A DNA stretch of 64,000 nucleotides from Sedimentibacter hydroxybenzoicus DSM 7310 (GTDB lineage: Bacteria > Bacillota > Clostridia > Tissierellales > Sedimentibacteraceae), in contig NZ_JACBNQ010000001.1 in the NCBI RefSeq assembly GCF_013403245.1, forward strand, positions 62,001 through 126,000, in the 5' to 3' direction. The notes beneath the pieces were generated by a model, which made no database searches, was not told the DNA's origin, and saw only the letters and a list, made by a program, of their open reading frames with translations. Shown piece by piece: positions 1 to 64,000 of the stretch (position 1 is its first letter; each line of letters begins with the position of its first letter). The translations under genes and the position numbers were made by a program.

Positions 1-413
1 GAGTCGGACTGGGTACGGATGCATATACCAACGACATGTTTGAGTCAATGAAGGTTGCAAATATTTTACAAAGCCATCAATTGTGTGATCCGACTGTCGG
101 CTTCAATGAAACTAAACAAATGCAGTTTGAAAACAATCCTAAAATTTTAAGCAAATATTTTAATAGGGATATCGGAATATTAAAAAAGGGTGGTTATGCG
201 GATATAATAACACTTAATTATGATCCTTTAACCCCGATGTCAAAGGATAATTGGTTTGGTCACGCTTTGTTTGGTATGACCGGAAGAATAGTAAACGATA
301 CAATTATAAACGGAAAATTTGTAATGAAAGACAGAGAAATATTGACAGCTGATGTAAAAGAAATTATGAGTAAGTCTCGTGAAAGAGTTAAAGAAGTATG
401 GAAGTTCATGTAA
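1..413 (+). CDS. ssnA: Putative aminohydrolase SsnA, C-terminal part (5' end outside window)
   Basis: The reading frame is open from base 3 and ends at a TAA, so only about the last 136 residues are present. The piece starts in a metal-dependent amidohydrolase core: the motif GLGTDAYTNDMFES supplies the conserved aspartate of the barrel. It ends in the small beta-sandwich domain with the usual GYADIITL and VNDTIINGKFVMKDREI segments. These match the SsnA branch of the aminohydrolases, a family of unproven substrate that travels with selenium-dependent molybdenum hydroxylases. The neighbours (permease, hydantoinase, xanthine dehydrogenase, yqeC, yqeB) support this. The first ATG at 36 is internal, not the start. 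Substrate is not known. Confidence 0.85.
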   Translation, partial: VGLGTDAYTNDMFESMKVANILQSHQLCDPTVGFNETKQMQFENNPKILSKYFNRDIGILKKGGYADIITLNYDPLTPMSKDNWFGHALFGMTGRIVNDTIINGKFVMKDREILTADVKEIMSKSRERVKEVWKFM

Positions 414-437
414 ATATCAAATTTTGGAGGATCAATC

Positions 438-1799
438 ATGAAAAATAATACTAACAATAATAACAATTCACTGTTCAGTTTAAATGGCAATCCAAGCTTA
501 AGCACGGTAACGCCGATGTCTTTACAACATCTATTGGCGATGATAGTAGGAAACGTATTACCGGCTTTAGTATTATCGGGCGCAATAGGGCTAAACCCGG
601 AACAGCGTATTTTACTGGTTCAGGCAAGTATGTTTATAGCAGCTGTCGGAACATTTTTACAATCCACACCTATCTTTGGCGTCGGTGCAAGGCTGCCTGT
701 AATTATGGGTGTAAGCTTTGCATACATACCGACTATTTTAGCAATCGGGGGACAATATGGTATAGGTGCTGTATTAGGTGCACAGGTTGTAGGTGGTGTT
801 ACCGCATTTATAGTAGGTATATTCATAGAAAAAATCAGAAAATTTTTTCCGCCAATGGTAGCGGGGACCGTTGTTTTTACAATAGGATTATCACTATATA
901 GAGTTGCAGTTAACTACATGGCAGGAGGATTCCAACCTACCGACCCAAGATACGGCGGTTTAATATATTGGGGAATTTCAATTTTAACACTTGTAGTTGT
1001 GTTGTTGTGCAATATGTTCGGCAAAGGATATATAAAGCTTGCCGCAATATTGATAGGAATTGTTGTAGGTTACATTGCGAGCTTGATAGCAAACATAGTA
1101 ACGTTTGAGTCAATTACTTCAGCTGCTTGGTTCAGTTTACCGAGCATACTTCCGTATAAGCTTGAATTTCCAATTGCAGCTGCAGTAAGTATGGCCGTAA
1201 TGTACGTTGTCAACTCTGTTCAGGCAGTTGGTGATTTATCGGGAACAACTGTGGGCGGTATGGACAGAGAAGCAACGGACAAGGAGCTTTCAGGCGGTAT
1301 TAAGGCCAATGGTATAGTAAGTATAATCGGATCATTTATAGGTGCATTGCCGACCGCAACATACAGTCAAAATGTTGGTATAGTGGTAATGACTAAGGTT
1401 GTTAGTTTAAAGGTATTCAGATTAACAGCCTTAATGATATTGGTAGCAGGACTCATACCTAAATTTGGTGCGGTAATGACGTCAATTCCTCAAGCGGTTA
1501 TAGGAGGTGCTACGATTTCTGTTTTTGCACAAATAACTATGACAGGTATGAGATTGATAGTACAGGATGAAATGTCTGTCAGAAATACAACGATAGTAGG
1601 TCTTGGTATAGCGTTAGGAATGGGAATTACACAAATACCTAAAGAGGGATTACAATATCTTCCTGATTGGTTTAATATGGTATTTGCAAGCTCACCTGTA
1701 GTTTTAGCTACTGTAGTTGTATTCGTATTAAATATTTTGTTACCTAAAAAATCATTATCACAGGAACAGGCTGAAAGAGCTGCGATGGATAAAAAGTAA
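438..1799 (+). CDS. Xanthine/uracil permease, NCS2 family
   Basis: A 453-residue hydrophobic protein with about 14 predicted membrane segments, the normal length for nucleobase:cation symporter-2 transporters. The family signature is visible as QNVGIVVMTKV near residue 313. The stretch GDLSGTTVGGMDREAT in the middle is the conserved region with a charged residue in the substrate path. It should bring xanthine, uric acid or a related purine into the cell by ion symport. A GGAGG ribosome binding site lies just before the ATG. It sits 24 bases after ssnA and upstream of the hydantoinase and xanthine dehydrogenase, so a purine is the likely cargo, but the exact substrate cannot be read from the sequence. 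Confidence 0.9.
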   Translation: MKNNTNNNNNSLFSLNGNPSLSTVTPMSLQHLLAMIVGNVLPALVLSGAIGLNPEQRILLVQASMFIAAVGTFLQSTPIFGVGARLPVIMGVSFAYIPTILAIGGQYGIGAVLGAQVVGGVTAFIVGIFIEKIRKFFPPMVAGTVVFTIGLSLYRVAVNYMAGGFQPTDPRYGGLIYWGISILTLVVVLLCNMFGKGYIKLAAILIGIVVGYIASLIANIVTFESITSAAWFSLPSILPYKLEFPIAAAVSMAVMYVVNSVQAVGDLSGTTVGGMDREATDKELSGGIKANGIVSIIGSFIGALPTATYSQNVGIVVMTKVVSLKVFRLTALMILVAGLIPKFGAVMTSIPQAVIGGATISVFAQITMTGMRLIVQDEMSVRNTTIVGLGIALGMGITQIPKEGLQYLPDWFNMVFASSPVVLATVVVFVLNILLPKKSLSQEQAERAAMDKK

Positions 1800-1825
1800 A
1801 AGACTGAGAATCTCATGCAAGATGA

Positions 1826-1886
1826 AGGGGGACACACCTTTATGGATGGAAAATAGCTGGAGATAAGCCTTAAAGGAATGTCCCCG
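1826..1886. repeat. Imperfect GGGGACA-ended palindrome in the hydA leader
   Basis: The left arm at 1826-1844 begins GGGGGACACACCTTTA and the right arm at 1868-1885 ends AAAGGAATGTCCCC. The arms pair with a few mismatches around an inner loop. Two other elements with the same GGGGAC/GTCCCC ends occur at 5890-5954 and 12384-12440, so this looks like a dispersed REP-type palindrome and not a unique leader. It lies between the permease and the hydantoinase ribosome binding site. Confidence 0.6.
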
Positions 1887-1902
1887 TCAGAAGGAGGTTA
1901 CA

Positions 1903-3276
1903 TTGAACTTAATTATAAAAAACGGATTAATCAATGATAACGAAAAAAGCTATAAAGCTGACATATTAATAGAAAACGGCATAATAAAGCAAATAGGAAC
2001 AAATACAGAACAAAAAAATTATAAAACAATTGATGCAGACAACAAACTGATACTTCCGGGCGGTGTGGATGTTCATACACATATGGACTTAGACCTAGGG
2101 AAATATAAAGCTGTAGATGATTTTTATACAGGAACCGTGGCAGCCGCATTTGGAGGTACTACCACAATTGTTGATCACATAGCCTTTGGACCCAAGGGAT
2201 GCTCTCTTAGCCATCAAATCGATGAATATCATAAATTAGCTAAGGAAAAGGCTGTTATTGATTACAGCTTCCATGGAGTTATACAGCATGTGGATGAACA
2301 GATTTTACATGAAATGAATGAGATGGTTAATGAAGGTATAACAAGTTTTAAAGTATACATGACATATGACAATATGTTGAGTGATGAAGAAATACTGAAA
2401 GTATTAATACAAGCAAAAAAGATAAATGCCGTTATTGCGGTGCATGCTGAAAACGACGGAGCCATACAGTATTTAAGAAATTACTATAAAAGCTTAAATA
2501 GCTCAAAGCCGATATATCATGCTTTATCAAGACCTGATTCCACCGAAGCGGAAGCGATTAACAGAATGATATATTTAAGTGAAATTGCTGAATTTCCTCA
2601 TTTGTATTTTGTACATGTTTCTACTAAAAAGGGACTTGATGAAATTATAACGGCAAGAAGAAGAGGAGTCAAAAACATATATTGTGAAACTTGTACACAA
2701 TATTTAACATTGACGGAAGATTATTATAACAAAGAAAATTGTGAAGGTTTAAAATATATAATGGCGCCTCCCCTGAGAAGGACAGGAGATGTAGAGGCGC
2801 TATGGGAAGGTGTAATCAATGATGATGTTGATGTTATTGCAACGGATCATTGTCCGTTTTTCTTAGAGCAAAAATTAAAAGCAAAGTACGATTTTACGAT
2901 TGCACCCGGCGGAGTACCGGGGGTTGAAGAAAGAATGGAAATCGTTCTGACGGAAGGTATTAAGAGAGGAATATCCATTAATAAGATTATTGATAAACTA
3001 TCGACCAGACCGGCAGAAATATTTAGTTTGTATCCTAGAAAGGGAGCTATACAAGTTGGCTCAGATGCGGACATAATTATAATATCTGAAAAGAATGAAA
3101 CTATAAAGCAGGAAAATCGCCACAGCAGGGCAGACTATACACCATATGAAGGATTTAAAATTAATTATATAGTGGAAACAACAATTCTAAGAGGCGACAT
3201 AATAATTCAGGATAATAAATTGGACGCCGAAATGGGTGACGGCCAATTTATGAAAAGAAAATCAATGAAAGGATAA
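1903..3276 (+). CDS. hydA: Dihydropyrimidinase / D-hydantoinase
   Basis: A 457-residue cyclic amidohydrolase of normal length that opens the ring of hydantoins or dihydropyrimidines. Metal and catalytic motifs are in order: HTHMD near residue 58, the lysine expected to be carboxylated in SFKVYMTYD, histidines in AVHAEND and YFVHVST, and the aspartate in ATDHCPF. The start is a TTG; it is chosen because AAGGAGG ends five bases before it and no better start lies nearby. It ends five bases before the xanthine dehydrogenase start, so the two are co-transcribed. Hydantoinase genes of this type are usual members of selenium-dependent hydroxylase loci; the true substrate there is not established. 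Confidence 0.9.
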   Translation: MNLIIKNGLINDNEKSYKADILIENGIIKQIGTNTEQKNYKTIDADNKLILPGGVDVHTHMDLDLGKYKAVDDFYTGTVAAAFGGTTTIVDHIAFGPKGCSLSHQIDEYHKLAKEKAVIDYSFHGVIQHVDEQILHEMNEMVNEGITSFKVYMTYDNMLSDEEILKVLIQAKKINAVIAVHAENDGAIQYLRNYYKSLNSSKPIYHALSRPDSTEAEAINRMIYLSEIAEFPHLYFVHVSTKKGLDEIITARRRGVKNIYCETCTQYLTLTEDYYNKENCEGLKYIMAPPLRRTGDVEALWEGVINDDVDVIATDHCPFFLEQKLKAKYDFTIAPGGVPGVEERMEIVLTEGIKRGISINKIIDKLSTRPAEIFSLYPRKGAIQVGSDADIIIISEKNETIKQENRHSRADYTPYEGFKINYIVETTILRGDIIIQDNKLDAEMGDGQFMKRKSMKG

Positions 3277-3281
3277 TTATT

Positions 3282-5888
3282 ATGTATTTATTAAATATAA
3301 ACGGAAATACCTATGAAATTGAACAAGACAAAAAGCTGATGGATTATTTAAGAGATGATTTGCACCTGACATCTGTTAAAAACGGCTGTAATGAAGGTGC
3401 TTGCGGTGCTTGTTCAATACTTGTTGACGGTAAGGTTGTTAAATCCTGTGTCATGAAGGTTTCTAAATTTGCGGGAAAAGAAATAATTACGGTTGAAGGC
3501 TTAACCGAAAGAGAAAAGGATGTTTACAGCTATGCATTCGGAAAGGCAGGAGCCGTTCAATGCGGATTTTGTATACCGGGTATGGTTATCAGTGCTAAGT
3601 GTCTAATCGATAAAAACGATAATCCAACCAAGGATGATGTAAAAAAAGCAATAAAAAATAATATTTGCAGATGTACCGGTTACGTAAAAATCGAGGAAGC
3701 AATATTATTGGCGGCAGAAATCCTAAGAAATAATCAGGATTTACCTGAAGTTGATTACACTGTTAAGATAGGCATGGATATTTTCAGAGTAGACTCAAAG
3801 GACAAAACCTTAGGTAAAGCAAAATATGCCGATGATTATCATTATGACGATATCCTGTATGGTAAAAATGTATTTTCCGGATATGCAAGAGCAAAAGTTT
3901 TGTCTGTGGATATAAGTGACGCATTGATTATGCCCGGAGTAGCAGCGGTTTTTACGGCCAAGGATATACCGGGAAACAGATATATCGGACATTTGGCTCA
4001 TGATTGGCCGGGAATGATAGATGTGGGAGAGCAAACGAAGTGTATAGGAGATACAATTGCAATGGTTGTGGCAGAAAGCAGGGAGCAGGCAGAGGAAGCA
4101 GTAAAAGCGGTAAAGGTAGAATATGAAGTGTTACAACCTGTTACTACCGTTGAGGAGGCAATGACTCCCGGCGCTCACCAAGTTCATAGTGAAGGTTATA
4201 CAATGTTCGGTAAATTTATTGTTCCCGAAAACAACCTTTATTCGCATCAGGAAATGAAAAGAGGAGATGCTGAAACAGCTTTAGCTGATTCAAAATATGT
4301 GGCGGAAGGGACATTTGAAGTACCTGCTACAGAGCACGCATTTTTAGAGCCGGAAACTGCAATAGGAATACCTGACAATGACGGCATAACGGTTATTACC
4401 GGAGGTCAGGGCATATATGACGAATACAATGAAATAAGCGAATACTTAGGTATACCAAGGGAAAAGGTAAGAATTCAAAGTGCCGTTGTGGGAGGCGGAT
4501 TCGGCGGCAAGGAAGATATGAGCGTCCAGCACCAGGCAGCACTTTGTGCATATTTAATAAAAAGACCTGTAAAAGTATCCTTCAGCAGACAGGAAAGCAT
4601 CAATTATCATCCTAAACGTCACGCAATGAAAATGCACTTTAAAATCGGCTGCGATGAAAATGGAATATTCAGGGGTATGAAAGCAAGGATTGTTTCTGAT
4701 ACAGGTGCTTATGGTTCCCTTGGAGGTCCGGTACTGCAAAGAGCTTGTACCCACGCGGGGGGACCGTATAATTATCAAAATGTGGATATTGAAGGAAATG
4801 CGTATTATACAAACAATCCTCCTGCGGGAGCATTCAGAGGATTTGGTGTTACTCAATCAGCCTTTGCCATTGAATGCTTAATAAACGAACTTGCTGAAAA
4901 GTCAGGACTGTCAGGATGGGAAATAAGATATAAGAATGCTATCAGGACGGGTCAGTCTCTTCCGAACGGTCAGATGGCCGATAACGGTACGGGAATGGCA
5001 GAAACGCTGGAAGCTGTAAAGGATGACTTTGAGAAATATGAAAAAGATCCGAATTATCATGTGGGGATAGCTTGTGCAATGAAAAATGCAGGACTTGGTG
5101 TTTCGGTTCCGGATCCCGGGAGATGTAATTTGTTTATATCCAATGGTAAGGTTTATGCAAGATCTTCAGCAGGGGCCATAGGCCAAGGTATACAAACCGT
5201 GCTGATGCAAATAATATGTGAAACCACCGCTTTAACCGGTGATAAGGTTGTAGTTGAACATCCGGATACAAAATTTGCACCTGATGCAGGTACAACTACA
5301 GCTTCGAGACAAACGACCTTTACGGGTGAGGCTGCACGAATTGCTTCATTACAATTAAAGGCGGAAATAGAAAAAGGTAATTCATTGGAAAGCTTGGAAG
5401 GAACTGAATTTATAGGAGAATTTGATTTTAAAACAGATCCCCTAGGTTCTCCCAAATCAAACCCCGTAAGCCATATTTCCTATGGTTACGCAACTCAATT
5501 GGTAGTAATCGACAGCGAAGGAAAGCTCCATAAGGTTATAGCTGCCCACGATGTTGGCAGAGCAATTAACCCCAAAGCAGCAAGGGGTCAAATTGAAGGT
5601 GGGATTGCCATGTCGTTAGGATATGGATTAACGGAGGACTTTCCGATAAAAGATGGAGTTCCGCAGGTTAAATTCGGTACTTTGGGTCTTTTCAAAGCCA
5701 CCCAGATGCCGGACGTAGAAATACATTTAATCGAAAAGAATAATCTTAACGGAGTAGCTTACGGTGCTAAAGGATTGGGAGAAATAGTCGTAATACCGGG
5801 AGCTCCCGCATGTCAAAATGCTTATTATAAAAAAGATGGCATTTTCAGATATAAATTACCTTTACAAAATACTTTCTATAAAAAATAA
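3282..5888 (+). CDS. xdh: Selenium-dependent xanthine dehydrogenase (fused FeS and Mo subunits)
   Basis: An 868-residue molybdenum hydroxylase. Residues 1-155 carry two [2Fe-2S] clusters: CNEGACGACS with a later C, then CGFCIPGM and CRCTGY. From about 165 on is the molybdopterin-binding part, with GGGFGGKED near 405, GAFRGFGV near 515, and the catalytic glutamate in AYGAKGLGE near 830. The usual FAD domain is missing, so electrons probably go to a partner other than NAD via a local flavin. The fusion and the neighbours yqeC and mocA-yqeB match the family in which a labile selenium is a ligand of molybdenum; this is inference, since no selenocysteine is involved. Xanthine is the likely substrate, another purine or N-heterocycle is possible. 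Confidence 0.88.
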   Translation: MYLLNINGNTYEIEQDKKLMDYLRDDLHLTSVKNGCNEGACGACSILVDGKVVKSCVMKVSKFAGKEIITVEGLTEREKDVYSYAFGKAGAVQCGFCIPGMVISAKCLIDKNDNPTKDDVKKAIKNNICRCTGYVKIEEAILLAAEILRNNQDLPEVDYTVKIGMDIFRVDSKDKTLGKAKYADDYHYDDILYGKNVFSGYARAKVLSVDISDALIMPGVAAVFTAKDIPGNRYIGHLAHDWPGMIDVGEQTKCIGDTIAMVVAESREQAEEAVKAVKVEYEVLQPVTTVEEAMTPGAHQVHSEGYTMFGKFIVPENNLYSHQEMKRGDAETALADSKYVAEGTFEVPATEHAFLEPETAIGIPDNDGITVITGGQGIYDEYNEISEYLGIPREKVRIQSAVVGGGFGGKEDMSVQHQAALCAYLIKRPVKVSFSRQESINYHPKRHAMKMHFKIGCDENGIFRGMKARIVSDTGAYGSLGGPVLQRACTHAGGPYNYQNVDIEGNAYYTNNPPAGAFRGFGVTQSAFAIECLINELAEKSGLSGWEIRYKNAIRTGQSLPNGQMADNGTGMAETLEAVKDDFEKYEKDPNYHVGIACAMKNAGLGVSVPDPGRCNLFISNGKVYARSSAGAIGQGIQTVLMQIICETTALTGDKVVVEHPDTKFAPDAGTTTASRQTTFTGEAARIASLQLKAEIEKGNSLESLEGTEFIGEFDFKTDPLGSPKSNPVSHISYGYATQLVVIDSEGKLHKVIAAHDVGRAINPKAARGQIEGGIAMSLGYGLTEDFPIKDGVPQVKFGTLGLFKATQMPDVEIHLIEKNNLNGVAYGAKGLGEIVVIPGAPACQNAYYKKDGIFRYKLPLQNTFYKK

Positions 5889-5889
5889 G

Positions 5890-5954
5890 GCATTTTGGGG
5901 ACGGACCTTTCAGTGAAATGATTCGCTTCACTGAAAGGTCCGTCCCCAAAATGC
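5890..5954. repeat. Perfect 28-bp inverted repeat, GGGGACG family
   Basis: The arms at 5890-5917 and 5927-5954 are exact reverse complements of 28 bases around a 9-base loop. Each arm contains GGGGACGGACCTTTCAGTG or its complement. It begins two bases after the xanthine dehydrogenase stop codon. The transcript would form a very stable hairpin. It has no run of T behind it, so it is not a typical terminator. The perfect arms suggest a recently acquired REP or miniature palindromic element. Confidence 0.85.
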
Positions 5955-5964
5955 TCAAAATATG

Positions 5965-5990
5965 AATGTCATCATGTTAATGATGACATT
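5965..5990. other. Short hairpin upstream of yqeC
   Basis: The sequence AATGTCATCAT, a GTTA loop and ATGATGACATT form an 11-base-pair perfect stem. No run of T follows. It could be a protein-binding palindrome or a processing hairpin between the xanthine dehydrogenase and yqeC. Function unknown. Confidence 0.5.
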
Positions 5991-6040
5991 TCTGCTACAT
6001 AATGATAAAATAAAGAAAATAATTAGTTAACGGGTGGGTT

Positions 6041-6760
6041 ATGAACAGCTTATCTTCAATTTTTAATATAAAAAAAGGTGATATAGTATCCATTGCCGGA
6101 AGCGGCGGCAAAACAACGCTTATGTACCGTCTGGCAAATGAATTAAAGGATAAATACAAGGTTCTTGTCACCACAAGTACTAAAATTTATATGCCTGACA
6201 AAAAATATAAAATTTATACGACTGTTGATAGTTATATAAATAGTTTTAATAAACTTGATAATGGAATAACCGTAATCGCAAAGGATCTAAATATCGAAAG
6301 CAATAAATTAATCGGTATAAATGATGATGACTTAGACATTTTAATAAAATACTTCGATATAATATTAATAGAGGCAGACGGTTCAAGGGGATTACCATTA
6401 AAGGGATGGAAGGAGGATGAGCCTGTAATATTGAAAGCTTCCAATAAGACAATAGGCATAATTCCGGCAAATACAATTAATAAAAATATAACTACAGATT
6501 TTGTACATAATCATGATGAATTTAATATATTGACTGATTACAGTAATAACCTTGACTTTGAAGCTATAGGTCAAATATGCATCCGTAAAGATGGACTTTT
6601 TAAGAATTCAAGGGGAAATTTATATTTATTTCTGAATCAGGCAGATACAGAAGAAGATATTAAAAATTCCGGAGAGCTTTTCGCATATTTAGAAAAATAT
6701 AAGCATAATTTTAAAACATGCTGGGGCTCCTTGAAAAAAGAGGAATATTATGAATGTTAG
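6041..6760 (+). CDS. yqeC: Selenium-dependent hydroxylase accessory protein YqeC
   Basis: A 239-residue protein with a P-loop-like GSGGKTTL at residues 20-27 and the family motif IEADGSRGLPLKGW around 108-121. YqeC proteins occur only with selenium-dependent molybdenum hydroxylases and are thought to help mature them; the reaction is not known. The ATG is preceded by a GGGTGGG ribosome binding site. Its last 11 bases overlap the next gene, so translation of the two is probably coupled. It is separated from the xanthine dehydrogenase by two hairpins, so it may be transcribed at a different level. Confidence 0.88.
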   Translation: MNSLSSIFNIKKGDIVSIAGSGGKTTLMYRLANELKDKYKVLVTTSTKIYMPDKKYKIYTTVDSYINSFNKLDNGITVIAKDLNIESNKLIGINDDDLDILIKYFDIILIEADGSRGLPLKGWKEDEPVILKASNKTIGIIPANTINKNITTDFVHNHDEFNILTDYSNNLDFEAIGQICIRKDGLFKNSRGNLYLFLNQADTEEDIKNSGELFAYLEKYKHNFKTCWGSLKKEEYYEC

Positions 6761-8150
6761 TGCGATTGTTTTAGCAGCAGGATTATCAAGAAGAATGAAT
6801 CAAAATAAACTTTTGATGAAGCTTGATGGTATCGAAATATATAAACATATACTTAATACAATTGAAGAATGCAAGGAGTTTATTGGTGAAATTATTGTTG
6901 TGGGTAAGGACAGTGAGGTTTTATATTATGCTGAATCATTAGGTTTTAAGACAAAGCAGAACAACATTTCTTACTTAGGACAAAGCACTTCAATAAAAAT
7001 GGGCATAGAAAATTTAAAACCTGCGGACGGTTATATGTTTTTTGTTTCGGACCAGCCCTTCATAAAAAAAGATACAATTAAAAAATTATACGATTCCTTT
7101 AATGAGAATAGGGACAAAATAATAATACCAAGCTATAACGGTGTAAAGGGAAATCCGTCCATATTTCCTCACAGATTCAAGGAAGAGCTTCTTGGTTTGA
7201 GCGGTGATGTGGGAGGAAAGGACGTAATAAAAAAGCATCCGGAGGAAATCGTAAAAGTTGATATACGGACAGATAAGGAACATATAGATATAGATACTAT
7301 GGAGGACTATAAAAAGCAAATAAATCGGGGTGATTTTATGAAGGGAGAAGTAATTGTAGTCAAAGGCGGGGGAGATATTGCTTCGGGTATTATTCAGAAG
7401 CTGCATAGAACAGGATTCAGAGTGTTGGTGCTTGAAACGGAAAAACCAACATCAATAAGAAGGACTGTTTGTTTTTCAGAGGCAGTGTATGACGGTAAGA
7501 TGAAAATAGAGAGTATTACATCCGTGCATGCAAAAAGTATTCAGGAAATATATGATGCATGGTCAAATGATTGCATACCTGTGGTTGTAGACCCGGAAGG
7601 TGCTTATATTAATAAGCTTAATCCTATTGCAGTCGTAGATGCCATAATTGCTAAAAAGAATACGGGAATGAAAAAGGATGCTGCGCCTGTAACTATTGCT
7701 GTAGGATCCGGCTTTGAAGCAGGGAAGGATGTTCATATAGTTATAGAAAGTAACCGGGGGCATAATTTAGGCAGGTTGATTTTCAGCGGATCTGCGGAAC
7801 AAAATACCATGGAGCCGGGAAATATAGACGGATTTACATTCGAAAGGGTCTTATATTCTCCTGATGAGGGAAATTTTATTACTAATCATAAAATTGGTAA
7901 CTTGGTAAAAAAAGGCGATATAATCGGTAGCGTAAATGATAAAAGTGTAGTTGCTAAATTAGACGGCGTAATCAGGGGGTTAATTCGTGAAGGTGTTTAT
8001 GTTGCCGAAGGACAAAAAATCGGAGACATAGATCCAAGAGGTGATGAGAAGTATTGCTACAGCATATCTGATAAAGCTAGGGCAATAGGAGGAGCAGTTT
8101 TAGAGGCGGTGCTGATCCTATTACAGCAACCTAACAATTTGTCATCCTGA
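6750..8150 (+). CDS. yqeB: Fused MocA-like nucleotidyltransferase and YqeB maturation protein
   Basis: A 466-residue fusion. Residues 1-190 are a MocA/YgfJ-type NTP transferase (VLAAGLSRRM near the start, VSDQPF and KGNPSIF later) that would load a nucleotide on the molybdenum cofactor. Residues 197-466 are YqeB, with VVKGGGDIASG at its start and AIGGAVLEAVL at its end; YqeB is required for selenium-dependent molybdenum hydroxylases by association. In many genomes these are two genes. Here a GGGGTG ribosome binding site and an in-frame ATG at 7338 stand exactly at the junction, so YqeB may also be made alone. The last three codons and the TGA stop lie inside a dispersed repeat, which adds a short tail (NLSS). 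Confidence 0.88.
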   Translation: MNVSAIVLAAGLSRRMNQNKLLMKLDGIEIYKHILNTIEECKEFIGEIIVVGKDSEVLYYAESLGFKTKQNNISYLGQSTSIKMGIENLKPADGYMFFVSDQPFIKKDTIKKLYDSFNENRDKIIIPSYNGVKGNPSIFPHRFKEELLGLSGDVGGKDVIKKHPEEIVKVDIRTDKEHIDIDTMEDYKKQINRGDFMKGEVIVVKGGGDIASGIIQKLHRTGFRVLVLETEKPTSIRRTVCFSEAVYDGKMKIESITSVHAKSIQEIYDAWSNDCIPVVVDPEGAYINKLNPIAVVDAIIAKKNTGMKKDAAPVTIAVGSGFEAGKDVHIVIESNRGHNLGRLIFSGSAEQNTMEPGNIDGFTFERVLYSPDEGNFITNHKIGNLVKKGDIIGSVNDKSVVAKLDGVIRGLIREGVYVAEGQKIGDIDPRGDEKYCYSISDKARAIGGAVLEAVLILLQQPNNLSS

Positions 8151-8168
8151 GTGTAAACGAAGGATCCT
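8141..8168 (+). repeat. GTCATYCTGA dispersed repeat, single unit
   Basis: The unit starts GTCATCCTGAGTG and continues AAACGAAGGATCC. It belongs to the family also seen at 23491, 27249, 38796, 42351, 53087 and 60970. It overlaps the 3' end of yqeB and supplies its TGA stop codon. Confidence 0.8.
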
Positions 8169-8191
8169 AAGTAGCTTATATGTAATTGTTT

Positions 8192-8222
8192 AAAAATCAT
8201 ATTGTTAAAATATGATTTTTTT
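8192..8222 (+). terminator. Rho-independent terminator after yqeB
   Basis: An AT-rich stem pairs AAAATCATAT with ATATGATTTT and is followed at once by a run of T. It closes the selenium-dependent hydroxylase operon before the ParA-like gene. The stem has few G-C pairs, so its strength is uncertain. Confidence 0.65.
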
Positions 8223-8269
8223 GTTACAATTTAAAAAACTATGTCGAAAATTGTTTTTAAGGAGAGTAT

Positions 8270-9031
8270 ATGGCTAAGATAATTTCTGTAACAAATCAAA
8301 AAGGTGGAGTGGGAAAGACCACTACAACAGGTGCCGTTGCTGCAGGTTATAAATTGAAGGGTTACAAGGTATTATGCGTTGATTTAGATCCTCAGGCTAA
8401 TTTAAGCTTCAGTGCCGGTGCGGAAACTGAGGAGTGCCCGACTATTTATGAAATATTGAAAGGAGAGGCGAATACATACTTTTCAATACAGAAAATGGAT
8501 TCCTTTGATATAATATCATCCAATATTTTACTAAGCGGAATTGAATTGGAATTTACACAGACAGGAAGAGAATATTTATTAAAGGAAGCATTGTCATCAG
8601 TTAAGGACAAATATGATTATATTTTTTTAGACACACCTCCTGCACTGAGTATTTTAACGGTTAATGCGTTCACTGCATCTGATTTTATTATTATCCCCAT
8701 GCTTGCTGATATTTTTAGCCTGCAGGGAATAGCACAGCTTTCGGAAACCATAGACAGAGTGAGAAAATATTGTAATTCTAATGTTAAGGTAGAGGGTATA
8801 GTACTTACAAAATTTAACATGAGGACTGTTTTAAGCAGAGAAATTAAAGGAACGGCGGAATTGATAGCGGAACGATTGAATACTGAAATATTTAATACGA
8901 CAATCAGATCGAGCGTTGCTGTTATGGAAGCACAAACCAATCAATTGGATATATATAATTACTCACCAAAAAATGGAGCTGCAAAGGACTATATGGATTT
9001 AGTAGAAGAGCTTATTGAAAGAGGATTATAA
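8270..9031 (+). CDS. ParA/Soj-family ATPase, orphan
   Basis: A 253-residue deviant Walker ATPase. KGGVGKTTT at residues 11-19 is the Walker A motif with the signature lysine, DLDPQANLS near residue 38 is switch I, and FLDTPPALS is Walker B. It lacks an N-terminal DNA-binding extension, so it is of the short Soj type. There is no ParB downstream; instead a ComFB protein follows by one base and chemotaxis genes come next. ParA-like proteins of this type position chemotaxis arrays (ParC) or flagella in other bacteria, so a role in placing the chemotaxis machinery is possible, but this is inference from position only. An AAGGAG site precedes the ATG. Confidence 0.8.
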   Translation: MAKIISVTNQKGGVGKTTTTGAVAAGYKLKGYKVLCVDLDPQANLSFSAGAETEECPTIYEILKGEANTYFSIQKMDSFDIISSNILLSGIELEFTQTGREYLLKEALSSVKDKYDYIFLDTPPALSILTVNAFTASDFIIIPMLADIFSLQGIAQLSETIDRVRKYCNSNVKVEGIVLTKFNMRTVLSREIKGTAELIAERLNTEIFNTTIRSSVAVMEAQTNQLDIYNYSPKNGAAKDYMDLVEELIERGL

Positions 9032-9032
9032 T

Positions 9033-9482
9033 ATGGCAAAAATTAAGAAAACCTTTGATAGAGAATTAATGTACAATAAAATTATGCCGACAAATTTGAA
9101 AAGGGACGAAATTGAGCAAAATGAAGCAAATGAGTCTGCAACAATTGTTACCGAAAATGACAACTCCACAGAAGTGATTTTCCAAAATAAAGAATTAAAT
9201 TTAATAAGAGATGAAAAAAACGAGGTTATATTATATAACGTGACAGAAAAGCTTGTTCTTGATAAGCTTGAAGCAACCCTTAAAAAAATGAATTGCTGCA
9301 GATGCGACCGATGCAAGGAGGATATTGTAGCAATTGCTTTAAACAATCTTAAGCCAAAATATATTGTAGCAAACAAAGATAATATTAAAGAAAAAATATA
9401 TGAATATGATGAAATGGGCAGAGAAGTTACCACAGAGGTTATTAAAGCGGTACTTAAAGTAAGGAAAAACCCAAGGCATTAA
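9033..9482 (+). CDS. ComFB-domain protein
   Basis: About 149 residues. The N-terminal 60 residues are charged and low in complexity. The C-terminal half is a ComFB domain: a cysteine cluster NCCRCDRC, then ALNNLKPKYIV and the closing helix TEVIKAVLKV. ATG at 9033 is preferred to a TTG at 9015 because GAAAGAGGA lies seven bases before it and it directly follows the ParA stop. ComFB proteins were named from the late competence operon, and recent work describes members as cyclic di-GMP receptors tied to motility. A second paralogue is encoded at 42435-42707. Its association with a ParA-like ATPase here is not explained by known systems. Confidence 0.8.
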   Translation: MAKIKKTFDRELMYNKIMPTNLKRDEIEQNEANESATIVTENDNSTEVIFQNKELNLIRDEKNEVILYNVTEKLVLDKLEATLKKMNCCRCDRCKEDIVAIALNNLKPKYIVANKDNIKEKIYEYDEMGREVTTEVIKAVLKVRKNPRH

Positions 9483-9501
9483 ATTAAAATTATAATTTTA
9501 C

Positions 9502-9528
9502 TAAAATTTTGGTTAATCATGACGATAT
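9502..9528 (+). promoter_or_regulatory. Sigma-D (FliA-type) promoter for cheW-mcp-cheW
   Basis: TAAA at 9502-9505, a 15-base spacer and GACGATAT at 9521-9528 fit the Gram-positive sigma-D pattern TAAA-N15-GCCGATAT with one mismatch. The cheW start codon lies about 30 bases further on. Confidence 0.75.
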
Positions 9529-9559
9529 TATATTAAGAATATTATAATGAGGTGATTAC

Positions 9560-10057
9560 GTGCAAGATAATTTAAATGTTTTAAATAGCGATTTAGATGA
9601 GGATACACTTAAAGGCAAGTATTTGACTTTTTACACGGATAATCAACTGCTTGGAATTTCTATAGCTGATGTAGTTCAAATAGTAGGAATGCAAGAAATA
9701 ACAGCAGTTCCCGAATTTCCATCATACGCAAAGGGTGTGATCAACTTAAGAGGGATAATTATACCAATAATTGATGTGCGATTAAGATTGAAAAAGGAAG
9801 AAATCGGATACAACGAAAGAACATGCATTATAGTAACAAATATAAACGAGTCTTACATAGGCTTTATAGTAGATGAAGTAAACGAAGTTACCAACATAGA
9901 TAACGAAAACATATCAGACCCTCCTAAAATGGGCTCTGACTATACAAACACCTTTATTACCGGAATTGCTAAATTAAACAATCGCATTGTTTTGCTGATA
10001 GATTTGAAAAAAGTACTTGATGAAAAAGAGATTGAGCTTATTACCAATGTGAATTAA
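9560..10057 (+). CDS. cheW: Chemotaxis adaptor CheW
   Basis: A 165-residue single CheW domain that couples chemoreceptors to the CheA kinase. The family motif [19 protein letters not shown] is at about residues 61-79, and [11 protein letters not shown] is at about 106-116. It starts with GTG behind a GAGGTG ribosome binding site. It is followed 19 bases later by a chemoreceptor gene and then by a second CheW gene. A good sigma-D promoter stands just upstream, so it should be co-expressed with cheA at 49118, which is far away in the window. Confidence 0.93.
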
Positions 10058-10076
10058 TTGTTGTAAGGGGGCAGAA

Positions 10077-11846
10077 TTGAAAATATTTAATAAAAAATCT
10101 AAAAATAAAAAAAAGACCAGAAAAGCTAAAAGTGATAAAAAGAAGATTAAAATAGCATTATTTAAAATGTCAAACATTAAAATAGCGCCAAGATTAATAA
10201 TCGGTTTTGGGATTTTATTAATAATGTTTGCTGTGTCTAATGTGGTTTCAATTTTTAATATAAATCATGTTTCAGAAGATGTTAACCTTTTTTATGACGA
10301 CTGCTACGAGGTGGAAGTGCGTTCATGGGAAACTAAGCTTGCTTTGAACAAGGTGGAAAAAGCAGTTTACAAATCCACAACAACGTCCGGCAGAGCGCAG
10401 AAGATGGAATATACGGCTGAAATAACAGAAAATATACAAATAGCCAATGAAACGCTTGGATTATTATTACAGGATTTAGACCACTATCCAACTGTCGTTC
10501 AACAGCTGAATAATGATATGTTAACAGTAACAGAAATAAGCAATAATTTGGTTGAGCTTTTAAACGACAGTAAAAATTCACAAGCATTAGAAATAATGAA
10601 CAATGAACTAACACCTGTATTAAGTTCGATTTATAGAACTATGGATGAAGTCAGTAAAAATTTGGATATAGTAGCACGAAATTTTGTAAATAATTCTAAT
10701 GAAACAAACAGATATTTATTGATAGCCTTAATCGCTATGCTCGTAGTAGGCATTGTTGTTTCCGCTTTGTTGGGAGCGGCTATAATTAAAAGCTTGGTGC
10801 GACCGATTAAAGAAATAACAGAGGCTGCCGAGGCCATCAGCAGGGGAGATTTAGACTATGATGTAAATCATACATCCAAGGATGAGCTTGGCGTTGCTAC
10901 ATTAACAATAAGCAATACCATAAAGACATTGAAGCTTTATGTGGGGGAAATTGACAGAGTATTAAATGAAATGTCAAACGGCGATTTAACTTCCTCAATC
11001 AGCATGGAATTTATAGGAGGATTTGCACCTATAAAAACTTCAGTAGAAAGAATATTATCATCCTTTAACGATACATTAAGTAAGATAGATGAAGCTGCAG
11101 AACAAGTGTCCAGCGGCGCAAGCCAGGTATCGGGAGGAGCACAGGCATTGTCTCAGGGAACAACTGAGCAGGCGAGTTCTATTGAGGAATTATCTGCAAC
11201 TATAAATGAAATATCGGAACAAATCAAGCAAAATGCGGAGAATTCCAACAATGTCAGCAAAATAACCCAGGAATCGGCTCAAGAAGTTGAGAAAAACAGT
11301 GAAAAGGTTGAGCTTATGACCGAGGCAATGTATGACATAAGGAATTCTACAAATGAAATATCCAAAATTATAAAAGCAATAGACGACATAGCTTTCCAGA
11401 CAAATATTCTTGCATTAAATGCTGCGGTTGAGGCAGCAAGAGCCGGTGCGGCAGGCAAAGGATTCGCGGTAGTTGCCGACGAGGTAAGAAACTTAGCCTC
11501 AAAGAGTGCGGAAGCAGCTAAAAGCACGGCAGATTTAATTGAAAATTCCATCAAATCCGTGGAAAGAGGCACAGTTATTGCAGATGAAACAAAGGAATCA
11601 ATTAATTCAATGGTAAGTTCCATAAGAGAATCAGTAAAATTAGTTGATGAGATTTCAGAGGCATCAAAAGAACAAGCTGAATCCATAATGCAGATAACAT
11701 TGGGAATTGAGCAAATATCCGCTGTTGTTCAGACGAACTCGGCTACTGCGGAGGAAAGTGCTGCTGCAAGCCAAGAGCTTAGCGGACAATCAAGCTTATT
11801 AAAGGAATTAGTCGAACAATTTGATTTAGCCGAAGAGGCTGTATAA
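10077..11846 (+). CDS. Methyl-accepting chemotaxis protein
   Basis: A 589-residue receptor. A very basic N-terminal tail of about 30 residues precedes a first membrane helix at about 38-60. An outside helical sensor of about 150 residues follows, of the four-helix-bundle type by its length and heptads. Then come a second membrane helix at about 213-236, a HAMP linker, and a cytoplasmic signalling domain. The signalling hairpin tip reads [19 protein letters not shown] near residue 440, the binding site for CheA and CheW. The start is TTG behind AAGGGGG. Being sandwiched between two cheW genes suggests a dedicated signalling unit. The ligand cannot be told. Confidence 0.92.
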
Positions 11847-11856
11847 GGAGTATGTT

Positions 11857-12324
11857 ATGAGCTACGATACAGAAGAAATATTTGAAGAAGAAATAGAGTT
11901 TCCGTGGTTATTATTTAAATTGGATGAAAGCTTGTATACAATAAACAGCAAGCTGATAACATCAATCGTTATCTGTCCGGAAGAAATAACGTATGTACCC
12001 AAGGTTTCTGAATATATCATAGGGCTCATACATTTAAGAGGAAATGTTGTTCCATTGATTGATATGAAGAAATTGTTTAATGTAGAAACAGGTAATGATG
12101 CTCAGGAAAATAAAGGTATGGTAGTAGTGTTAGAAAAAGACAATTCGTTTGTGGGATTAATCGTAGATGAAGTTTTGTCTGTTGAAAATATTACATCATT
12201 TGAAGAAACAGAAGAAATCAGAAAAATGTGTAGGGACGGTTTTGTAAAAGGTGTTGCAAAAGGAAATAAAACGGAAGATGTACTTTTGATTATTGATGAA
12301 GAAAAAATCATGAATATGGCATAA
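11857..12324 (+). CDS. cheW: Second CheW-like adaptor
   Basis: A 155-residue CheW domain with GLIHLRGNVVPLIDMKKLF at about residues 48-66 and FVGLIVDEVLSV later. It differs from the first CheW by an acidic start (DTEEIFEEEIEFP) and weak overall similarity, so it is not a recent duplicate. It starts ten bases after the receptor stop with a GGAG site. Two adaptors flanking one receptor may tune array composition or let one act as a competitor. No separate promoter is visible. Confidence 0.9.
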   Translation: MSYDTEEIFEEEIEFPWLLFKLDESLYTINSKLITSIVICPEEITYVPKVSEYIIGLIHLRGNVVPLIDMKKLFNVETGNDAQENKGMVVVLEKDNSFVGLIVDEVLSVENITSFEETEEIRKMCRDGFVKGVAKGNKTEDVLLIIDEEKIMNMA

Positions 12325-12339
12325 AAATATATTTGGCAT

Positions 12340-12366
12340 TTAATTTTTTGAATTTTGTGTCGATTA
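12340..12366 (+). promoter_or_regulatory. Weak sigma-D-like promoter before flgM
   Basis: TTAA at 12340, a 15-base spacer and GTCGATTA at 12359-12366 resemble the sigma-D consensus with several mismatches. A FliA-driven flgM is the norm, so the call is plausible but not strong. Confidence 0.4.
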
Positions 12367-12383
12367 TATAATTAATTAGAGGT

Positions 12384-12440
12384 AGGGGGACACATCTCGG
12401 TTTGTCAGGGATGGTCTATATGTATAGGAGAAATGTCCCT
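12384..12440. repeat. GGGGACA-ended palindrome in the flgM leader
   Basis: The left arm AGGGGGACACATCTC at 12384-12398 pairs imperfectly with GAGAAATGTCCCT at 12428-12440. It shares its ends with the elements at 1826 and 5890. It sits between the candidate sigma-D promoter and the flgM ribosome binding site, so the flgM message would carry it as a hairpin. Confidence 0.6.
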
Positions 12441-12459
12441 GCTTAGGAGGGGTTATTAT

Positions 12460-12741
12460 ATGAAAATTCAAAACATAAACAATTATATGAATTATAAAGG
12501 TGGTTCTAAGCCAATAAAGAACCAGGAATTTGTAAAAAACAATAAATACGATGTAATTGAATTAAACGGTAGATCATCAAAGAATAGGGATGAAGAATAT
12601 TTAAATTCAATTAAAAAGAAAGTTTCTGCTCATATTAACAAGGAAACCAGCGCCGAAAAAATTAATCGGATAAAAGAAAGCATAGAGAGTAAGACGTACA
12701 ATATCAATGCTGAAGAAATAGTGAAAAAGCTGTTAATATAA
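12460..12741 (+). CDS. flgM: Anti-sigma-28 factor FlgM
   Basis: About 93 residues, the usual size. The C-terminal half (INRIKESIESKTYNINAEE and following KKLL) is the conserved FlgM region that grips the flagellar sigma factor until it is exported through the finished hook. The ATG at 12460 is chosen because AGGAGG lies nine bases ahead of it; an earlier in-frame ATG at 12433 falls inside a repeat arm and has no such site. It heads the flgM-flgN-flgK-flgL set. Its target FliA is encoded at 37192-37983. Confidence 0.88.
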   Translation: MKIQNINNYMNYKGGSKPIKNQEFVKNNKYDVIELNGRSSKNRDEEYLNSIKKKVSAHINKETSAEKINRIKESIESKTYNINAEEIVKKLLI

Positions 12742-12753
12742 GGGGTAAAAAAT

Positions 12754-13209
12754 ATGATAGATATATTAAAAGAAAGTGCCGATTTGTACAAAAGCTTTCT
12801 TGAGTTAGAATATGAAAAGTATGATGCGGTCATAAAAAACGATATCAATACATTGGATGATATTGTATCTAAAGAACAGGTATATTATATGAAAATGAGA
12901 GGTGTCGACCAAAAGAGAGAAAAGCTTGTAGATGCTATGGGCTGCAAAGGAATGACACTGAAGGAAATAATCGATACAGATAAAATAAAAAGCAATGGTG
13001 AGCTTATCGAAAAATATAATGAGCTGAGTGAAATAATACAAGAGGTTAAAAAAATCAACAGCTTGTGCAAGACGTTAATCGAAGTAAGAATGCACAAAAT
13101 TGATGATGCGTTGGTTCAATTAGGTGAAAAAGATAAAACATATTCAAACACAACTACGGAAAATAAGAACAACAGCGGAAAGAGCGTAATGCTTTCAAAG
13201 AAAGTATAA
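12754..13209 (+). CDS. flgN: Flagellar export chaperone FlgN
   Basis: A 151-residue helical protein of the FlgN family, which keeps the hook-junction proteins FlgK and FlgL soluble and brings them to the export gate. Long amphipathic helices are evident, with a basic Q-K-R-E-K-L segment in the middle. The ATG follows an AAGGGG site, 12 bases after flgM. Its position directly upstream of flgK and flgL is the classical arrangement and is the strongest support, since the sequence itself is poorly conserved. Confidence 0.82.
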   Translation: MIDILKESADLYKSFLELEYEKYDAVIKNDINTLDDIVSKEQVYYMKMRGVDQKREKLVDAMGCKGMTLKEIIDTDKIKSNGELIEKYNELSEIIQEVKKINSLCKTLIEVRMHKIDDALVQLGEKDKTYSNTTTENKNNSGKSVMLSKKV

Positions 13210-13221
13210 AGGGGTGAAGAT

Positions 13222-14808
13222 ATGCTTAGATCAACATTTTTAGGATATAAAACGGCCACAAGTGCGCTGAAGGTTCATCAGAATTATATGGATGTTACAG
13301 GGCAAAATATGGCGAATGTTAATACGAAGGGCTATACAAGACAGCGTCTCGATACGAGCTCATTCGGCTTTACTGCGAGAAATCTGAAATTCAGCTTAGG
13401 CGGTGTAGTTATCGGACAAGGTGTAAACTCATTGGGAGTAAGTCAATACAGAGATGCATTTCTTGATTTGAGATACAGAACCGCAGCTGCAAAGACGGGG
13501 GATCAGGAAACTCAACTGGAAGCATTAATAGACGTAGAGTCAATTCTTGATGAAATAATGAAGGAAGGTATGGATTCCCAGTTTTCTGATTTGTTAGACC
13601 AGCTGCATGAACTTACAAAAAGTCCCTCTGATCCTGTTTTAGAGGGTGTTGTAAGAACATCGGCTCAACTGCTTACACAAATGCTTAACAATTATGCAAC
13701 TCAACTTGAAACAGTCAGGGAACAGCAGTTAGAATATATGGAAAAAGGAGCAACGGTTGATGTTAACCAGTTGCTGAAAAATATATCGATTTTAAATCAA
13801 CAGATAAAAGAAGCCAACATAGGGGGAAATCCTGCGTTGGAGCTTAATGACGAAAGAAATCTGCTCATAGATGAGCTTTCCTCATATCTTGATATTGAGG
13901 TTAAAATAGATAAAATAAATATAGGCGGAGACAATTTTGTTGACGAATTGTCAATAAATTTGAAATTATCGGACGGCATTAAAATAAAAATCATTGACAA
14001 TGATGAATTTGCAGAATTTGAATCAGGAGTACCTACCGGTGCAACAGATGTTGAGTTTAGATTAAAGAATAATATTGATACCGGTTATACTGGTTCACTT
14101 GATTTGACTGATAGAATTAATAACGGGCAAATTGGAGGGTACATAAAATTTTTAAACGGTAAGGGCGAATATGCTGCCACAGGAGATGTGGATGCAAAAA
14201 ACAAAGGCATACAATATTATCAAAATATGTTGGATACATTGGCAAATAAATTTGCAAGGACGATGAATAATTTAAATCGCGAACCTAATTTTGCTGCCGA
14301 CGGGACTGTGGACAGTTGGACTTCAAAGAGGTTGTTTGAGTCAAGGGAAACAGGTCCAATTACTGCCAAGTCAATAAAAATATCGGATGCTTGGGCCGCA
14401 GCAACAGAATCATATATAACGAATACAATTGTAAAATCGGATGGAGATGACAGTACTGGTGCAACGGATAATATACTTAGAATGATAGATGCCTTTAAAG
14501 AAAAGAATGATTTTACAACTCAGTTTAACGGCGGGGGAAATGGATTATTTAAGGGTACCTTTCAGGAATTTGTATCATTTACGATAACCAAGCTTAATCT
14601 TCAGACGGATGATGTTGAAAAAACCCATGAAAGCTATTTAGTATCGCAGTACCAGATTGATTATGAAAGAAGCAGTCTATCCTCTGTTGATTTTAACGAA
14701 GAGGGCGTGAATTTATTACAGTACAGCAAATCATACAACGCCGCCGCAAGATTGATGACTACATTGGATGAGATGTTAGACACGTTGATTAACAGAATGG
14801 GAGTATAG
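13222..14808 (+). CDS. flgK: Flagellar hook-associated protein 1 (FlgK)
   Basis: A 528-residue hook-filament junction protein. The N-terminal rod-hook motif GQNMANVNTKGYTRQR is at about residues 30-45. A long coiled-coil part follows (about 120-230), then a variable middle, and the C-terminal D0 helix EEGVNLLQYSKSYNAAARL at about 493-511. Length is normal for the family. It begins 12 bases after flgN with a GGGGTG site and is followed by flgL ten bases on. Confidence 0.93.
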   Translation: MLRSTFLGYKTATSALKVHQNYMDVTGQNMANVNTKGYTRQRLDTSSFGFTARNLKFSLGGVVIGQGVNSLGVSQYRDAFLDLRYRTAAAKTGDQETQLEALIDVESILDEIMKEGMDSQFSDLLDQLHELTKSPSDPVLEGVVRTSAQLLTQMLNNYATQLETVREQQLEYMEKGATVDVNQLLKNISILNQQIKEANIGGNPALELNDERNLLIDELSSYLDIEVKIDKINIGGDNFVDELSINLKLSDGIKIKIIDNDEFAEFESGVPTGATDVEFRLKNNIDTGYTGSLDLTDRINNGQIGGYIKFLNGKGEYAATGDVDAKNKGIQYYQNMLDTLANKFARTMNNLNREPNFAADGTVDSWTSKRLFESRETGPITAKSIKISDAWAAATESYITNTIVKSDGDDSTGATDNILRMIDAFKEKNDFTTQFNGGGNGLFKGTFQEFVSFTITKLNLQTDDVEKTHESYLVSQYQIDYERSSLSSVDFNEEGVNLLQYSKSYNAAARLMTTLDEMLDTLINRMGV

Positions 14809-14818
14809 GAGGTAGCTT

Positions 14819-15853
14819 ATGAGAATTACGACAAGCATGATGTCCAGCAGATACATCAGGAATTTAAATAAATCCGCTAATGAAATGAATTATTTGAACG
14901 AAAGAGTAGGAACCGGCAGAAAGTTTTTCAAAGGCTCGGAGGATCCCATATCTGCCATAAAAGCATATAAATTAAGAAGAGAATACAGAAAAACCGAAAC
15001 ATATGATTCTAATATTAAGGATGTAAATTCTTTTCTTACCTCCGCGGAAACAAACATGATGGAAATAGGCGAAAGTTTAAAATCCACATATGAGCTATAT
15101 TTAAGAGGTATAACGGGCACCATGGGAGCGGAGGAAAGAGAAGCAATAGCGAAGGAGCTTGAAAATCTTCAGTCATCCATATTGACTTCACTGAATGCCA
15201 AGTTTGAGGACAGGTATGTATTTGGCGGAACCAGCAAAGATGTACTTCCGTTTACATTACATGATGTAACATTACCGGATGGAACTATTGGAAAGCAATT
15301 GTTTTACAAAGGTGTTAATGTTAATACCGGGCTAGACAAAGATGGACTTCCTGTAGGTGCAGATATTTTAGAAAAATTAGCAAATGAAAAAGCATATGTG
15401 GATCTTGGATTGGGAATGACATTTAATGGCGATGACTTAAATGAAGATACCGCATTTAACATGTCAATGTCAGGTATTAGCTTCATGGGATACGGAGAAA
15501 CAGACGGTATATCAGATAACATATACACATTAATAGGTAATATTAAAGATGAGCTAAGGCGTTCAGATTTCTCAACAGATGATATTTCACCTTACTTAGC
15601 AAGATTTGAGAAACAAAAAAATAATGTACTGGTAGCTGTAACGGATATAGGTGCAAAGACAAATTATTTGGATTTTTTAGAATTTCGTAACGAAGATAAT
15701 CAACTTAATTTGAATGCGAAATTATATGAGGTAGAAAAGGTAGATCCTGCTGAGGCTATAGTAGACTTCAAAATGCAGGAATATGCTTACAATGCAGCAT
15801 TGGCGATGGGCAACAAAATCCTCCAGAATAGTTTTATAGATTTTATGAAATAA
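14819..15853 (+). CDS. flgL: Flagellar hook-associated protein 3 (FlgL)
   Basis: A 344-residue flagellin-like junction protein that links FlgK to the filament. The N terminus has MRITTSMMSSRYIRNLNK and the family pattern GTGRKFFKGSEDP near residue 31. The C terminus ends with the D0 helix KMQEYAYNAALAMGNKI. AGGAGG stands six bases before the ATG. It is encoded directly after its partner flgK. Confidence 0.93.
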   Translation: MRITTSMMSSRYIRNLNKSANEMNYLNERVGTGRKFFKGSEDPISAIKAYKLRREYRKTETYDSNIKDVNSFLTSAETNMMEIGESLKSTYELYLRGITGTMGAEEREAIAKELENLQSSILTSLNAKFEDRYVFGGTSKDVLPFTLHDVTLPDGTIGKQLFYKGVNVNTGLDKDGLPVGADILEKLANEKAYVDLGLGMTFNGDDLNEDTAFNMSMSGISFMGYGETDGISDNIYTLIGNIKDELRRSDFSTDDISPYLARFEKQKNNVLVAVTDIGAKTNYLDFLEFRNEDNQLNLNAKLYEVEKVDPAEAIVDFKMQEYAYNAALAMGNKILQNSFIDFMK

Positions 15854-15868
15854 AAAGGAGTATAATAT

Positions 15869-16474
15869 ATGGAACCACTTTTAGAAATCAGAACAATTCC
15901 TATGTCATTTGAGATGAAAATCAATAAAGCCAAGTATGAAATAGCGACAACCAATGCCACATTTGAACTGAAAAGAACAAAGGGCGGATTTGACATGCAA
16001 ATGAAGCCCACGAAGCTGAACATCGACACTGTAGAAGCGAGATATTCAGCAGGAATAAAAAGTGTTATGCGTTCGGTACAGGATTTTGCAAAAAGAGGTG
16101 TCCAGGCAGGCTATCAGGCAACCGCCACATATGCCAAAGAAGGTAACATGATGTTGGACATCAATATCATGGAAAATCCAATACCTGAAATTGCAATGAA
16201 AAAATTTATGAGTGATGTCGATTTTAATATTGGATTTGTTCCGGAAGTCGGACCTGATATTTCGTGGGAAATAGGGGGAATTTCTATGAATTTTAAAATG
16301 GATGACCTTGGTTTCGATTGGAATGTAGGAGGTCCGGAAATTAATTTTATACCGGGAAGCATAGAATTCATAGTTAAAGAATATCCGAGAATTGAAATTA
16401 ATTATATAGGTACCCCAATTTTTGTGCCGCCAAGTGCGAATCCTAATTATAAGGAGTTAGATACATTTGTATAA
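15869..16474 (+). CDS. DUF6470 family flagellar-locus protein (YviE-like)
   Basis: A 201-residue soluble protein with no signal peptide or membrane helix. The N-terminal part contains the family pattern IRTIPMSFEMKINKAKYE and repeated short beta-strand segments. The C-terminal part is rich in G, P and hydrophobic residues. Proteins of this kind sit between flgL and fliW in many Firmicutes (YviE in Bacillus), which is the position here. The function is unknown. An AAGGAG site precedes the ATG, and its stop overlaps the fliW start. Confidence 0.8.
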   Translation: MEPLLEIRTIPMSFEMKINKAKYEIATTNATFELKRTKGGFDMQMKPTKLNIDTVEARYSAGIKSVMRSVQDFAKRGVQAGYQATATYAKEGNMMLDINIMENPIPEIAMKKFMSDVDFNIGFVPEVGPDISWEIGGISMNFKMDDLGFDWNVGGPEINFIPGSIEFIVKEYPRIEINYIGTPIFVPPSANPNYKELDTFV

Positions 16475-16925
16475 TAAAAACAGGAATATAAAAACGAGAG
16501 ATTTTGATGAAATCACGGTAAACGACAATGATGTTATTAAATTCATCACAGGTATGTACGGATTTGAACAATACAAAGAATATGTCATATTAAAAGACAG
16601 CCCCGAAGACGACGTGATGTTTTTGCAATCTCTGTCGGATACAGATTTATCATTTGTACTAATTGACCCTTATTCAATTATACGGGATTACACCCCTTAT
16701 TTAAATGAAGAGGATTTAAATGAACTCAAGGTAAAAAACGAGGCTGATTTAAAATACTTGGTTATAGCTATTATCAAAGAAAATATCAAAGAATCAGTAG
16801 TCAACCTAAAAAGTCCGATTGCAATTAACCCAGGTACAAGAGAAGCGAAGCAGGTAATACTACAAAATGATTATCCACTCAGATACAATTTTATCGTAGA
16901 TGAGGGGGATGCAGAATGCTGGTAA
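16467..16925 (+). CDS. fliW: Flagellar assembly factor FliW
   Basis: A 152-residue protein with the FliW pattern GMYGFEQYKEYVILKD near residue 28 and SPIAINPGTREAKQVIL near 112. FliW binds either flagellin or the RNA-binding protein CsrA, so free flagellin releases CsrA to block flagellin translation. The start is a TTG at 16467 with AAGGAG ten bases before it; it overlaps the previous stop by eight bases. Its 3' end overlaps csrA, the partner gene, by ten bases, so the two are translationally coupled. Confidence 0.92.
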   Translation: MYNKNRNIKTRDFDEITVNDNDVIKFITGMYGFEQYKEYVILKDSPEDDVMFLQSLSDTDLSFVLIDPYSIIRDYTPYLNEEDLNELKVKNEADLKYLVIAIIKENIKESVVNLKSPIAINPGTREAKQVILQNDYPLRYNFIVDEGDAECW

Positions 16926-17155
16926 TAAAAAGAAAGGTTTCGGAATCAATACTCATCGGAGACGATATCGAAATAATAATTTCTGAAATTTCACAGGACA
17001 AAGTGAAGGTAGCAATAAATGCTCCGAAGGAAGTAAAAGTTATCAGGAAAGAACTTAAAGAAACATTTGAATTCAATAAAACAGCTTCTGAAAAAATAGA
17101 CAAAAACAGCTTAAAATATTTAAAAAGTCAGCTAAAAAGTGCAAATAAAAAATAA
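16916..17155 (+). CDS. csrA: Carbon storage regulator CsrA
   Basis: A 79-residue RNA-binding dimer subunit. It opens with MLVIKRKVSESILIGDDIEI and carries INAPKEVKVIRKEL, both hallmark strands that recognise GGA loops in messages. The C-terminal tail is longer than in gamma-proteobacteria, as usual in Firmicutes. It is paired with FliW just upstream. The likely main target is the flagellin message, whose leader at 61268-61331 has GGA motifs at 61291 and in its ribosome binding site. Confidence 0.94.
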   Translation: MLVIKRKVSESILIGDDIEIIISEISQDKVKVAINAPKEVKVIRKELKETFEFNKTASEKIDKNSLKYLKSQLKSANKK

Positions 17156-17240
17156 ATTTTAAAACATTTTCTTGCATATTATTCTCGATTTTGTTAATTA
17201 TGTAAAAAATAGAATAAAACTTGTTAAAAATATAACAAAC

Positions 17241-17277
17241 AATGAATATCTTTTATGGTATTCATTTTTATTTTTGT
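17241..17277 (+). terminator. Rho-independent terminator after csrA
   Basis: AATGAATATC pairs with GGTATTCATT around a six-base loop and is followed by a T-rich tail. It should end the flgM-csrA transcript and isolate the next operon. The gap 17156-17636 holds this terminator, then an AT-rich stretch with a 12-base palindrome (TTATTCGAATAA at 17349-17360), a promoter, a riboswitch and a second terminator; no gene is seen in it. Confidence 0.8.
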
Positions 17278-17398
17278 TGATTTTTAAAGGGAAAAACAAA
17301 AAAAGGCCTGATTTTCAGTTGCTAATTTTGAGTTTGAAAAATGTATAATTATTCGAATAAAAAAATGTTGATTTTTCAATATTTTTTGTCAAAAAAGC

Positions 17399-17427
17399 TT
17401 GCAATTTGTCTCAATTTGCATTATAAT
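17399..17427 (+). promoter_or_regulatory. Sigma-A promoter of the main flagellar operon
   Basis: TTGCAA at 17399-17404, a 17-base spacer and a perfect TATAAT at 17422-17427 predict transcription from about 17434. This places the start some 25 bases before the riboswitch aptamer, which is the arrangement expected for a leader RNA. Confidence 0.85.
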
Positions 17428-17458
17428 GCTGTTAGATTTAAGAAAATTTTAAGAATTG

Positions 17459-17535
17459 AAAAGGTAAAGCTGTCGAAAGGCAGTGTCACAAAGCTATAGG
17501 GCCTAAGGGAATTTCTAAGGCAGCCAGTTGCCAAT
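17459..17535 (+). promoter_or_regulatory. Cyclic di-GMP-I (GEMM) riboswitch
   Basis: The region contains the conserved aptamer parts in order: GGTAA at 17463 that closes with TTGCC at 17528, the P2 hairpin CTGTCGAAAGGCAG with a GAAA tetraloop, then CACAAAGC, the P3 arm beginning TATAGGGCCTAAGG, and CAGCCAG. This is the standard type I cyclic di-GMP aptamer. It sits in the leader between a sigma-A promoter and flgB, with an intrinsic terminator downstream. Type I aptamers ahead of flagellar operons in clostridia act as off switches when cyclic di-GMP is high; the same direction is inferred here from the terminator, not proven. Confidence 0.93.
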
Positions 17536-17561
17536 GATATCTATATAAATGTTATGCATAT

Positions 17562-17607
17562 ATATAATTTATTGTGGTGCCTGGCAAAAACGTAAATTAT
17601 ATTTTTT
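17562..17607 (+). terminator. Riboswitch-controlled terminator in the flgB leader
   Basis: ATATAATTTA at 17562-17571 pairs exactly with TAAATTATAT at 17593-17602, followed by TTTTTT. A competing hairpin can form from TATATAAATG at 17542-17551 and CATATATATA at 17557-17566; it uses up the first terminator arm and is a candidate antiterminator. The loop of the terminator contains GGTGCCTGGCA, which could itself fold. Confidence 0.75.
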
Positions 17608-17636
17608 ATGCAAATTTTTAAAAAAGGGGATATGAA

Positions 17637-18026
17637 ATGCAATTTAATAACAGTACTAATCTAAATTTATTAAGCAAGGGTTTAGACGGGTTATGGCTGA
17701 GACAACAGGTAACTATGGAGAATATAGCAAACTATTCAACTCCGGGGTATAAAAGTAAATATGTAGATTTTGAGAACTTCTTAAAATCACATATGGAAAA
17801 TCGCTACGATAAAACCATATCTGAAATAAACAATCAAATAAAATCCAGCAAAATTGTCGTTGATGAAAATGACAATCTATCATTGCGCCTTGACGGCAAC
17901 AACGTTGACGTAGAAAAAGAAAATCTCCAGCTTGCAAAAACACAATTTCAATATATATATACAGTATCAGAAATAAATTCATATTTTTCTAAATTAAAAT
18001 CAGTAATTTCCGAGGGAAAAAAATAG
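17637..18026 (+). CDS. flgB: Flagellar basal-body rod protein FlgB
   Basis: A 129-residue proximal rod subunit. The N-terminal family motif ENIANYSTPGYKSKYVDFE is at about residues 28-46. The C-terminal helix ending ISEGKK completes the coiled rod pair. It is the first gene behind the cyclic di-GMP riboswitch, with an AAAAGGGGA ribosome binding site just after the terminator hairpin. The length is usual for the family. It is followed by flgC, fliE and fliF in the standard order. Confidence 0.93.
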   Translation: MQFNNSTNLNLLSKGLDGLWLRQQVTMENIANYSTPGYKSKYVDFENFLKSHMENRYDKTISEINNQIKSSKIVVDENDNLSLRLDGNNVDVEKENLQLAKTQFQYIYTVSEINSYFSKLKSVISEGKK

Positions 18027-18041
18027 CTAAGGAGGTCTATT

Positions 18042-18473
18042 ATGTCTTTTTTACAATCATTAAACATAAGCGGTTCCGGACTTACGGCTCAAAGGTTAAG
18101 AATGGATGTAATTTCGGAAAATATCGCTAACAAAGACACTACAAGAACAGAAAACGGAGAGCCTTACAGAAGAAAAATGGTAGTGCTTTCAGCTGTTAAT
18201 AATTTTCAAAATATGTTTATAGAGAATATCAATGAATATGAAGCCGGCAGAGTTGAGGTTACAGAAATTATAGAGGATCAAAGCGAATTTAAGCTCGTTT
18301 ATAATCCCGACCATCCTGATGCCGGAGAAGACGGATACGTCAGGATGCCGAATGTGGATTCCCTGAAAGAAACAGTGGATATTATGGAAGCTTACAGAGC
18401 ATATCAGGCAAATATAACTGCTCTTAACACCATGAAGCAGATGGCAGTAAAAGCACTGGAAATCGGGAGGTAA
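18042..18473 (+). CDS. flgC: Flagellar basal-body rod protein FlgC
   Basis: A 143-residue rod subunit with DVISENIANKDTTRTENG near residue 24 and the conserved stretch VRMPNVDSLKETVDIMEAYR near 99 that leads into the C-terminal rod helix. An AGGAGG site lies seven bases before the ATG. It lies between flgB and fliE and is co-transcribed with them. Confidence 0.95.
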   Translation: MSFLQSLNISGSGLTAQRLRMDVISENIANKDTTRTENGEPYRRKMVVLSAVNNFQNMFIENINEYEAGRVEVTEIIEDQSEFKLVYNPDHPDAGEDGYVRMPNVDSLKETVDIMEAYRAYQANITALNTMKQMAVKALEIGR

Positions 18474-18475
18474 TA

Positions 18476-18781
18476 ATGTTTATAGAACCAATTAAGCCGA
18501 TTCAGGGAATCGGAGAAATAAACGATTTGCAAAAATCTACAAATCCTAAAGAAAAAAATGATATGCTATTTAAATCTATCTTTGAGGAGGCTCTTAACAA
18601 CTACGTTGGAGCCGAAGCACAGGTTGATGAAGATATCTACAAGCTTTCCGTCGGAGAAAGCGATGATTTACATAATTTGATGATTAACACTAAAAAAGCT
18701 GAAATGTCTTTAGATTTGGTTATACAATTGAGAAATAAAGCGTTGGATGCTTACAATGAAATAATGCGTATGGGGGTTTAA
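18476..18781 (+). CDS. fliE: Hook-basal body complex protein FliE
   Basis: A 101-residue adaptor that joins the MS ring to the rod. The C-terminal half has the family pattern DLHNLMINTKKAEMSLDL and LRNKALDAYNEIMRM. The ATG is only two bases after the flgC stop, with a GGGAGG site inside the flgC 3' end. Size and place between flgC and fliF are typical. Confidence 0.93.
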   Translation: MFIEPIKPIQGIGEINDLQKSTNPKEKNDMLFKSIFEEALNNYVGAEAQVDEDIYKLSVGESDDLHNLMINTKKAEMSLDLVIQLRNKALDAYNEIMRMGV

Positions 18782-18814
18782 GCAAACTCACTTGCATAAT
18801 CTTAGGAGCTATAG

Positions 18815-20389
18815 ATGGCAGAGCAATTTAAAAATATATGGAAAAGTATAGTAGAGTTTTGGGGTAAGCAGAGCAGTAAGAAAAAGAAGTTAATAGTCGG
18901 AGGATTCGCTGCATTATTATTAACCGCAATAATAATAACTCTTTTATTAAACAAAAAAGAGTATGTGGTGCTTTTCAGTAATATAAGCAAAGAAGAATCT
19001 TCGGAAGTAATGCAGCTTCTTCAGGAAAGCGGTGTAGATTACAGGTATGAAAAGAACGGTTCCATACTCATACCGGAAACACAGGAAAGCAAATTAAGAA
19101 TGCAATTAGCTCAATCCGGCTACCCTAAGACGGGCACCAATTACGATGTGTTTACTCAAAATATAGACTTTATGACTACGGATTATGAAAAAAGGAAATA
19201 TGAGATTTTTCAGCTGCAGGAAAGATTGCAGCAATCTATAGAAACCATAGACGTGGTCCAAAAGGCAATAGTAACGATAAATCTTCCTGAAAAAAAGAGC
19301 TTCGCCTGGGAAACAAATAAAGAAGAATCCTCGGCATCGGTTAAAATTAACCTTGTCAACGGACATGCTTTAACAAAATCTCAGACAAACGGCATAATGC
19401 AGTTAATAGTGAAAAGTGTCGAGGGTTTAAAGGAAGAAAATGTCGCTATTATAGATACTGATGGCAACAGCTTGATTGTCAGTGATGAAATGCAGCAAAC
19501 AGATACAATAAAGCTGAAATTGCAAATTGAAAAAGAATTCGAAAAAGAAACTATCAATGAGGTTACAGACTTTTTGGCTAGAATATATGGTCCCGAAAAT
19601 GTTAAGGTCTCGGCAAAATGCAATATTAATTTTGATAAAAAGATAAGTGAGCTTTTACAATATTTACCTGACGAAGAAACAAATATGGGAGTCCCCGGTG
19701 ATTCTAAAAATGAAAGAGAAATAACGGGTCCGGGAGAAACCGTAGGCGGAATTCCGGGAGCTGAAACGAATGCAGAAATTCCAACATATCCCGGAGTAAT
19801 AATCGAAGGAAACAACATATATTTCAGAGATTCAAATTCGATTAATTACTTAGTAAGTCAGCTCAAGGAGCAAATTGAGCACAATCCCGGCAAAATAGAA
19901 AGTCTGACTGTTGCTGCTGTTGTTAACAGAGCCAGCATGAGGGATGAAGAATTACAGGAAGTTAAAGAACTTATAGCATTTTCCGTTGGTATTAGAACTG
20001 AAGATATTGCATTACATAACATGGTATTCTATGATCCGGAAGAACCTTCAATTCCTGTTATTACACCTGAGCCCGGTATTATAGGAGACTTACAGTTAAG
20101 AGATATACTGATTTACGGAGGAATAGCATTAGCTGTTTTAGCGGTATTATCACTTATATTGACTATAATATTAAGAAGAAGGAAGAAGAAAAAAGAAGCA
20201 ATGCTGGCTGCTGCAGCAGCTGAAGCGGCAGCAACAAATGATTATTCATGGTCGGATATTCAAGATGAAATAAAGGTTCAGGAAACACAAGAGCAGGTAA
20301 TTAAAAAGCAGCTTAAGGAATTTACAACAGCAAATCCTGAAATAGCCGCACAGCTTATCAGAACATGGATAAAGGGGGATGATGATTAA
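18815..20389 (+). CDS. fliF: Flagellar MS-ring protein FliF
   Basis: A 524-residue membrane ring protein. Membrane helices are at about residues 27-47 and 432-456, with the ring-building domains between them (KEESSEVMQLLQESGVDY is the first RBM-type fold). The C-terminal cytoplasmic tail ending about residue 524 binds FliG, encoded next. A TAGGAG site stands six bases before the ATG. An acidic and proline-rich loop near 290-330 (GVPGDSKNE, GPGETVGGIPGAE) is the usual variable insertion. Confidence 0.95.
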   Translation: MAEQFKNIWKSIVEFWGKQSSKKKKLIVGGFAALLLTAIIITLLLNKKEYVVLFSNISKEESSEVMQLLQESGVDYRYEKNGSILIPETQESKLRMQLAQSGYPKTGTNYDVFTQNIDFMTTDYEKRKYEIFQLQERLQQSIETIDVVQKAIVTINLPEKKSFAWETNKEESSASVKINLVNGHALTKSQTNGIMQLIVKSVEGLKEENVAIIDTDGNSLIVSDEMQQTDTIKLKLQIEKEFEKETINEVTDFLARIYGPENVKVSAKCNINFDKKISELLQYLPDEETNMGVPGDSKNEREITGPGETVGGIPGAETNAEIPTYPGVIIEGNNIYFRDSNSINYLVSQLKEQIEHNPGKIESLTVAAVVNRASMRDEELQEVKELIAFSVGIRTEDIALHNMVFYDPEEPSIPVITPEPGIIGDLQLRDILIYGGIALAVLAVLSLILTIILRRRKKKKEAMLAAAAAEAAATNDYSWSDIQDEIKVQETQEQVIKKQLKEFTTANPEIAAQLIRTWIKGDDD

Positions 20390-20390
20390 T

Positions 20391-21398
20391 ATGGCAGAAA
20401 CTAAATTAACAGGCAAACAAAAAGCTGCAGCTATCATTATATCCCTTGGCGCCGATGATGCATCAAAAATATATAAATTCCTTAAAGAAGACGAAATAGA
20501 ACAGTTAACATATGAAATATCAAGATTGCAGCATTTAAGTCCCCATACGGTGGAGCAGACCCTAAAGGATTTTTATGAATTGTGTCTCACGCAAAAAGTA
20601 ATAACAGAAGGCGGATTTGAATACGCAAGAAATGTTCTTGAAAAAGCATTTGGCTCTCAGACTGCAGCAAGCTTACTGGAAAGAGTAACTAAGACATTGA
20701 GAACCAAGAGCTTTGAGTTTATCAGGAAAGCAGATTATAAAAACTTATTGACTATTATACAAAATGAGCATCCGCAGACAATTGCGCTAATATTGTCATA
20801 TGCCAGAGCGGATCAGGCATCTGCCGTTATTTCGGAGCTTCCTAAGGAAAAAAGAATTGATGTTGTTGAAAGAATTGCAAAAATGGATCGAACATCTCCG
20901 GAAATAGTCAGATACGTTGAGCAGGAATTAGAAAAGAAATTCAATTCTATAATATCTGTAGATTTTACAGAAATAGGCGGAGTAAACTATGTTGCCGATG
21001 TAATGAACAATATGGACAGAGGCAACGAGAAATACATATTTGATGAGCTTAACAAGAAGGATGCAAAGCTTGCTGATGAAATCAGAATGAGAATGTTTGT
21101 ATTTGAAGACATTGTTACAATGGATCAAATGAGCATTCAAAGATTTCTTCGTGAAGTTGACAGTAAAGACTTGGTATATGCTATTAAAGGGTCAAATAAA
21201 GATGTTGCCGATATGCTATTTAGCAACATGTCGACTAAGATGGGAGATACAATCAAATCTGAGTTAGAATACACTCACAACTTGAGGTTAAGAGATGTTG
21301 AAGAAGCACAACAAAGAATTGTATCTGTAATCAGACGCTTGGAAGAAGAAGGTGAGTTAATTATAGCAAAAGGCGGAAAGGATGATATTATTGTCTAA
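20391..21398 (+). CDS. fliG: Flagellar motor switch protein FliG
   Basis: About 335 residues. It is the torque-receiving rotor protein. The N-terminal part (KLTGKQKAAAIIISLGAD) binds FliF. The middle has the EHPQ motif in NEHPQTIALILSY, and the C-terminal part carries the charged torque helix region (MDQMSIQRFLREVDSKDL). ATG at 20391 gives a start like that of other FliG proteins; ATGs at 20379 and 20382 in the same frame overlap the end of fliF and could be used instead. The 3' end overlaps fliH. Confidence 0.94.
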   Translation: MAETKLTGKQKAAAIIISLGADDASKIYKFLKEDEIEQLTYEISRLQHLSPHTVEQTLKDFYELCLTQKVITEGGFEYARNVLEKAFGSQTAASLLERVTKTLRTKSFEFIRKADYKNLLTIIQNEHPQTIALILSYARADQASAVISELPKEKRIDVVERIAKMDRTSPEIVRYVEQELEKKFNSIISVDFTEIGGVNYVADVMNNMDRGNEKYIFDELNKKDAKLADEIRMRMFVFEDIVTMDQMSIQRFLREVDSKDLVYAIKGSNKDVADMLFSNMSTKMGDTIKSELEYTHNLRLRDVEEAQQRIVSVIRRLEEEGELIIAKGGKDDIIV

Positions 21399-22161
21399 TA
21401 TAATCAAGGCTGAATATGTAGTATTCGATAATCGTAAAAATAGTATCAATAATATTGAAGAACATAATGAAGCTAAGACGCTAAGCAGTGCCAAAGAAGA
21501 TTTGTATGAAATATATAACCAAAGAGAGGTTATTTTAAAGGAAGCTAAGGATGAGGCATTAAAAATAATAAATACGGCAAAGAGAAATGCACAATTTGAT
21601 TCGGTCGAATGCAAAAAAAGAGCATATGAAGAAGGATATAATGCCGGTTTAGAGATTGGCAAAAACAATGGATATAAAGAAGGATATGAAATTGCTTATG
21701 TTGAGGTTCAAGAGGAGCTTAACAAGCAAAACGAAGCAAAATTAAAAGAATTAACCGACATGATATCCTTAATAGAAAGCAGTAAAGAAGAAATCCTCTC
21801 CGGATATGAAGAGGAACTAACCTCTTTAGCCTTCGATATAGCTGAAAAAATAATTAAACAAAAAATAAGCGATAAAAAAGATATTGTTACATCCTTAATA
21901 AAAAATGTCATAAAGGATTACAGAAATGTTGAATGGGTGAAGGTATATATTTCTTCAAAAGATGATGCCATATCAATACAGGCAGATAAGAATTTGATTA
22001 ATGATTTGAATAAAATATCAAGTGATGTAGTAATTGAAGTTTCAGAAGAATTGGAAGAGGGAAGCGCTATAATCGAAACGCCGGACGGTATAGTGGATAC
22101 AAGCATTACTACACAGCTTAAAAATCTTAAAGAAATGGTATTAAATAAAAATGCAGTTTAA
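21382..22161 (+). CDS. fliH: Flagellar assembly protein FliH
   Basis: A 259-residue stator of the export ATPase. A glycine-spaced helix stretch (EEGYNAGLEIGKNNGYKEGYE) lies at about residues 83-103 and is typical of FliH. The C-terminal part folds like a V-ATPase E subunit (AFDIAEKIIKQKIS). The ATG at 21382 overlaps fliG by 17 bases; a TTG at 21391 would begin SNIIKAEYV, which looks more like the family start and has AAAGG nine bases before it, so the exact start is open. It overlaps fliI by 11 bases. Confidence 0.88.
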   Translation: MILLSNIIKAEYVVFDNRKNSINNIEEHNEAKTLSSAKEDLYEIYNQREVILKEAKDEALKIINTAKRNAQFDSVECKKRAYEEGYNAGLEIGKNNGYKEGYEIAYVEVQEELNKQNEAKLKELTDMISLIESSKEEILSGYEEELTSLAFDIAEKIIKQKISDKKDIVTSLIKNVIKDYRNVEWVKVYISSKDDAISIQADKNLINDLNKISSDVVIEVSEELEEGSAIIETPDGIVDTSITTQLKNLKEMVLNKNAV

Positions 22162-23461
22162 CCAAAAGATAAAAGATTTTCAGGAAGCACTTGCAAAGGA
22201 TGACTTCAGTACATACATAGGAAAAGTAAAAAAAATATCCGGCATGATGATAGAAGCAACGGGAAAGAAGTATAAGATAGGCGAGGTTTGTGAGATATCC
22301 ACTGATGATGCAGAAAAAACAATACGGGCCGAGGTTGTTGGGTTTAATGACGGAAAAGTATTGCTTATGCCCTATGAGGATATAAAGGGTATCGGTCTTG
22401 GCAATACCGTCAAGTCTACAAAGCACAAATTAAAAATACCTGTCGGAGATTTCCTGATAGGCAGGATAGTTGATGCAACCGGGCAGCCGATTGATGACGG
22501 AGAAGAATTCACATGCAATGAATACTGCTATGTTGACAATGAGTATATAAACCCTCTGTCAAGACCAAGGATTGATTCAAGCCTGAGCTTCGGAGTAAAA
22601 GCGATCGACGGACTGTTAACCATAGGTAAAGGTCAGCGTATGGGCATATTTGCCGGCAGCGGTGTAGGAAAAAGCACGCTGTTGGGTATGGTTGCAAAAA
22701 ATGTAAAAGCAGATATAAACGTTATAGCTCTTGTGGGTGAAAGAGGAAGAGAAGTAAGAGAGTTCATCGATAAGGATTTAGGAGAAGAAGGGTTAAAAAG
22801 GTCAATACTGGTAGTAGCAACATCGGATCAGCCGGCTATGCTGAGGGTTAAATGCTCGCTTGTTGCAACGACCATAGCAGAATACTTCAAAGATAAAGGC
22901 ATGAATGTGCTGTTGATGATGGATTCCTTAACAAGATTTGCCATGGCACAGAGAGAAATCGGACTTGCTACCGGAGAGCCGCCTGTATCAAGAGGGTATA
23001 CACCTTCAATATATGCGGAACTGCCTAAGCTCTTAGAAAGAAGCGGTAATTTTAATACCGGTTCGATTACGGGGATATATACCGTATTGGTTGAAGGCGA
23101 TGATACTAATGAACCAATTTCTGATACGGTGAGAGGTATACTTGACGGACACATAGTGCTGACAAGAAAATTGGCAAACTCAAACCATTATCCTGCAATT
23201 GATGTTAATGCAAGTATATCGAGATTGATGATTGACATAGCAACAGACGAGCATAATGCTCAGGCCAAGAAATTAAGGGAAATTTTATCTGTTTATTACT
23301 CTAATTATGATTTAATTTCTATCGGTGCTTACAAAAAAGGCACAAACTTAAAATTAGATGAAGCAATAAGCAAAATAGATCAAGTGAACAGCTTCTTAAT
23401 TCAAGGAGTAGATGAAAAATATTCCTTCGATGAAATACTGAATTTGATGGAAGAAGTATAA
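22151..23461 (+). CDS. fliI: Flagellum-specific ATP synthase FliI
   Basis: A 436-residue ATPase of the flagellar type III export apparatus. Walker A is GSGVGKSTLLG near residue 173, Walker B is VLLMMDSLTR near 254, and the conserved PPVSRGYTPSIYAELPKLL follows. It forms the hexamer that unfolds or primes cargo, regulated by FliH, encoded just upstream with an 11-base overlap. A pair of dispersed repeats separates it from fliJ. Confidence 0.96.
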   Translation: MQFNQKIKDFQEALAKDDFSTYIGKVKKISGMMIEATGKKYKIGEVCEISTDDAEKTIRAEVVGFNDGKVLLMPYEDIKGIGLGNTVKSTKHKLKIPVGDFLIGRIVDATGQPIDDGEEFTCNEYCYVDNEYINPLSRPRIDSSLSFGVKAIDGLLTIGKGQRMGIFAGSGVGKSTLLGMVAKNVKADINVIALVGERGREVREFIDKDLGEEGLKRSILVVATSDQPAMLRVKCSLVATTIAEYFKDKGMNVLLMMDSLTRFAMAQREIGLATGEPPVSRGYTPSIYAELPKLLERSGNFNTGSITGIYTVLVEGDDTNEPISDTVRGILDGHIVLTRKLANSNHYPAIDVNASISRLMIDIATDEHNAQAKKLREILSVYYSNYDLISIGAYKKGTNLKLDEAISKIDQVNSFLIQGVDEKYSFDEILNLMEEV

Positions 23462-23490
23462 CGTTATTGTTCATGATAATTTAAAAATAT

Positions 23491-23565
23491 GTCATTCCGA
23501 ACGTTAGTGAGGAATCTCAGCCCTTTAAAACCTGAGATTCTTCGGGCTAAAACCCTCAGAATGAT
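23491..23565. repeat. Inverted pair of GTCATTCYGA repeats between fliI and fliJ
   Basis: A forward unit (GTCATTCCGAACG to GGAATCTCAG) is followed after 11 bases by an inverted unit (CTGAGATTCTTCGGG to CTCAGAATGAT). The two can pair into a long imperfect hairpin in the operon message. It lies inside the flagellar operon and might affect downstream expression or message stability. Confidence 0.8.
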
Positions 23566-23580
23566 AAAAAGGGGTGAAAG

Positions 23581-24032
23581 ATGAAAAAATTTAGTTTTTC
23601 TCTTCAAAAAATATTAGAAATAAAAGAACAGGTTTTAGATAACCTTAAAATTGAGATGGGTAACCTGAACCGTGAACTTAACACTGTTGAACAGCAAATT
23701 AAGAACCTTAAAACAGAATTTAAGCAGTTAAACGATGAATTTGTTGAAAAGTGTGCAGTTTCTGTTTCTGTGGGCGAAATGACCTATTATAAGATGTATA
23801 TGGACAATGTTTTAAAACAAACAGAAAAAAAGAAGAAGAAAAAAATATAATTTTAAAAAAGATAGAAGCAAAAAGACATGAAATTATAAACGCCAACATG
23901 GAAATATCAAGCTTGGAGAAGCTTAAAGAAAATGAGTTGGAAAAATATAAAAAAGCATTCATGAAAAGCGAAGAAATATTTATCGATGAATTTGTTTCAA
24001 ATAAAAGCATTTTAAACAAATATGCAATGTAA
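23581..24032 (+). CDS. fliJ: Flagellar export protein FliJ, with apparent -1 frameshift
   Basis: The first frame (23581-23850) gives 89 residues that open like FliJ (FSFSLQKILEIKEQV) but ends in a lysine run and TAA. Reading shifted by -1 near 23826-23832 continues with KNIILKKIEAKRHE and SSLEKLKENELEKYKKAF to a TAA at 24030-24032. The joined product is about 150 residues, the normal FliJ length, and all helical coiled coil. The switch site is a run of seven A followed by G, phased as A AAA AAG, the classical bacterial -1 slippery heptamer. So the gene may be decoded by slippage, may be broken, or the sequence may lack one A. FliJ is the stalk of the FliI ATPase. Confidence 0.8.
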
Positions 24033-24078
24033 TATTTGAAACATTGAAAATATCAAAGAATCGAAAGGAGGTGATAAT

Positions 24079-25290
24079 ATGAATGTAAATATGGATTTAA
24101 ACAATATTTTGAATCAGGTACAAAATAATTTGCACACAAACAAGTCTCCTGTTATGGGAAAGGATACATTTTTGGCAATGCTGACAAATATGATGACAGA
24201 TAACAGCTTAAATCAACCTCCCGTTACAATGGACAATATGGAAATGAATAATGACTTTATGGAGCTTTTGACAGGAAGCGGTACAGACTACCTGAATTTA
24301 TTAAATATGAATAATATAGATATAAATCAAGTAATCGCTGACAAGGATATTTTTACATCTGATGAGGGTAAAACCGAAAAACCAGATGCGGAAAATATTT
24401 TAGAAAGCTCATATCTGATGCAAAACTATTTTAACCTTATTGCTCCTCAGATTATGGGGATAACTGAAAATACGACTTCGAATTCAGATGCATATATGCT
24501 GCCGGAGTTAAATAATTTACAAAGCTTAAATCACGGCATATATGAAAACAGCTTCCTCAACAATGGCAATACAAGCTATCCCAATATGGGGTCATCCGAT
24601 ATCGGTGCAGAAGAGCAGGGACATAATGGGGTACATAATGAAAAGCCTGCGTTAAGCCCTCAGGCAGAGAAATTAATTTCAGAAATTGAAAGCAGAAGGA
24701 ATAAACTGAAAAATGATATTAACTCTAATGCTGAAATGCTGAATTTCAAAGTAAATAAAGAGATAATACCTGAGAACAACAAAATTATTCAATTAAGTGA
24801 CGAATCAACTCAGATAAAATCTCAGATAGTGGAGCAGGTAAGAGATAACATCGTAATGTTGACCGAGGTAAATACCGGAGATGGCAATACGGCAAAGCAG
24901 GTTACCATGGAGTTATACCCAAGAGAGCTTGGAAAAGTGGACATAAAGATGACAATGGTTGATAACAAAATGACAGTTGAGGTAAAGGCACTGAACGAAG
25001 AAACGCAAAAAATATTGGCTTCAAGTGCGGATGAGCTTTTAAAAACTTTAAACAAGACAGCAGAGACCGTTAATATTGTTATTAAGTCCAACGATTCAGG
25101 TCAGGAGCATCATCTGACAAACCATTACGATAAAGAAAATCAAAATAATGAATACAATCGGGATGATCAAAACCTTGACCAGGACAACAAGAGAAGAAAT
25201 GAATACTTTTACGATGAGGACAGTAAAAACAGCGATGATGACACATTTTCAGAGCTTATGAATTCAAGGGGCACAATAATAAATCAGTAA
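24079..25290 (+). CDS. fliK: Flagellar hook-length control protein FliK
   Basis: A 403-residue secreted ruler protein. The first 270 residues are low in complexity and rich in N, M and D. The conserved C-terminal domain spans about residues 260-330, with MELYPRELGKVDIKM and VEVKALNEETQKIL; it tells FlhB to switch from hook to filament export. The tail after residue 335 is very hydrophilic (many N, D, E). AAAGGAGG stands before the ATG. Position between fliJ and flgD is standard. Confidence 0.9.
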   Translation: MNVNMDLNNILNQVQNNLHTNKSPVMGKDTFLAMLTNMMTDNSLNQPPVTMDNMEMNNDFMELLTGSGTDYLNLLNMNNIDINQVIADKDIFTSDEGKTEKPDAENILESSYLMQNYFNLIAPQIMGITENTTSNSDAYMLPELNNLQSLNHGIYENSFLNNGNTSYPNMGSSDIGAEEQGHNGVHNEKPALSPQAEKLISEIESRRNKLKNDINSNAEMLNFKVNKEIIPENNKIIQLSDESTQIKSQIVEQVRDNIVMLTEVNTGDGNTAKQVTMELYPRELGKVDIKMTMVDNKMTVEVKALNEETQKILASSADELLKTLNKTAETVNIVIKSNDSGQEHHLTNHYDKENQNNEYNRDDQNLDQDNKRRNEYFYDEDSKNSDDDTFSELMNSRGTIINQ

Positions 25291-25302
25291 AGGAGGGGAA
25301 AT

Positions 25303-25869
25303 ATGCCGGAAATAAACGGATATGGCACACAATCAGCTAGATATGGCACTCAATCAGCTAGATATGGCAGTCAGGTCGATGAAAAAGAATTAAATATACA
25401 GGCAGGAAATGAAGGCTTGCAAATGCAGGATTTTCTGAATTTGCTGGTAGCTCAGATAACAAATCAGGATGCTATGAATCCCATGGACAATACGGAATTT
25501 ATTTCTCAGATGGCTCAATTTTCATCGTTGCAGGCAATGTCGGATTTAACTAAAATGGCAATTGAAGGACAGGCCACATCTCTTATAGGTAAAAATGTTG
25601 TTGTTGCAGATTACGACGATATGGGAAGATTGGTAACAGATGAGGGAATTGTTCAAAAAGTTACTATTTACGGAAATCAGACAAGCCTTTATGTAAATGA
25701 CAAGGAGTATTTTTACTCAAACGTTATGGAAGTTAAGCAGGCAGAGCCAAAAGAGGATGAAGAAGACCCTGTATTAGATACACTGAAAGGTATATTATCA
25801 GGAATAAACAAGCTGAATGCTGCGGAGTCTGATGAAAATGATAGTGGAAATATTGATGAAAATCAGTAG
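25303..25869 (+). CDS. flgD: Flagellar hook capping protein FlgD
   Basis: A 188-residue hook cap. The family core is MQDFLNLLVAQITNQDAMNPMDNTEFISQMAQFSSL at about residues 42-77 (two adjacent motifs). The usual C-terminal immunoglobulin-like and FlgD Tudor domains seem short, as in other Firmicutes. The N terminus carries a seven-residue tandem repeat (YGTQSAR twice, then YGSQ) encoded by a 21-base repeat. AGGAGG precedes the ATG. Confidence 0.92.
   Translation: MPEINGYGTQSARYGTQSARYGSQVDEKELNIQAGNEGLQMQDFLNLLVAQITNQDAMNPMDNTEFISQMAQFSSLQAMSDLTKMAIEGQATSLIGKNVVVADYDDMGRLVTDEGIVQKVTIYGNQTSLYVNDKEYFYSNVMEVKQAEPKEDEEDPVLDTLKGILSGINKLNAAESDENDSGNIDENQ
25321..25374 (+). repeat. 21-bp tandem repeat inside flgD
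   Basis: Two copies of a 21-base unit beginning TATGGCACACAATCAG stand at 25321-25341 and 25342-25362, with one base change, followed by a partial third copy TATGGCAGTCAG. In frame, it encodes repeats of YGTQSAR. The copy number could vary between strains without breaking the frame. Confidence 0.85.
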
Positions 25870-25884
25870 TAAGCAGGTGATATT

Positions 25885-26265
25885 GTGACTGATATTAATT
25901 TCATTAAAAAAATAAGCAGCTTAAACAATAATGTTCAGCCCAATTCCTTTGTCAGAAATCAGGAAGCTAACAACTCGGCTTTTAAGGAAATATTAAACGA
26001 AAAAATTCAAAGCGAGATTGTTTTTTCCAAGCATGCCAGCGAAAGAATTAGGGAAAGGAATATTGAATTAAGCGATGATGTAACAGAAAAGCTGAACGAG
26101 GCTGCCGATCAGGCAAAGGACAAGGGTCTGAAAAACGTCCTTGTAATGATTGACAATCAAGCCTTCATAATCAGCACTATGCATAACAAGGTAATAACAG
26201 CAGTAAACAGTAATGATTTAAAAGAAAATATATTTACGAATATCGATGGAGCTGTAATAAAATAG
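25885..26265 (+). CDS. Flagellar operon protein, TIGR02530 family
   Basis: A 126-residue small protein of the family always encoded between flgD and flgE in Firmicutes. The conserved core is FSKHASERIRERNIEL near residue 48, then the segment around VLVMIDNQAFIIS. The start is GTG behind AGGTGA. The function is unknown; the place suggests a role in hook assembly. Confidence 0.88.
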   Translation: MTDINFIKKISSLNNNVQPNSFVRNQEANNSAFKEILNEKIQSEIVFSKHASERIRERNIELSDDVTEKLNEAADQAKDKGLKNVLVMIDNQAFIISTMHNKVITAVNSNDLKENIFTNIDGAVIK

Positions 26266-26342
26266 CCGGTCCTTTTTAGGAGGCGAAAGTCCCGACCTTT
26301 TGACGGACTATACAGCTAATAAAAAAAGGAGAATGAATTATT

Positions 26343-27239
26343 ATGATGAAAGCACTTTATTCTGGTGTATCAGGAATGAGAAGTCACCAGACAAAAATGG
26401 ACGTAATAGGTAACAACATAGCTAACGTTAATACATACGGATACAAATCACAAAGAACTACATTCAGAGACGTATATTATCAGCAATTAAAAAATCCAGG
26501 CGGAGCAAGTGTCGACAGAGGGGGAACTAATGCTGCACAAGTGGGATATGGAGCTCAGATAGGTTCTGTTGATACGATACATACAATATCCGGATATTCA
26601 CCTACAAATAAATCTACAGATATTTATATCAACGGTGAAGGATTCTTAACAGTGGAAACTTCAACAGGGCAAAGATTGTATACACGTCTGGGAGCACTTG
26701 GCTTTGATTCGGCAGGAAACCTCGTTGATGTAAACGGCTCAAGAGTTTATGGTTGGAATGATGGTGATTTTGCAATAAATGCCGAGGGTGTAATTACAGT
26801 TGATGAAGCTGATCTTGCAGCAATAAATATAGCACCTACGGATCCGGATGTTGAATATACAAACATTACCATAAATACTGATGGTCTAATTACTGCTGTA
26901 TACAACAACAAAGATGACGACTCTGATCCGCTGAACGATACAATTGTTGATTTAGGAGTTATAGCTGTTGCAAGCATTCAAAATCAGGATGCATTGGTAC
27001 ATGAAGGGAATTCATATTACAGGGAAAGTAAGAACACCGGTGAAATTACATATAATATACCCGGCTCAAAAGGTTCTGGAACAGGCGCGTTAGTTACCGG
27101 CGGACTTGAAATGTCCAACGTAGACTTGGCAAATGAGTTTTCAGACATGATCATAACACAAAGAGGTTATCAGGCAAATACAAAGATAATTTCCGTAGTT
27201 GATCAGATGCTTGAAGAATTGGTTAACCTTAAGAGATAG
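26343..27239 (+). CDS. flgE: Flagellar hook protein FlgE
   Basis: A 298-residue hook subunit. The N-terminal motif DVIGNNIANVNTYGYKSQRT is at about residues 20-39, and the C-terminal D0 helix reads SDMIITQRGYQANTKIISV. The middle domain is short, so this is near the small end for FlgE. An AAAAGGAG site lies 12 bases ahead of the ATG pair; the second ATG (26346) might be the true start. The 77-base gap upstream contains a possible small RNA fold described under the findings. Confidence 0.93.
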   Translation: MMKALYSGVSGMRSHQTKMDVIGNNIANVNTYGYKSQRTTFRDVYYQQLKNPGGASVDRGGTNAAQVGYGAQIGSVDTIHTISGYSPTNKSTDIYINGEGFLTVETSTGQRLYTRLGALGFDSAGNLVDVNGSRVYGWNDGDFAINAEGVITVDEADLAAINIAPTDPDVEYTNITINTDGLITAVYNNKDDDSDPLNDTIVDLGVIAVASIQNQDALVHEGNSYYRESKNTGEITYNIPGSKGSGTGALVTGGLEMSNVDLANEFSDMIITQRGYQANTKIISVVDQMLEELVNLKR

Positions 27240-27248
27240 ATAATATAA

Positions 27249-27307
27249 ATCCTTCGCTACGCTCAGGATGACGAATTTGTCATTCTGAACGTAGTGAAGA
27301 ATCTCAT
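27249..27307. repeat. Back-to-back GTCATYCTGA repeats between flgE and flbD
   Basis: An inverted unit at 27249-27272 (ATCCTTCGCTACGCTCAGG, GATGAC) is followed by a forward unit at 27279-27307 (GTCATTCTGAACGTAGTGAA). The units can pair around a six-base loop. It lies within the operon, ten bases after the flgE stop. Confidence 0.8.
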
Positions 27308-27359
27308 TATTAAAAAGACAGGGAACGTACGGTATTGCCAATCCATTGCAATAGAAGCA

Positions 27360-27407
27360 TTAATCATGATTATAAACAGAAAATTTATGATTATGATTAA
27401 GGTTTTT
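27360..27407 (+). terminator. Possible attenuator hairpin before flbD
   Basis: TTAATCATGATTATAA at 27360-27375 pairs with TTATGATTATGATTAA at 27385-27400 with two mismatches, then GGTTTTT follows. This looks like a weak intrinsic terminator inside the flagellar operon. Since the genes downstream must be made with those upstream, partial termination (attenuation) or an RNA stability role is likelier than a full stop. Confidence 0.5.
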
Positions 27408-27425
27408 AAAAAATAGGAGGGGTAT

Positions 27426-27623
27426 ATGGTTGAAGTAGTTGGTATCAACGGAGGGACATTTTTAATCAATGCAACATTAATAGAAAAAATTGAATTTATT
27501 CCGGAAACAAAAATTACATTGACTACGGGTAAATATTATTTAGTAAAAGATTCAAAGGATGAAATAATTAATAAAATAATAAATTACAATCAAAAAATTT
27601 TAAGAGGCGTAACTGCTGAATAA
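27426..27623 (+). CDS. flbD: Flagellar protein FlbD
   Basis: A 65-residue protein of the short Firmicute FlbD family (unrelated to the Caulobacter regulator of that name). The core NGGTFLINATLIEKIE at residues 8-23 and ITLTTGKYYLVKDS are characteristic. AGGAGGGG stands before the ATG. It lies between flgE and motA, as in many Firmicutes. The function is not known. Confidence 0.88.
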   Translation: MVEVVGINGGTFLINATLIEKIEFIPETKITLTTGKYYLVKDSKDEIINKIINYNQKILRGVTAE

Positions 27624-27637
27624 TCAAGAGGTGCAAA

Positions 27638-28498
27638 ATGAATTTATCTTTTATAATAGGAATTTTGGCTGGATTCGGTCTGGTAATATACGGAATATTT
27701 GAGAGTGGCGACGGTCCTTCACAAGTTGTAAACAGCTTTATTAATATTCCGAGTATGTATATTACATTTGGCGGGGCTATATCAGCCACAATAATGTCTG
27801 TTCCTGTTAAGTATTTAAAAGACATACCGCAAAACATGAAAGTTCTTATGAAGAAAGAAAAAATCAATTTAAATTTATATATTGATGCGATTGAAGAACT
27901 GGCAAAGGAAGCAAGATTAAAGGGGTTGCTTATTTTAGAAGAAAAAGTTAACAATATAGATCTGCAGGATGAGTTTTTAAAATATTGTGTAATGCTCATA
28001 GTGGATGCAATTGAGCCGACTAAGGTAAGGGCACAGATTGAAAATGAAATTGACTGCATTGAAGCCAGACATGCGTCTGCATGGAAGGTTTTTGATACTC
28101 TTGGTTCGTTCGGACCTGCATTCGGTATGCTGGGAACACTTGTAGGACTTATAAACATGCTTGCAAATATGAATCCTGCCGAGGGTGCTGATGCTCTCGG
28201 ACGGGGTATGTCTGTTGCATTGGTAACTACTTTTTACGGGTCGTTTTTAGCAAACATGATATGCGCACCTATATCTAACAGATTGAAGGCGAAGCATGAT
28301 GAAGAAATGGTTGCAAAAGAGCTTATTATGGAAGGTGTCCTGTCTATACAGTCAGGTGAAAATCCTAAATACATAAGAGAAAAGCTGAACTCATACATTA
28401 CTTACAAGGATAGAGGATTAACACCGACAGAAGGCTATGAAGAATCAACAGACAAGAAATCGAAAAGGGGATTAAGGAAGAAAAAATCAAAGGCTTAA
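27638..28498 (+). CDS. motA: Flagellar motor stator protein MotA
   Basis: A 286-residue stator subunit. It has membrane helices at about residues 3-20, 30-50, 165-190 and 195-220. The conserved PAFGMLGTLVGLINMLANM is at about 167-185. The large cytoplasmic loop from 60 to 160 carries the charged residues that act on FliG. The C terminus is very basic. It pairs with MotB, encoded 24 bases later. GAGGTG precedes the ATG. Confidence 0.95.
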   Translation: MNLSFIIGILAGFGLVIYGIFESGDGPSQVVNSFINIPSMYITFGGAISATIMSVPVKYLKDIPQNMKVLMKKEKINLNLYIDAIEELAKEARLKGLLILEEKVNNIDLQDEFLKYCVMLIVDAIEPTKVRAQIENEIDCIEARHASAWKVFDTLGSFGPAFGMLGTLVGLINMLANMNPAEGADALGRGMSVALVTTFYGSFLANMICAPISNRLKAKHDEEMVAKELIMEGVLSIQSGENPKYIREKLNSYITYKDRGLTPTEGYEESTDKKSKRGLRKKKSKA

Positions 28499-28522
28499 AT
28501 TTAAAAGTAAGTAGGGGAAATT

Positions 28523-29329
28523 ATGGCGAGGAAGAAAAAAAGGTATACAGGCGGTGCCAGCTGGTTGGAAACATACAGCGATATGGTAACTCTGCTGCTG
28601 ACATTTTTCATAATGCTATATGCTATGTCAACAATAGATTCGCAGAAATACGCCGCTATTATTGAAGCATTTAACAAACAGATGAATCCGGCTGCTTTCC
28701 ATGTACAGGATACATCGACAGAAGCCGGCTCAGAAGAGGACAAGTCTCCTCCCGAAACTGTTGCAGATGATGATGAGGCGAATTTGGATCCATTATATGT
28801 TATGCTAAGGCAATACATTGATGAAAATAACCTAACCGATCAGGTCGAATTGCAAAAAAGTGAGGAATATGTATTTATCAGATTCTCAGATTCGGTAACC
28901 TTCCGGGGATACAGTGACATTTTAGAGATGAGCGGCAGGGCAATATTAGATGTTTTGGCAGATGGATTGACATTAGTAGATGAGTATATAGAAGAAGTTA
29001 TAATAGCAGGTCATACGGCGGAGGTTGAATATGACAAAACAGATATAGACAGGTCGCTTTCAACAGACAGAGCAAATGTTGTTTTGAGGTATCTGGAGAA
29101 TAAAGAAGTTATACATCCTTCGAAATACCTAGCTATTGGATATGGACTGTACAGTCCCATAGCAGATAACAGCACTCCTGAAGGAAGAGCGAAAAACCGT
29201 AGAGTTGAAATTTATATCAGCAGAAAAGGGTATCCGGTGAGCTATACAAAAATAATACAGGATACTATAAATAAAGAAGATATCAAGACGGAAAATGTAG
29301 ATTATCAACAAACAACGATTATTGATTAG
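28523..29329 (+). CDS. motB: Flagellar motor stator protein MotB
   Basis: A 268-residue stator subunit with a basic N terminus and a single membrane helix at about residues 18-38. The ion-carrying aspartate is Asp20 in TYSDMVTLLLTFF. Residues 110-260 form an OmpA-like peptidoglycan-binding domain with AGHTAE, LSTDRANVVL and GRAKNRRVEIY. Whether H+ or Na+ drives it cannot be decided. It is followed directly by fliM; the fliL gene that often lies here is absent. Confidence 0.95.
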   Translation: MARKKKRYTGGASWLETYSDMVTLLLTFFIMLYAMSTIDSQKYAAIIEAFNKQMNPAAFHVQDTSTEAGSEEDKSPPETVADDDEANLDPLYVMLRQYIDENNLTDQVELQKSEEYVFIRFSDSVTFRGYSDILEMSGRAILDVLADGLTLVDEYIEEVIIAGHTAEVEYDKTDIDRSLSTDRANVVLRYLENKEVIHPSKYLAIGYGLYSPIADNSTPEGRAKNRRVEIYISRKGYPVSYTKIIQDTINKEDIKTENVDYQQTTIID

Positions 29330-29356
29330 CAAAAATGATGGAATGAGGCAAAAGAT

Positions 29357-30340
29357 ATGGCGGAAATATTATCTCAGAGCCAGATAGATGAGCTGCTTAA
29401 TAATTTAAGCAGCGGAGATGTAAATTTACAAGAGCTTGAGGCAAATGATAAGAAAATAAAAGAATATGATTTCAGAAGTCCTAAGAAGATTACTAAAGAA
29501 ACCATAAAGCTGCTGAAGGGTATTTATGAAAATTACTGCAGGATGGTTACGTCCCGGCTGACTTCAATGCTGAGGTTAATGTGCGATGTAACTGTAGAGC
29601 AGGTGGAAGAAAGTATATTTCACGAATACAACAATGCATTGGATGATTACGTATTGATGGGTCTGGTTGATGTTAAGTATCCCGATAATACAGTTTCAGA
29701 CAGTCAAATTCTCATGGAAGTATCTAAACCCCTTTCTTTCGTTATAATAGACAGGCTGTTGGGAGGTACAGGTGAGGAATATGAGCATGACAGAGATTAT
29801 ACTGATATAGAACTTTTCCTTCTTGGAAACATGCTGAAGCAGCTTGTTAAGCATATGGGCTCTAATTGGGAAAGCACTCTTGAAATTGATACAGAGCTGA
29901 CGAAAATTGAAACAAATTCAAGATTTATACAATCAATTAACTACAATGACACCGTAGTGATAGTTGTTTTAAATGTTTCACTAAATCAATCTACCGGGAA
30001 AATAACCGTATGTATTCCATCCAGCATATTGGATGAAATATTAAAGAAAGCAAGCAATTACTCAAAGAGCAGCAAGAGATCAGACCAGAGCAGGGAAGAG
30101 CAAAAAGCAGCAATTATGAGCTCGATTAAATCATCTAACCTTACAATAACAGGAGTTCTTGGAAAAGCACAGGCAACACTTGACGATGTTCTGCACATGC
30201 AGGTTGGAGACCTCATACTACTTGACAAAGATATTAACAAAGATATCGACATACATGTAGATGGCAAGAAATGGTTTGAGGGTAAGTGGGGCACAAGAAA
30301 AAACAAAGGTGTTATTAAGATAAATAAAATTACACATTAA
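29357..30340 (+). CDS. fliM: Flagellar motor switch protein FliM
   Basis: A 327-residue C-ring protein. The N-terminal ILSQSQIDELLNNL at residues 4-17 is the CheY-P binding peptide. The middle CheC-like domain extends from about 45 to 225, and the C-terminal FliN-like domain from about 245 to 320 (GVLGKAQATLDDVLHMQVGD). It works with FliG and FliY to set rotation direction. The AGGCAAAAG region before the ATG gives only a modest ribosome binding site. Confidence 0.95.
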   Translation: MAEILSQSQIDELLNNLSSGDVNLQELEANDKKIKEYDFRSPKKITKETIKLLKGIYENYCRMVTSRLTSMLRLMCDVTVEQVEESIFHEYNNALDDYVLMGLVDVKYPDNTVSDSQILMEVSKPLSFVIIDRLLGGTGEEYEHDRDYTDIELFLLGNMLKQLVKHMGSNWESTLEIDTELTKIETNSRFIQSINYNDTVVIVVLNVSLNQSTGKITVCIPSSILDEILKKASNYSKSSKRSDQSREEQKAAIMSSIKSSNLTITGVLGKAQATLDDVLHMQVGDLILLDKDINKDIDIHVDGKKWFEGKWGTRKNKGVIKINKITH

Positions 30341-30353
30341 TGAGGAGCAATCT

Positions 30354-31475
30354 ATGTTGAATGAAAATATTTTTTCAGATATGGAACGGGATGTAATAGG
30401 AGAAGTAATGAATATAAGTCTGGGTTCTTCTGCTACTTCACTTTCCTCCCTATTAGGTAAAAGAGTCGAAATAACTGTACCGAAGGTAAATGTATTAAAC
30501 GCCAGTGAGTTCAGTTATGAAAATTTAGAGCCTGCCATAGGGGTTGAAATAAACTATGTTGAAGGGTTAAACGGCGTCAATTTGATGATTTGGAAAAGGA
30601 TGGACGCAAAGACAATAATAGAAATATTATTGGGACAATCCATACCGGACGAAGAATTTGTTATGGATGAAATAAACACAAGTGCCATATGCGAGGTTAT
30701 GAATCAAATGATGGGTTCAGCGGCTACGGCATTATCGGACTTCCTTGGCAAGGCAATAAATATATCAACACCTATAGCATATGAAATTGACGATAAAACG
30801 GAATTTAAAAACAAATATTTTACAGATGAAGACGTTATAGTGGCAGTTGCCTTTGAATTGTTCATTGAAGGAAGCGTTGAAAGTCAGTTTATAAACGTAA
30901 TACCCGTTGCACTGGCAAGGGAAATTGTATCAAGCTTCTTAAAAGGGACTGAAACGACGGAAGATCCTGAATCAGGTAAAGAGAAAGAAAGCATCCCGGC
31001 ATCCAATGACGCACCGAATGACGATACAGAGGATGAAGAATACGATGAGATTGACGACGAAGATGAAGAAGAGTATATAGAAAATGTACAGCCCGTAAAG
31101 AAGAATATCTCTAAAAAAGCTAAGACAAAGAAGAAACAACACGCCCCGGTCAGTGTAAGACGAATGGAATATGATGAATTTGATGATGAAGAAGATATAC
31201 TTACCGAAGAGCAAAGGTCAAACTTAGAACTGATAATGTCAGTTCCGTTAGAAATCAGTGTCGAGATAGGTAAATCCACAAGAACGATTAAGGACATATT
31301 GCAGTTCGGACAAGGCACAATCGTAGAGCTTGATAAGCAGGCAGGCGCATTAGTTGATATTATCGTTAACGGACAGTTGATTGCAAAGGGTGAAGTTGTA
31401 GTAGTTAATGATAATTTTGGAGTAAGAATAGTAGAAATTATAAAAAAAGAAGAAATTATAAAGTTAACATTATAG
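30354..31475 (+). CDS. fliY: Flagellar motor switch phosphatase FliY
   Basis: A 373-residue switch protein with a CheC-type CheY-P phosphatase domain (two E-x2-N sites: GEVMNISLGSSA near 16 and CEVMNQMMGSAA near 112). An acidic then basic linker follows (about 205-275, with runs of D and E, then many K). The C-terminal FliN domain spans about 295-373. The linker is unusually long and charged. FliY removes phosphate from CheY-P at the motor and forms the C ring with FliM. GAGGAG precedes the ATG. Confidence 0.95.
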   Translation: MLNENIFSDMERDVIGEVMNISLGSSATSLSSLLGKRVEITVPKVNVLNASEFSYENLEPAIGVEINYVEGLNGVNLMIWKRMDAKTIIEILLGQSIPDEEFVMDEINTSAICEVMNQMMGSAATALSDFLGKAINISTPIAYEIDDKTEFKNKYFTDEDVIVAVAFELFIEGSVESQFINVIPVALAREIVSSFLKGTETTEDPESGKEKESIPASNDAPNDDTEDEEYDEIDDEDEEEYIENVQPVKKNISKKAKTKKKQHAPVSVRRMEYDEFDDEEDILTEEQRSNLELIMSVPLEISVEIGKSTRTIKDILQFGQGTIVELDKQAGALVDIIVNGQLIAKGEVVVVNDNFGVRIVEIIKKEEIIKLTL

Positions 31476-31496
31476 ATGATTTAAGCGGAGGAAAAA

Positions 31497-31859
31497 ATGG
31501 ATAAAAAAATTATGATAGTTGATGATGCGGCATTTATGAGAATGATGATAAAGGATACTTTGTTAAAAAACGGGTATGAGAATATAATAGAAGCTGCAGA
31601 TGGAGAAATAGCAGTACAGTCCTATAAAACCGAAAAACCGGATTTGACCTTAATGGACATAACAATGCCGAATAAAAATGGTTTAGAGGCTTTAAAAGAA
31701 ATAAAAGAAATGGATCCAAGTGCTAAAATAGTAATGTGTTCCGCTATGGGACAAGAGTCGATGGTAGTTGAAGCAATCAGAAGCGGTGCTAAGGATTTTA
31801 TAGTTAAACCGTTTAAAGCAGAAAGGGTTTTAAAAACTGTTCAAGGTATACTTGGTTAG
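31497..31859 (+). CDS. cheY: Chemotaxis response regulator CheY
   Basis: A 120-residue single receiver domain. The acidic pair is in IMIVDDAAFMR at the start, the phosphorylated aspartate in LTLMDITMPNKNG, the switch threonine/serine position in VMCSAMGQ, and the lysine in FIVKPFKAE. It should be phosphorylated by CheA and bind FliM. A GCGGAGG site precedes the ATG. Its TAG stop is in the same frame as the fliO coding sequence that follows, with no stop between. Confidence 0.95.
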   Translation: MDKKIMIVDDAAFMRMMIKDTLLKNGYENIIEAADGEIAVQSYKTEKPDLTLMDITMPNKNGLEALKEIKEMDPSAKIVMCSAMGQESMVVEAIRSGAKDFIVKPFKAERVLKTVQGILG

Positions 31860-31862
31860 GAG

Positions 31863-32195
31863 CTGGTTAATATCAAAGATGTATTATCGCTTGTATTTTC
31901 AATTATCGGAATAATATTGGTGTTGTTTCTTACATATTACTCCACTAAATGGCTTTCAACAAGAACAAGTTCATCAATGAAGTCCAGGTATATAAATATT
32001 ATAGATAAAATAATGTTGGGACAAAACAAGTTTCTGGCTATAGCAGAGATATGCAATAAGTATTATCTCCTTAGTATTACCGAAAAAAATGTTACAATTG
32101 TTAAAGAGCTAGATGATTTCCGGTCGATTCCAGACATAAAGCCGGACAATAGCCTGGAGTTTAACAACATACTCAATAAATTCTTAAAAAGGTAA
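31863..32195 (+). CDS. fliO: Flagellar biosynthetic protein FliO, unusual start
   Basis: A small export-gate assembly protein with one membrane helix (VFSIIGIILVLFLTYYSTKW) followed by a FliO cytoplasmic part (SSMKSRYINIIDKIMLGQNKF is split over two short motifs). Position between cheY and fliP agrees. The first usual start codon is TTG at 31917, which would cut the helix in half. In-frame sequence upstream to the cheY TAG has only CTG at 31863 and ATC at 31872 as near-start codons, with AGGAG at 31858-31862; ATC has the better spacing. The 5' end given here is therefore a guess. The protein is about 92 to 110 residues. Confidence 0.75.
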   Translation: MVNIKDVLSLVFSIIGIILVLFLTYYSTKWLSTRTSSSMKSRYINIIDKIMLGQNKFLAIAEICNKYYLLSITEKNVTIVKELDDFRSIPDIKPDNSLEFNNILNKFLKR

Positions 32196-32201
32196 GCTCG
32201 A

Positions 32202-32969
32202 ATGTCTAAGAAAGAACCGAAAACAATCAATAAAGTAAAATTGATAAAAATTTATAATATTGTGATGATACTTGTGCTTATGAATGCTCAGACAGCATAT
32301 GGCGGAGTCATCAACATGGATATTAACGGCAATGCTGCTGAAACTGTTGAAATTCTTGTAATGCTGACAGTACTTACTCTGCTTCCGTCCATATTAATAA
32401 TGATGACGGCTTTTACAAGAATAATGATTGTACTGTCATTTTTAAAAAATGCAATGGGTCTTCAACAAACACCACCCAATCAGGTTTTGATAGGAATAGC
32501 AATATTTTTAACATTGTTTATTATGTCACCTGTAATAAATGAAATAAATACGGAAGCCTATCAACCATATAAGAATGAGGAAATTACTCAGCAGGAATTC
32601 TATGAAAGAGCTTCGGGTCCTATTAAAGTATGGATGCTGAAGCAGACAAATAACGATGAGTTGCAAATGTTTGTTGATATGTCCAATGATCAGGAAATAT
32701 CCAACGCAGAAAGTGTAAATGATCTGCCTTTGACTGTAATTATTCCGTCATTTGTAACCAGTGAATTAAAAAGAGCATTTATAATAGGCTTTTTACTGTA
32801 CATTCCGTTTCTGATCATAGATTTAATAGTGTCGAGTGTTTTAATGTCAATGGGAATGATGATGCTGCCTCCTATAATGATATCAATGCCTTTCAAAATA
32901 TTATTGTTTGTAGTTGTGGATGGTTGGTCCCTGTTATTCAAAACATTGATAACAACATTTAACTTTTAA
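32202..32969 (+). CDS. fliP: Flagellar export gate protein FliP
   Basis: A 255-residue protein. It starts with a basic tail and a cleavable-looking signal helix (IYNIVMILVLMNAQTAYGG), then helices at about 48-75, 90-108, 190-212 and 217-240. Family motifs are ILIMMTAFTRI and LRNAMG-like LKNAMGLQQTPPNQVLIG, and the C-terminal MGMMMLPPIMISMPFKI. It forms the export pore with FliQ and FliR, encoded next. It lies six bases after fliO. Confidence 0.95.
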   Translation: MSKKEPKTINKVKLIKIYNIVMILVLMNAQTAYGGVINMDINGNAAETVEILVMLTVLTLLPSILIMMTAFTRIMIVLSFLKNAMGLQQTPPNQVLIGIAIFLTLFIMSPVINEINTEAYQPYKNEEITQQEFYERASGPIKVWMLKQTNNDELQMFVDMSNDQEISNAESVNDLPLTVIIPSFVTSELKRAFIIGFLLYIPFLIIDLIVSSVLMSMGMMMLPPIMISMPFKILLFVVVDGWSLLFKTLITTFNF

Positions 32970-32982
32970 TTAGGAGTATGGT

Positions 32983-33249
32983 ATGAGTATTTCTCAGGTT
33001 ATGCAAGTAATGCAGGCAGCTTCGGCAACTGCAATAAAAATAGCGCTACCTTTGTTGTTATTAAGCTTGACAATTGGTTTAATAATAGCAATTTTTCAGG
33101 CGGCTACTCAGATACATGAGCAAACTCTGACATTTGTGCCAAAGCTTCTAGTTACGGCATCAGTGCTGATAGCCTTGGGCTCATGGATGATGGAAGTTAT
33201 GGCGGATTTTACGCACTACGTTTTTGATTTAATGCTTACACTTTACTAG
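32983..33249 (+). CDS. fliQ: Flagellar export gate protein FliQ
   Basis: An 88-residue protein of two membrane helices with the family motif LIIAIFQAATQIHEQTLTF in the middle. It is the outer part of the export pore. TAGGAG precedes the ATG. Order fliO-fliP-fliQ-fliR-flhB-flhA is complete here. Confidence 0.95.
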   Translation: MSISQVMQVMQAASATAIKIALPLLLLSLTIGLIIAIFQAATQIHEQTLTFVPKLLVTASVLIALGSWMMEVMADFTHYVFDLMLTLY

Positions 33250-33261
33250 AGAGGATTATCA

Positions 33262-34032
33262 ATGACTTTTTCGGGAGATTTCACGTATTTTTTATTAATA
33301 CTGGCAAGAATGAGCGGATGCGTGTTTTTTAACCAGATATTCGGAAGAGGAAACATTCCCGCTTTGTTAAAAACAATGATAAGCTTATTTTTAACGGTGA
33401 CAGTCTACGGTATATTACCTCCTGAAGGGGATATAGTTATAGGAACAACAATAGAATATGGTCTGCTGATTATAAAGGAAATATTTATTGGGTTTCTAAT
33501 CGGTCATGTAATAGGCTTGTTCTTTAGTACGGTTGTTATAAGCGGTGAGATACTGGGAATGCAAACAGGTATGTCAATGTCAAAGATTTATGACCCAAGC
33601 AGCAATGTTTCGATGGGTGTGGTTGGAAGCTACTTAAATGTGATATTGATGTTAGTATTTTTCAGTGCAAACGGACATATTACATTGATACATATATTCA
33701 TAACCTCCTGCAAATTAATCGGAATAGGAAACTTTGCGATACCACAAAACCTATTTTACAACATGGTCGAATTGTTTCAGCAAATATTGGTATTATCTTT
33801 AAAACTGTCAATGCCTATAATAGCGGTGGAAATTATATTGGAAGCAGGCATCGGTATATTGATGAAGGCTATACCGCAAATACAAGTGTTTTCAGTTAAT
33901 GTTCAGCTCAAAATTATTATCGGTCTGCTTATGATAATATTATTGGTTCCAACCTTCACTACATTTATAGATAATACTGTCAGCTTAATGTTTGACACCA
34001 TAGAAAACAGCTTAAGTGCATTAATAACGTAA
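33262..34032 (+). CDS. fliR: Flagellar export gate protein FliR
   Basis: A 256-residue protein with about six membrane helices. Family motifs include LARMSGCVFFNQIFGRGNIP near residue 12 and GEILGMQTGMSMSKIYDP near residue 94. It is the single-copy pore subunit and contacts FlhB, encoded 17 bases downstream. GAGAGGA lies before the ATG. Confidence 0.95.
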   Translation: MTFSGDFTYFLLILARMSGCVFFNQIFGRGNIPALLKTMISLFLTVTVYGILPPEGDIVIGTTIEYGLLIIKEIFIGFLIGHVIGLFFSTVVISGEILGMQTGMSMSKIYDPSSNVSMGVVGSYLNVILMLVFFSANGHITLIHIFITSCKLIGIGNFAIPQNLFYNMVELFQQILVLSLKLSMPIIAVEIILEAGIGILMKAIPQIQVFSVNVQLKIIIGLLMIILLVPTFTTFIDNTVSLMFDTIENSLSALIT

Positions 34033-34049
34033 AAGAAAAAAGGATTGCC

Positions 34050-35120
34050 ATGCAAAGCGAAAATAAAACCGAAAAGGCCTCCCCCAAGAAAAGGCGGGAT
34101 GAAAGAAAAAAAGGAAATGTTTTTCAAAGCAAGGATGTAGTTACTGTAGGAGTTATTGCAGTTTCATTTTATATATTGAAATTTTTGACTCCGTACATAT
34201 ACAGAAACACATCATATATGTTTAATAAATATATTTCGCTTATGAGCACAACAAACAGCATCAATGATACATTTGTAAGACAGATGTTTAAAGATATATC
34301 ATATACTATTTTTAGCTCTGTGGGACTGTTGATGATTGCGGTTATGGTAACGGCGGTAGTATGCTCAGGAGCACAAACTAAGTTCCTTATAACTAAGGAA
34401 AATATAAAATTTAAATTTTCCAAATTGAATCCGCTGTCGGGAATTAAAAAGATGTTTTCGTTACGTTCCATAGTGGAAGTAGCAAAAAACATTATTAAAA
34501 TAACAATTTTGGGTGCCTTGATATATAACACCATAATAAAGGAACTGCTTCAAGTACCTAAATTAGCTTCGGTAGATATAGCAGCAGGTATTGAATTTAT
34601 AGCTTCAACAATTATGTCTATTGTTAAAAGTGTTATTATAGCATTTGTTGTTATATCAGGTTTTGACTTTTTGTACTCATGGTGGGAATACGAAAAAAAT
34701 ATTAAGATGACGAAGCAGGAAGTAAAAGATGAGTACAAGCAGTTAGAAGGAGATCCGCTGATTAAGGGTAAGATTAAGGAAAAGCAAAGAGCAGTTTCTA
34801 TGAGAAGAATGATGCAGCAGGTTCCGCAGGCGGATGTAGTTATAAGAAACCCTACTCATTATGCAGTAGCAATAAAATATAACATTGAAAAAGACAATGC
34901 TCCTATAGTTTTAGCAAAAGGCAAAGATACTATAGCATTGAAAATTATAGATAAGGCACAGGAATATAAAATCAATATAGTTGAAAATGTGCCATTGGCA
35001 AGAGCTTTATATGCTGATTCAGAAATAAATCGAGAAATACCATTAGAATTCTATGAACCGGTAGCTGAAATATTGGCTTGGGTTTATGGACTTAAGAAAA
35101 AGGAAACTCACACACGATGA
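34050..35120 (+). CDS. flhB: Flagellar export switch protein FlhB
   Basis: A 356-residue export-gate protein. A basic N-terminal tail is followed by four membrane helices (about 30-50, 85-108, 145-165, 190-212). The cytoplasmic domain holds the self-cleavage site NPTH at residues 267-270. Cleavage there is needed to change from hook to filament export. The stop overlaps the flhA start in ATGA. A second gene for an FlhB-like tail without NPTH is at 47209-47490. Confidence 0.96.
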   Translation: MQSENKTEKASPKKRRDERKKGNVFQSKDVVTVGVIAVSFYILKFLTPYIYRNTSYMFNKYISLMSTTNSINDTFVRQMFKDISYTIFSSVGLLMIAVMVTAVVCSGAQTKFLITKENIKFKFSKLNPLSGIKKMFSLRSIVEVAKNIIKITILGALIYNTIIKELLQVPKLASVDIAAGIEFIASTIMSIVKSVIIAFVVISGFDFLYSWWEYEKNIKMTKQEVKDEYKQLEGDPLIKGKIKEKQRAVSMRRMMQQVPQADVVIRNPTHYAVAIKYNIEKDNAPIVLAKGKDTIALKIIDKAQEYKINIVENVPLARALYADSEINREIPLEFYEPVAEILAWVYGLKKKETHTR

Positions 35121-37174
35121 AAAGAATATTAAATAATTCTATAACATTATTCATAATGGCAGTAATACTCATGATAATAATACCATTACCTCCGTTTTTA
35201 CTGGATTTAATGTTTATTATCAACATATCATTATCAGTCATTATATTACTTACAACAATGTATATAAAAGAAGCTCTGGAATTTTCTGTATTTCCGTCAC
35301 TCCTTTTAATTACCACGCTATTCAGATTATCCTTAAACGTTTCTTCAACAAGGTTAATTTTGACACAGAGCGGAAATGCAGGTGCCGTAATAGCTACTTT
35401 CGGCAGCTTTGTACTTCAGGGAGATGCAGTTGTAGGATTTATCGTATTTTTAATCATAGTATTGGTTCAATTCATCGTTATAACCAAGGGTGCAGAAAGG
35501 ATCGCGGAAGTTACCGCAAGATTTACTCTTGATGCTATGCCGGGTAAGCAGATGGCTATAGATGCAGATTTAAGCTCCGGTATTATAACTGAAAACGAAG
35601 CAAGACACAGACGAAGCAACATTCAAAGAGAAGCAGATTTTTACGGGGCAATGGATGGAGCAACAAAGTTTGTAAAGGGCGATGCCATAATGTCTATCGT
35701 GATAACTGCTATAAACTTTATAGGCGGGGTTATTATAGGTATGGTACAGGGTGGCGCTACATTTACCGAAGTGTTGCAGACATATTCCATCGCTACGGTT
35801 GGAGACGGCTTAGTATCTCAGATACCTGCATTATTGATTTCAACTGCAACAAGCATGATTGTAACAAGAGCAGCTTCAGAATCAAGCTTAAATGTTGATC
35901 TGACAAAACAAATAAAGTCACAGCCGCTGGTTTTAATCATATCAGGTATAGTGCTTTTAGCTATAGCGATTATACCAGGATTTCCCAAGCCGCAGGTACT
36001 GGTTCTTTCATCAATATTGATATTTTTAGGAACAAGGCTATTAAAAACAAAGGCTGCCGATGATGCAGCTGAAAGTGAGCAATATGAAAAATCGCAAGAT
36101 GGCGAGCCGTCAACGGAAGAGGAGTATTACAGAAACATTGATAATATATATGAGTTGATTCAAATTGACCCCATCGAAATGGAAGTTGGTTATAGCTTAA
36201 TACCGTTAGTTGACGAAGCCAGCGGTGGAAATTTTATAGATAGGGTGGTATTGTTCAGACGACAGTTTGCTCAGGAAATGGGTATGGTTGTTCCGTCAGT
36301 AAGATTAAGGGATAACGGATATTTAAACCCTAATGAGTATGTAATAAAGCTTAAGGGTGAAGAAATTGCAAGAGGGGAAATATTAGTCGAATACTATTTA
36401 GCTCTTGACCCCGGCAATTTAACCGGACAGGTGGATGGAATCGAAACCATAGAGCCGGCCTACGGTATACCAAGCATATGGATTACCAGGGATAAAAAAG
36501 AAATAGCAGAAATTTACGGTTATACAGTTATAGATCCTTTGTCGGTATTAGTAACTCATTTGTCAGAGATTATAAGAGTACATGCCCACGAGCTTTTATC
36601 AAGACAGGATTTAAATCAATTAATAAGCAATGTTAAAAAATTAAATGAATCATTGGTTGAGGAAGTAGTTCCGGGAATTGTATCACAAGGTAACCTTCAA
36701 AAAATACTTGGCAATTTATTAAAAGAAGGCATACCTATAAAGGACATGGAAACTATCTTGGAAACAATCAGTGATTACGGAGCATCGGTAAAGGACACTG
36801 AGATGTTAACAGAGTATGTAAGACAGTCATTAAAGAGAACAATTACTCACAAGTGGTCCACAGGCGGACAAATTAAAGTTATAACCTTAAGTACAGATAT
36901 TGAAAAATTAATATTAAATGCAATAAGTAAAAATGAAAAAGGTTCTTATTTATCCATAGAGCCGGAATTATTGCAAAATATTGTCAGTCAATTGATTGAC
37001 TATATCAATAAATTAAAAAGTGAAATGAATATACCTATTGTGCTTACCTCACCATTTGTGAGAAGTTATTTCAGAAAGCTTTTAGATCAATTTTACCCTA
37101 AGGCGGTTGTGTTATCCTTCAACGAAATTGACAACTCAGTTCAGATACAAGCATTAGGCAATATAGCAATTTAA
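35117..37174 (+). CDS. flhA: Flagellar export gate protein FlhA
   Basis: A 685-residue protein. The N-terminal half has about eight membrane helices (residues 10-310) with the conserved cytoplasmic loop GKQMAIDADLSSG and READFYGAMDGATKFVKGD. The C-terminal half from about 345 is the cytosolic ring that receives chaperone-cargo complexes. It overlaps flhB by four bases. The genes flhF and flhG that usually follow in clostridia are missing; the sigma factor gene comes next after eight bases. Confidence 0.96.
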   Translation: MKRILNNSITLFIMAVILMIIIPLPPFLLDLMFIINISLSVIILLTTMYIKEALEFSVFPSLLLITTLFRLSLNVSSTRLILTQSGNAGAVIATFGSFVLQGDAVVGFIVFLIIVLVQFIVITKGAERIAEVTARFTLDAMPGKQMAIDADLSSGIITENEARHRRSNIQREADFYGAMDGATKFVKGDAIMSIVITAINFIGGVIIGMVQGGATFTEVLQTYSIATVGDGLVSQIPALLISTATSMIVTRAASESSLNVDLTKQIKSQPLVLIISGIVLLAIAIIPGFPKPQVLVLSSILIFLGTRLLKTKAADDAAESEQYEKSQDGEPSTEEEYYRNIDNIYELIQIDPIEMEVGYSLIPLVDEASGGNFIDRVVLFRRQFAQEMGMVVPSVRLRDNGYLNPNEYVIKLKGEEIARGEILVEYYLALDPGNLTGQVDGIETIEPAYGIPSIWITRDKKEIAEIYGYTVIDPLSVLVTHLSEIIRVHAHELLSRQDLNQLISNVKKLNESLVEEVVPGIVSQGNLQKILGNLLKEGIPIKDMETILETISDYGASVKDTEMLTEYVRQSLKRTITHKWSTGGQIKVITLSTDIEKLILNAISKNEKGSYLSIEPELLQNIVSQLIDYINKLKSEMNIPIVLTSPFVRSYFRKLLDQFYPKAVVLSFNEIDNSVQIQALGNIAI

Positions 37175-37191
37175 AGAAAAGAGTGATGCAT

Positions 37192-37983
37192 ATGATTTTA
37201 ACTGATAATTATAATGTAGAAATCGATGAAGTTGAATTATGGGAGCAGTATTATGCTACCAGAGATATTCAAATAAGAAATCAAATAATTGAAAAGTACA
37301 GTTATTTAGTAAAAATAATAGCTTTGAAGCTAAGAGGAATTTATCAGCAATACGGTGATGTAGATGATATTGTGAATGAAGGCATAATAGCTTTAATGGA
37401 TGTTGTTGAAAAATACGATATTACAAAAAATACTAAATTTGAAACATATGCTTCAATTCGAATAAAGGGATCAATAATTGATTATGTAAGAAAACAGGAC
37501 TGGATACCACGAAAAGTAAAAAGTGATTATAAAAACATTAAAGATGCAGAGGATAAACTCACTAACAGTTTAGGAAGAACACCAAAGGATGATGAAGTAG
37601 CGAAATATCTGAAGATGGATATGAAGGATTACAATCAAATAGTCAATAATGCTTTCGGGACAAGCATATTATCCTTTGAAGAGCTGATTGGTGAAGCTAA
37701 CCTGACAGAAACGGAGATGAGTATCGGGTACGACCTTCCGGAAGAAGAAATTGAATTAAAGGAATTGCACAAGGTCTTAATCGATAGCGTAAATAAGCTT
37801 GGTGAGAAAGAAAAATTAGTAATCTCTCTCTATTACAAAGAAGATTTAAAGCTTAAGGAAATAGCTGACATCTTAAATATCAGCAATTCCAGGGTTTCTC
37901 AAATACACACTTCGGCACTTCAGAAGTTAGAAAAAAATATAATGGATTATCAAAACGATATTATAGAAAAGGATAAGAGGTGA
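37192..37983 (+). CDS. fliA: Flagellar sigma factor FliA (SigD)
   Basis: About 263 residues of a sigma-70 group 3 factor of the FliA/WhiG type. Region 2 has GDVDDIVNEGIIALMDVVEKYD and TKFETYASIRIKGSIIDYVRKQDW (each is one conserved block), and region 4 has the helix-turn-helix KEIADILNISNSRVSQIHTSA. It should read the sigma-D promoters listed here and be blocked by FlgM. In-frame starts GTG 37183, ATG 37186 and ATG 37192 exist; the last is taken for its spacing to GAGTG. Because it lies in the riboswitch-led operon, cyclic di-GMP also gates the late genes. Confidence 0.93.
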   Translation: MILTDNYNVEIDEVELWEQYYATRDIQIRNQIIEKYSYLVKIIALKLRGIYQQYGDVDDIVNEGIIALMDVVEKYDITKNTKFETYASIRIKGSIIDYVRKQDWIPRKVKSDYKNIKDAEDKLTNSLGRTPKDDEVAKYLKMDMKDYNQIVNNAFGTSILSFEELIGEANLTETEMSIGYDLPEEEIELKELHKVLIDSVNKLGEKEKLVISLYYKEDLKLKEIADILNISNSRVSQIHTSALQKLEKNIMDYQNDIIEKDKR

Positions 37984-37987
37984 TTAA

Positions 37988-38740
37988 ATGTCAAGAGGAT
38001 TTTATGCATTAGCATCAGGCATGCTGACTCAGCAAAGAAAAATAGATATATCAAGTAACAACATTGCCAACATGAACACTCCCGGATATAAAAAAGAACA
38101 AGCTGTAACCACAACCTTCGGAGAGCTTTTTATAAACAAATATAAGCAAAACGGAATTTATAATGAAGCAACTCCTATAAATAATGTTTCATTGATACAT
38201 ACAGTCGTGGAAAATAACACATTTCATTCACAAGGAACTTTGGAAGAAACAGGACGTACACTGGATTTCGCGATTATGGGTCCCGGATTCTTTTCAGTAG
38301 ATGTTGATAATCAGATATTGTATACAAGAAACGGCAGCTTCAATATTGATGATGAAGGATACATGGTATTAGAAGGCAGTGGCAGAGTACAAGGTGAATT
38401 CGGAGAAATATACTTAGGTACGGACAAATTTGAATTTGCAGAGGACGGAAGTATTGTTGTGGAAGATGAAGTTGTCGACAGAATTGCAGTGTATGATTTT
38501 GCTGATTACAATGCTTTGAATAAATACGGACCGGGAATGTACATTTCCGATGAAGATCCTGAATTAATCGATTATCCAAGAGTAGTAAATCAAACAATCG
38601 AAAGATCAAACGTAAATATGACAGAGGAATTTACCGGAATATTAGCATCTCAAAGATCGTTGCAGACAGCATCACAGGCATTCAAAATTTACGATATGAT
38701 TAATGAAAAAGCCGTAACCGAAATTGGCAAGATAGAATAA
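37988..38740 (+). CDS. flgF: Flagellar hook-basal body protein, FlgF/FlgG family (first copy)
   Basis: A 250-residue distal rod type protein. The N-terminal motif DISSNNIANMNTPGYKKEQ is at about residues 19-37, the middle has DFAIMGPGFFSVD, and the C terminus ends in ERSNVNMTEEFTGILASQRS. It could be called FlgF, FlgG or FlhO; these cannot be told apart with certainty from sequence alone. It begins four bases after fliA with a AAGAGGTG site, and a second member follows after a repeat element. Confidence 0.88.
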   Translation: MSRGFYALASGMLTQQRKIDISSNNIANMNTPGYKKEQAVTTTFGELFINKYKQNGIYNEATPINNVSLIHTVVENNTFHSQGTLEETGRTLDFAIMGPGFFSVDVDNQILYTRNGSFNIDDEGYMVLEGSGRVQGEFGEIYLGTDKFEFAEDGSIVVEDEVVDRIAVYDFADYNALNKYGPGMYISDEDPELIDYPRVVNQTIERSNVNMTEEFTGILASQRSLQTASQAFKIYDMINEKAVTEIGKIE

Positions 38741-38760
38741 ATTAAAACCAAATGTTATAC

Positions 38761-38871
38761 GTCATTGCTACGAATAAACGCAAATTATCGACGCTGTCAT
38801 TCCGAACGTCAGTGAGGAATCTCAGGTTTTGAAGTTCTGAGATCCTTCGAGCTAAAGCTCTCAGGATGACA
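38761..38871. repeat. Composite repeat between the two rod genes
   Basis: Three parts in order: GTCATTGCTACGAATAAACG at 38761, a forward GTCATTCCGAACG unit at 38796-38825, and an inverted unit CTGAGATCCTTCGAG to CTCAGGATGAC at 38837-38871. The last two can pair into a hairpin. The first part is a second repeat type also seen at 42315, 61027 and 61064. Confidence 0.8.
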
Positions 38872-38889
38872 TTACAAGGAGGAGAATAA

Positions 38890-39591
38890 ATGATAAAAGC
38901 ATATTATACAGCAACAAACGGGGCAATAAGCAGTCAGAATTATTTGGATGTTTTATCAAACAATATGGCCAATGTCCAGACAGAAGGATTTAAGAAATCA
39001 AAAGGAGAATTTTCCGATTTAATGTATACAAACATTCGAGGACCGGAAGGAACCGATACAGAATTAAAATCCGGAAGCGGCTCAAAACTGAATAAAGCAG
39101 ACGTGGTATTCACTCAAGGAGCTCCATATTATACAGGAAGATCAACGGATTTTGCAATTACAGGTGAAGGTTTTTTTGCAGTTCAGTTTGAAGATGAAAA
39201 TATGTATACAAGAGGCGGAAGTTTTCAGATTACTAATATAGATGATGAAAACTATTTAATGTACCAGGGTGGATACGTACTAAACAGTGAAGAAGAACCT
39301 ATAATTTTAGAAAATACCGACGATATAATAGATGTGGGAGTAGTTGTTTTTAACAACAATCAGGATTTAGTTCAGGCAGGCAACAATCTCTTTGGAATTG
39401 CAAATGAAGATGCCGAATACGAAATGCTCGAAAATCCAAAGGTAATGAATGGTTTCCTTGAAAGTTCAAATGTCGATATATCAGAAGAAATGGTAAAATT
39501 AATACAAATTCAAAAATCTTTTCAGCTTAATTCAAGTATAATCAGAACAGCAGACGAAATTGAACAGACGATAAACTCTTTGAGAGGTTAA
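38890..39591 (+). CDS. flgG: Flagellar hook-basal body protein, FlgG family (second copy)
   Basis: A 233-residue rod protein. The N-terminal motif VLSNNMANVQTEGFKKSKG is at about residues 21-39, then DFAITGEGFFAVQ, and the C-terminal LESSNVDISEEMVKLIQIQKS in the last 45 residues. It resembles Bacillus FlhP and clostridial FlgG. AAGGAGGAG stands before the ATG, just after a repeat element. Only one of the pair is usually the distal rod; the other may be the proximal part. Confidence 0.88.
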   Translation: MIKAYYTATNGAISSQNYLDVLSNNMANVQTEGFKKSKGEFSDLMYTNIRGPEGTDTELKSGSGSKLNKADVVFTQGAPYYTGRSTDFAITGEGFFAVQFEDENMYTRGGSFQITNIDDENYLMYQGGYVLNSEEEPIILENTDDIIDVGVVVFNNNQDLVQAGNNLFGIANEDAEYEMLENPKVMNGFLESSNVDISEEMVKLIQIQKSFQLNSSIIRTADEIEQTINSLRG

Positions 39592-39612
39592 AAAATATAG
39601 GGGGATAATTAT

Positions 39613-41082
39613 ATGTCTTTAACAAATGAGAACAAATCAGCAGAAGTTATTAATAGCATAATGCCCCAAGAAGAGCAGCCTAAGTATGTAATTAAGGATC
39701 TTGTTTCTGCTAACAAATTAAAAGTTTACATAAGAATTGAATTAATAAATAAGGAAGCAGAAGTTGATTGTAAAGAAATTTTTGATTATCTAACTGAGCA
39801 AGGTATCGTATATGGAATCAGAGAAGAAGAAATTAAGAGCTTCTGCAAGGAAAGAGAATATTCAAAAGAACTGATTGCAGCTATCGGAAAAGAACCGATA
39901 GACGGTAAGGATGCGGAGCTGATTTATGATTTTGACATATTAAATGAAAATAAGTTTATTGAAGATGATGCCGGAAAAATTGATTTCAGAAATCTTAACA
40001 ATGTTACTAATGTTACAAAGGATACGGTACTGTGTCATATAATTCCTGCACAAGAAGGAGAGGATGGAATTGACATATACGGTAATCCAATAAGCTATAA
40101 AAAAGGCAAAAGCGTTTCTTTTAATTATGGAGCAAACACTTATGTATCTCAAGATGAACTGAAGCTTTTAGCAAGCACCGACGGTTGTGTCGAATATAAA
40201 AACGGGAAGGTCTATGTTGACAATGTCCTTAAGGTAAACAATGTTGATAACAACACAGGGAATATTGATTTTATAGGAAGTGTAATAATAAACGGTGATG
40301 TAAAAGAAGGTTTTTCAGTAACTGCTAAGAGTGACATCAAAATAAGAGGTATGGTTGAGGGTGCCTTCATAAAATCTGACGGTGAAGTAGTAATCAGCAA
40401 AGGAATGAACGGCATGGGAAAAGGTACAATTGTTGCAAAAGGTAATATTACAAGCAAGTATATTGAAAATGCTACAATTTTTACAGAAAGCACCGTTTAT
40501 GCCGAGGCTTTGATAAACAGTGAGGTAATTGCAAAAGACTCTGTAATGCTTCGAGGAGCTAGTGCAGCGATTATAGGCGGTACAACCAAGGCGGAAAATA
40601 TTATATCCGTTAAAACAATAGGCGGCAAGACTAATCCGGAAACCAATATTATCATTGACTTAAACAGATATCAGGAAGAACTGAAAGTATTTGAATCAAA
40701 AAAGCGATTAAACATAAAAATAGAAAAAGAAATCAATGAAAAGAAAAACGAATTGAATGAAGTAGATGAAAAAATTGATTTAATAGAAAATTCTTCTCTT
40801 GATAATGAAAATAAAAATGCAGTAAAAAGACAGTTGTTGTTAAAAAAAATAAAGTTAAATAACGATATAAGTGATCTTCAGCGACAATTGACGGAAATCA
40901 TGCCTTCAGATAATATCGAAAATCATAAGATAATTTGTAAGGGAACAGTATTTTCGAATACAAGAATAACAATTGGCTGGATGAAATACAGAGTAAGACA
41001 GGATATCAGCTACAGTAAAATCTATAATGACGGAAATGACATCACAATAATAGCTTTAAATCCCGGAGATATTGAAATGTAA
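39613..41082 (+). CDS. FapA-like protein (DUF342), flagellar operon
   Basis: A 489-residue soluble protein. Residues 20-190 form a N-terminal FapA-type domain, and residues 195-345 are a long right-handed beta-helix type region with repeated short G- and V-rich strands (GDVKEGFSVTAKSDIKIRG). Residues 350-440 form a charged coiled coil, and the end is a short beta domain. FapA proteins are linked to polar flagella in Vibrio and occur in many clostridial flagellar operons. Its job here is not known. A GGGGG-type site precedes the ATG. Confidence 0.85.
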   Translation: MSLTNENKSAEVINSIMPQEEQPKYVIKDLVSANKLKVYIRIELINKEAEVDCKEIFDYLTEQGIVYGIREEEIKSFCKEREYSKELIAAIGKEPIDGKDAELIYDFDILNENKFIEDDAGKIDFRNLNNVTNVTKDTVLCHIIPAQEGEDGIDIYGNPISYKKGKSVSFNYGANTYVSQDELKLLASTDGCVEYKNGKVYVDNVLKVNNVDNNTGNIDFIGSVIINGDVKEGFSVTAKSDIKIRGMVEGAFIKSDGEVVISKGMNGMGKGTIVAKGNITSKYIENATIFTESTVYAEALINSEVIAKDSVMLRGASAAIIGGTTKAENIISVKTIGGKTNPETNIIIDLNRYQEELKVFESKKRLNIKIEKEINEKKNELNEVDEKIDLIENSSLDNENKNAVKRQLLLKKIKLNNDISDLQRQLTEIMPSDNIENHKIICKGTVFSNTRITIGWMKYRVRQDISYSKIYNDGNDITIIALNPGDIEM

Positions 41083-41183
41083 ATTGACTGTTTTTATATG
41101 GAACGATAATATCGTTCCATTATCAATATAGGATGACAGTTTGTAGAACTTTAAGCAGTAACAAAAAAGAAAGGAGCAATAAT

Positions 41184-41789
41184 TTGGAATTAAACGATCT
41201 ACATATAGATGTATTAAAAGAAATAGGAAATATAGGTGCCGGTAATGCGGCAACATCTCTTTCGGCAATGCTTTCTAAAAGAATTGATATGAATGTGCCT
41301 GAAGTAAGCTTATTAAACTATAATGATGTAATTGAATCCATAGGAGGAGCAGAAAATATTATAGTAGGAATTCTGGTGAGCTTTGAAGGAGATATTGACG
41401 GAGTAATATTATTTTTGTTAAAAAAGGAATTCGTACATCTGATATTGAATTCACTTCTTGGAACAGAGCTTAAAAGCTTTGAAGAAATATCCGAAATGGA
41501 AATGTCGGCATTGTCTGAAATAGGAAATATAATGGTATCATCCTACGTAAATTCCATTTCTTCATTGACAAATATGAAAATTGAGATAACAGTTCCATCT
41601 CTGAATATTGATATGTCAGGTGCACTGTTAGATGCTGTAACCGCTGAGTTTTCTGAAGCAGCCGACAGAGTTATATTTATTAAAGAAAAATATTTTTGCC
41701 AAGACGAAACAGTATACAGCCACATGCTTCTATTGCCAAGCATGACATCCCTGGGAATCTTACTGAAGAGGTTTGGAATAGATATATGA
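41184..41789 (+). CDS. cheC: CheY-P phosphatase CheC
   Basis: About 201 residues with two E-x2-N phosphatase sites: LKEIGNIGAGNAAT near residue 9 and LSEIGNIMVSSYVNS near residue 106. It removes phosphate from CheY-P and is stimulated by CheD, encoded next. TTG at 41184 is chosen because AAAGGAG stands eight bases before it; an upstream in-frame ATG at 41133 has no site. The stop overlaps the cheD ATG in ATGA. FliY at 30354 has the same kind of domain, so the cell has at least two such phosphatases. Confidence 0.92.
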   Translation: MELNDLHIDVLKEIGNIGAGNAATSLSAMLSKRIDMNVPEVSLLNYNDVIESIGGAENIIVGILVSFEGDIDGVILFLLKKEFVHLILNSLLGTELKSFEEISEMEMSALSEIGNIMVSSYVNSISSLTNMKIEITVPSLNIDMSGALLDAVTAEFSEAADRVIFIKEKYFCQDETVYSHMLLLPSMTSLGILLKRFGIDI

Positions 41790-42268
41790 GTCAAGCAGTA
41801 AACGTAGGTATTTCAGACATGAAGATAGTTAATGTCCCAAACGGGTTGATTTCATACGCCCTTGGTTCTTGTGTAGGTATTTGTATTATAGATAAGGCAG
41901 CGAAAATTGCAGGGATGGCTCATATAATGCTTCCATACAACAACAACTCGGACAAAAGTAATGTTTTTAAGTATGCGGACACGGGTATAGATGAAATGAT
42001 CAGACAAATGGAACGCTTAGGAGGATTAAGATCAAGAATGATTGCTAAAATCGCCGGCGGGGCTAAAATGTTCGATATAAAAGGAAGCTCAACTATAGGA
42101 AATATAGGTGAAAGAAATGTAGCTGCTACAAAGGAAACATTACAAAAATTAAAAATTAAGCTTTTCGCGGAGGATGTCGGACTAAACTATGGACGAACAA
42201 TCACTTTTGACAGCGTAACAGGTAACCTGACAATTAAATCCTTCGGTAAAGATTTGAAGGTAATATAG
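41786..42268 (+). CDS. cheD: Chemoreceptor deamidase CheD
   Basis: A 160-residue deamidase acting on glutamine residues of chemoreceptors and binding CheC. The catalytic cysteine is in ALGSCVGICI near residue 32, and the histidine is in MAHIMLP near 49. The C-terminal GLNYGRTITFDSVTG is conserved. The ATG at 41786 overlaps the cheC stop; a longer frame upstream lies wholly within cheC. It is the last gene of the riboswitch-led transcript, before a convergent operon. Confidence 0.94.
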   Translation: MSQAVNVGISDMKIVNVPNGLISYALGSCVGICIIDKAAKIAGMAHIMLPYNNNSDKSNVFKYADTGIDEMIRQMERLGGLRSRMIAKIAGGAKMFDIKGSSTIGNIGERNVAATKETLQKLKIKLFAEDVGLNYGRTITFDSVTGNLTIKSFGKDLKVI

Positions 42269-42314
42269 ACAATCTTTTTCAAGGATATGAATACACTGAA
42301 ACTTTATGCTTCAC

Positions 42315-42422
42315 GTCATTGCTATGAATAAACGTAAATGATCCGCTTTTGTCATTCCGAGCGGCAGCGAGGAATCTCAGGTTTTGAAGTTCTGAAATCT
42401 TTCGCTATCGCTCAGGATGACA
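42315..42422. repeat. Composite repeat between convergent cheD and comFB-like gene
   Basis: It has GTCATTGCTATGAATAAACG at 42315, a forward GTCATTCCGAGCG unit at 42351-42380 and an inverted unit ending CTCAGGATGACA at 42391-42422. It is the same three-part layout as at 38761. It lies between convergent genes, so the hairpin could serve both strands as a weak terminator, though there is no T run. Confidence 0.8.
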
Positions 42423-42434
42423 AATCGGGTTGGT

Positions 42435-42707
42435 CTACTCGTGATTCGTATTTTTTGACACAAACTCAATGGCTTTAATTACCTCTGAGATAACCTCTGC
42501 ATGGTTTTGAGTAGCTAATGAAGAGTATTCGGCGTACACCTCTCCTTTTTTTGTTGTGATGTAGTATGGCTTAATGTTATTCAAAGCTTTAGCCATCATG
42601 TCATCAGTACATTGGTCGCATGTGCAAATACTTGCATATGTCGGATCGTTCTTTAATGTTTGATTTACAAAATTTCTTACAATTTCCTCCATATAATTTA
42701 CAACCAT
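42435..42707 (-). CDS. ComFB-domain protein, short form
   Basis: A 90-residue protein that is almost only a ComFB domain: CTCDQC cysteine cluster near residue 28, then MAKALNNIKPYYITT and the closing EVISEVIKAIEFV helix. It lacks the N-terminal extension of the paralogue at 9033. An AGGGGG site stands before the ATG. It is the last gene of the reverse-strand operon that also codes for a PilZ protein. Since ComFB family members have been described as cyclic di-GMP receptors, it may be another input of that signal; this is inference. Confidence 0.82.
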   Translation of the reverse strand: MVVNYMEEIVRNFVNQTLKNDPTYASICTCDQCTDDMMAKALNNIKPYYITTKKGEVYAEYSSLATQNHAEVISEVIKAIEFVSKNTNHE

Positions 42708-42727
42708 TTTAATCCCCCTAAGATTAA

Positions 42728-44524
42728 TTAATTTATTTTCTCTCTGTACATACCTACCACAGAGATAATAATATCGTTGTAATATTTGTGTCCGTAAATA
42801 TCCTGAAAATTAAAATTTTTATTGTACAAAGTGTTTGTATACCCTAATTCTATATAAGAAGGACTGAAACCATACAGCATGTTTATTGCATGAACTACTT
42901 CCCCTCTCGTTATGGGTTTGTCCGGATAAAAATTACTGTCACTTTCAATTAAGTTTCTGCCGGCAATTTTAATTATTTCCTTTTCTGCCCAATGCCCCTT
43001 TATATCGGTATAACTGGTGTTGTTAGATGCGGGGATGGCATTTAAATATGATTTATATGCGCTTATCTTTGTAAGCATCTGACAAAATTCAGCTCTCGTA
43101 ACATTATTGTCGGGCTTGAAGGTTTTATCCTTATAACCCGAGACATATTTTTTGCTGCTGCCCATAGCAATATAATCTCTTGCCCAATGATCTTGTATAT
43201 CCGTAAACTTGGCTTTTAAGTATGCGCTGTTGTCATAGGGCAAGTTATTCAATCTGCAGAATATTGTAACCATTTCAGCTCTTGATATAGGCAAATCGGG
43301 TCCGAATTTATCGGGACTTTTACCGTTCATGTAAGCAGGAAGAATATTATCGAACAGCTTTTCTTCTTCATCTTTGGATGATTTATATTGTAAGCCTATA
43401 TTTTCAAACAATTTTTCAGCATAATTATTATCATGAACATCATAATCTATTTGACGGTTCTTGAGTGGTTTTCTCAATGAGTTGACTTTAACAGTTTCTA
43501 CTGTTCTGTTACCTTTTTTATCAACGACCACAAAGATATATTCTCCGTTGTATCTTATTTCAGTATCGTGATCATATGTAAAAGTCTCTTTTGCAGGTGT
43601 GTTTTTAATCGGAACATACTTACCATCAAAAGTAATCATATAATCCAGACCGAAATCATCCTCTGCTTCTAAATAAAATTTATCTCTGTTAAAAAGACCG
43701 GCATCGACAAAAGGCCTTCGGTAGTCTATTCCTGTAATGTTAAAATTAAAAATATGTTGTGAGCTGCCGGATTTTACCGATACCTGGTAGTTGCCGTTAT
43801 CATCGTAGATATCCTTTGACGGGTTTGTTGTATATACTTCATTGTTAGTGAAGTTGTATCCCTTGTATTCTACGACAGTGCTGTAATCATTGTAATTAAC
43901 CGGAGAAATGTAGATAAGTAGATAAAATTCTCCTGATTTGATAATTTTGAAGTCATAAGAATGACCGTCAATAGTAACTGTCAGATCAAAAGGAATGTTA
44001 TTTTTTAAATCCTTGATATAATAATTAATTTCATTAGTTTCTGATGTACCGCCAGGTGTTGTTACAGATCTGAGTTTGTCTAATTTTATGTTGAACAATG
44101 TCTGTTTTTTCTCGTAGTCATACATCAAGCTATAGTCGATGCTTATATCTTTTTTATCTACATCATTATCTTCATCATTGTCTTCACCAGTATTTTCAAC
44201 ACCCTTAACAGTATAAGTAAAAGTTTTTTTAGTAGTTCCATAATAAACTGTAAAAGGATATCTTCCGTTTCTATCGGCTACAAAGGAAGCACTTTTCCCT
44301 TGAATGTAATAACCGGTGGGTAGGTATATGGTGTACTCTTTTTCATCCCCATCTTCATCGTCATAGTTATCGTAAGGTGTTATTGTAATTTCTTTAAAAT
44401 TTGTTCCGGATATATCCGATACGGTGAAGTTGGCCTTTATATTTCTGGTTATTGCTCCGTAGCCTATATTGAAAATACTGAATATAATTATTAATGTTAT
44501 AGTAATTATCGTTATCTTTTTCAT
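42728..44524 (-). CDS. Secreted SLH-domain protein
   Basis: A 598-residue exported protein. The N terminus has a signal peptide (KK, then a hydrophobic stretch to about residue 25). Residues 30-350 are beta-rich with D, Y and T and no domain I recognise. The C-terminal third carries three S-layer homology domains at about 385-450, 450-510 and 515-575, with FTDIQDHWARDYI and YTDIKGHWAEKEI as the repeat starts and TRAE/TRGE ends. The SLH domains should anchor it to the cell wall. AGGAG precedes the ATG. Its place after a PilZ gene and an actin-like gene is unusual. Confidence 0.88.
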   Translation of the reverse strand: MKKITIITITLIIIFSIFNIGYGAITRNIKANFTVSDISGTNFKEITITPYDNYDDEDGDEKEYTIYLPTGYYIQGKSASFVADRNGRYPFTVYYGTTKKTFTYTVKGVENTGEDNDEDNDVDKKDISIDYSLMYDYEKKQTLFNIKLDKLRSVTTPGGTSETNEINYYIKDLKNNIPFDLTVTIDGHSYDFKIIKSGEFYLLIYISPVNYNDYSTVVEYKGYNFTNNEVYTTNPSKDIYDDNGNYQVSVKSGSSQHIFNFNITGIDYRRPFVDAGLFNRDKFYLEAEDDFGLDYMITFDGKYVPIKNTPAKETFTYDHDTEIRYNGEYIFVVVDKKGNRTVETVKVNSLRKPLKNRQIDYDVHDNNYAEKLFENIGLQYKSSKDEEEKLFDNILPAYMNGKSPDKFGPDLPISRAEMVTIFCRLNNLPYDNSAYLKAKFTDIQDHWARDYIAMGSSKKYVSGYKDKTFKPDNNVTRAEFCQMLTKISAYKSYLNAIPASNNTSYTDIKGHWAEKEIIKIAGRNLIESDSNFYPDKPITRGEVVHAINMLYGFSPSYIELGYTNTLYNKNFNFQDIYGHKYYNDIIISVVGMYREKIN

Positions 44525-44532
44525 AAAATCTC

Positions 44533-45159
44533 CTATTCTTTCCTATATAATTGCAGCTGTCTGTCAAATAAATATTTTGTAATTACAGATTCATTAAAGC
44601 TTGACATTTTTTCAAATACACAGCCGTAATTTATGGCAGATAGTTCTCTTGTTCTGCTATCGTGTTTTTTATCAATTCTGATTATTTTAGCTTTTATTAT
44701 AATTTTATTTTCGTCACATTCAAAGTTGAACATAATGAGGTCGCCAATCAATAAATCATAATTGGATGATATTAACATTCCGCCTACACTTAAATTTAAC
44801 ATAGTAATTTTAAGACCCTTAAAATCTTCAGTAACATCCTCACCTTTTCTGTAAAGCTTGTCTATATTAAAGGATAAATCTGTCTTTATTTTTAATGAAT
44901 TTCTTCTTTCCGTAATAGGATCTTTTCTTATAATTAAGGCATTCAGCTGATTGGTAGAAGAGAGCCTTACTTCACACAAATAAGGTGAAATTCCGTTAAA
45001 ATCGTAAATCTCTACTACAATCTTTTTCTTGGTCTTTAATTCAGGTAAAAAATGTCCCTTTATCATAATAATTCTGTTGCTGATACCTAAAAGGTGACCG
45101 TTGCATAGCAACTTGTTTTTTTCGTCGAATACCTTAACGAATTTTTCTGAATTTTGCAT
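44533..45159 (-). CDS. PilZ-domain protein (cyclic di-GMP effector type)
   Basis: A 208-residue protein with a YcgR-like N-terminal part (residues 1-85) and a PilZ domain (about 88-200). The binding motifs are ERRNSLK near 89 and NLSVGG near 120; the last arginine of the usual RxxxR is a lysine here. It may therefore bind cyclic di-GMP more weakly or differently. In other bacteria such proteins brake the flagellar motor. GGAGG precedes the ATG. It lies 14 bases after the FtsA-like gene. Confidence 0.87.
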   Translation of the reverse strand: MQNSEKFVKVFDEKNKLLCNGHLLGISNRIIMIKGHFLPELKTKKKIVVEIYDFNGISPYLCEVRLSSTNQLNALIIRKDPITERRNSLKIKTDLSFNIDKLYRKGEDVTEDFKGLKITMLNLSVGGMLISSNYDLLIGDLIMFNFECDENKIIIKAKIIRIDKKHDSRTRELSAINYGCVFEKMSSFNESVITKYLFDRQLQLYRKE

Positions 45160-45173
45160 ATTGCCTCCGATTA

Positions 45174-47207
45174 TTATTCAGATTCCCACTTAATTATTAT
45201 TTCATCATTCTCAGCCACTAAATTCAAATAAGAAGCATCCTTGCCGTTATGCAGGAGTACAATGTTACCTTGTGGCTTTGAAGGGTCAATGTCAGTATAA
45301 GCCAGCATGTCTGCAAAAATATATGGCATGTTATCTTCGCGTTTTGGCAGATTAATTTGCTTATTGTTTACAGTTACTTTCATTGACGGTTCTTCAGGCG
45401 CCGGTGTTTCTACATTTGCTGATATTTCCGTTTCAGTGGAAACTTTAACTGATTTAGCATCTGCATTTATTTCTTTTTCAAGTTTTACTATGTCAATAAT
45501 CAGACCATCATATAATTCATAATCTGAATCTACAATCTTGCCTTTTACATAGCTTTTATACATGGATTCATCTACATCATACAGCTTGTACAAATCTTTG
45601 ATAAGCTTAGCTTGTACAACCTTTATTGAGTCAGAATTTTCAATTATATAATCCCCGTTAACTTCAATGTCGTTGGCATAGAATTTAGTAGATAGCTCGG
45701 TTTTGATACCATTAAAATAAACATGACCTGTATTTTTTGTTTCCGCTACGTCAGATATTCTTATTACAGGAGATCCTCCATTTTTGGCCGGAATAATTTC
45801 AATTGTATCCCCGGGCTTTATTGTTGTTTCTATGTTAGCAGCAACAGAATTAACGTATATTTGAGATGGAGTGGAAAATTCACCTGCATAATAACGCTGC
45901 TTCCCGTTCAATGTAAATCTCAAGCTTTTTCCGGACATGCCAATCAACTTTTTCGTATCGAATCCCGACATCAAAATGGCATCCATAACCTTCATTTGTC
46001 TTATGCCGTACAGACGTACCTTTTTATCGTTAACTTTAACACTGAAAAAATCATAATTTTTGTTAAGAACTACAGAATAAGCGATACCCAAAGGTGTAAT
46101 AAGCTCAGGTCCGTAATAATCCAATGTTGTCAAATCGACATTTCGAAGTCCGCTTTTGTCGGTTAAAGCAATTCTTGACTGAGGAATATTCAGAAATTCT
46201 GACAAGACTTCCCTTAAAAAAGGTGTCTTGCTTCCTCCACCTGCTAAAAACACCGCTGCAGGCGAACTGTTATTCATTTTATGTATTTTAGCAGAAATGT
46301 CTGAGCCCAAATCATAGACTGCTGTCTTAATTGATTCAAAGATTTCTTGTTTGCTGACATCTTGTGTAAAACCCAATACATTTTTAATAGATATATAATC
46401 TGTATCGACCGTAAGCGATGATTTTATTTCTTCTGCAGTATTGAAATCCACCAAATAATTTTTCATCAGGCATTCGGTAATTTCATCCCCGGCAATTGTA
46501 GCCATATCATAACCAACAATGCTGCCATCCTTAGAAATGGCAATATCCGAGGTGCCGGCACCGATATCAACAAGTACTAAATTTAATAGTCTCAGCTCGG
46601 GCGGTATAATCAAATCCATTGCGGCAATCGGCTCCAATGTTAAATTACAGACCTCAAGATTGTTTTTGTCCATACAGGAGTATAATCCTTCGATAACAGT
46701 ATGAGGAAGAAATGCTGCTATAATTTCTGTTGCAACCTTATTACCTCTGTGCCCCTCCAATTTAGACATAGTTTTTCCGTCTAACTTGTAGCTGAGAACA
46801 CTGTAACCTACACAATAGAATAAATCATTGGATGAATTTTTAGAAAATAAATCCTGTGCCAATTGAAGTGCTTCTGTTTCCATTGCTTTAATGAAATCAT
46901 GGGTAATAGGAATCCTTAAATCAGTATCTTTCTCAAGTGAAATGCGTTCTGTTTTTAAGGCTCGTCCGGCAGCGGCAATGCTCACCTTTTCCAGCTTTAT
47001 ATTCAAGCTGTTTTCCAGCTGATTTTTTACCGTTCCAACAATTTTGCTGACTTCTTCAATATCTTCTATCTGACCGTCAACCATAGCCCTTTGTTTATGG
47101 AAACAGATTTTTATATCCTTTATGCTCAAAATTCCATTTGCATTTTCACAAACCACTCCTACAACGGAACGAGTACCTATATCTAAGGCAAATATTAAAT
47201 TATTCAT
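45174..47207 (-). CDS. FtsA-like actin-fold ATPase with C-terminal extension
   Basis: About 677 residues. Residues 1-400 are an FtsA/PilM-like actin fold: phosphate-1 motif FALDIGTRSVVGVV, phosphate-2 LVLVDIGAGTSD, and adenosine motif FLAGGGSKTPFL. From about 400 a long extension of beta-rich segments follows (KGDTIEIIP-like TIKPGDTIEIIP), ending in a beta-grasp-like part (VTVNNKQINLP, then NDEIIIKWESE). The true cell-division FtsA is about 410 residues and ends in an amphipathic helix; this one does not. ATG at 47207 is preferred over 47219 since AAAGGA has the better spacing. Function unknown; an operon with FlhX suggests a flagellar role. Confidence 0.8.
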   Translation of the reverse strand: MNNLIFALDIGTRSVVGVVCENANGILSIKDIKICFHKQRAMVDGQIEDIEEVSKIVGTVKNQLENSLNIKLEKVSIAAAGRALKTERISLEKDTDLRIPITHDFIKAMETEALQLAQDLFSKNSSNDLFYCVGYSVLSYKLDGKTMSKLEGHRGNKVATEIIAAFLPHTVIEGLYSCMDKNNLEVCNLTLEPIAAMDLIIPPELRLLNLVLVDIGAGTSDIAISKDGSIVGYDMATIAGDEITECLMKNYLVDFNTAEEIKSSLTVDTDYISIKNVLGFTQDVSKQEIFESIKTAVYDLGSDISAKIHKMNNSSPAAVFLAGGGSKTPFLREVLSEFLNIPQSRIALTDKSGLRNVDLTTLDYYGPELITPLGIAYSVVLNKNYDFFSVKVNDKKVRLYGIRQMKVMDAILMSGFDTKKLIGMSGKSLRFTLNGKQRYYAGEFSTPSQIYVNSVAANIETTIKPGDTIEIIPAKNGGSPVIRISDVAETKNTGHVYFNGIKTELSTKFYANDIEVNGDYIIENSDSIKVVQAKLIKDLYKLYDVDESMYKSYVKGKIVDSDYELYDGLIIDIVKLEKEINADAKSVKVSTETEISANVETPAPEEPSMKVTVNNKQINLPKREDNMPYIFADMLAYTDIDPSKPQGNIVLLHNGKDASYLNLVAENDEIIIKWESE

Positions 47208-47208
47208 A

Positions 47209-47490
47209 TTAAACATCATCCTTTGAAAGCTTGAAATTGAGAAAATAGATATAAATGTCTACTATTGAGCCGAAAAGCTCTTCGGGTATTTCACTTCCCA
47301 CATCAAGCTGCGACAGCAAGACAGACAAAGAATCATCCTTATACACAGGAATTCCATTTTCCTCTGCAACTTCAACCACCTTATCCGCAACATAACCGGA
47401 GCCGGAGGCAATTATCACAGGAGCATTATTTTTATTGGAATCATACTTCAGAGCAACAGCTTTTTTAGAGTTATCTTTATATTGTGACAT
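47209..47490 (-). CDS. flhX: FlhB C-terminal-domain homologue (FlhX/YlqH)
   Basis: A 93-residue protein that aligns with the end of FlhB (AVALKYDSNKNNAPVIIASG, then IPVYKDDSLSVLL and SEIPEELF). It lacks the NPTH self-cleavage motif and membrane helices. Such proteins can stand in for the cleaved FlhB piece at the export gate. It overlaps the upstream gene by 14 bases and ends one base before the FtsA-like start, so the three are tightly coupled. Confidence 0.87.
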   Translation of the reverse strand: MSQYKDNSKKAVALKYDSNKNNAPVIIASGSGYVADKVVEVAEENGIPVYKDDSLSVLLSQLDVGSEIPEELFGSIVDIYIYFLNFKLSKDDV

Positions 47491-48910
47491 CTACACCGAT
47501 TTTCCTTTCAATAAAATTAGAGAACACCTCATTAAATCTTCGTTTTTTTACGCTCTCCTGCACACTTATATTAGTAACGCTTAAACTATTTTTGTCTAAA
47601 ATATTGATCAAATCGTCTCTTATCTTGTCAATACTGCCTGACAGACTGTTTGGTACATAAATATCCAAGGATAATTTTGATTCTTTCAATACCAAGGTTG
47701 TTTCAAAATAACCTAAGCTTTGTATATCAAAGGTAATAAATACTTTGTATGTCTGCACATATTCCTGTTTTTTCTTCTTATCGGAGCTTTCTTCGTACGT
47801 CTTTCCGATCCAAAGCTCTGAAAACATAAACATACCGTTGTAGTTCAGAGGTATGAACATATGCATCAACGGAAGATGAACATTTTGACTGAATAATAAC
47901 GACTCAGTCATTTCTTCCATAACCCCCTTGCTTACCAGGTTTTCAGTTTCTTTGATACCGGATTTGATCAGCTTAAAGAATGCGTCGATTGAATCGTTTT
48001 TAATATTAGATGATGCTTCATAAGTATTAAGCAACGATAATCTTAAAGTTTCAATATCCTTTTCATTAAAATCAAAGTTGTACTTTATATATTCAAATAA
48101 TGTTTCCATGCTTTCAGCGAAGTTTTCTTTAGATGCGGTTTCCAATCTTACCATATTGTGAATAAGCAGAGATACATAATCCTTAACTGTGCCAAAATCA
48201 TTCATTTTAGAAATATACCTTCCCATGAAAGGTAAAATTTCATTTTTCAATATGTTTAAATTCATATCCATACTGGGCGCATTATCTAATAACAGCTTGC
48301 TTGTCATTTCATTGAAAGAACCTTTAAGCATCTGAGGCAGATTTTCCTCAATATTCTTAAGCGCAGAGTTGATTGATTTGTTGGTTTCCTCTAAAGAAAC
48401 AAAGCAATCATAGCTCCTTAAGAAATTTTTCAGGGCAGTTTTAAAATCATCATTGTTAGGATTTGTCCTAGACAACAAATTTCTTAAAGTTTCGAAAAAT
48501 TCACCGTTAAACTTTGTGTACGTTCCATGCTGAAATTTAATAAATTCCAATATTTCAGTATCGTTCATTTCAATACTTTCAAGGAAGGATTTGAATAATG
48601 CACTGAGGATCGGGTCGTTTTTTATATTGTTGTTTATAAACTGCCTGTTTAAAATAAGCTTTCTTGCGCTTTCGGCAAAAACAGGAGAATTTTGCAATGA
48701 TTTAATAAATTTTTCAAAGACAGAATCCGGATTATAGTTATATAGATTTTGTCCGGTTTGATTACTAGCATCTTGTTTTTGAGGTTTTACAACCTTAGTC
48801 GGATCAACAACATTAAAAGGTTGAACTTCCTCTAATTTTATCTTTGGTTTATTAAGATGGTTATCGCTTATTGGATTGTTCGTTTTAATGCTTATATTAT
48901 TGTCTAACAT
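47477..48910 (-). CDS. FliK/YlqG-like protein, function unknown
   Basis: A 477-residue soluble protein, mostly helical up to about residue 340. The last 140 residues are beta-rich (VHLPLMHMFIPLNYNG, FDIQSLGYFETTLVL) and look like the C-terminal fold of FliK, ending in a helix before NISVQESVKKRR. In Bacillus, ylqG precedes ylqH in the same way as here. The family assignment is from context and weak similarity. It heads the reverse-strand operon, 208 bases from the divergent cheA. GGGAG precedes the ATG. The gap 48911-49117 holds a TATAAT on the reverse strand at 48941-48946 and the cheA promoter. Confidence 0.6.
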   Translation of the reverse strand: MLDNNISIKTNNPISDNHLNKPKIKLEEVQPFNVVDPTKVVKPQKQDASNQTGQNLYNYNPDSVFEKFIKSLQNSPVFAESARKLILNRQFINNNIKNDPILSALFKSFLESIEMNDTEILEFIKFQHGTYTKFNGEFFETLRNLLSRTNPNNDDFKTALKNFLRSYDCFVSLEETNKSINSALKNIEENLPQMLKGSFNEMTSKLLLDNAPSMDMNLNILKNEILPFMGRYISKMNDFGTVKDYVSLLIHNMVRLETASKENFAESMETLFEYIKYNFDFNEKDIETLRLSLLNTYEASSNIKNDSIDAFFKLIKSGIKETENLVSKGVMEEMTESLLFSQNVHLPLMHMFIPLNYNGMFMFSELWIGKTYEESSDKKKKQEYVQTYKVFITFDIQSLGYFETTLVLKESKLSLDIYVPNSLSGSIDKIRDDLINILDKNSLSVTNISVQESVKKRRFNEVFSNFIERKIGVDVTI

Positions 48911-49050
48911 ATGGGACTCCCGTAATATTCTTTAGTATTGATTATACTATATTTATTAAAAAAATTAAACTGTATATGTAAATATATCGGTAGGTTATTG
49001 ATTTAAATAAGCTGTCAAAGGGTAAAAAATAAAAAAAACTGTACGATTGC

Positions 49051-49077
49051 TTAATAATTTTTAAAAAATGCCGATAT
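49051..49077 (+). promoter_or_regulatory. Sigma-D promoter for cheA
   Basis: A perfect GCCGATAT stands at 49070-49077, with TTAA at 49051-49054 and a 15-base spacer. This is 41 bases before the cheA ATG. Confidence 0.75.
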
Positions 49078-49117
49078 AAAAGTCAAGATAGCAGCCGAAT
49101 AAGGAGAATGGTATAAT

Positions 49118-51187
49118 ATGGATAATAATTTTGATTCAGTACTTGATATGTATCTTTTTGAAGCAAACTCATTGTTGGAACAATTGGATGATATTTTATT
49201 AAGGGCAGAGCATGAGCAAGCTTTTGATAAAGAGTGTATAGATGAAATATTCAGGATAATGCATACAATTAAGGGCTCATCTGCCATGATGCAATTTAAC
49301 AGTATAATGACAATATCTCATAAGGTGGAGGATTTATTCTATTACATCAGAGAAAAAGGTATTAACAGTAAATACAATGAACAGCTTGTTAACTTAGTAT
49401 TTAAATTTACAGATTTTATAAAAGATGAAATTTCTAAAATAGAAGACGGACAAGAACTTGAAGAAAATTTAGAACCATTTGAAAAAGAAATAATAGGTTT
49501 TTTAAATGTTATTTCGGGACAAGTGCCCGAGAATAATTTATCCAAGGATGAAGCGGCTTTAACACAATCAACAGCATTATTAATTGATGAAATTATTGAA
49601 GAAAATGATGAAGAATTAATATCTGAAGAAGTGCAAGTATCTAATAGATACGCAATTAAAATAATATTTGATGATGATATCGGAATGGAGAATATAAGAG
49701 CATATCTTATAATAAACCAGCTCAGAGAAACAGGAATTGATTTTACATACAAACCTGAAAACGTGGAAAGGATATCCGAAACTTCTCATGATATTATAAA
49801 AGACGGGTTTTTCGTATATGTAAATGATAAGGAAAGCCTGAATGCAGCAGTTCATGTAGTGAGAGAGGCATTAAATGTAAAAAATTATACAGTTATTGAG
49901 TATACCGATGAGCATGCAAAAGAAGAAAATACTGAGTTGAAGACTGACTCCGGCTTTGTGGCAGAAATTAATAAAGAAATAAAAAATACAAAGGTTGATA
50001 CGTCTAAACACAGCAAGCAAAGCTTAATAACAGTAAATCTTACTAAGCTTGATAAGCTTGTGAATATAGTTGGAGAACTTGTTATCGCAGAATCCATGGT
50101 TTCATCTGATAATGAAATAAAGAAATTGAATTTAGACAGCTTTACAAAGTCCACAAGACAAATGCGTAAGCTTACAGATGAGCTGCAGGACATAGTTATG
50201 TCATTAAGGATGGTTCCGGTATCAGGCATTTTCCAGAAAATGAAAAGAATTGTAAGGGATATGGGTAAGGAGCTCAATAAAGAGGTTGAGCTGGTACTTA
50301 TAGGGGAGGATACTGAGATAGATAAAACTATAGTTGACGGCATATCCGATCCGATTATGCACCTTGTAAGAAATGCTATGGATCATGGCATTGAATCAGA
50401 AGATGAAAGAATAAAACTAGGTAAGAGCAGAAAAGGAATGATCAGGTTATCAGCTTCAAATACCGGAGGAGAAATCCATATTACCGTAGAAGATGATGGT
50501 AAAGGATTTGATTATAAAAAAATTCTTGCTAAAGCCAAAGCAAAGGATATGTTAACTAAACCGGAAGGTGAATATACACCTAAAGAAATATTCCAGTTTA
50601 TAATGCAGCCGGGCTTTTCTACAAATGAAGCAGTGACTGAATACTCAGGCAGGGGCGTGGGTATGGATGTTGTAAAATCAAATGTAGAAAAGGTAGGAGG
50701 AAATGTTGTATTAGACAGTAAGGAAGGATTTGGTACAATAGTTACATTTAAAATACCTCTTACACTTACAATTGTATCAGGTATGCAGGTAGTAGTGGGA
50801 GACTCGGAATTTATTATCCCTATAAAAAACATTCAACAATCCTTTAAGACCTCTGAAACGGAAATCATTCATAACACTGATGGAAGAGAAATGATATTAA
50901 TCAGGGAAAAATGCTATCCTATAGTAAGGGTTAATGAATATTTCGGGATTAAGACCGAGAGTACAAATGTTGAAGACGGTATCCTGATACTTGTTGAATC
51001 AGGAGACGGCAGCATCTGTTTGTTTGTTGATAGTATAATAGGAGAGCAGCAGGTAGTAGTTAAACCTCTTCCAACGATATTAAATAAAAATAATCTTAAA
51101 GAAACAGGAATTTCCGGTTGCTCAATATTGGGAGACGGAAGTATAAATTTAATCCTTGACATAGGAAATATAATAGAAAGTATGTAA
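49118..51187 (+). CDS. cheA: Chemotaxis histidine kinase CheA
   Basis: A 689-residue kinase. P1 has the phosphorylated histidine His49 in MHTIKGSSAMM. P2 (about 185-265) binds CheY. P3 dimerises, and P4 has the N box HLVRNAMDHGIE from residue 415, G1 DDGKGFD and G2 GRGVGMDVV. The C-terminal CheW-like domain starts near 550. It is read from a sigma-D promoter and starts a cheA-cheR-cheB-fliD-fliS-fliT group. AAGGAG lies about 12 bases before the ATG. Confidence 0.96.
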   Translation: MDNNFDSVLDMYLFEANSLLEQLDDILLRAEHEQAFDKECIDEIFRIMHTIKGSSAMMQFNSIMTISHKVEDLFYYIREKGINSKYNEQLVNLVFKFTDFIKDEISKIEDGQELEENLEPFEKEIIGFLNVISGQVPENNLSKDEAALTQSTALLIDEIIEENDEELISEEVQVSNRYAIKIIFDDDIGMENIRAYLIINQLRETGIDFTYKPENVERISETSHDIIKDGFFVYVNDKESLNAAVHVVREALNVKNYTVIEYTDEHAKEENTELKTDSGFVAEINKEIKNTKVDTSKHSKQSLITVNLTKLDKLVNIVGELVIAESMVSSDNEIKKLNLDSFTKSTRQMRKLTDELQDIVMSLRMVPVSGIFQKMKRIVRDMGKELNKEVELVLIGEDTEIDKTIVDGISDPIMHLVRNAMDHGIESEDERIKLGKSRKGMIRLSASNTGGEIHITVEDDGKGFDYKKILAKAKAKDMLTKPEGEYTPKEIFQFIMQPGFSTNEAVTEYSGRGVGMDVVKSNVEKVGGNVVLDSKEGFGTIVTFKIPLTLTIVSGMQVVVGDSEFIIPIKNIQQSFKTSETEIIHNTDGREMILIREKCYPIVRVNEYFGIKTESTNVEDGILILVESGDGSICLFVDSIIGEQQVVVKPLPTILNKNNLKETGISGCSILGDGSINLILDIGNIIESM

Positions 51188-51189
51188 TT

Positions 51190-51996
51190 ATGGTAAAATT
51201 AACAGATAGTGAATTTTTAGAATTCGTTCAATATATGCATAAAAATTATGGAATTGACCTTTCAAAAAAAAGAATTTTGATTGAAGGACGCCTGTCAAAT
51301 ATGATAGAACGTAAGGGTATGAGCAGCTTCAGCCAGTACCTGGACAGCATTAAAAGAAACAATAAAGAAGAAATAACGATGCTTATTAATAAGCTGACAA
51401 CAAATTACACATATTTTTACAGGGAAGAAAATCATTTTAAATTTTTAAGGGAAACAGTTCTGCCTAATGAAGAGAAAAATAATAAGATAAAAACCTTAAA
51501 TATTTGGAGTGCCGGATGCTCATCCGGAGAAGAGCCGTATACATTAGCCATGGTTGTAGATGATTATTTTAAATATTCTGCAGGTCAATGGAGGATACAA
51601 ATTCATGCTACTGATATATCCGAAAATGTTCTTTCAAAAGCACGCGAAGGTATATACTCAGAAGAAAGCATAAAGAATCTTCCTGAATCGTACAAAAAAA
51701 GATATTTTACAAAGACAAATGACGGGAAGTATCAGGTTTCGCCTGAAATTAAAAAGTATGTTGACTTTAAAGTATTTAATTTAATGGACCCTATTGTTGC
51801 CAGAAACAAATATGATGTTATACTTTGCAGAAACGTAATGATTTACTTTAATGCAGATACTAAAATTAACATTGTAAACAAATTTTATGAAGCAACTAAG
51901 ACAGGAGGATATTTAATGATTGGGCATGCTGAGACAATTCAAAGAAACAAATCAGAATATCTTTATGTTAGCCCGGCAATTTATAAAAAGGAATAA
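51190..51996 (+). CDS. cheR: Chemoreceptor methyltransferase CheR
   Basis: A 268-residue SAM-dependent methyltransferase. The N-terminal helical domain is residues 1-80 (NYTYFYREENHF closes it). The SAM-binding loop is SAGCSSGEEPYTLAM near residue 113, and the later CRNVMIYF motif is conserved. It adds methyl groups to receptor glutamates. It starts two bases after cheA. Confidence 0.96.
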   Translation: MVKLTDSEFLEFVQYMHKNYGIDLSKKRILIEGRLSNMIERKGMSSFSQYLDSIKRNNKEEITMLINKLTTNYTYFYREENHFKFLRETVLPNEEKNNKIKTLNIWSAGCSSGEEPYTLAMVVDDYFKYSAGQWRIQIHATDISENVLSKAREGIYSEESIKNLPESYKKRYFTKTNDGKYQVSPEIKKYVDFKVFNLMDPIVARNKYDVILCRNVMIYFNADTKINIVNKFYEATKTGGYLMIGHAETIQRNKSEYLYVSPAIYKKE

Positions 51997-51999
51997 CAT

Positions 52000-53064
52000 A
52001 TGATAGAAAAAAATATTAAAGTATTAATTATTGATGATTCCTTGTTATTTAGAAATGTGCTGAAAAATGAGTTGAATCAGGATAAACATATAGATGTGGT
52101 TGGCACGGCTGTTGATCCGGTTGATGCCATGGATAAAATTAAAGAGCTTAACCCGGATATACTTACTTTAGATGTAGAGATGCCTAAGATGGATGGTCTG
52201 ACATTTATTAAAAAGCTGATGGTTGAACGTCCCATAAAGGTTGTGCTGGTAAGCTCAATGAATATAAGCGTTTTCGATGCACTTCATTCAGGGGCTGTTG
52301 ATTTTGTTAAGAAACCGGACATGTCTTCGGGCAATGATTTGCAGATGTTTTTCAGGGAATTAAAAACTAAAATAAAAATTGCCTCAATAGCAAAGTTAGT
52401 AACATATGCTAAGGCAAAACAAGAAGAATCAAACAATGAAGCTTCGAAGGCAGCCGTACAAAAAGAAACACAAGTGCCGCTAAAATCTGCAAAACAAAAA
52501 ATAATTGCAATCGGTGCTTCAACAGGTGGGACGGAAGCAACCCTCAAAATTCTTAGGGAGCTGCCTGAGGAAATTCCGGGAATATTGGTAACCCAGCACA
52601 TGCCTCCCGGATTTACAAAAATGTACGCTGACAGATTAAATAAAATCTGCAAAATAGAAGTAAGAGAGGCTGTTGACGGAGACAGGGTAAAAAGCGGGCT
52701 TGCGTTAATTGCACCCGGGGACAAGCATATGAAATTAAAAAGGGACAGTAAGGGTTATTACGTATCCTGCAGTCACGGAGAAAAGGTAAGCGGTCATTGT
52801 CCATCGGTAGACGTTCTTTTTAATTCAGTGGCAGAAATCGCAGGAAATAATTCCGTAGGAATTATACTTACAGGAATGGGCAAGGACGGAGCTCAGGGTC
52901 TCATGAATATGAAAAAAACAGGGGCTTACACCATCGGTCAGGATGAAAAATCCTGCGTAGTATACGGTATGCCCATGGTAGCTTACAATATAGGCGCTGT
53001 GCAGGTTCAGGCATCAATAGATAATATTGCTGATATATTGATAAAGCATTTAAATAGATTGTAA
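52000..53064 (+). CDS. cheB: Chemoreceptor methylesterase CheB
   Basis: A 354-residue protein with a receiver domain (residues 1-125, Asp58 in TLDVEMPKMDG), a linker, and a methylesterase domain from about 163. The catalytic serine is Ser174 in GASTGGTEA, the histidine is in TQHMPPGF, and the aspartate is in GMGKDGAQG. It removes methyl groups when phosphorylated by CheA. It lies three bases after cheR; a single dispersed repeat stands after it. Confidence 0.96.
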   Translation: MIEKNIKVLIIDDSLLFRNVLKNELNQDKHIDVVGTAVDPVDAMDKIKELNPDILTLDVEMPKMDGLTFIKKLMVERPIKVVLVSSMNISVFDALHSGAVDFVKKPDMSSGNDLQMFFRELKTKIKIASIAKLVTYAKAKQEESNNEASKAAVQKETQVPLKSAKQKIIAIGASTGGTEATLKILRELPEEIPGILVTQHMPPGFTKMYADRLNKICKIEVREAVDGDRVKSGLALIAPGDKHMKLKRDSKGYYVSCSHGEKVSGHCPSVDVLFNSVAEIAGNNSVGIILTGMGKDGAQGLMNMKKTGAYTIGQDEKSCVVYGMPMVAYNIGAVQVQASIDNIADILIKHLNRL

Positions 53065-53086
53065 GTTTACATACCATAAGTTCTCT

Positions 53087-53116
53087 GTCATTCTGAGCGT
53101 AAGCGAAGAATCTCAG
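53087..53116 (+). repeat. GTCATTCTGA repeat, single unit after cheB
   Basis: One forward unit, GTCATTCTGAGCGTAAGCG then AAGAATCTCAG, 22 bases after the cheB stop. No inverted partner is nearby, unlike the copies inside the flagellar operon. Confidence 0.8.
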
Positions 53117-53192
53117 GTTTTAATACTAACGAATATAAGTAAAATATACAAATGAAAGTAACTATATGTCGCTTTCGGGAAAGGAGAAAATT

Positions 53193-55397
53193 ATGGCATC
53201 AATATCAAACAGTATATATGGTACTACAATTAACAAAGGCTTCGGCGGTTTAATGTCCGGTCTGGACACAGACGAATTGGTTAAACAAATGACTGCAGCT
53301 ACCAGAAACAAAATAAACAGACAATATCAATCCAAGCAAAAATTATTGTACAGGCAGGAAGCATACAGAGAAGTCAGCTCAAAATTGTTAGCTTTCAGCG
53401 ATAAATATTTTTCATACTCAACAGGTTCAAAAACTAATATTTTGAGTGCGAGCTTTTTTGAGGCACACACCTTCAAGCCGTCTTCAAATTATGTTAATGT
53501 AACGGGAAACGCAGAGAATATTAAGAATTTTTCCATTGACAGCATAACGAGCGTTGCGTCCGCGGCAACATTGGTATCTTCGCATAGGGTTTCAAGCAAT
53601 GTAATTGAGTCAGATTCAATAGGTGAATATATTTCGCCTTTAGCAGGTGAAACTTTCAGTGTAAGATATAATGATAAAACTTATAATTTAAAAATAGATG
53701 CAGATTTTGAGGGTGATACATTTGCAAAGGTTGTTAATCAGCTCAATAAGCAGCTTGCTAAAATTGATGATATACCGAGTGAACTTAAATTTTCTTTTGA
53801 AAGGAATCCTGAAAAAGGAAATCAAGCAAAGATTATGTTGACAGATGGTGCATATATTTCGTCAGCAAGCAAAGATTTTTTAGATGTATTAAATTTCAAG
53901 GTTGGAAGTGAAGAGGGAGGATCATCTACAGAATATATAGTGAGATCAGAGTTAACAAAATCAGCAGAATCGATTCTTTCAGATGCTAATTCTTATATAA
54001 CATTCGACTATAACGGAGTAAAAAAGCAAATTAACCTTGACGGTGAAATAACAGATCCTTCAGAATTGGCTGCATACTTGCAAGATGAGCTCAATAAGTT
54101 GTATGGAGATAACAAGATAACTGTCGATGAAAACGATGGAAAGCTTACATTTACCGTAGAAGGCGAAACAAATTTGTTGAGTATAAACAGTATCAGTTCT
54201 GATTTAAGTCAGTTAACAGGCTTAAAAAGCGGTAACTCCAACAGGCTGAATATGAATGCAACCTTGGAAAACTCAGGAATTGCAGGTTTAACACAGGATG
54301 CAGACGGTAAATATTCAATAACAATCAATAATACAACGTTATCGTTCGAAAAAGATAAAACATTAAATGATGTAATAAAAGCAATCAACAGCAATGCGGA
54401 TATGAAAATAAATATCAGCTATTCTTCTATCTCTGATTCATTTTCTATAAAGGCAGATGAAACCGGTTCACACATAGGTATTGACATAAAAGATGACGGA
54501 GCAGGAAGTTTATCAAGAGCATTGTTTGGCGAATCATCAAAATGGACTTCTACAGAAGGTACTGATACGGTTATTTCATATACATTAAATGGCAAAGAAA
54601 TTAAAGATTTTACCCGAAGTACAGCTAACATTTCAATTGACGGAATAAACATTGAGTTAAATAAAAACGCGGAAGGTCTTAATGATATAACCTTTGACGT
54701 TACCAACAATGTTGACGAAGTTGTTGAGAAGGTAAAGAAATTTATTGATGATTACAATGAAATTATTACCTTAATAGGAACTAAGACAAAAGAAAAACCA
54801 AACAGCAAATATCCGCCGTTAACACCTGAGCAGCAGGATGAAATGACGGAAAAGGAAATTGAAAATTGGAACAAAGAAGCCCAAAAAGGTGTTTTGTTTG
54901 GGGACAGTAAAATGACGTCTGTTCTTTCTGATTTCAGAATGAGCATGATGGGTAAGACGGATGTTAGTGATTTTGTTCTGGCAAACATCGGTATATCTCC
55001 CGCATTTATGGATACAAGCGGAAAGCTAGTCTTGGATGAGGAGAAATTCAAAGAAGCGTTAATGGAAAACCCGGATGAAATAGCCGGTCTCTTTACGGGA
55101 ACTAAAGAAGGTGGAACGCCGGGGCTGGCGGTACAGTTGAAAGAAGTACTGACGAAAAATATAGGAGCATTTGGTACATCCGGTATCCTTATTGAAGAAG
55201 CAGGATTAGACAGCGGTCGAACATCGGATCAGAACAATATTTCCGAGAAAATAAAGGATTATGACAAAAGAATGGAAGCACTGAAAAAGGCACTTGAAGT
55301 TGAAAGACAAAGATATTGGAATCAATTTACTGCATTGGAGAAGGCACTGAGTAATCTCAATGCTCAAAGCTCATGGTTAACGGATATGATGGGATAA
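53193..55397 (+). CDS. fliD: Flagellar filament cap protein FliD
   Basis: About 734 residues, long for the family. The N-terminal FliD_N region has FGGLMSGLDTDELVKQMT. Residues 200-450 are a variable outside part with repeated beta segments. The C-terminal FliD_C includes VEKVKKFIDDYNEIITLIGT and the closing coiled coil (YDKRMEALKKALEVERQRYW). ATG 53193 is chosen for AAGGAG six bases before it; an in-frame ATG at 53166 has no site. It is followed by its chaperone-type neighbours fliS and fliT. Confidence 0.94.
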   Translation: MASISNSIYGTTINKGFGGLMSGLDTDELVKQMTAATRNKINRQYQSKQKLLYRQEAYREVSSKLLAFSDKYFSYSTGSKTNILSASFFEAHTFKPSSNYVNVTGNAENIKNFSIDSITSVASAATLVSSHRVSSNVIESDSIGEYISPLAGETFSVRYNDKTYNLKIDADFEGDTFAKVVNQLNKQLAKIDDIPSELKFSFERNPEKGNQAKIMLTDGAYISSASKDFLDVLNFKVGSEEGGSSTEYIVRSELTKSAESILSDANSYITFDYNGVKKQINLDGEITDPSELAAYLQDELNKLYGDNKITVDENDGKLTFTVEGETNLLSINSISSDLSQLTGLKSGNSNRLNMNATLENSGIAGLTQDADGKYSITINNTTLSFEKDKTLNDVIKAINSNADMKINISYSSISDSFSIKADETGSHIGIDIKDDGAGSLSRALFGESSKWTSTEGTDTVISYTLNGKEIKDFTRSTANISIDGINIELNKNAEGLNDITFDVTNNVDEVVEKVKKFIDDYNEIITLIGTKTKEKPNSKYPPLTPEQQDEMTEKEIENWNKEAQKGVLFGDSKMTSVLSDFRMSMMGKTDVSDFVLANIGISPAFMDTSGKLVLDEEKFKEALMENPDEIAGLFTGTKEGGTPGLAVQLKEVLTKNIGAFGTSGILIEEAGLDSGRTSDQNNISEKIKDYDKRMEALKKALEVERQRYWNQFTALEKALSNLNAQSSWLTDMMG

Positions 55398-55410
55398 GGA
55401 TGTGAAATAA

Positions 55411-55788
55411 ATGTTGAATCCATATGAACAATATAAAATAAATTCTATAAATACTATGACAAAGGGCGAATTGCTTATAATGATATTTGATGAATTGATT
55501 AAAAAGCTTAATCGCAGCATAGTATTAATAGAAAACAAGGATTTTGAACAATCAAAAATACAATTGGATAAAAGCAGAAAAATAATTAATCATCTGATAG
55601 TTACATTGGACGAGCAATATGAAATAACTCCGAATCTGACAGAATTATATATGTTTTTCAATAGAGAACTGATTAAGGCAGCCGGCTATAATGATCCTAA
55701 GTATATAAATGAAATAATGCCTATGATAAAAGATTTGCGAAACACATGGGCAGAGGCTGATAAAATAGCAAAGTTATCTAAGAGTTAA
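55411..55788 (+). CDS. fliS: Flagellin export chaperone FliS
   Basis: A 125-residue helical chaperone that binds the end of flagellin. The family start NPYEQYKINSINTMTKGELLIM at residues 3-24 (two short blocks) and LYMFFNRELIKA are diagnostic. A GGATG-type site precedes the ATG, 14 bases after fliD. Its client is the flagellin at 61332. Confidence 0.94.
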   Translation: MLNPYEQYKINSINTMTKGELLIMIFDELIKKLNRSIVLIENKDFEQSKIQLDKSRKIINHLIVTLDEQYEITPNLTELYMFFNRELIKAAGYNDPKYINEIMPMIKDLRNTWAEADKIAKLSKS

Positions 55789-55797
55789 CGGTGATAT

Positions 55798-56145
55798 ATG
55801 GAAAAGCTATTAAAAAATAAATTAGAAGCTGCTAAAGAGTTGAAAGAATTTACCGAAAAAATAGTAAGCCTATCATTAAAAACCGAATACGATAAAGTAA
55901 ACTCTATGCTTGAACAGCGAAAGCTGTTTATTGAAAAAATAAATTCTATTAATGAAAAATTAAATGATTGCGGTACTGACGAAACAGATGAAGCTAAAGA
56001 AATAAAAAAAGAAATAAGAGAAGCTTTTAAGGAAATTTCAGACATGGACAATCAAATTCGAAAGAATATAAATGCAGAATTAAAGGATGTAAAAAAGAAT
56101 TTAAATCAGCCTGATAAATCTGAGACAATAAATATTCAAGCATAA
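55798..56145 (+). CDS. fliT: FliT-like flagellar chaperone
   Basis: A 115-residue helical protein. The central LEQRKLFIEKINSINEKL is the pattern of FliT-type proteins, which bind FliD or the export ATPase. Sequence similarity in this family is weak, so position after fliS carries much of the call. Its stop lies at the foot of a strong terminator hairpin. Confidence 0.75.
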   Translation: MEKLLKNKLEAAKELKEFTEKIVSLSLKTEYDKVNSMLEQRKLFIEKINSINEKLNDCGTDETDEAKEIKKEIREAFKEISDMDNQIRKNINAELKDVKKNLNQPDKSETINIQA

Positions 56146-56172
56146 CGAGCAGGCGTTGCCTGCTCGTTAATT
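56144..56172 (+). terminator. Rho-independent terminator after fliT
   Basis: AACGAGCAGGC and GCCTGCTCGTT form a perfect 11-base-pair stem around a three-base loop, followed by AATTTT. It ends the cheA to fliT transcript. The stem begins inside the fliT stop codon. Confidence 0.9.
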
Positions 56173-56183
56173 TTACAACGATA

Positions 56184-56210
56184 TAAATATTTATAAAATT
56201 TATCCGATAT
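56184..56210 (+). promoter_or_regulatory. Sigma-D promoter for the first Cache receptor
   Basis: TAAA at 56184-56187, a 15-base spacer and TCCGATAT at 56203-56210 match the consensus with one mismatch. The receptor start is 35 bases further on. Confidence 0.85.
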
Positions 56211-56244
56211 ATAGTTAATAATCAATACAAATGGAGGAGAATAA

Positions 56245-58269
56245 ATGGCAAAGAAAAGCTTGTCAACCAAAAGTATAACATTTAAAATAACGTTTTCAAT
56301 TTTTGTAGTATGCTTTGTGGCGTTATTATTAACCGGATTAGTTATAGGAACTACAATCAATAATCGGTTTACGGAAACTAAAAAAACCGTACTGAATGAA
56401 ACATCTGAAAGTATAGGAAATAAATCAGAAGCATTTTTTGAAAGATATATAGCGATAGTACAACAAATGGCACAGGATAAGAACTTGCAGAATTTCATGG
56501 TTAATGCAAAGGGGTGGAATACTCTGAAGCAAACAGAAGGTTTCATGATTGCTTCTAAGACTACCGAGGATACTCAGAAGTCAGATCCGGATGTAATTTT
56601 AACAGCGTATATAGCACAAACCGATTACTATCTTGCATCTCCGACTGTTTTTTCAACTTCAATGTATGATGTAACCTCAAAGGAATATTACAAAGCAGTT
56701 TCTGAGGACAGGGTATGTATTACGGAGCCATATATTGATGCAATCACAGGAGGAGTAGTCATAACCATATCCGCACCGGTCAGAGCTAACGGAAAGATTG
56801 TGGGTCTTGCTGCAGTTGATATAGCAATAGATAAGCTGACTGCAATGGTAAGTAATCATAAATTGGGTGAGACTGGATATTTTTCACTGTTAACAAAAGA
56901 CAATACTATAGCAGCTCATAAAAATGAAGAATTAATTTTAAAGAATATAGATGAAATCGGCATAAGCAGTAATCTGATTCAGTCAATTAATAACAATGAC
57001 AATAACGTTGTGGAATATGCTATCAACAATCAGAAGATATTGGGAAAAAGTGTGCAGATAGGCAATACCGGGTGGAAAGTTTTATCATCTCTCCCTAAAG
57101 ACGAATTTATGTCTGACACAAGACAGCTTATACTTACTATAGTGTTTGTATTCTTAGCTGTATTAATTGCGTTGTTGGTTGTTCTAACCATAGCTATAAA
57201 GAGAATGACTAAACCGGTAAAAACTATAACCGATATTACCAATAAGTTAGCTCAGGGCGAATTGGATGTAACCATTGATGTAAAGAGTAAGGACGAGATA
57301 GGCGTTCTTGCAGAATCTATTGAGAGCTTAACCGTACGGTTAAAATCATATATTAATTATATAAATGAAAGTGTTAATGTGTTGAATGATTTAGCAGAAG
57401 GCGATTTAGTGATGGATTTGCAGTATGATTATGATGGTGAATTTGCTAAATTGAAACAAAGCTTACTCCATGTATCTGGAACCTTAATGGATACAATCGG
57501 AAAAATAAAGGATTCATCAGAATTTATCAGCATGAATGCTGCTAATGTTTCCAACGGAGCGCAGACACTTGCTCAAGGCACGACAGAACAAGCAAGCGCA
57601 ATAGAGGAATTATCGGCTGAAGTAAATGAAATTTACCATACGATTGCAAATAATGCAGAGCATGCCGAAAATGCGGGAAGAAAAGCACTGGAAGCTTCGA
57701 AGGAAGTTGAACAAGGAAACATACACATGAGGGACATGCTTTCTGCAATGGACGAAATAAGCGAATCTTCAAATGAAATAGGCAAGATTATAAAAGTAAT
57801 TGATGATATAGCTTTCCAGACAAATATTTTAGCTCTTAATGCAGCCGTTGAAGCAGCAAGAGCAGGCTCTGCAGGCAAGGGATTTGCGGTAGTTGCCGAC
57901 GAAGTAAGAAATCTGGCAGGAAAATCTGCAGAAGCTGCGAAGCAAACAACAGCATTGATTGAAAATTCAATAAGCTCTATTTCAAAAGGAACCATGCTGG
58001 CGGATAAAGCAGGTAAATCTCTGTCAGGCATAGTTGAGATTACAAACAAAACTAATGAATTAATAAGTGAAATAGTAAATGCGTCGGCACAACAAACTGT
58101 TTCGGTAAATCAGATAAGAAGCGGTATTGAACAAATATCATCTGTAGTTCAACAAAATGCTGCAACGGCAGAGGCAAGTGCCGCAAACAGCGAAGAGCTT
58201 TCAGGACAATCACAGGTTTTAAACGATTTAATAAGCAAATTTAAATTTAATACTGAAGAAGTAGTTTAA
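56245..58269 (+). CDS. Methyl-accepting chemotaxis protein with Cache sensor
   Basis: A 674-residue receptor. Membrane helices are at about 14-37 and 293-316. Between them lies a double Cache sensor of about 250 residues ([19 protein letters not shown] and [19 protein letters not shown] fragments are typical). A HAMP linker and a signalling domain with [19 protein letters not shown] near residue 523 follow. It is expressed alone from a sigma-D promoter between two terminators or hairpins. The ligand is probably a small organic molecule such as an amino acid, but is not known. GGAGGAG precedes the ATG. Confidence 0.94.
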
Positions 58270-58273
58270 AATC

Positions 58274-58289
58274 AGGGGCGAAAGCCCCT
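58274..58289 (+). other. Short GC-rich hairpin after the receptor gene
   Basis: AGGGGC, a GAAA tetraloop and GCCCCT form a six-base stem five bases after the receptor stop. Only two T residues follow before the next repeat element, so it may be a weak terminator whose T run was cut by an insertion. Confidence 0.45.
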
Positions 58290-58290
58290 T

Positions 58291-58410
58291 AGGCTGCTGA
58301 AAAAGCCAACCTGCTTCGTTGCCGTTCATCCGGTCAATCCTCACGTATGTTTAATACGCTGCGGTTGCCCGGATTCCGGCGCCTTGCAGGATGAACTTTT
58401 TCAACAGCCT
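58291..58410. mobile_element. 120-bp palindromic element with AGGCTGNTGAAAAAG ends (MITE-like)
   Basis: The left end AGGCTGCTGAAAAAG is the reverse complement of the right end CTTTTTCAACAGCCT with one mismatch. Inside, GTTCATCC on the left mirrors GGATGAAC on the right, and the core (CGGTCAATCC to GGATTCCGGCG) pairs again. No coding frame is present. It is much richer in G and C than the genes on both sides. It looks like a miniature inverted-repeat element moved by a transposase coded elsewhere. Confidence 0.75.
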
Positions 58411-58430
58411 ATGATTATTTATAAATAGTA

Positions 58431-58457
58431 TAAATTTTTATTTAAATATGCCGATAG
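58431..58457 (+). promoter_or_regulatory. Sigma-D promoter for the hemerythrin receptor
   Basis: TAAA at 58431-58434, a 15-base spacer and GCCGATAG at 58450-58457 match the consensus except for the last base. It lies 31 bases before the start codon and 20 bases after the palindromic element. Confidence 0.88.
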
Positions 58458-58487
58458 TAAATATATAATACTTTATTTGGAGGCAGT

Positions 58488-60965
58488 ATGTTGAAAAAAA
58501 GGGGAGAAAAAGACAAGTCTATTAAAAAAAGCTCAGGTAAAAAAAGCATAAAGACTCAGATATTTATAAGCTATTTATCCTTGATAATTACTGTGGTTTT
58601 AATTTTGGGTGGGTTATCAGCATTCCAGAATTATAAAACTACATTTGATACATTGGAAAATACCATGGTAAATCTAGCCGAAGTGTCTTCGACTGTTATT
58701 GCCAGCAAGCTGGAGGTATATAAATCTGTAGCCGCAGACCTTGGTTTGAATCCGGTACTGTCAGATGTAAGAATAGGAAAAAATGAAAAAGAAAAAGTAG
58801 TTAAGCAAATGGTAAATATGTACGGACTGATAGATGCATATAATGTTTCTTCTGTTGGAACGGGAGAATCACCTGTAACCGGCGAAATATATCTGGTAAG
58901 CAATACTGATTATTTTCTTGCCGCTATGGGGGGAGAAATATTTGTATCTGAGCCGGCAATGAATACCAAATTAAACAAATATACATTTACGATAGCAGCT
59001 CCCGTATGGAAGGACGGTTTATACGGAACAGATGTAAACGGAGTGGCTGTAATAGTATTGGACGGACAGGTTTTATCAGACATAGCCTCATCAGTAAAAA
59101 TTGGTGAAAAGGGCTATGGATTCATATTAAACAAAGAAGGCATGACCATTGGGCATCCTGACTACGAAAAGATACTGTCTGGAGAAAACATTATTGCCGC
59201 ATACGAAGCAAACGGCAGCAATCAATCTATGGCGGTTACGGAAAAAAAATTATTAAACGGAGAAATTACTTTTGGAGAGTATAGTTTAAATAATCAGAAG
59301 CATCTGATATCCTATGCTCCTATTGAAGGAAGCAACGGATGGGGATTTTTTGTCAGTGCCCCTCAATCGGAATATTTAAGCTCAACATACATAAGCTTGG
59401 CTACTATTTTATTGATATCTATAGTATCAATTATTGCAGCATATTTTGCAGGGAGAAATATGGCAGTAAAGATAGCGAACCCAATAATTCTTTGTGCGGA
59501 AAGATTAAGAAAATTATCTGACGGTGATTTGCATACGGAAATTGAAAGAACAAACAGAGAAGACGAAATAGGATTCCTTCTTAAATCTATGAACAGGACC
59601 GTAAAGGGTATGAACAGAATTGTGAGTGATATGTCTTACCACATGGGTGCAATTGCAGAAGGAGATTTCTCAAAAAATATGGATATCGAGTACGGCGGAG
59701 ATCTTAACGCCATAGCAATATCCATGAAAAAAATCAGTGAATTTTTAAACATCATGGTTAAACAGGTTAATGAAAGTGCCGAACAGGTTTCCGGCGGTGC
59801 AGAGCAGCTTGCGGGCAGTGCACAGGCCCTTTCTCAAGGAGCCACAGAGCAGGCGAGTTCGGTTGAAGAACTGTCAGCTACCTTAGGAGAAATATCAGAT
59901 CAGATAAATGACAATGCATCCTTTGCAAATATGGCAAACGAGGCATCCATAGAGTCATCAAGGCAGGTCGTAACCGGAAATGAATATGTAAAAGAAATGA
60001 ATGAAGCAATGCTGAATATAAACAATTCTTCAGCTGAAATAGCAAAAATAATTAAAGTTATAGACAGTATTGCATTCCAGACAAATATTCTTGCTTTAAA
60101 TGCAGCGGTAGAAGCAGCAAGAGCAGGTGCAGCAGGCAAGGGATTTGCGGTTGTTGCCGATGAAGTAAGAAATCTTGCAATCAAAAGTGCAGAAGCAGCG
60201 AAAAATACAACGGAGCTTATTGAAAATTCTATTGAGGCCGTAAATACAGGAACTAAAATTTCCAGGGAAACTGAAAAAGCGCTGGATTTAGCTGTTGAAA
60301 AAGCAAATGAAACAGCAAGTATGATAGAAAAAATATCAATTGCATCATCACAGCAAGCCGATGCAGTAACGCAGATTTTGGCAGGAGTTGAACAAATATC
60401 GTCTATAGTTCAGACGAATTCAGCGACATCAGAGGAAAGCGCGGCAGCCAGTGAAGAATTAAGCAGTCAGGCCCAAGTATTAAGGGATATGATAGATGGT
60501 ATAAAATTAAAAGACACTGTAAAATCAGAACAGTCGTTTGAGGTAACTAAAAAGGAGGAGCATATGGCACTATTATGGACAAAAAACTTAGAGGTTGGAG
60601 TTGAACTTATCGACTCGCAGCATAAAAATTGGTTTGATAAGGCAGGTCAGCTTTTTGAGGCCGGCAAAAGCGGAAAATCAAGAGAATATATAATTCAAAT
60701 GTTTGATTTCCTGGATGAATATACAAAGACACATTTCAGAGATGAAGAAGAATATATGCAAAGCATCAATTATCCTGAATTTGATTCACAAAAGCAAATG
60801 CACGAAGGATTTATTAAAAAGCTGGCAGAATTAAGAAAACAATATGTAGACGCAGGAGCAAACATAAGCGTTATAATCAACGCAAACCAGTTCATACTAG
60901 ACTGGCTGACAAAGCATATCTCCAACGCGGATAAAAAAATAGGCGAATACGCAAGGAAATTATAA
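58488..60965 (+). CDS. Chemoreceptor fused to C-terminal bacteriohemerythrin
   Basis: An 825-residue protein. A basic N terminus, membrane helices at about 25-47 and 303-325, a double Cache sensor between them, HAMP, and a signalling domain with [19 protein letters not shown] near residue 527. Residues 693-825 are a bacteriohemerythrin with iron ligands in [21 protein letters not shown] and [10 protein letters not shown]. Such domains bind O2 at a di-iron site, so the receptor may sense oxygen inside the cell as well as a ligand outside. AAAGGAGG followed by an in-frame ATG at 60564 lies exactly at the start of the hemerythrin part, so this may also be made alone. Confidence 0.94.
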
Positions 60966-60969
60966 CATT

Positions 60970-61129
60970 GTCATCCTGAGGTTCTCGCTTCTGTCATCCT
61001 GAACGAAGTGAAGGATCTCAGGTTTTGTCATTGCTATGAATAAACGGTATATCGTATGCTTGTGTCATTCCTATGAATATACCGAATATCGTACTATTAT
61101 GTCATTCTGAGCGTAGCGAAGAATCTCAG
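60970..61129. repeat. Cluster of GTCATT repeats between receptor and flagellin
   Basis: Five units begin with GTCATT or GTCATCC at 60970, 60993, 61027, 61064 and 61101. The units at 61027, 61064 and 61101 are spaced exactly 37 bases apart. Two are of the ATGAATAAACG type and the rest of the CTGAGCG type. The gap 60966-61331 contains this cluster, a terminator and the flagellin promoter and leader; no gene is seen. Confidence 0.8.
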
Positions 61130-61167
61130 CTTTATTGTTCTGAATGATTGGGAGTCTCAACAAAATC

Positions 61168-61203
61168 AAAAGAGTTGGTTTTCAAAAACCAATTCTTTTT
61201 TTA
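61168..61203 (+). terminator. Rho-independent terminator before flagellin
   Basis: AAAAGAGTTGGTTTT pairs with AAAACCAATTCTTTT with one mismatch and is followed by a T run. It ends the hemerythrin-receptor transcript. A very similar hairpin stands at 63855-63885. Confidence 0.85.
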
Positions 61204-61235
61204 TCATATGTTAAGAAAGCGTAACATTGGAGATG

Positions 61236-61262
61236 TGAAAAAATTTACGATTAATCCGATAT
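61236..61262 (+). promoter_or_regulatory. Sigma-D promoter and leader of flagellin
   Basis: TGAA at 61236-61239, a 15-base spacer and TCCGATAT at 61255-61262 fit the sigma-D pattern with two mismatches. The leader from about 61268 to 61331 has GGA at 61291 and a GGAGGAG ribosome binding site at 61320-61326, both possible CsrA targets. Confidence 0.7.
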
Positions 61263-61331
61263 ATATTATAGCATTTAACAATATGATAAAGGAAAGAAAA
61301 CAGAGCGTGATAGCTGCTTGGAGGAGATACT

Positions 61332-63293
61332 GTGAGAATTGCGAATAATGTTTCTATGATTAATACTTATGGTAACATGAAAAAAGCAAATAATAGGCTG
61401 CAAAAGAACTGTGAAAAGCTTGCTTCGGGATATAGAATAAACCGTTCAGCTGATGATGCGGCCGGCCTCGCTATATCAGAAAAGATGAGGGCACAAATCA
61501 ATGGACTATCTCAAGCTTCTGATAATATTTCCGATGGAATAAATTATGTCCAGGTTGCCGACGGGGCTCTTCAGGAGGTTCAGAATATATTTTTAAGGAT
61601 AAGGGAGTTATCTGTACAGGCATCTAACGATACATATCAGGGTGGGGACAGGCAAGCCATAGAAGAAGAAATTAAGCAGCTTAAGCAGGAAGTTAGCCAG
61701 ATATTTAATAAAACTGAATTTAACAATATAAAAATATGGGTTCAGGACACGAATGTCGTAGTAGGGCACGAAAAGATAGATGCTATTAGGGTAAATGTAT
61801 CGAGTCCTAACTGTACACTTGACGAGAACAATAAACATTCTATACCTGTTAACAACGGTATATATTCACCCGACAATGATAAATATTTATTGAAAGCGGA
61901 CGAAAACGGGATAGTTGTGAGTTGGAAGGCATACAACGGAAATGAATATGAATCAAACACCATATCATGGCCTGCAGATATAACAGGAAATCACAGCTTC
62001 AAGCTTTCAGACCATTTAGATTTAATAAGCAATCCCGAATTGAAAGGAATTGATTTTACCTACTCATACAATGTAAGTAAATATGCCGAACTCAAGGATG
62101 TAATTGCTTCAATAGACGGTGCAAAAATTCACAGCTATACAGGTAGCAGCTTCTATACAAAATTGTTTAGTCATGATGAAAAACCAATTAACGGTATTTC
62201 TTTTTCTGCTTCAATTAATTATCCTGCAATGCTGGCATCAGAAAAAGATTTTGAAAAATACGATACAGATTTTATCGAAAGCTCTGTAAATAAAATTAAA
62301 AATACAAATAATTTAATTCAGAACCCAACGGAATCTGATCCATCTTTGAAATGGCAGTTCGAATTTGAAATGCCAAATATAGGTACAGTTAAAGCTGAAT
62401 CTACTTATACATACTACATATGTGATTGGAAAGATCCGGATAAGAAGTGGTGGTATGAAGATAAAGATATTAATGGAAATATAATAGGTAGACCTTCAAT
62501 ACCCCGTTATCCTGATACTGATGGAGCCAATTTAGATTCTGTGATAGATGCTCTCAATAATGATAGAGGTCTGAGTCTACTTAAGGATACCAACGGAACA
62601 GGCGGTTATATCCAAGTAAGCTTTAATTTAACTGCAGAATCAAGTTACAAGGTTAACACCGGAGATTCAACATCGTACAGTAATGTAGGAAGTATAACTA
62701 TGAGTATTCGTGTTAGTGGTTCGGACACTGTGGAAACAATAAATGAAAAACTGGCAAATATAAAAGGACTTGATATATATGCAGGAAATGAAGCTACGAA
62801 TGAATTATCATCTAAAAGCTATACTCGTGCAAATTGGTATGAAGAACCATGGGGTATTGGTCAGATAGACGGAGCTCCCATATACGAGAAAAAAGAGGAA
62901 ATTAATTTAGAAATACAAGCCGGTGCAAATGAGGAAGAAACAATTTCCATAGATTATACTGCATTGACAAATACAAAGGTTGGAATAAATGATATTTCTG
63001 TTCTTACACGTGAGGATGCAAATAATGCTATTTCGTTAATAGATAAAGCTTCACAAATTATTTCCGAACAAAGAGGCATATTTGGTGCTCTTCAGAACAG
63101 AATGGAGCATGCAAAATCTAATGTTGACAATTCACATATAAATACTGTTGACTCGGAAAGTATAATAAGAGATACTAATATGGCTAAGGAGATGGCAGCA
63201 TACGTTAAGGAACAAATTCTTATGCAAGCTAATCAAAGCATTATGCCGCAAATAAGAACCATGTCCGAATCGGTACTTGCGCTGTTAAAATAG
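61332..63293 (+). CDS. fliC: Flagellin, large form
   Basis: A 653-residue filament subunit. The conserved N-terminal D0/D1 part is residues 1-140 (KLASGYRINRSADDAAGLAI), and the C-terminal D1/D0 part is about 550-653 (FGALQNRMEHAKSNVDNS, then MAKEMAAYVKEQILMQA). The 400 residues between are a surface insert, beta-rich, with many W, Y, D and K and no domain I can name. Most clostridial flagellins are 270-400 residues, so the insert is large. The start is GTG with GGAGGAG five bases ahead. Its expression is expected to depend on FliA, and its translation on CsrA/FliW; FliS is its chaperone. Confidence 0.95.
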   Translation: MRIANNVSMINTYGNMKKANNRLQKNCEKLASGYRINRSADDAAGLAISEKMRAQINGLSQASDNISDGINYVQVADGALQEVQNIFLRIRELSVQASNDTYQGGDRQAIEEEIKQLKQEVSQIFNKTEFNNIKIWVQDTNVVVGHEKIDAIRVNVSSPNCTLDENNKHSIPVNNGIYSPDNDKYLLKADENGIVVSWKAYNGNEYESNTISWPADITGNHSFKLSDHLDLISNPELKGIDFTYSYNVSKYAELKDVIASIDGAKIHSYTGSSFYTKLFSHDEKPINGISFSASINYPAMLASEKDFEKYDTDFIESSVNKIKNTNNLIQNPTESDPSLKWQFEFEMPNIGTVKAESTYTYYICDWKDPDKKWWYEDKDINGNIIGRPSIPRYPDTDGANLDSVIDALNNDRGLSLLKDTNGTGGYIQVSFNLTAESSYKVNTGDSTSYSNVGSITMSIRVSGSDTVETINEKLANIKGLDIYAGNEATNELSSKSYTRANWYEEPWGIGQIDGAPIYEKKEEINLEIQAGANEEETISIDYTALTNTKVGINDISVLTREDANNAISLIDKASQIISEQRGIFGALQNRMEHAKSNVDNSHINTVDSESIIRDTNMAKEMAAYVKEQILMQANQSIMPQIRTMSESVLALLK

Positions 63294-63344
63294 GGTAAAT
63301 ATTTGAATAATGAACTTTGAATGAACTTTGAAACACTATTTAAA

Positions 63345-63374
63345 TTGCAATTTATTTTATTTTTGTGATATAAT
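63345..63374 (+). promoter_or_regulatory. Sigma-A promoter for hicBA
   Basis: TTGCAA at 63345-63350, an 18-base spacer and TATAAT at 63369-63374 precede the hicB start by about 55 bases. No flagellin terminator with a clear stem was seen before it. Confidence 0.7.
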
Positions 63375-63428
63375 ATATAAAAGAATTTATTATTATCATA
63401 ATAAATAATTATGGAAAGGAATGATACA

Positions 63429-63635
63429 ATGAGTGTCAAATTCACAGTAGTTATTCAAAAAGAAGAAGACTGGTATGTTTCAAGATGTTTAGAAAATAAT
63501 GTAGCATCTCAGGGCAAGACTATTGAAGAATCAATGGCTAATTTATCTGAGGCGATATCATTATATTACGAGGACAACGATGTTGAAAGCATATCGCTGC
63601 CTGTGTTTGTTACCACTATGGAGGTAGCGATATAA
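63429..63635 (+). CDS. hicB: HicB-family antitoxin
   Basis: About 68 residues of the partly degenerate RNase H-like fold of HicB: VKFTVVIQKEEDWYVSRCLE, then VASQGKTIEESMANLSEAI. It lacks a C-terminal DNA-binding part, so it is a short form. ATG at 63429 is preferred to 63411 because AAAGGA lies eight bases before it. It overlaps hicA by one base. In this order (antitoxin first) it is like other short HicB pairs. Confidence 0.88.
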   Translation: MSVKFTVVIQKEEDWYVSRCLENNVASQGKTIEESMANLSEAISLYYEDNDVESISLPVFVTTMEVAI

Positions 63636-63856
63636 TGGGTTCCAAATATCCTGTTTTAAAGCCAAATGAAGTAATTGATTGTTTAAAAAAATTTGGATTT
63701 GAATATAAAAGTCAAAAAGGAAGCCATGTAAAATATACTAACGGAAACAAAATAACAATAATACCTATGCACGATGAAGTTGCAAAAGGGACATTGAAGA
63801 GTATTCTTGAGCTTGCAGGAATATCATTGGAAGATTTTCTTGAAAAGTTAAAATAA
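63635..63856 (+). CDS. hicA: HicA-family toxin (mRNA interferase)
   Basis: A 73-residue double-stranded-RNA-binding-like protein. The active histidine is in QKGSHVKYTN near residue 32. The beginning VLKPNEVIDCLKKFGFEYK and the end GTLKSILELAGISLEDFL are typical. It should cleave mRNA when free of HicB. It overlaps hicB in TAATG and is followed by a terminator. Confidence 0.9.
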   Translation: MGSKYPVLKPNEVIDCLKKFGFEYKSQKGSHVKYTNGNKITIIPMHDEVAKGTLKSILELAGISLEDFLEKLK

Positions 63857-63892
63857 AAAGAGCTGGTTTAAAACCAACTCTTTTATTCGTTC
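63855..63892. terminator. Bidirectional terminator after hicA
   Basis: AAAAGAGCTGGTTT pairs with AAACCAACTCTTTT with one mismatch and has T-rich tails on both strands. It separates hicA from the convergent gene at the window end, and overlaps that gene's last codons. Confidence 0.85.
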
Positions 63893-64000
63893 TCCCATTC
63901 ATCAAAACGCTTCATAATTTCGTCATATGTTTGATTGCATATATCGGGAAGCCCTTCACCACCGTTAAATTCCAAACCTGCCGCTTCAAAGCCTTTCTTA
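63883..64000 (-). CDS. C-terminal fragment of an unrecognised protein (continues outside window)
   Basis: The reverse strand is open from the window end to a TAA at 63883-63885, giving 38 residues that end FDEWENE. The piece has AAGLEFNGGEGLPDICNQ followed by a helix TYDEIMKRF. No family could be named from so short a stretch. It converges on hicA, with the terminator hairpin lying over its stop codon. Confidence 0.55.
   Translation of the reverse strand, partial: KKGFEAAGLEFNGGEGLPDICNQTYDEIMKRFDEWENE

Follow-up and report, generated by a model that had tools for sequence, protein, structure and literature searches.

A predicted c-di-GMP-I riboswitch of the transcriptional OFF type in the flgB leader of Sedimentibacter hydroxybenzoicus

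Organization of the flagellar locus

The window analysed here is a 64-kb stretch (64,000 nucleotides) of the Sedimentibacter hydroxybenzoicus DSM 7310 genome, and it contains a long run of flagellar genes headed by flgB (Table 1). flgB is followed on the same strand by flgC, fliE, fliF, fliG, fliH, fliI, an open reading frame (ORF) in the fliJ position, fliK and flgD, next by genes for a hook-type protein, motA, motB, fliM, a fliN/CheC-type protein and a receiver-domain protein, and then by members of the fliP, fliQ and fliR families, flhB, flhA and fliA. As the first-pass annotation of this DNA had proposed, the run includes the flagellar sigma factor gene fliA, which scores 230.6 bits against TIGR02479 and lies 19.5 kb downstream of flgB in the same co-directional series; fliA is also found at the expected downstream distance in all seven relatives examined. 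The genes upstream of the aptamer are flgM, flgK, a flagellin-like ORF in the flgL position and fliW.

Table 1 Features of the flgB leader and of the genes discussed in the text
Feature	Position in the window	Strand	Basis
Conserved promoter block TGTCAAAAAAGCTTGCAATTTG	17387–17408	+	TGTCRAA (0A-box-like) at 17387–17393 plus the −35 region
Sigma-A-type promoter	17399–17427	+	−35 TTGCAA 17399–17404, 17-nt spacer, −10 TATAAT 17422–17427
c-di-GMP-I (GEMM-I) aptamer	17453–17535	+	RF01051, 71.4 bits
Antiterminator 5′ strand	17523–17539	+	Aptamer 3′ end plus 4 nt; predicted folds
Antiterminator inner hairpin	17542–17566	+	17542–17547/17561–17566; predicted folds
Predicted intrinsic terminator	17562–17607	+	A/U-rich hairpin 17562–17575/17590–17602, T6 17602–17607; fold and consensus stem in nine aligned relatives
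Antiterminator 3′ strand	17570–17585	+	Overlaps terminator 5′ arm and loop; predicted folds
flgB, first gene of the early flagellar operon	17637–18026	+	TIGR01396, 86.8 bits
fliA, flagellar sigma factor	37183–37983	+	TIGR02479, 230.6 bits

Terminator-like sites between 17300 and 37200 number 14, against 9.4 expected, with 10 of the 14 on the opposite strand, and no operon-internal terminator stands out. We infer that flgB to fliA are co-transcribed over the full 19.5 kb. A sigma-28 pattern (TAAA-N12-16-CCGATA) occurs four times in the window, against 0.93 expected, and only two of the four matches lie just before late genes, the chemoreceptor genes at 56245 and 58488. With a relaxed sigma-28 score (maximum 12), four controls gave 8–9; flgM, fliD and flagellin scored 9, level with the upper controls, and three chemoreceptor genes together with cheA scored 10–11. 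Putative control of the late genes by sigma-28 has only partial support.

In the ORF in the fliJ position (23581–24070), for which we obtained no FliJ hit, the reading frame is broken near an A-rich stretch (about 23820–23860). The break could reflect slippage, a genuine frameshift or a mistake in the assembly. A repeat of the form TGTCATTCCGAACG...GAATCTCAG and its complement were seen by eye in gaps within and near the flagellar operon (23461–23581, 27239–27420, 38740–38890, 42268–42450 and 61100–61150).

A complete GEMM-I aptamer precedes flgB

A complete GEMM aptamer had been read from the letters alone, with a search using the Rfam GEMM-I model proposed as a check. In a cmscan of the 64-kb window, that model (RF01051) matched 17453–17535 over its full length (positions 1–87 of 87; 71.4 bits, E 5.2e-12), well above the gathering cut-off of 35 bits, and this was the sole Rfam match in the window at the gathering threshold. 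We therefore regard the element as a predicted c-di-GMP-I riboswitch. In the covariance-model alignment, G17463 and C17531 occupy the ligand-contacting positions, which we take to be G20 and C92 in the numbering of the Vc2 RNA. C17531 is the first base of the conserved CC at the aptamer 3′ end and is likely to be the ligand-contacting C. The genome assembly (3.81 Mb in 71 contigs) contains six GEMM-I matches, five of them above the cut-off, together with 18 GGDEF matches.

The position equivalent to G20 bears on the identity of the ligand. The G20A form of the GEMM-I aptamer binds 3′,3′-cGAMP (PMC6274999), and one relative (L066 in genome G010, aptamer at 2451–2536) has A at this position, the base tied to recognition of cGAMP instead of c-di-GMP. 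The window and 17 of the 18 other loci have G here (L065 assigned by eye), which makes cGAMP a very improbable ligand of the flgB leader.

The first-pass annotation had also placed a sigma-A promoter ahead of the aptamer. By pattern alone the assignment is no better than chance, as promoter-like matches number 4 against 4.2 expected between 16900 and 17700, and 79 against 82.0 between 17300 and 37200. Its support comes from comparison across the genus: TATAAT is kept in all 17 loci with upstream sequence, the window included (L060, which lacks upstream sequence, was left out of the alignment), as is the block around the −35 element described below.

Conservation of the aptamer before flgB

Of 25 Sedimentibacter genomes searched, 19 carry flgC, and the aptamer stands before flgB in all 19. 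In 18 of these it lies directly at the flgB locus. In the nineteenth genome (G016), the flgC locus (L061) begins 256 nt 5′ of flgC, and the aptamer was located by eye on another contig (L173) together with the start of flgB. Another genus of the family is represented by one genome with the aptamer (L142); flgB was identified there by eye.

We found 72 flgC-bearing genomes among 199; those examined beyond the genus comprise L123–L141 and G026. No Rfam hit at the gathering threshold was obtained near flgC in the 19 further loci L123–L141, of which one comes from another genus of the family and 18 come from other families of the order. The link between aptamer and flgB may therefore have arisen more than once or have been lost often.

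Competing terminator and antiterminator folds

The platform downstream of the aptamer folds with an energy of −9.1 kcal/mol and reproduces the terminator that had been marked at 17562–17607, an A/U-rich hairpin followed by T6. A simple terminator scan, which demands at least three G–C pairs, called none at this site. A candidate antiterminator had been placed at 17542–17566; a hairpin there does appear in the predicted fold, as the inner part of a larger structure whose outer pairing, 17523–17539 with 17570–17585, had been missed. The full set of pairs consists of 17523–17527/17581–17585, 17529–17533/17575–17579 and 17535–17539/17570–17574 in addition to the inner hairpin. In the predicted folds, terminator and antiterminator compete for bases within 17561–17575 and the loop, in agreement with the earlier proposal that the antiterminator shares bases with the terminator arm. 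The decisive pairing in this model is that formed by the aptamer's own 3′ strand, in which C17531 pairs with G17577 and C17532 with G17576.

These folds hardly beat shuffled sequences: the whole leader shows no advantage (z −1.02; 26 of 200 as good), and the platform is weakly better (z −1.76; 9 of 200 as good). The support for the switch is therefore mainly comparative.

Were the leader to control translation instead, through the flgB Shine–Dalgarno sequence, it would resemble Vc2 of Vibrio cholerae, which shares the GEMM-I aptamer and controls translation (PMC9262584). In the predicted fold of the flgB leader, the Shine–Dalgarno sequence (17625–17629, assigned by eye) remains single-stranded, and a hairpin with a U-tract lies upstream of it. 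We consider translational control at this site extremely unlikely.

Proposed mechanism and polarity

Because the platform holds the terminator and the antiterminator uses the aptamer strand, a bound aptamer is expected to favour termination. The first-pass annotation gave no polarity; the order of the strands corresponds to OFF. In the predicted folds the antiterminator captures C17531 and the terminator avoids the aptamer strand, and the leader precedes a flgB operon with a flagellar sigma factor gene, a profile that matches Cd1 of Clostridioides difficile. We conclude that the flgB leader very probably acts as a Cd1-type OFF riboswitch at the level of transcription.

Transcription would begin near 17434 and proceed through the GEMM-I aptamer. 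While c-di-GMP is low, the aptamer 3′ strand (17523–17539) would pair with 17570–17585, removing C17531 from the ligand pocket and capturing part of the terminator 5′ arm, and in this antiterminator state the polymerase would read into flgB and on toward fliA. With c-di-GMP bound, the 3′ strand would be held in the aptamer, the A/U hairpin 17562–17602 would form before T6, and the transcript would end at about 17607. High c-di-GMP would thus turn off the early flagellar genes directly and the sigma-28 genes indirectly.

The opposite sign, an ON switch in which ligand binding blocks the terminator, is exemplified by the Geobacter metallireducens pilM riboswitch. pilM resembles the flgB leader in its aptamer fold and in acting on transcription, and differs in being ON, in responding to cGAMP and in a terminator that uses the aptamer strand (PMC9262584). 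The same strand use occurs in two other GEMM-I loci of the S. hydroxybenzoicus genome, L004 (G000:C70) and L005 (G000:C30), in which the aptamer 3′ end itself serves as the terminator 5′ arm, and no structure forms ahead of the first T-run when the platform is folded by itself. Both are predicted ON switches; L004 stands before two proteins, each about 200 residues long and lacking a Pfam hit, and L005 before an HTH/TPR protein. At flgB, by contrast, 26 nt separate the aptamer from the terminator, and the antiterminator rather than the terminator uses the aptamer strand. Flagella switched on at high c-di-GMP would also run contrary to the usual logic (PMC6366702). An ON switch at flgB is accordingly rated highly improbable. 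If the predictions for L004 and L005 are correct, one genome would use one aptamer class with both signs.

Platform behaviour across the genus

We examined 18 genus loci, seeking the terminator in the platform only. Without the aptamer, the hairpin before the T-run formed with a pairing probability of 0.81–0.98 in all 18 loci. When the last 18 nt of the aptamer were added, terminator pairing was at most 0.09 in 10 of the 18, falling in the window from 0.81 to 0.00. In nine of these ten loci, no more than 8 of 100 shuffled aptamer strands equalled the drop; in the window, 25 of 100 shuffled strands lowered the terminator equally (shuffled mean P 0.22). With the whole aptamer included, terminator pairing was 0.26 or less in seven of the ten, the exceptions being L052 (0.42), L066 (0.58) and L064 (0.97). 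In the other eight loci, the terminator persists at equilibrium despite the aptamer strand.

Folding the leader as it stands before the terminator 3′ arm is transcribed, we found that pairing of the conserved C to the platform reaches a probability of at least 0.9 in 10 of the 18 loci. Against dinucleotide shuffles, this pre-terminator fold is better at p<0.05 by energy at 16 of the 18 loci (window p=0.033) and by pairing of the aptamer strand at 9 (window p=0.037); combined p values exaggerate the support because the loci are related. Under a stricter cut of the platform, eight of the 18 loci reach 10 of 200 shuffles or less, and the window stands at 36 of 200. No antiterminator was found in the pre-terminator fold of L054 (p=0.90) or in the stretch folded of the nineteenth locus, L173, and that of L049 is weak (p=0.23). 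Covariation is slight, with one of 15 predicted pairs altered on both sides; the terminator sequences vary too little for covariation to be informative. L058 and L064 retain the older antiterminator strand and have a different terminator, which starts inside the antiterminator 3′ strand.

An intact aptamer on a worn-out platform that no longer switches would be in keeping with the weak A/U-rich terminator, with the low z score of the leader and with the C. difficile copies that are reported to be non-functional (PMC6366702). Mutually exclusive folds nevertheless recur in relatives whose platform sequences have diverged, and we judge loss of switching in the window to be improbable. The recurrence of these predicted folds suggests that the OFF logic has been retained while the platform sequence changed.

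As a separate observation, the region 3′ of the aptamer in L049 (G008; 2548–2638) looks like a duplicated platform, with a tandem pair of similar A/U-rich terminators ahead of flgB.

A conserved block around the −35 element

Alignment of the 17 loci on TATAAT revealed a block of 22 nt, TGTCRAAAAAGCTTGCAWTTTG, that surrounds the −35 element. Its mean conservation is 0.91, against 0.55 for the upstream flank and 0.62 for the spacer. The first part of the block, TGTCRAA (TGTCAAA in the window), lies exactly 28 nt 5′ of TATAAT in 15 of the 17 loci. L054 and L173 have TGTCGAA at a second position closer to the −10 element, and L063 and L174 have TGTAAAA at the first position. The exact block, allowing any base at W, occurs once each in 11 of the 25 genomes, always at flgB; the remaining copies have one to three mismatches. 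In G022, two one-mismatch copies seem, by eye, to come from a single locus broken across two contig ends, and in G024 and G010, both flgC-bearing, we found no copy within three mismatches.

TGTCGAA is the core of the Spo0A box (PMC3485338), and 24 of the 25 genomes contain a Spo0A match (weak and partial in G017; none in G019). G005 and G020, which have variant or shifted boxes, nevertheless have Spo0A. Two expected Spo0A targets served as a control in the genus: TGTCRAA was found upstream of spoIIGA in none of 17 cases and upstream of spo0A in none of 20, with TGTCGAA inside the spo0A gene, 134 nt past the assumed start, in five of the 20. TGTCRAA-N26-30-TATAAT occurs 15 times in the S. hydroxybenzoicus genome against 10 in the control, little excess. 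With the motif missing upstream of these two expected targets, we keep Spo0A only as a lead for the reader of the block. In C. difficile, Spo0A reduces flagellar gene expression, and the authors name CD0241-0244 as the exception among such genes to the lack of an upstream consensus box (PMC4028888). Among the titles listed in our literature search on Spo0A and flgB, none concerned such a box at flgB. Another candidate reader is RstA, which features in a study concerned with the flgB promoter of C. difficile (PMC6414698).

The flgB promoter might, as a tentative and rather doubtful proposal, be a two-input gate in which a DNA-binding regulator, perhaps Spo0A, acts at TGTCRAA and the −35 element and c-di-GMP acts in the RNA just downstream. 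Were this so, signals for sporulation and surface attachment would converge on one flagellar promoter.

Many of the spo0A upstream regions (L103–L122) contain, before spo0A, a conserved stretch like AAAAAAAAAGGGTTTTTT...TTGCGTATTAT.

Comparison with C. difficile

Published work describes in C. difficile the aptamer, the platform logic, the operon, the sigma-factor relay through sigma-D and the motility outcome (PMC3649979, PMC6200980, PMC11477304, PMC9262584). This includes the two-step control that the first-pass annotation had suggested, of the early genes directly and the late genes through the sigma factor (PMC3649979, PMC6200980, PMC11477304). Cd1 (Cdi1_3), like the leader studied here, has a GEMM-I aptamer before flgB, with OFF polarity and a sigma factor gene in the operon (PMC9262584, PMC3649979, PMC6200980, PMC6366702). 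In Cd1, as in our predicted folds, the antiterminator pairs the ligand-contacting C and downstream strands form the terminator; the C87–G147 antiterminator pair renders the RNA unable to bind ligand, and the antiterminator is only transiently stable, refolding in time to the terminator (PMC9262584). C17531 would play the role of C87. Class I riboswitches of C. difficile are described as OFF and class II as ON (PMC11477304, PMC6366702), although a single study observed induction for one copy of class I (PMC3649979).

The two leaders also differ. The C. difficile promoter lies 496 bp before flgB and the terminated RNA is about 160 nt long (PMC3649979), whereas here the aptamer ends 101 nt before the flgB start codon (17637); and the platform is A/U-rich, unlike that of Cd1. 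C. difficile has an invertible flagellar switch upstream of the operon (PMC7446863, PMC8890394). A search for inverted repeats between 16900 and 17640 yielded five pairs, all imperfect (74–88%) and A/T-rich, with no clear invertible segment, and we rejected such an element here.

A literature search returned nothing on a c-di-GMP riboswitch in Sedimentibacter or on flagella and riboswitches under Tissierellales-type names, and the flgB-leader instance of this genus seems to be undescribed in the literature searched. The genus loci could form a natural series for the study of expression platform evolution. If the predictions above are correct, the flgB leader would extend the C. difficile arrangement to an anaerobe genus of another lineage, in which the aptamer stands before flgB in all 19 of the flgC-carrying genomes searched.
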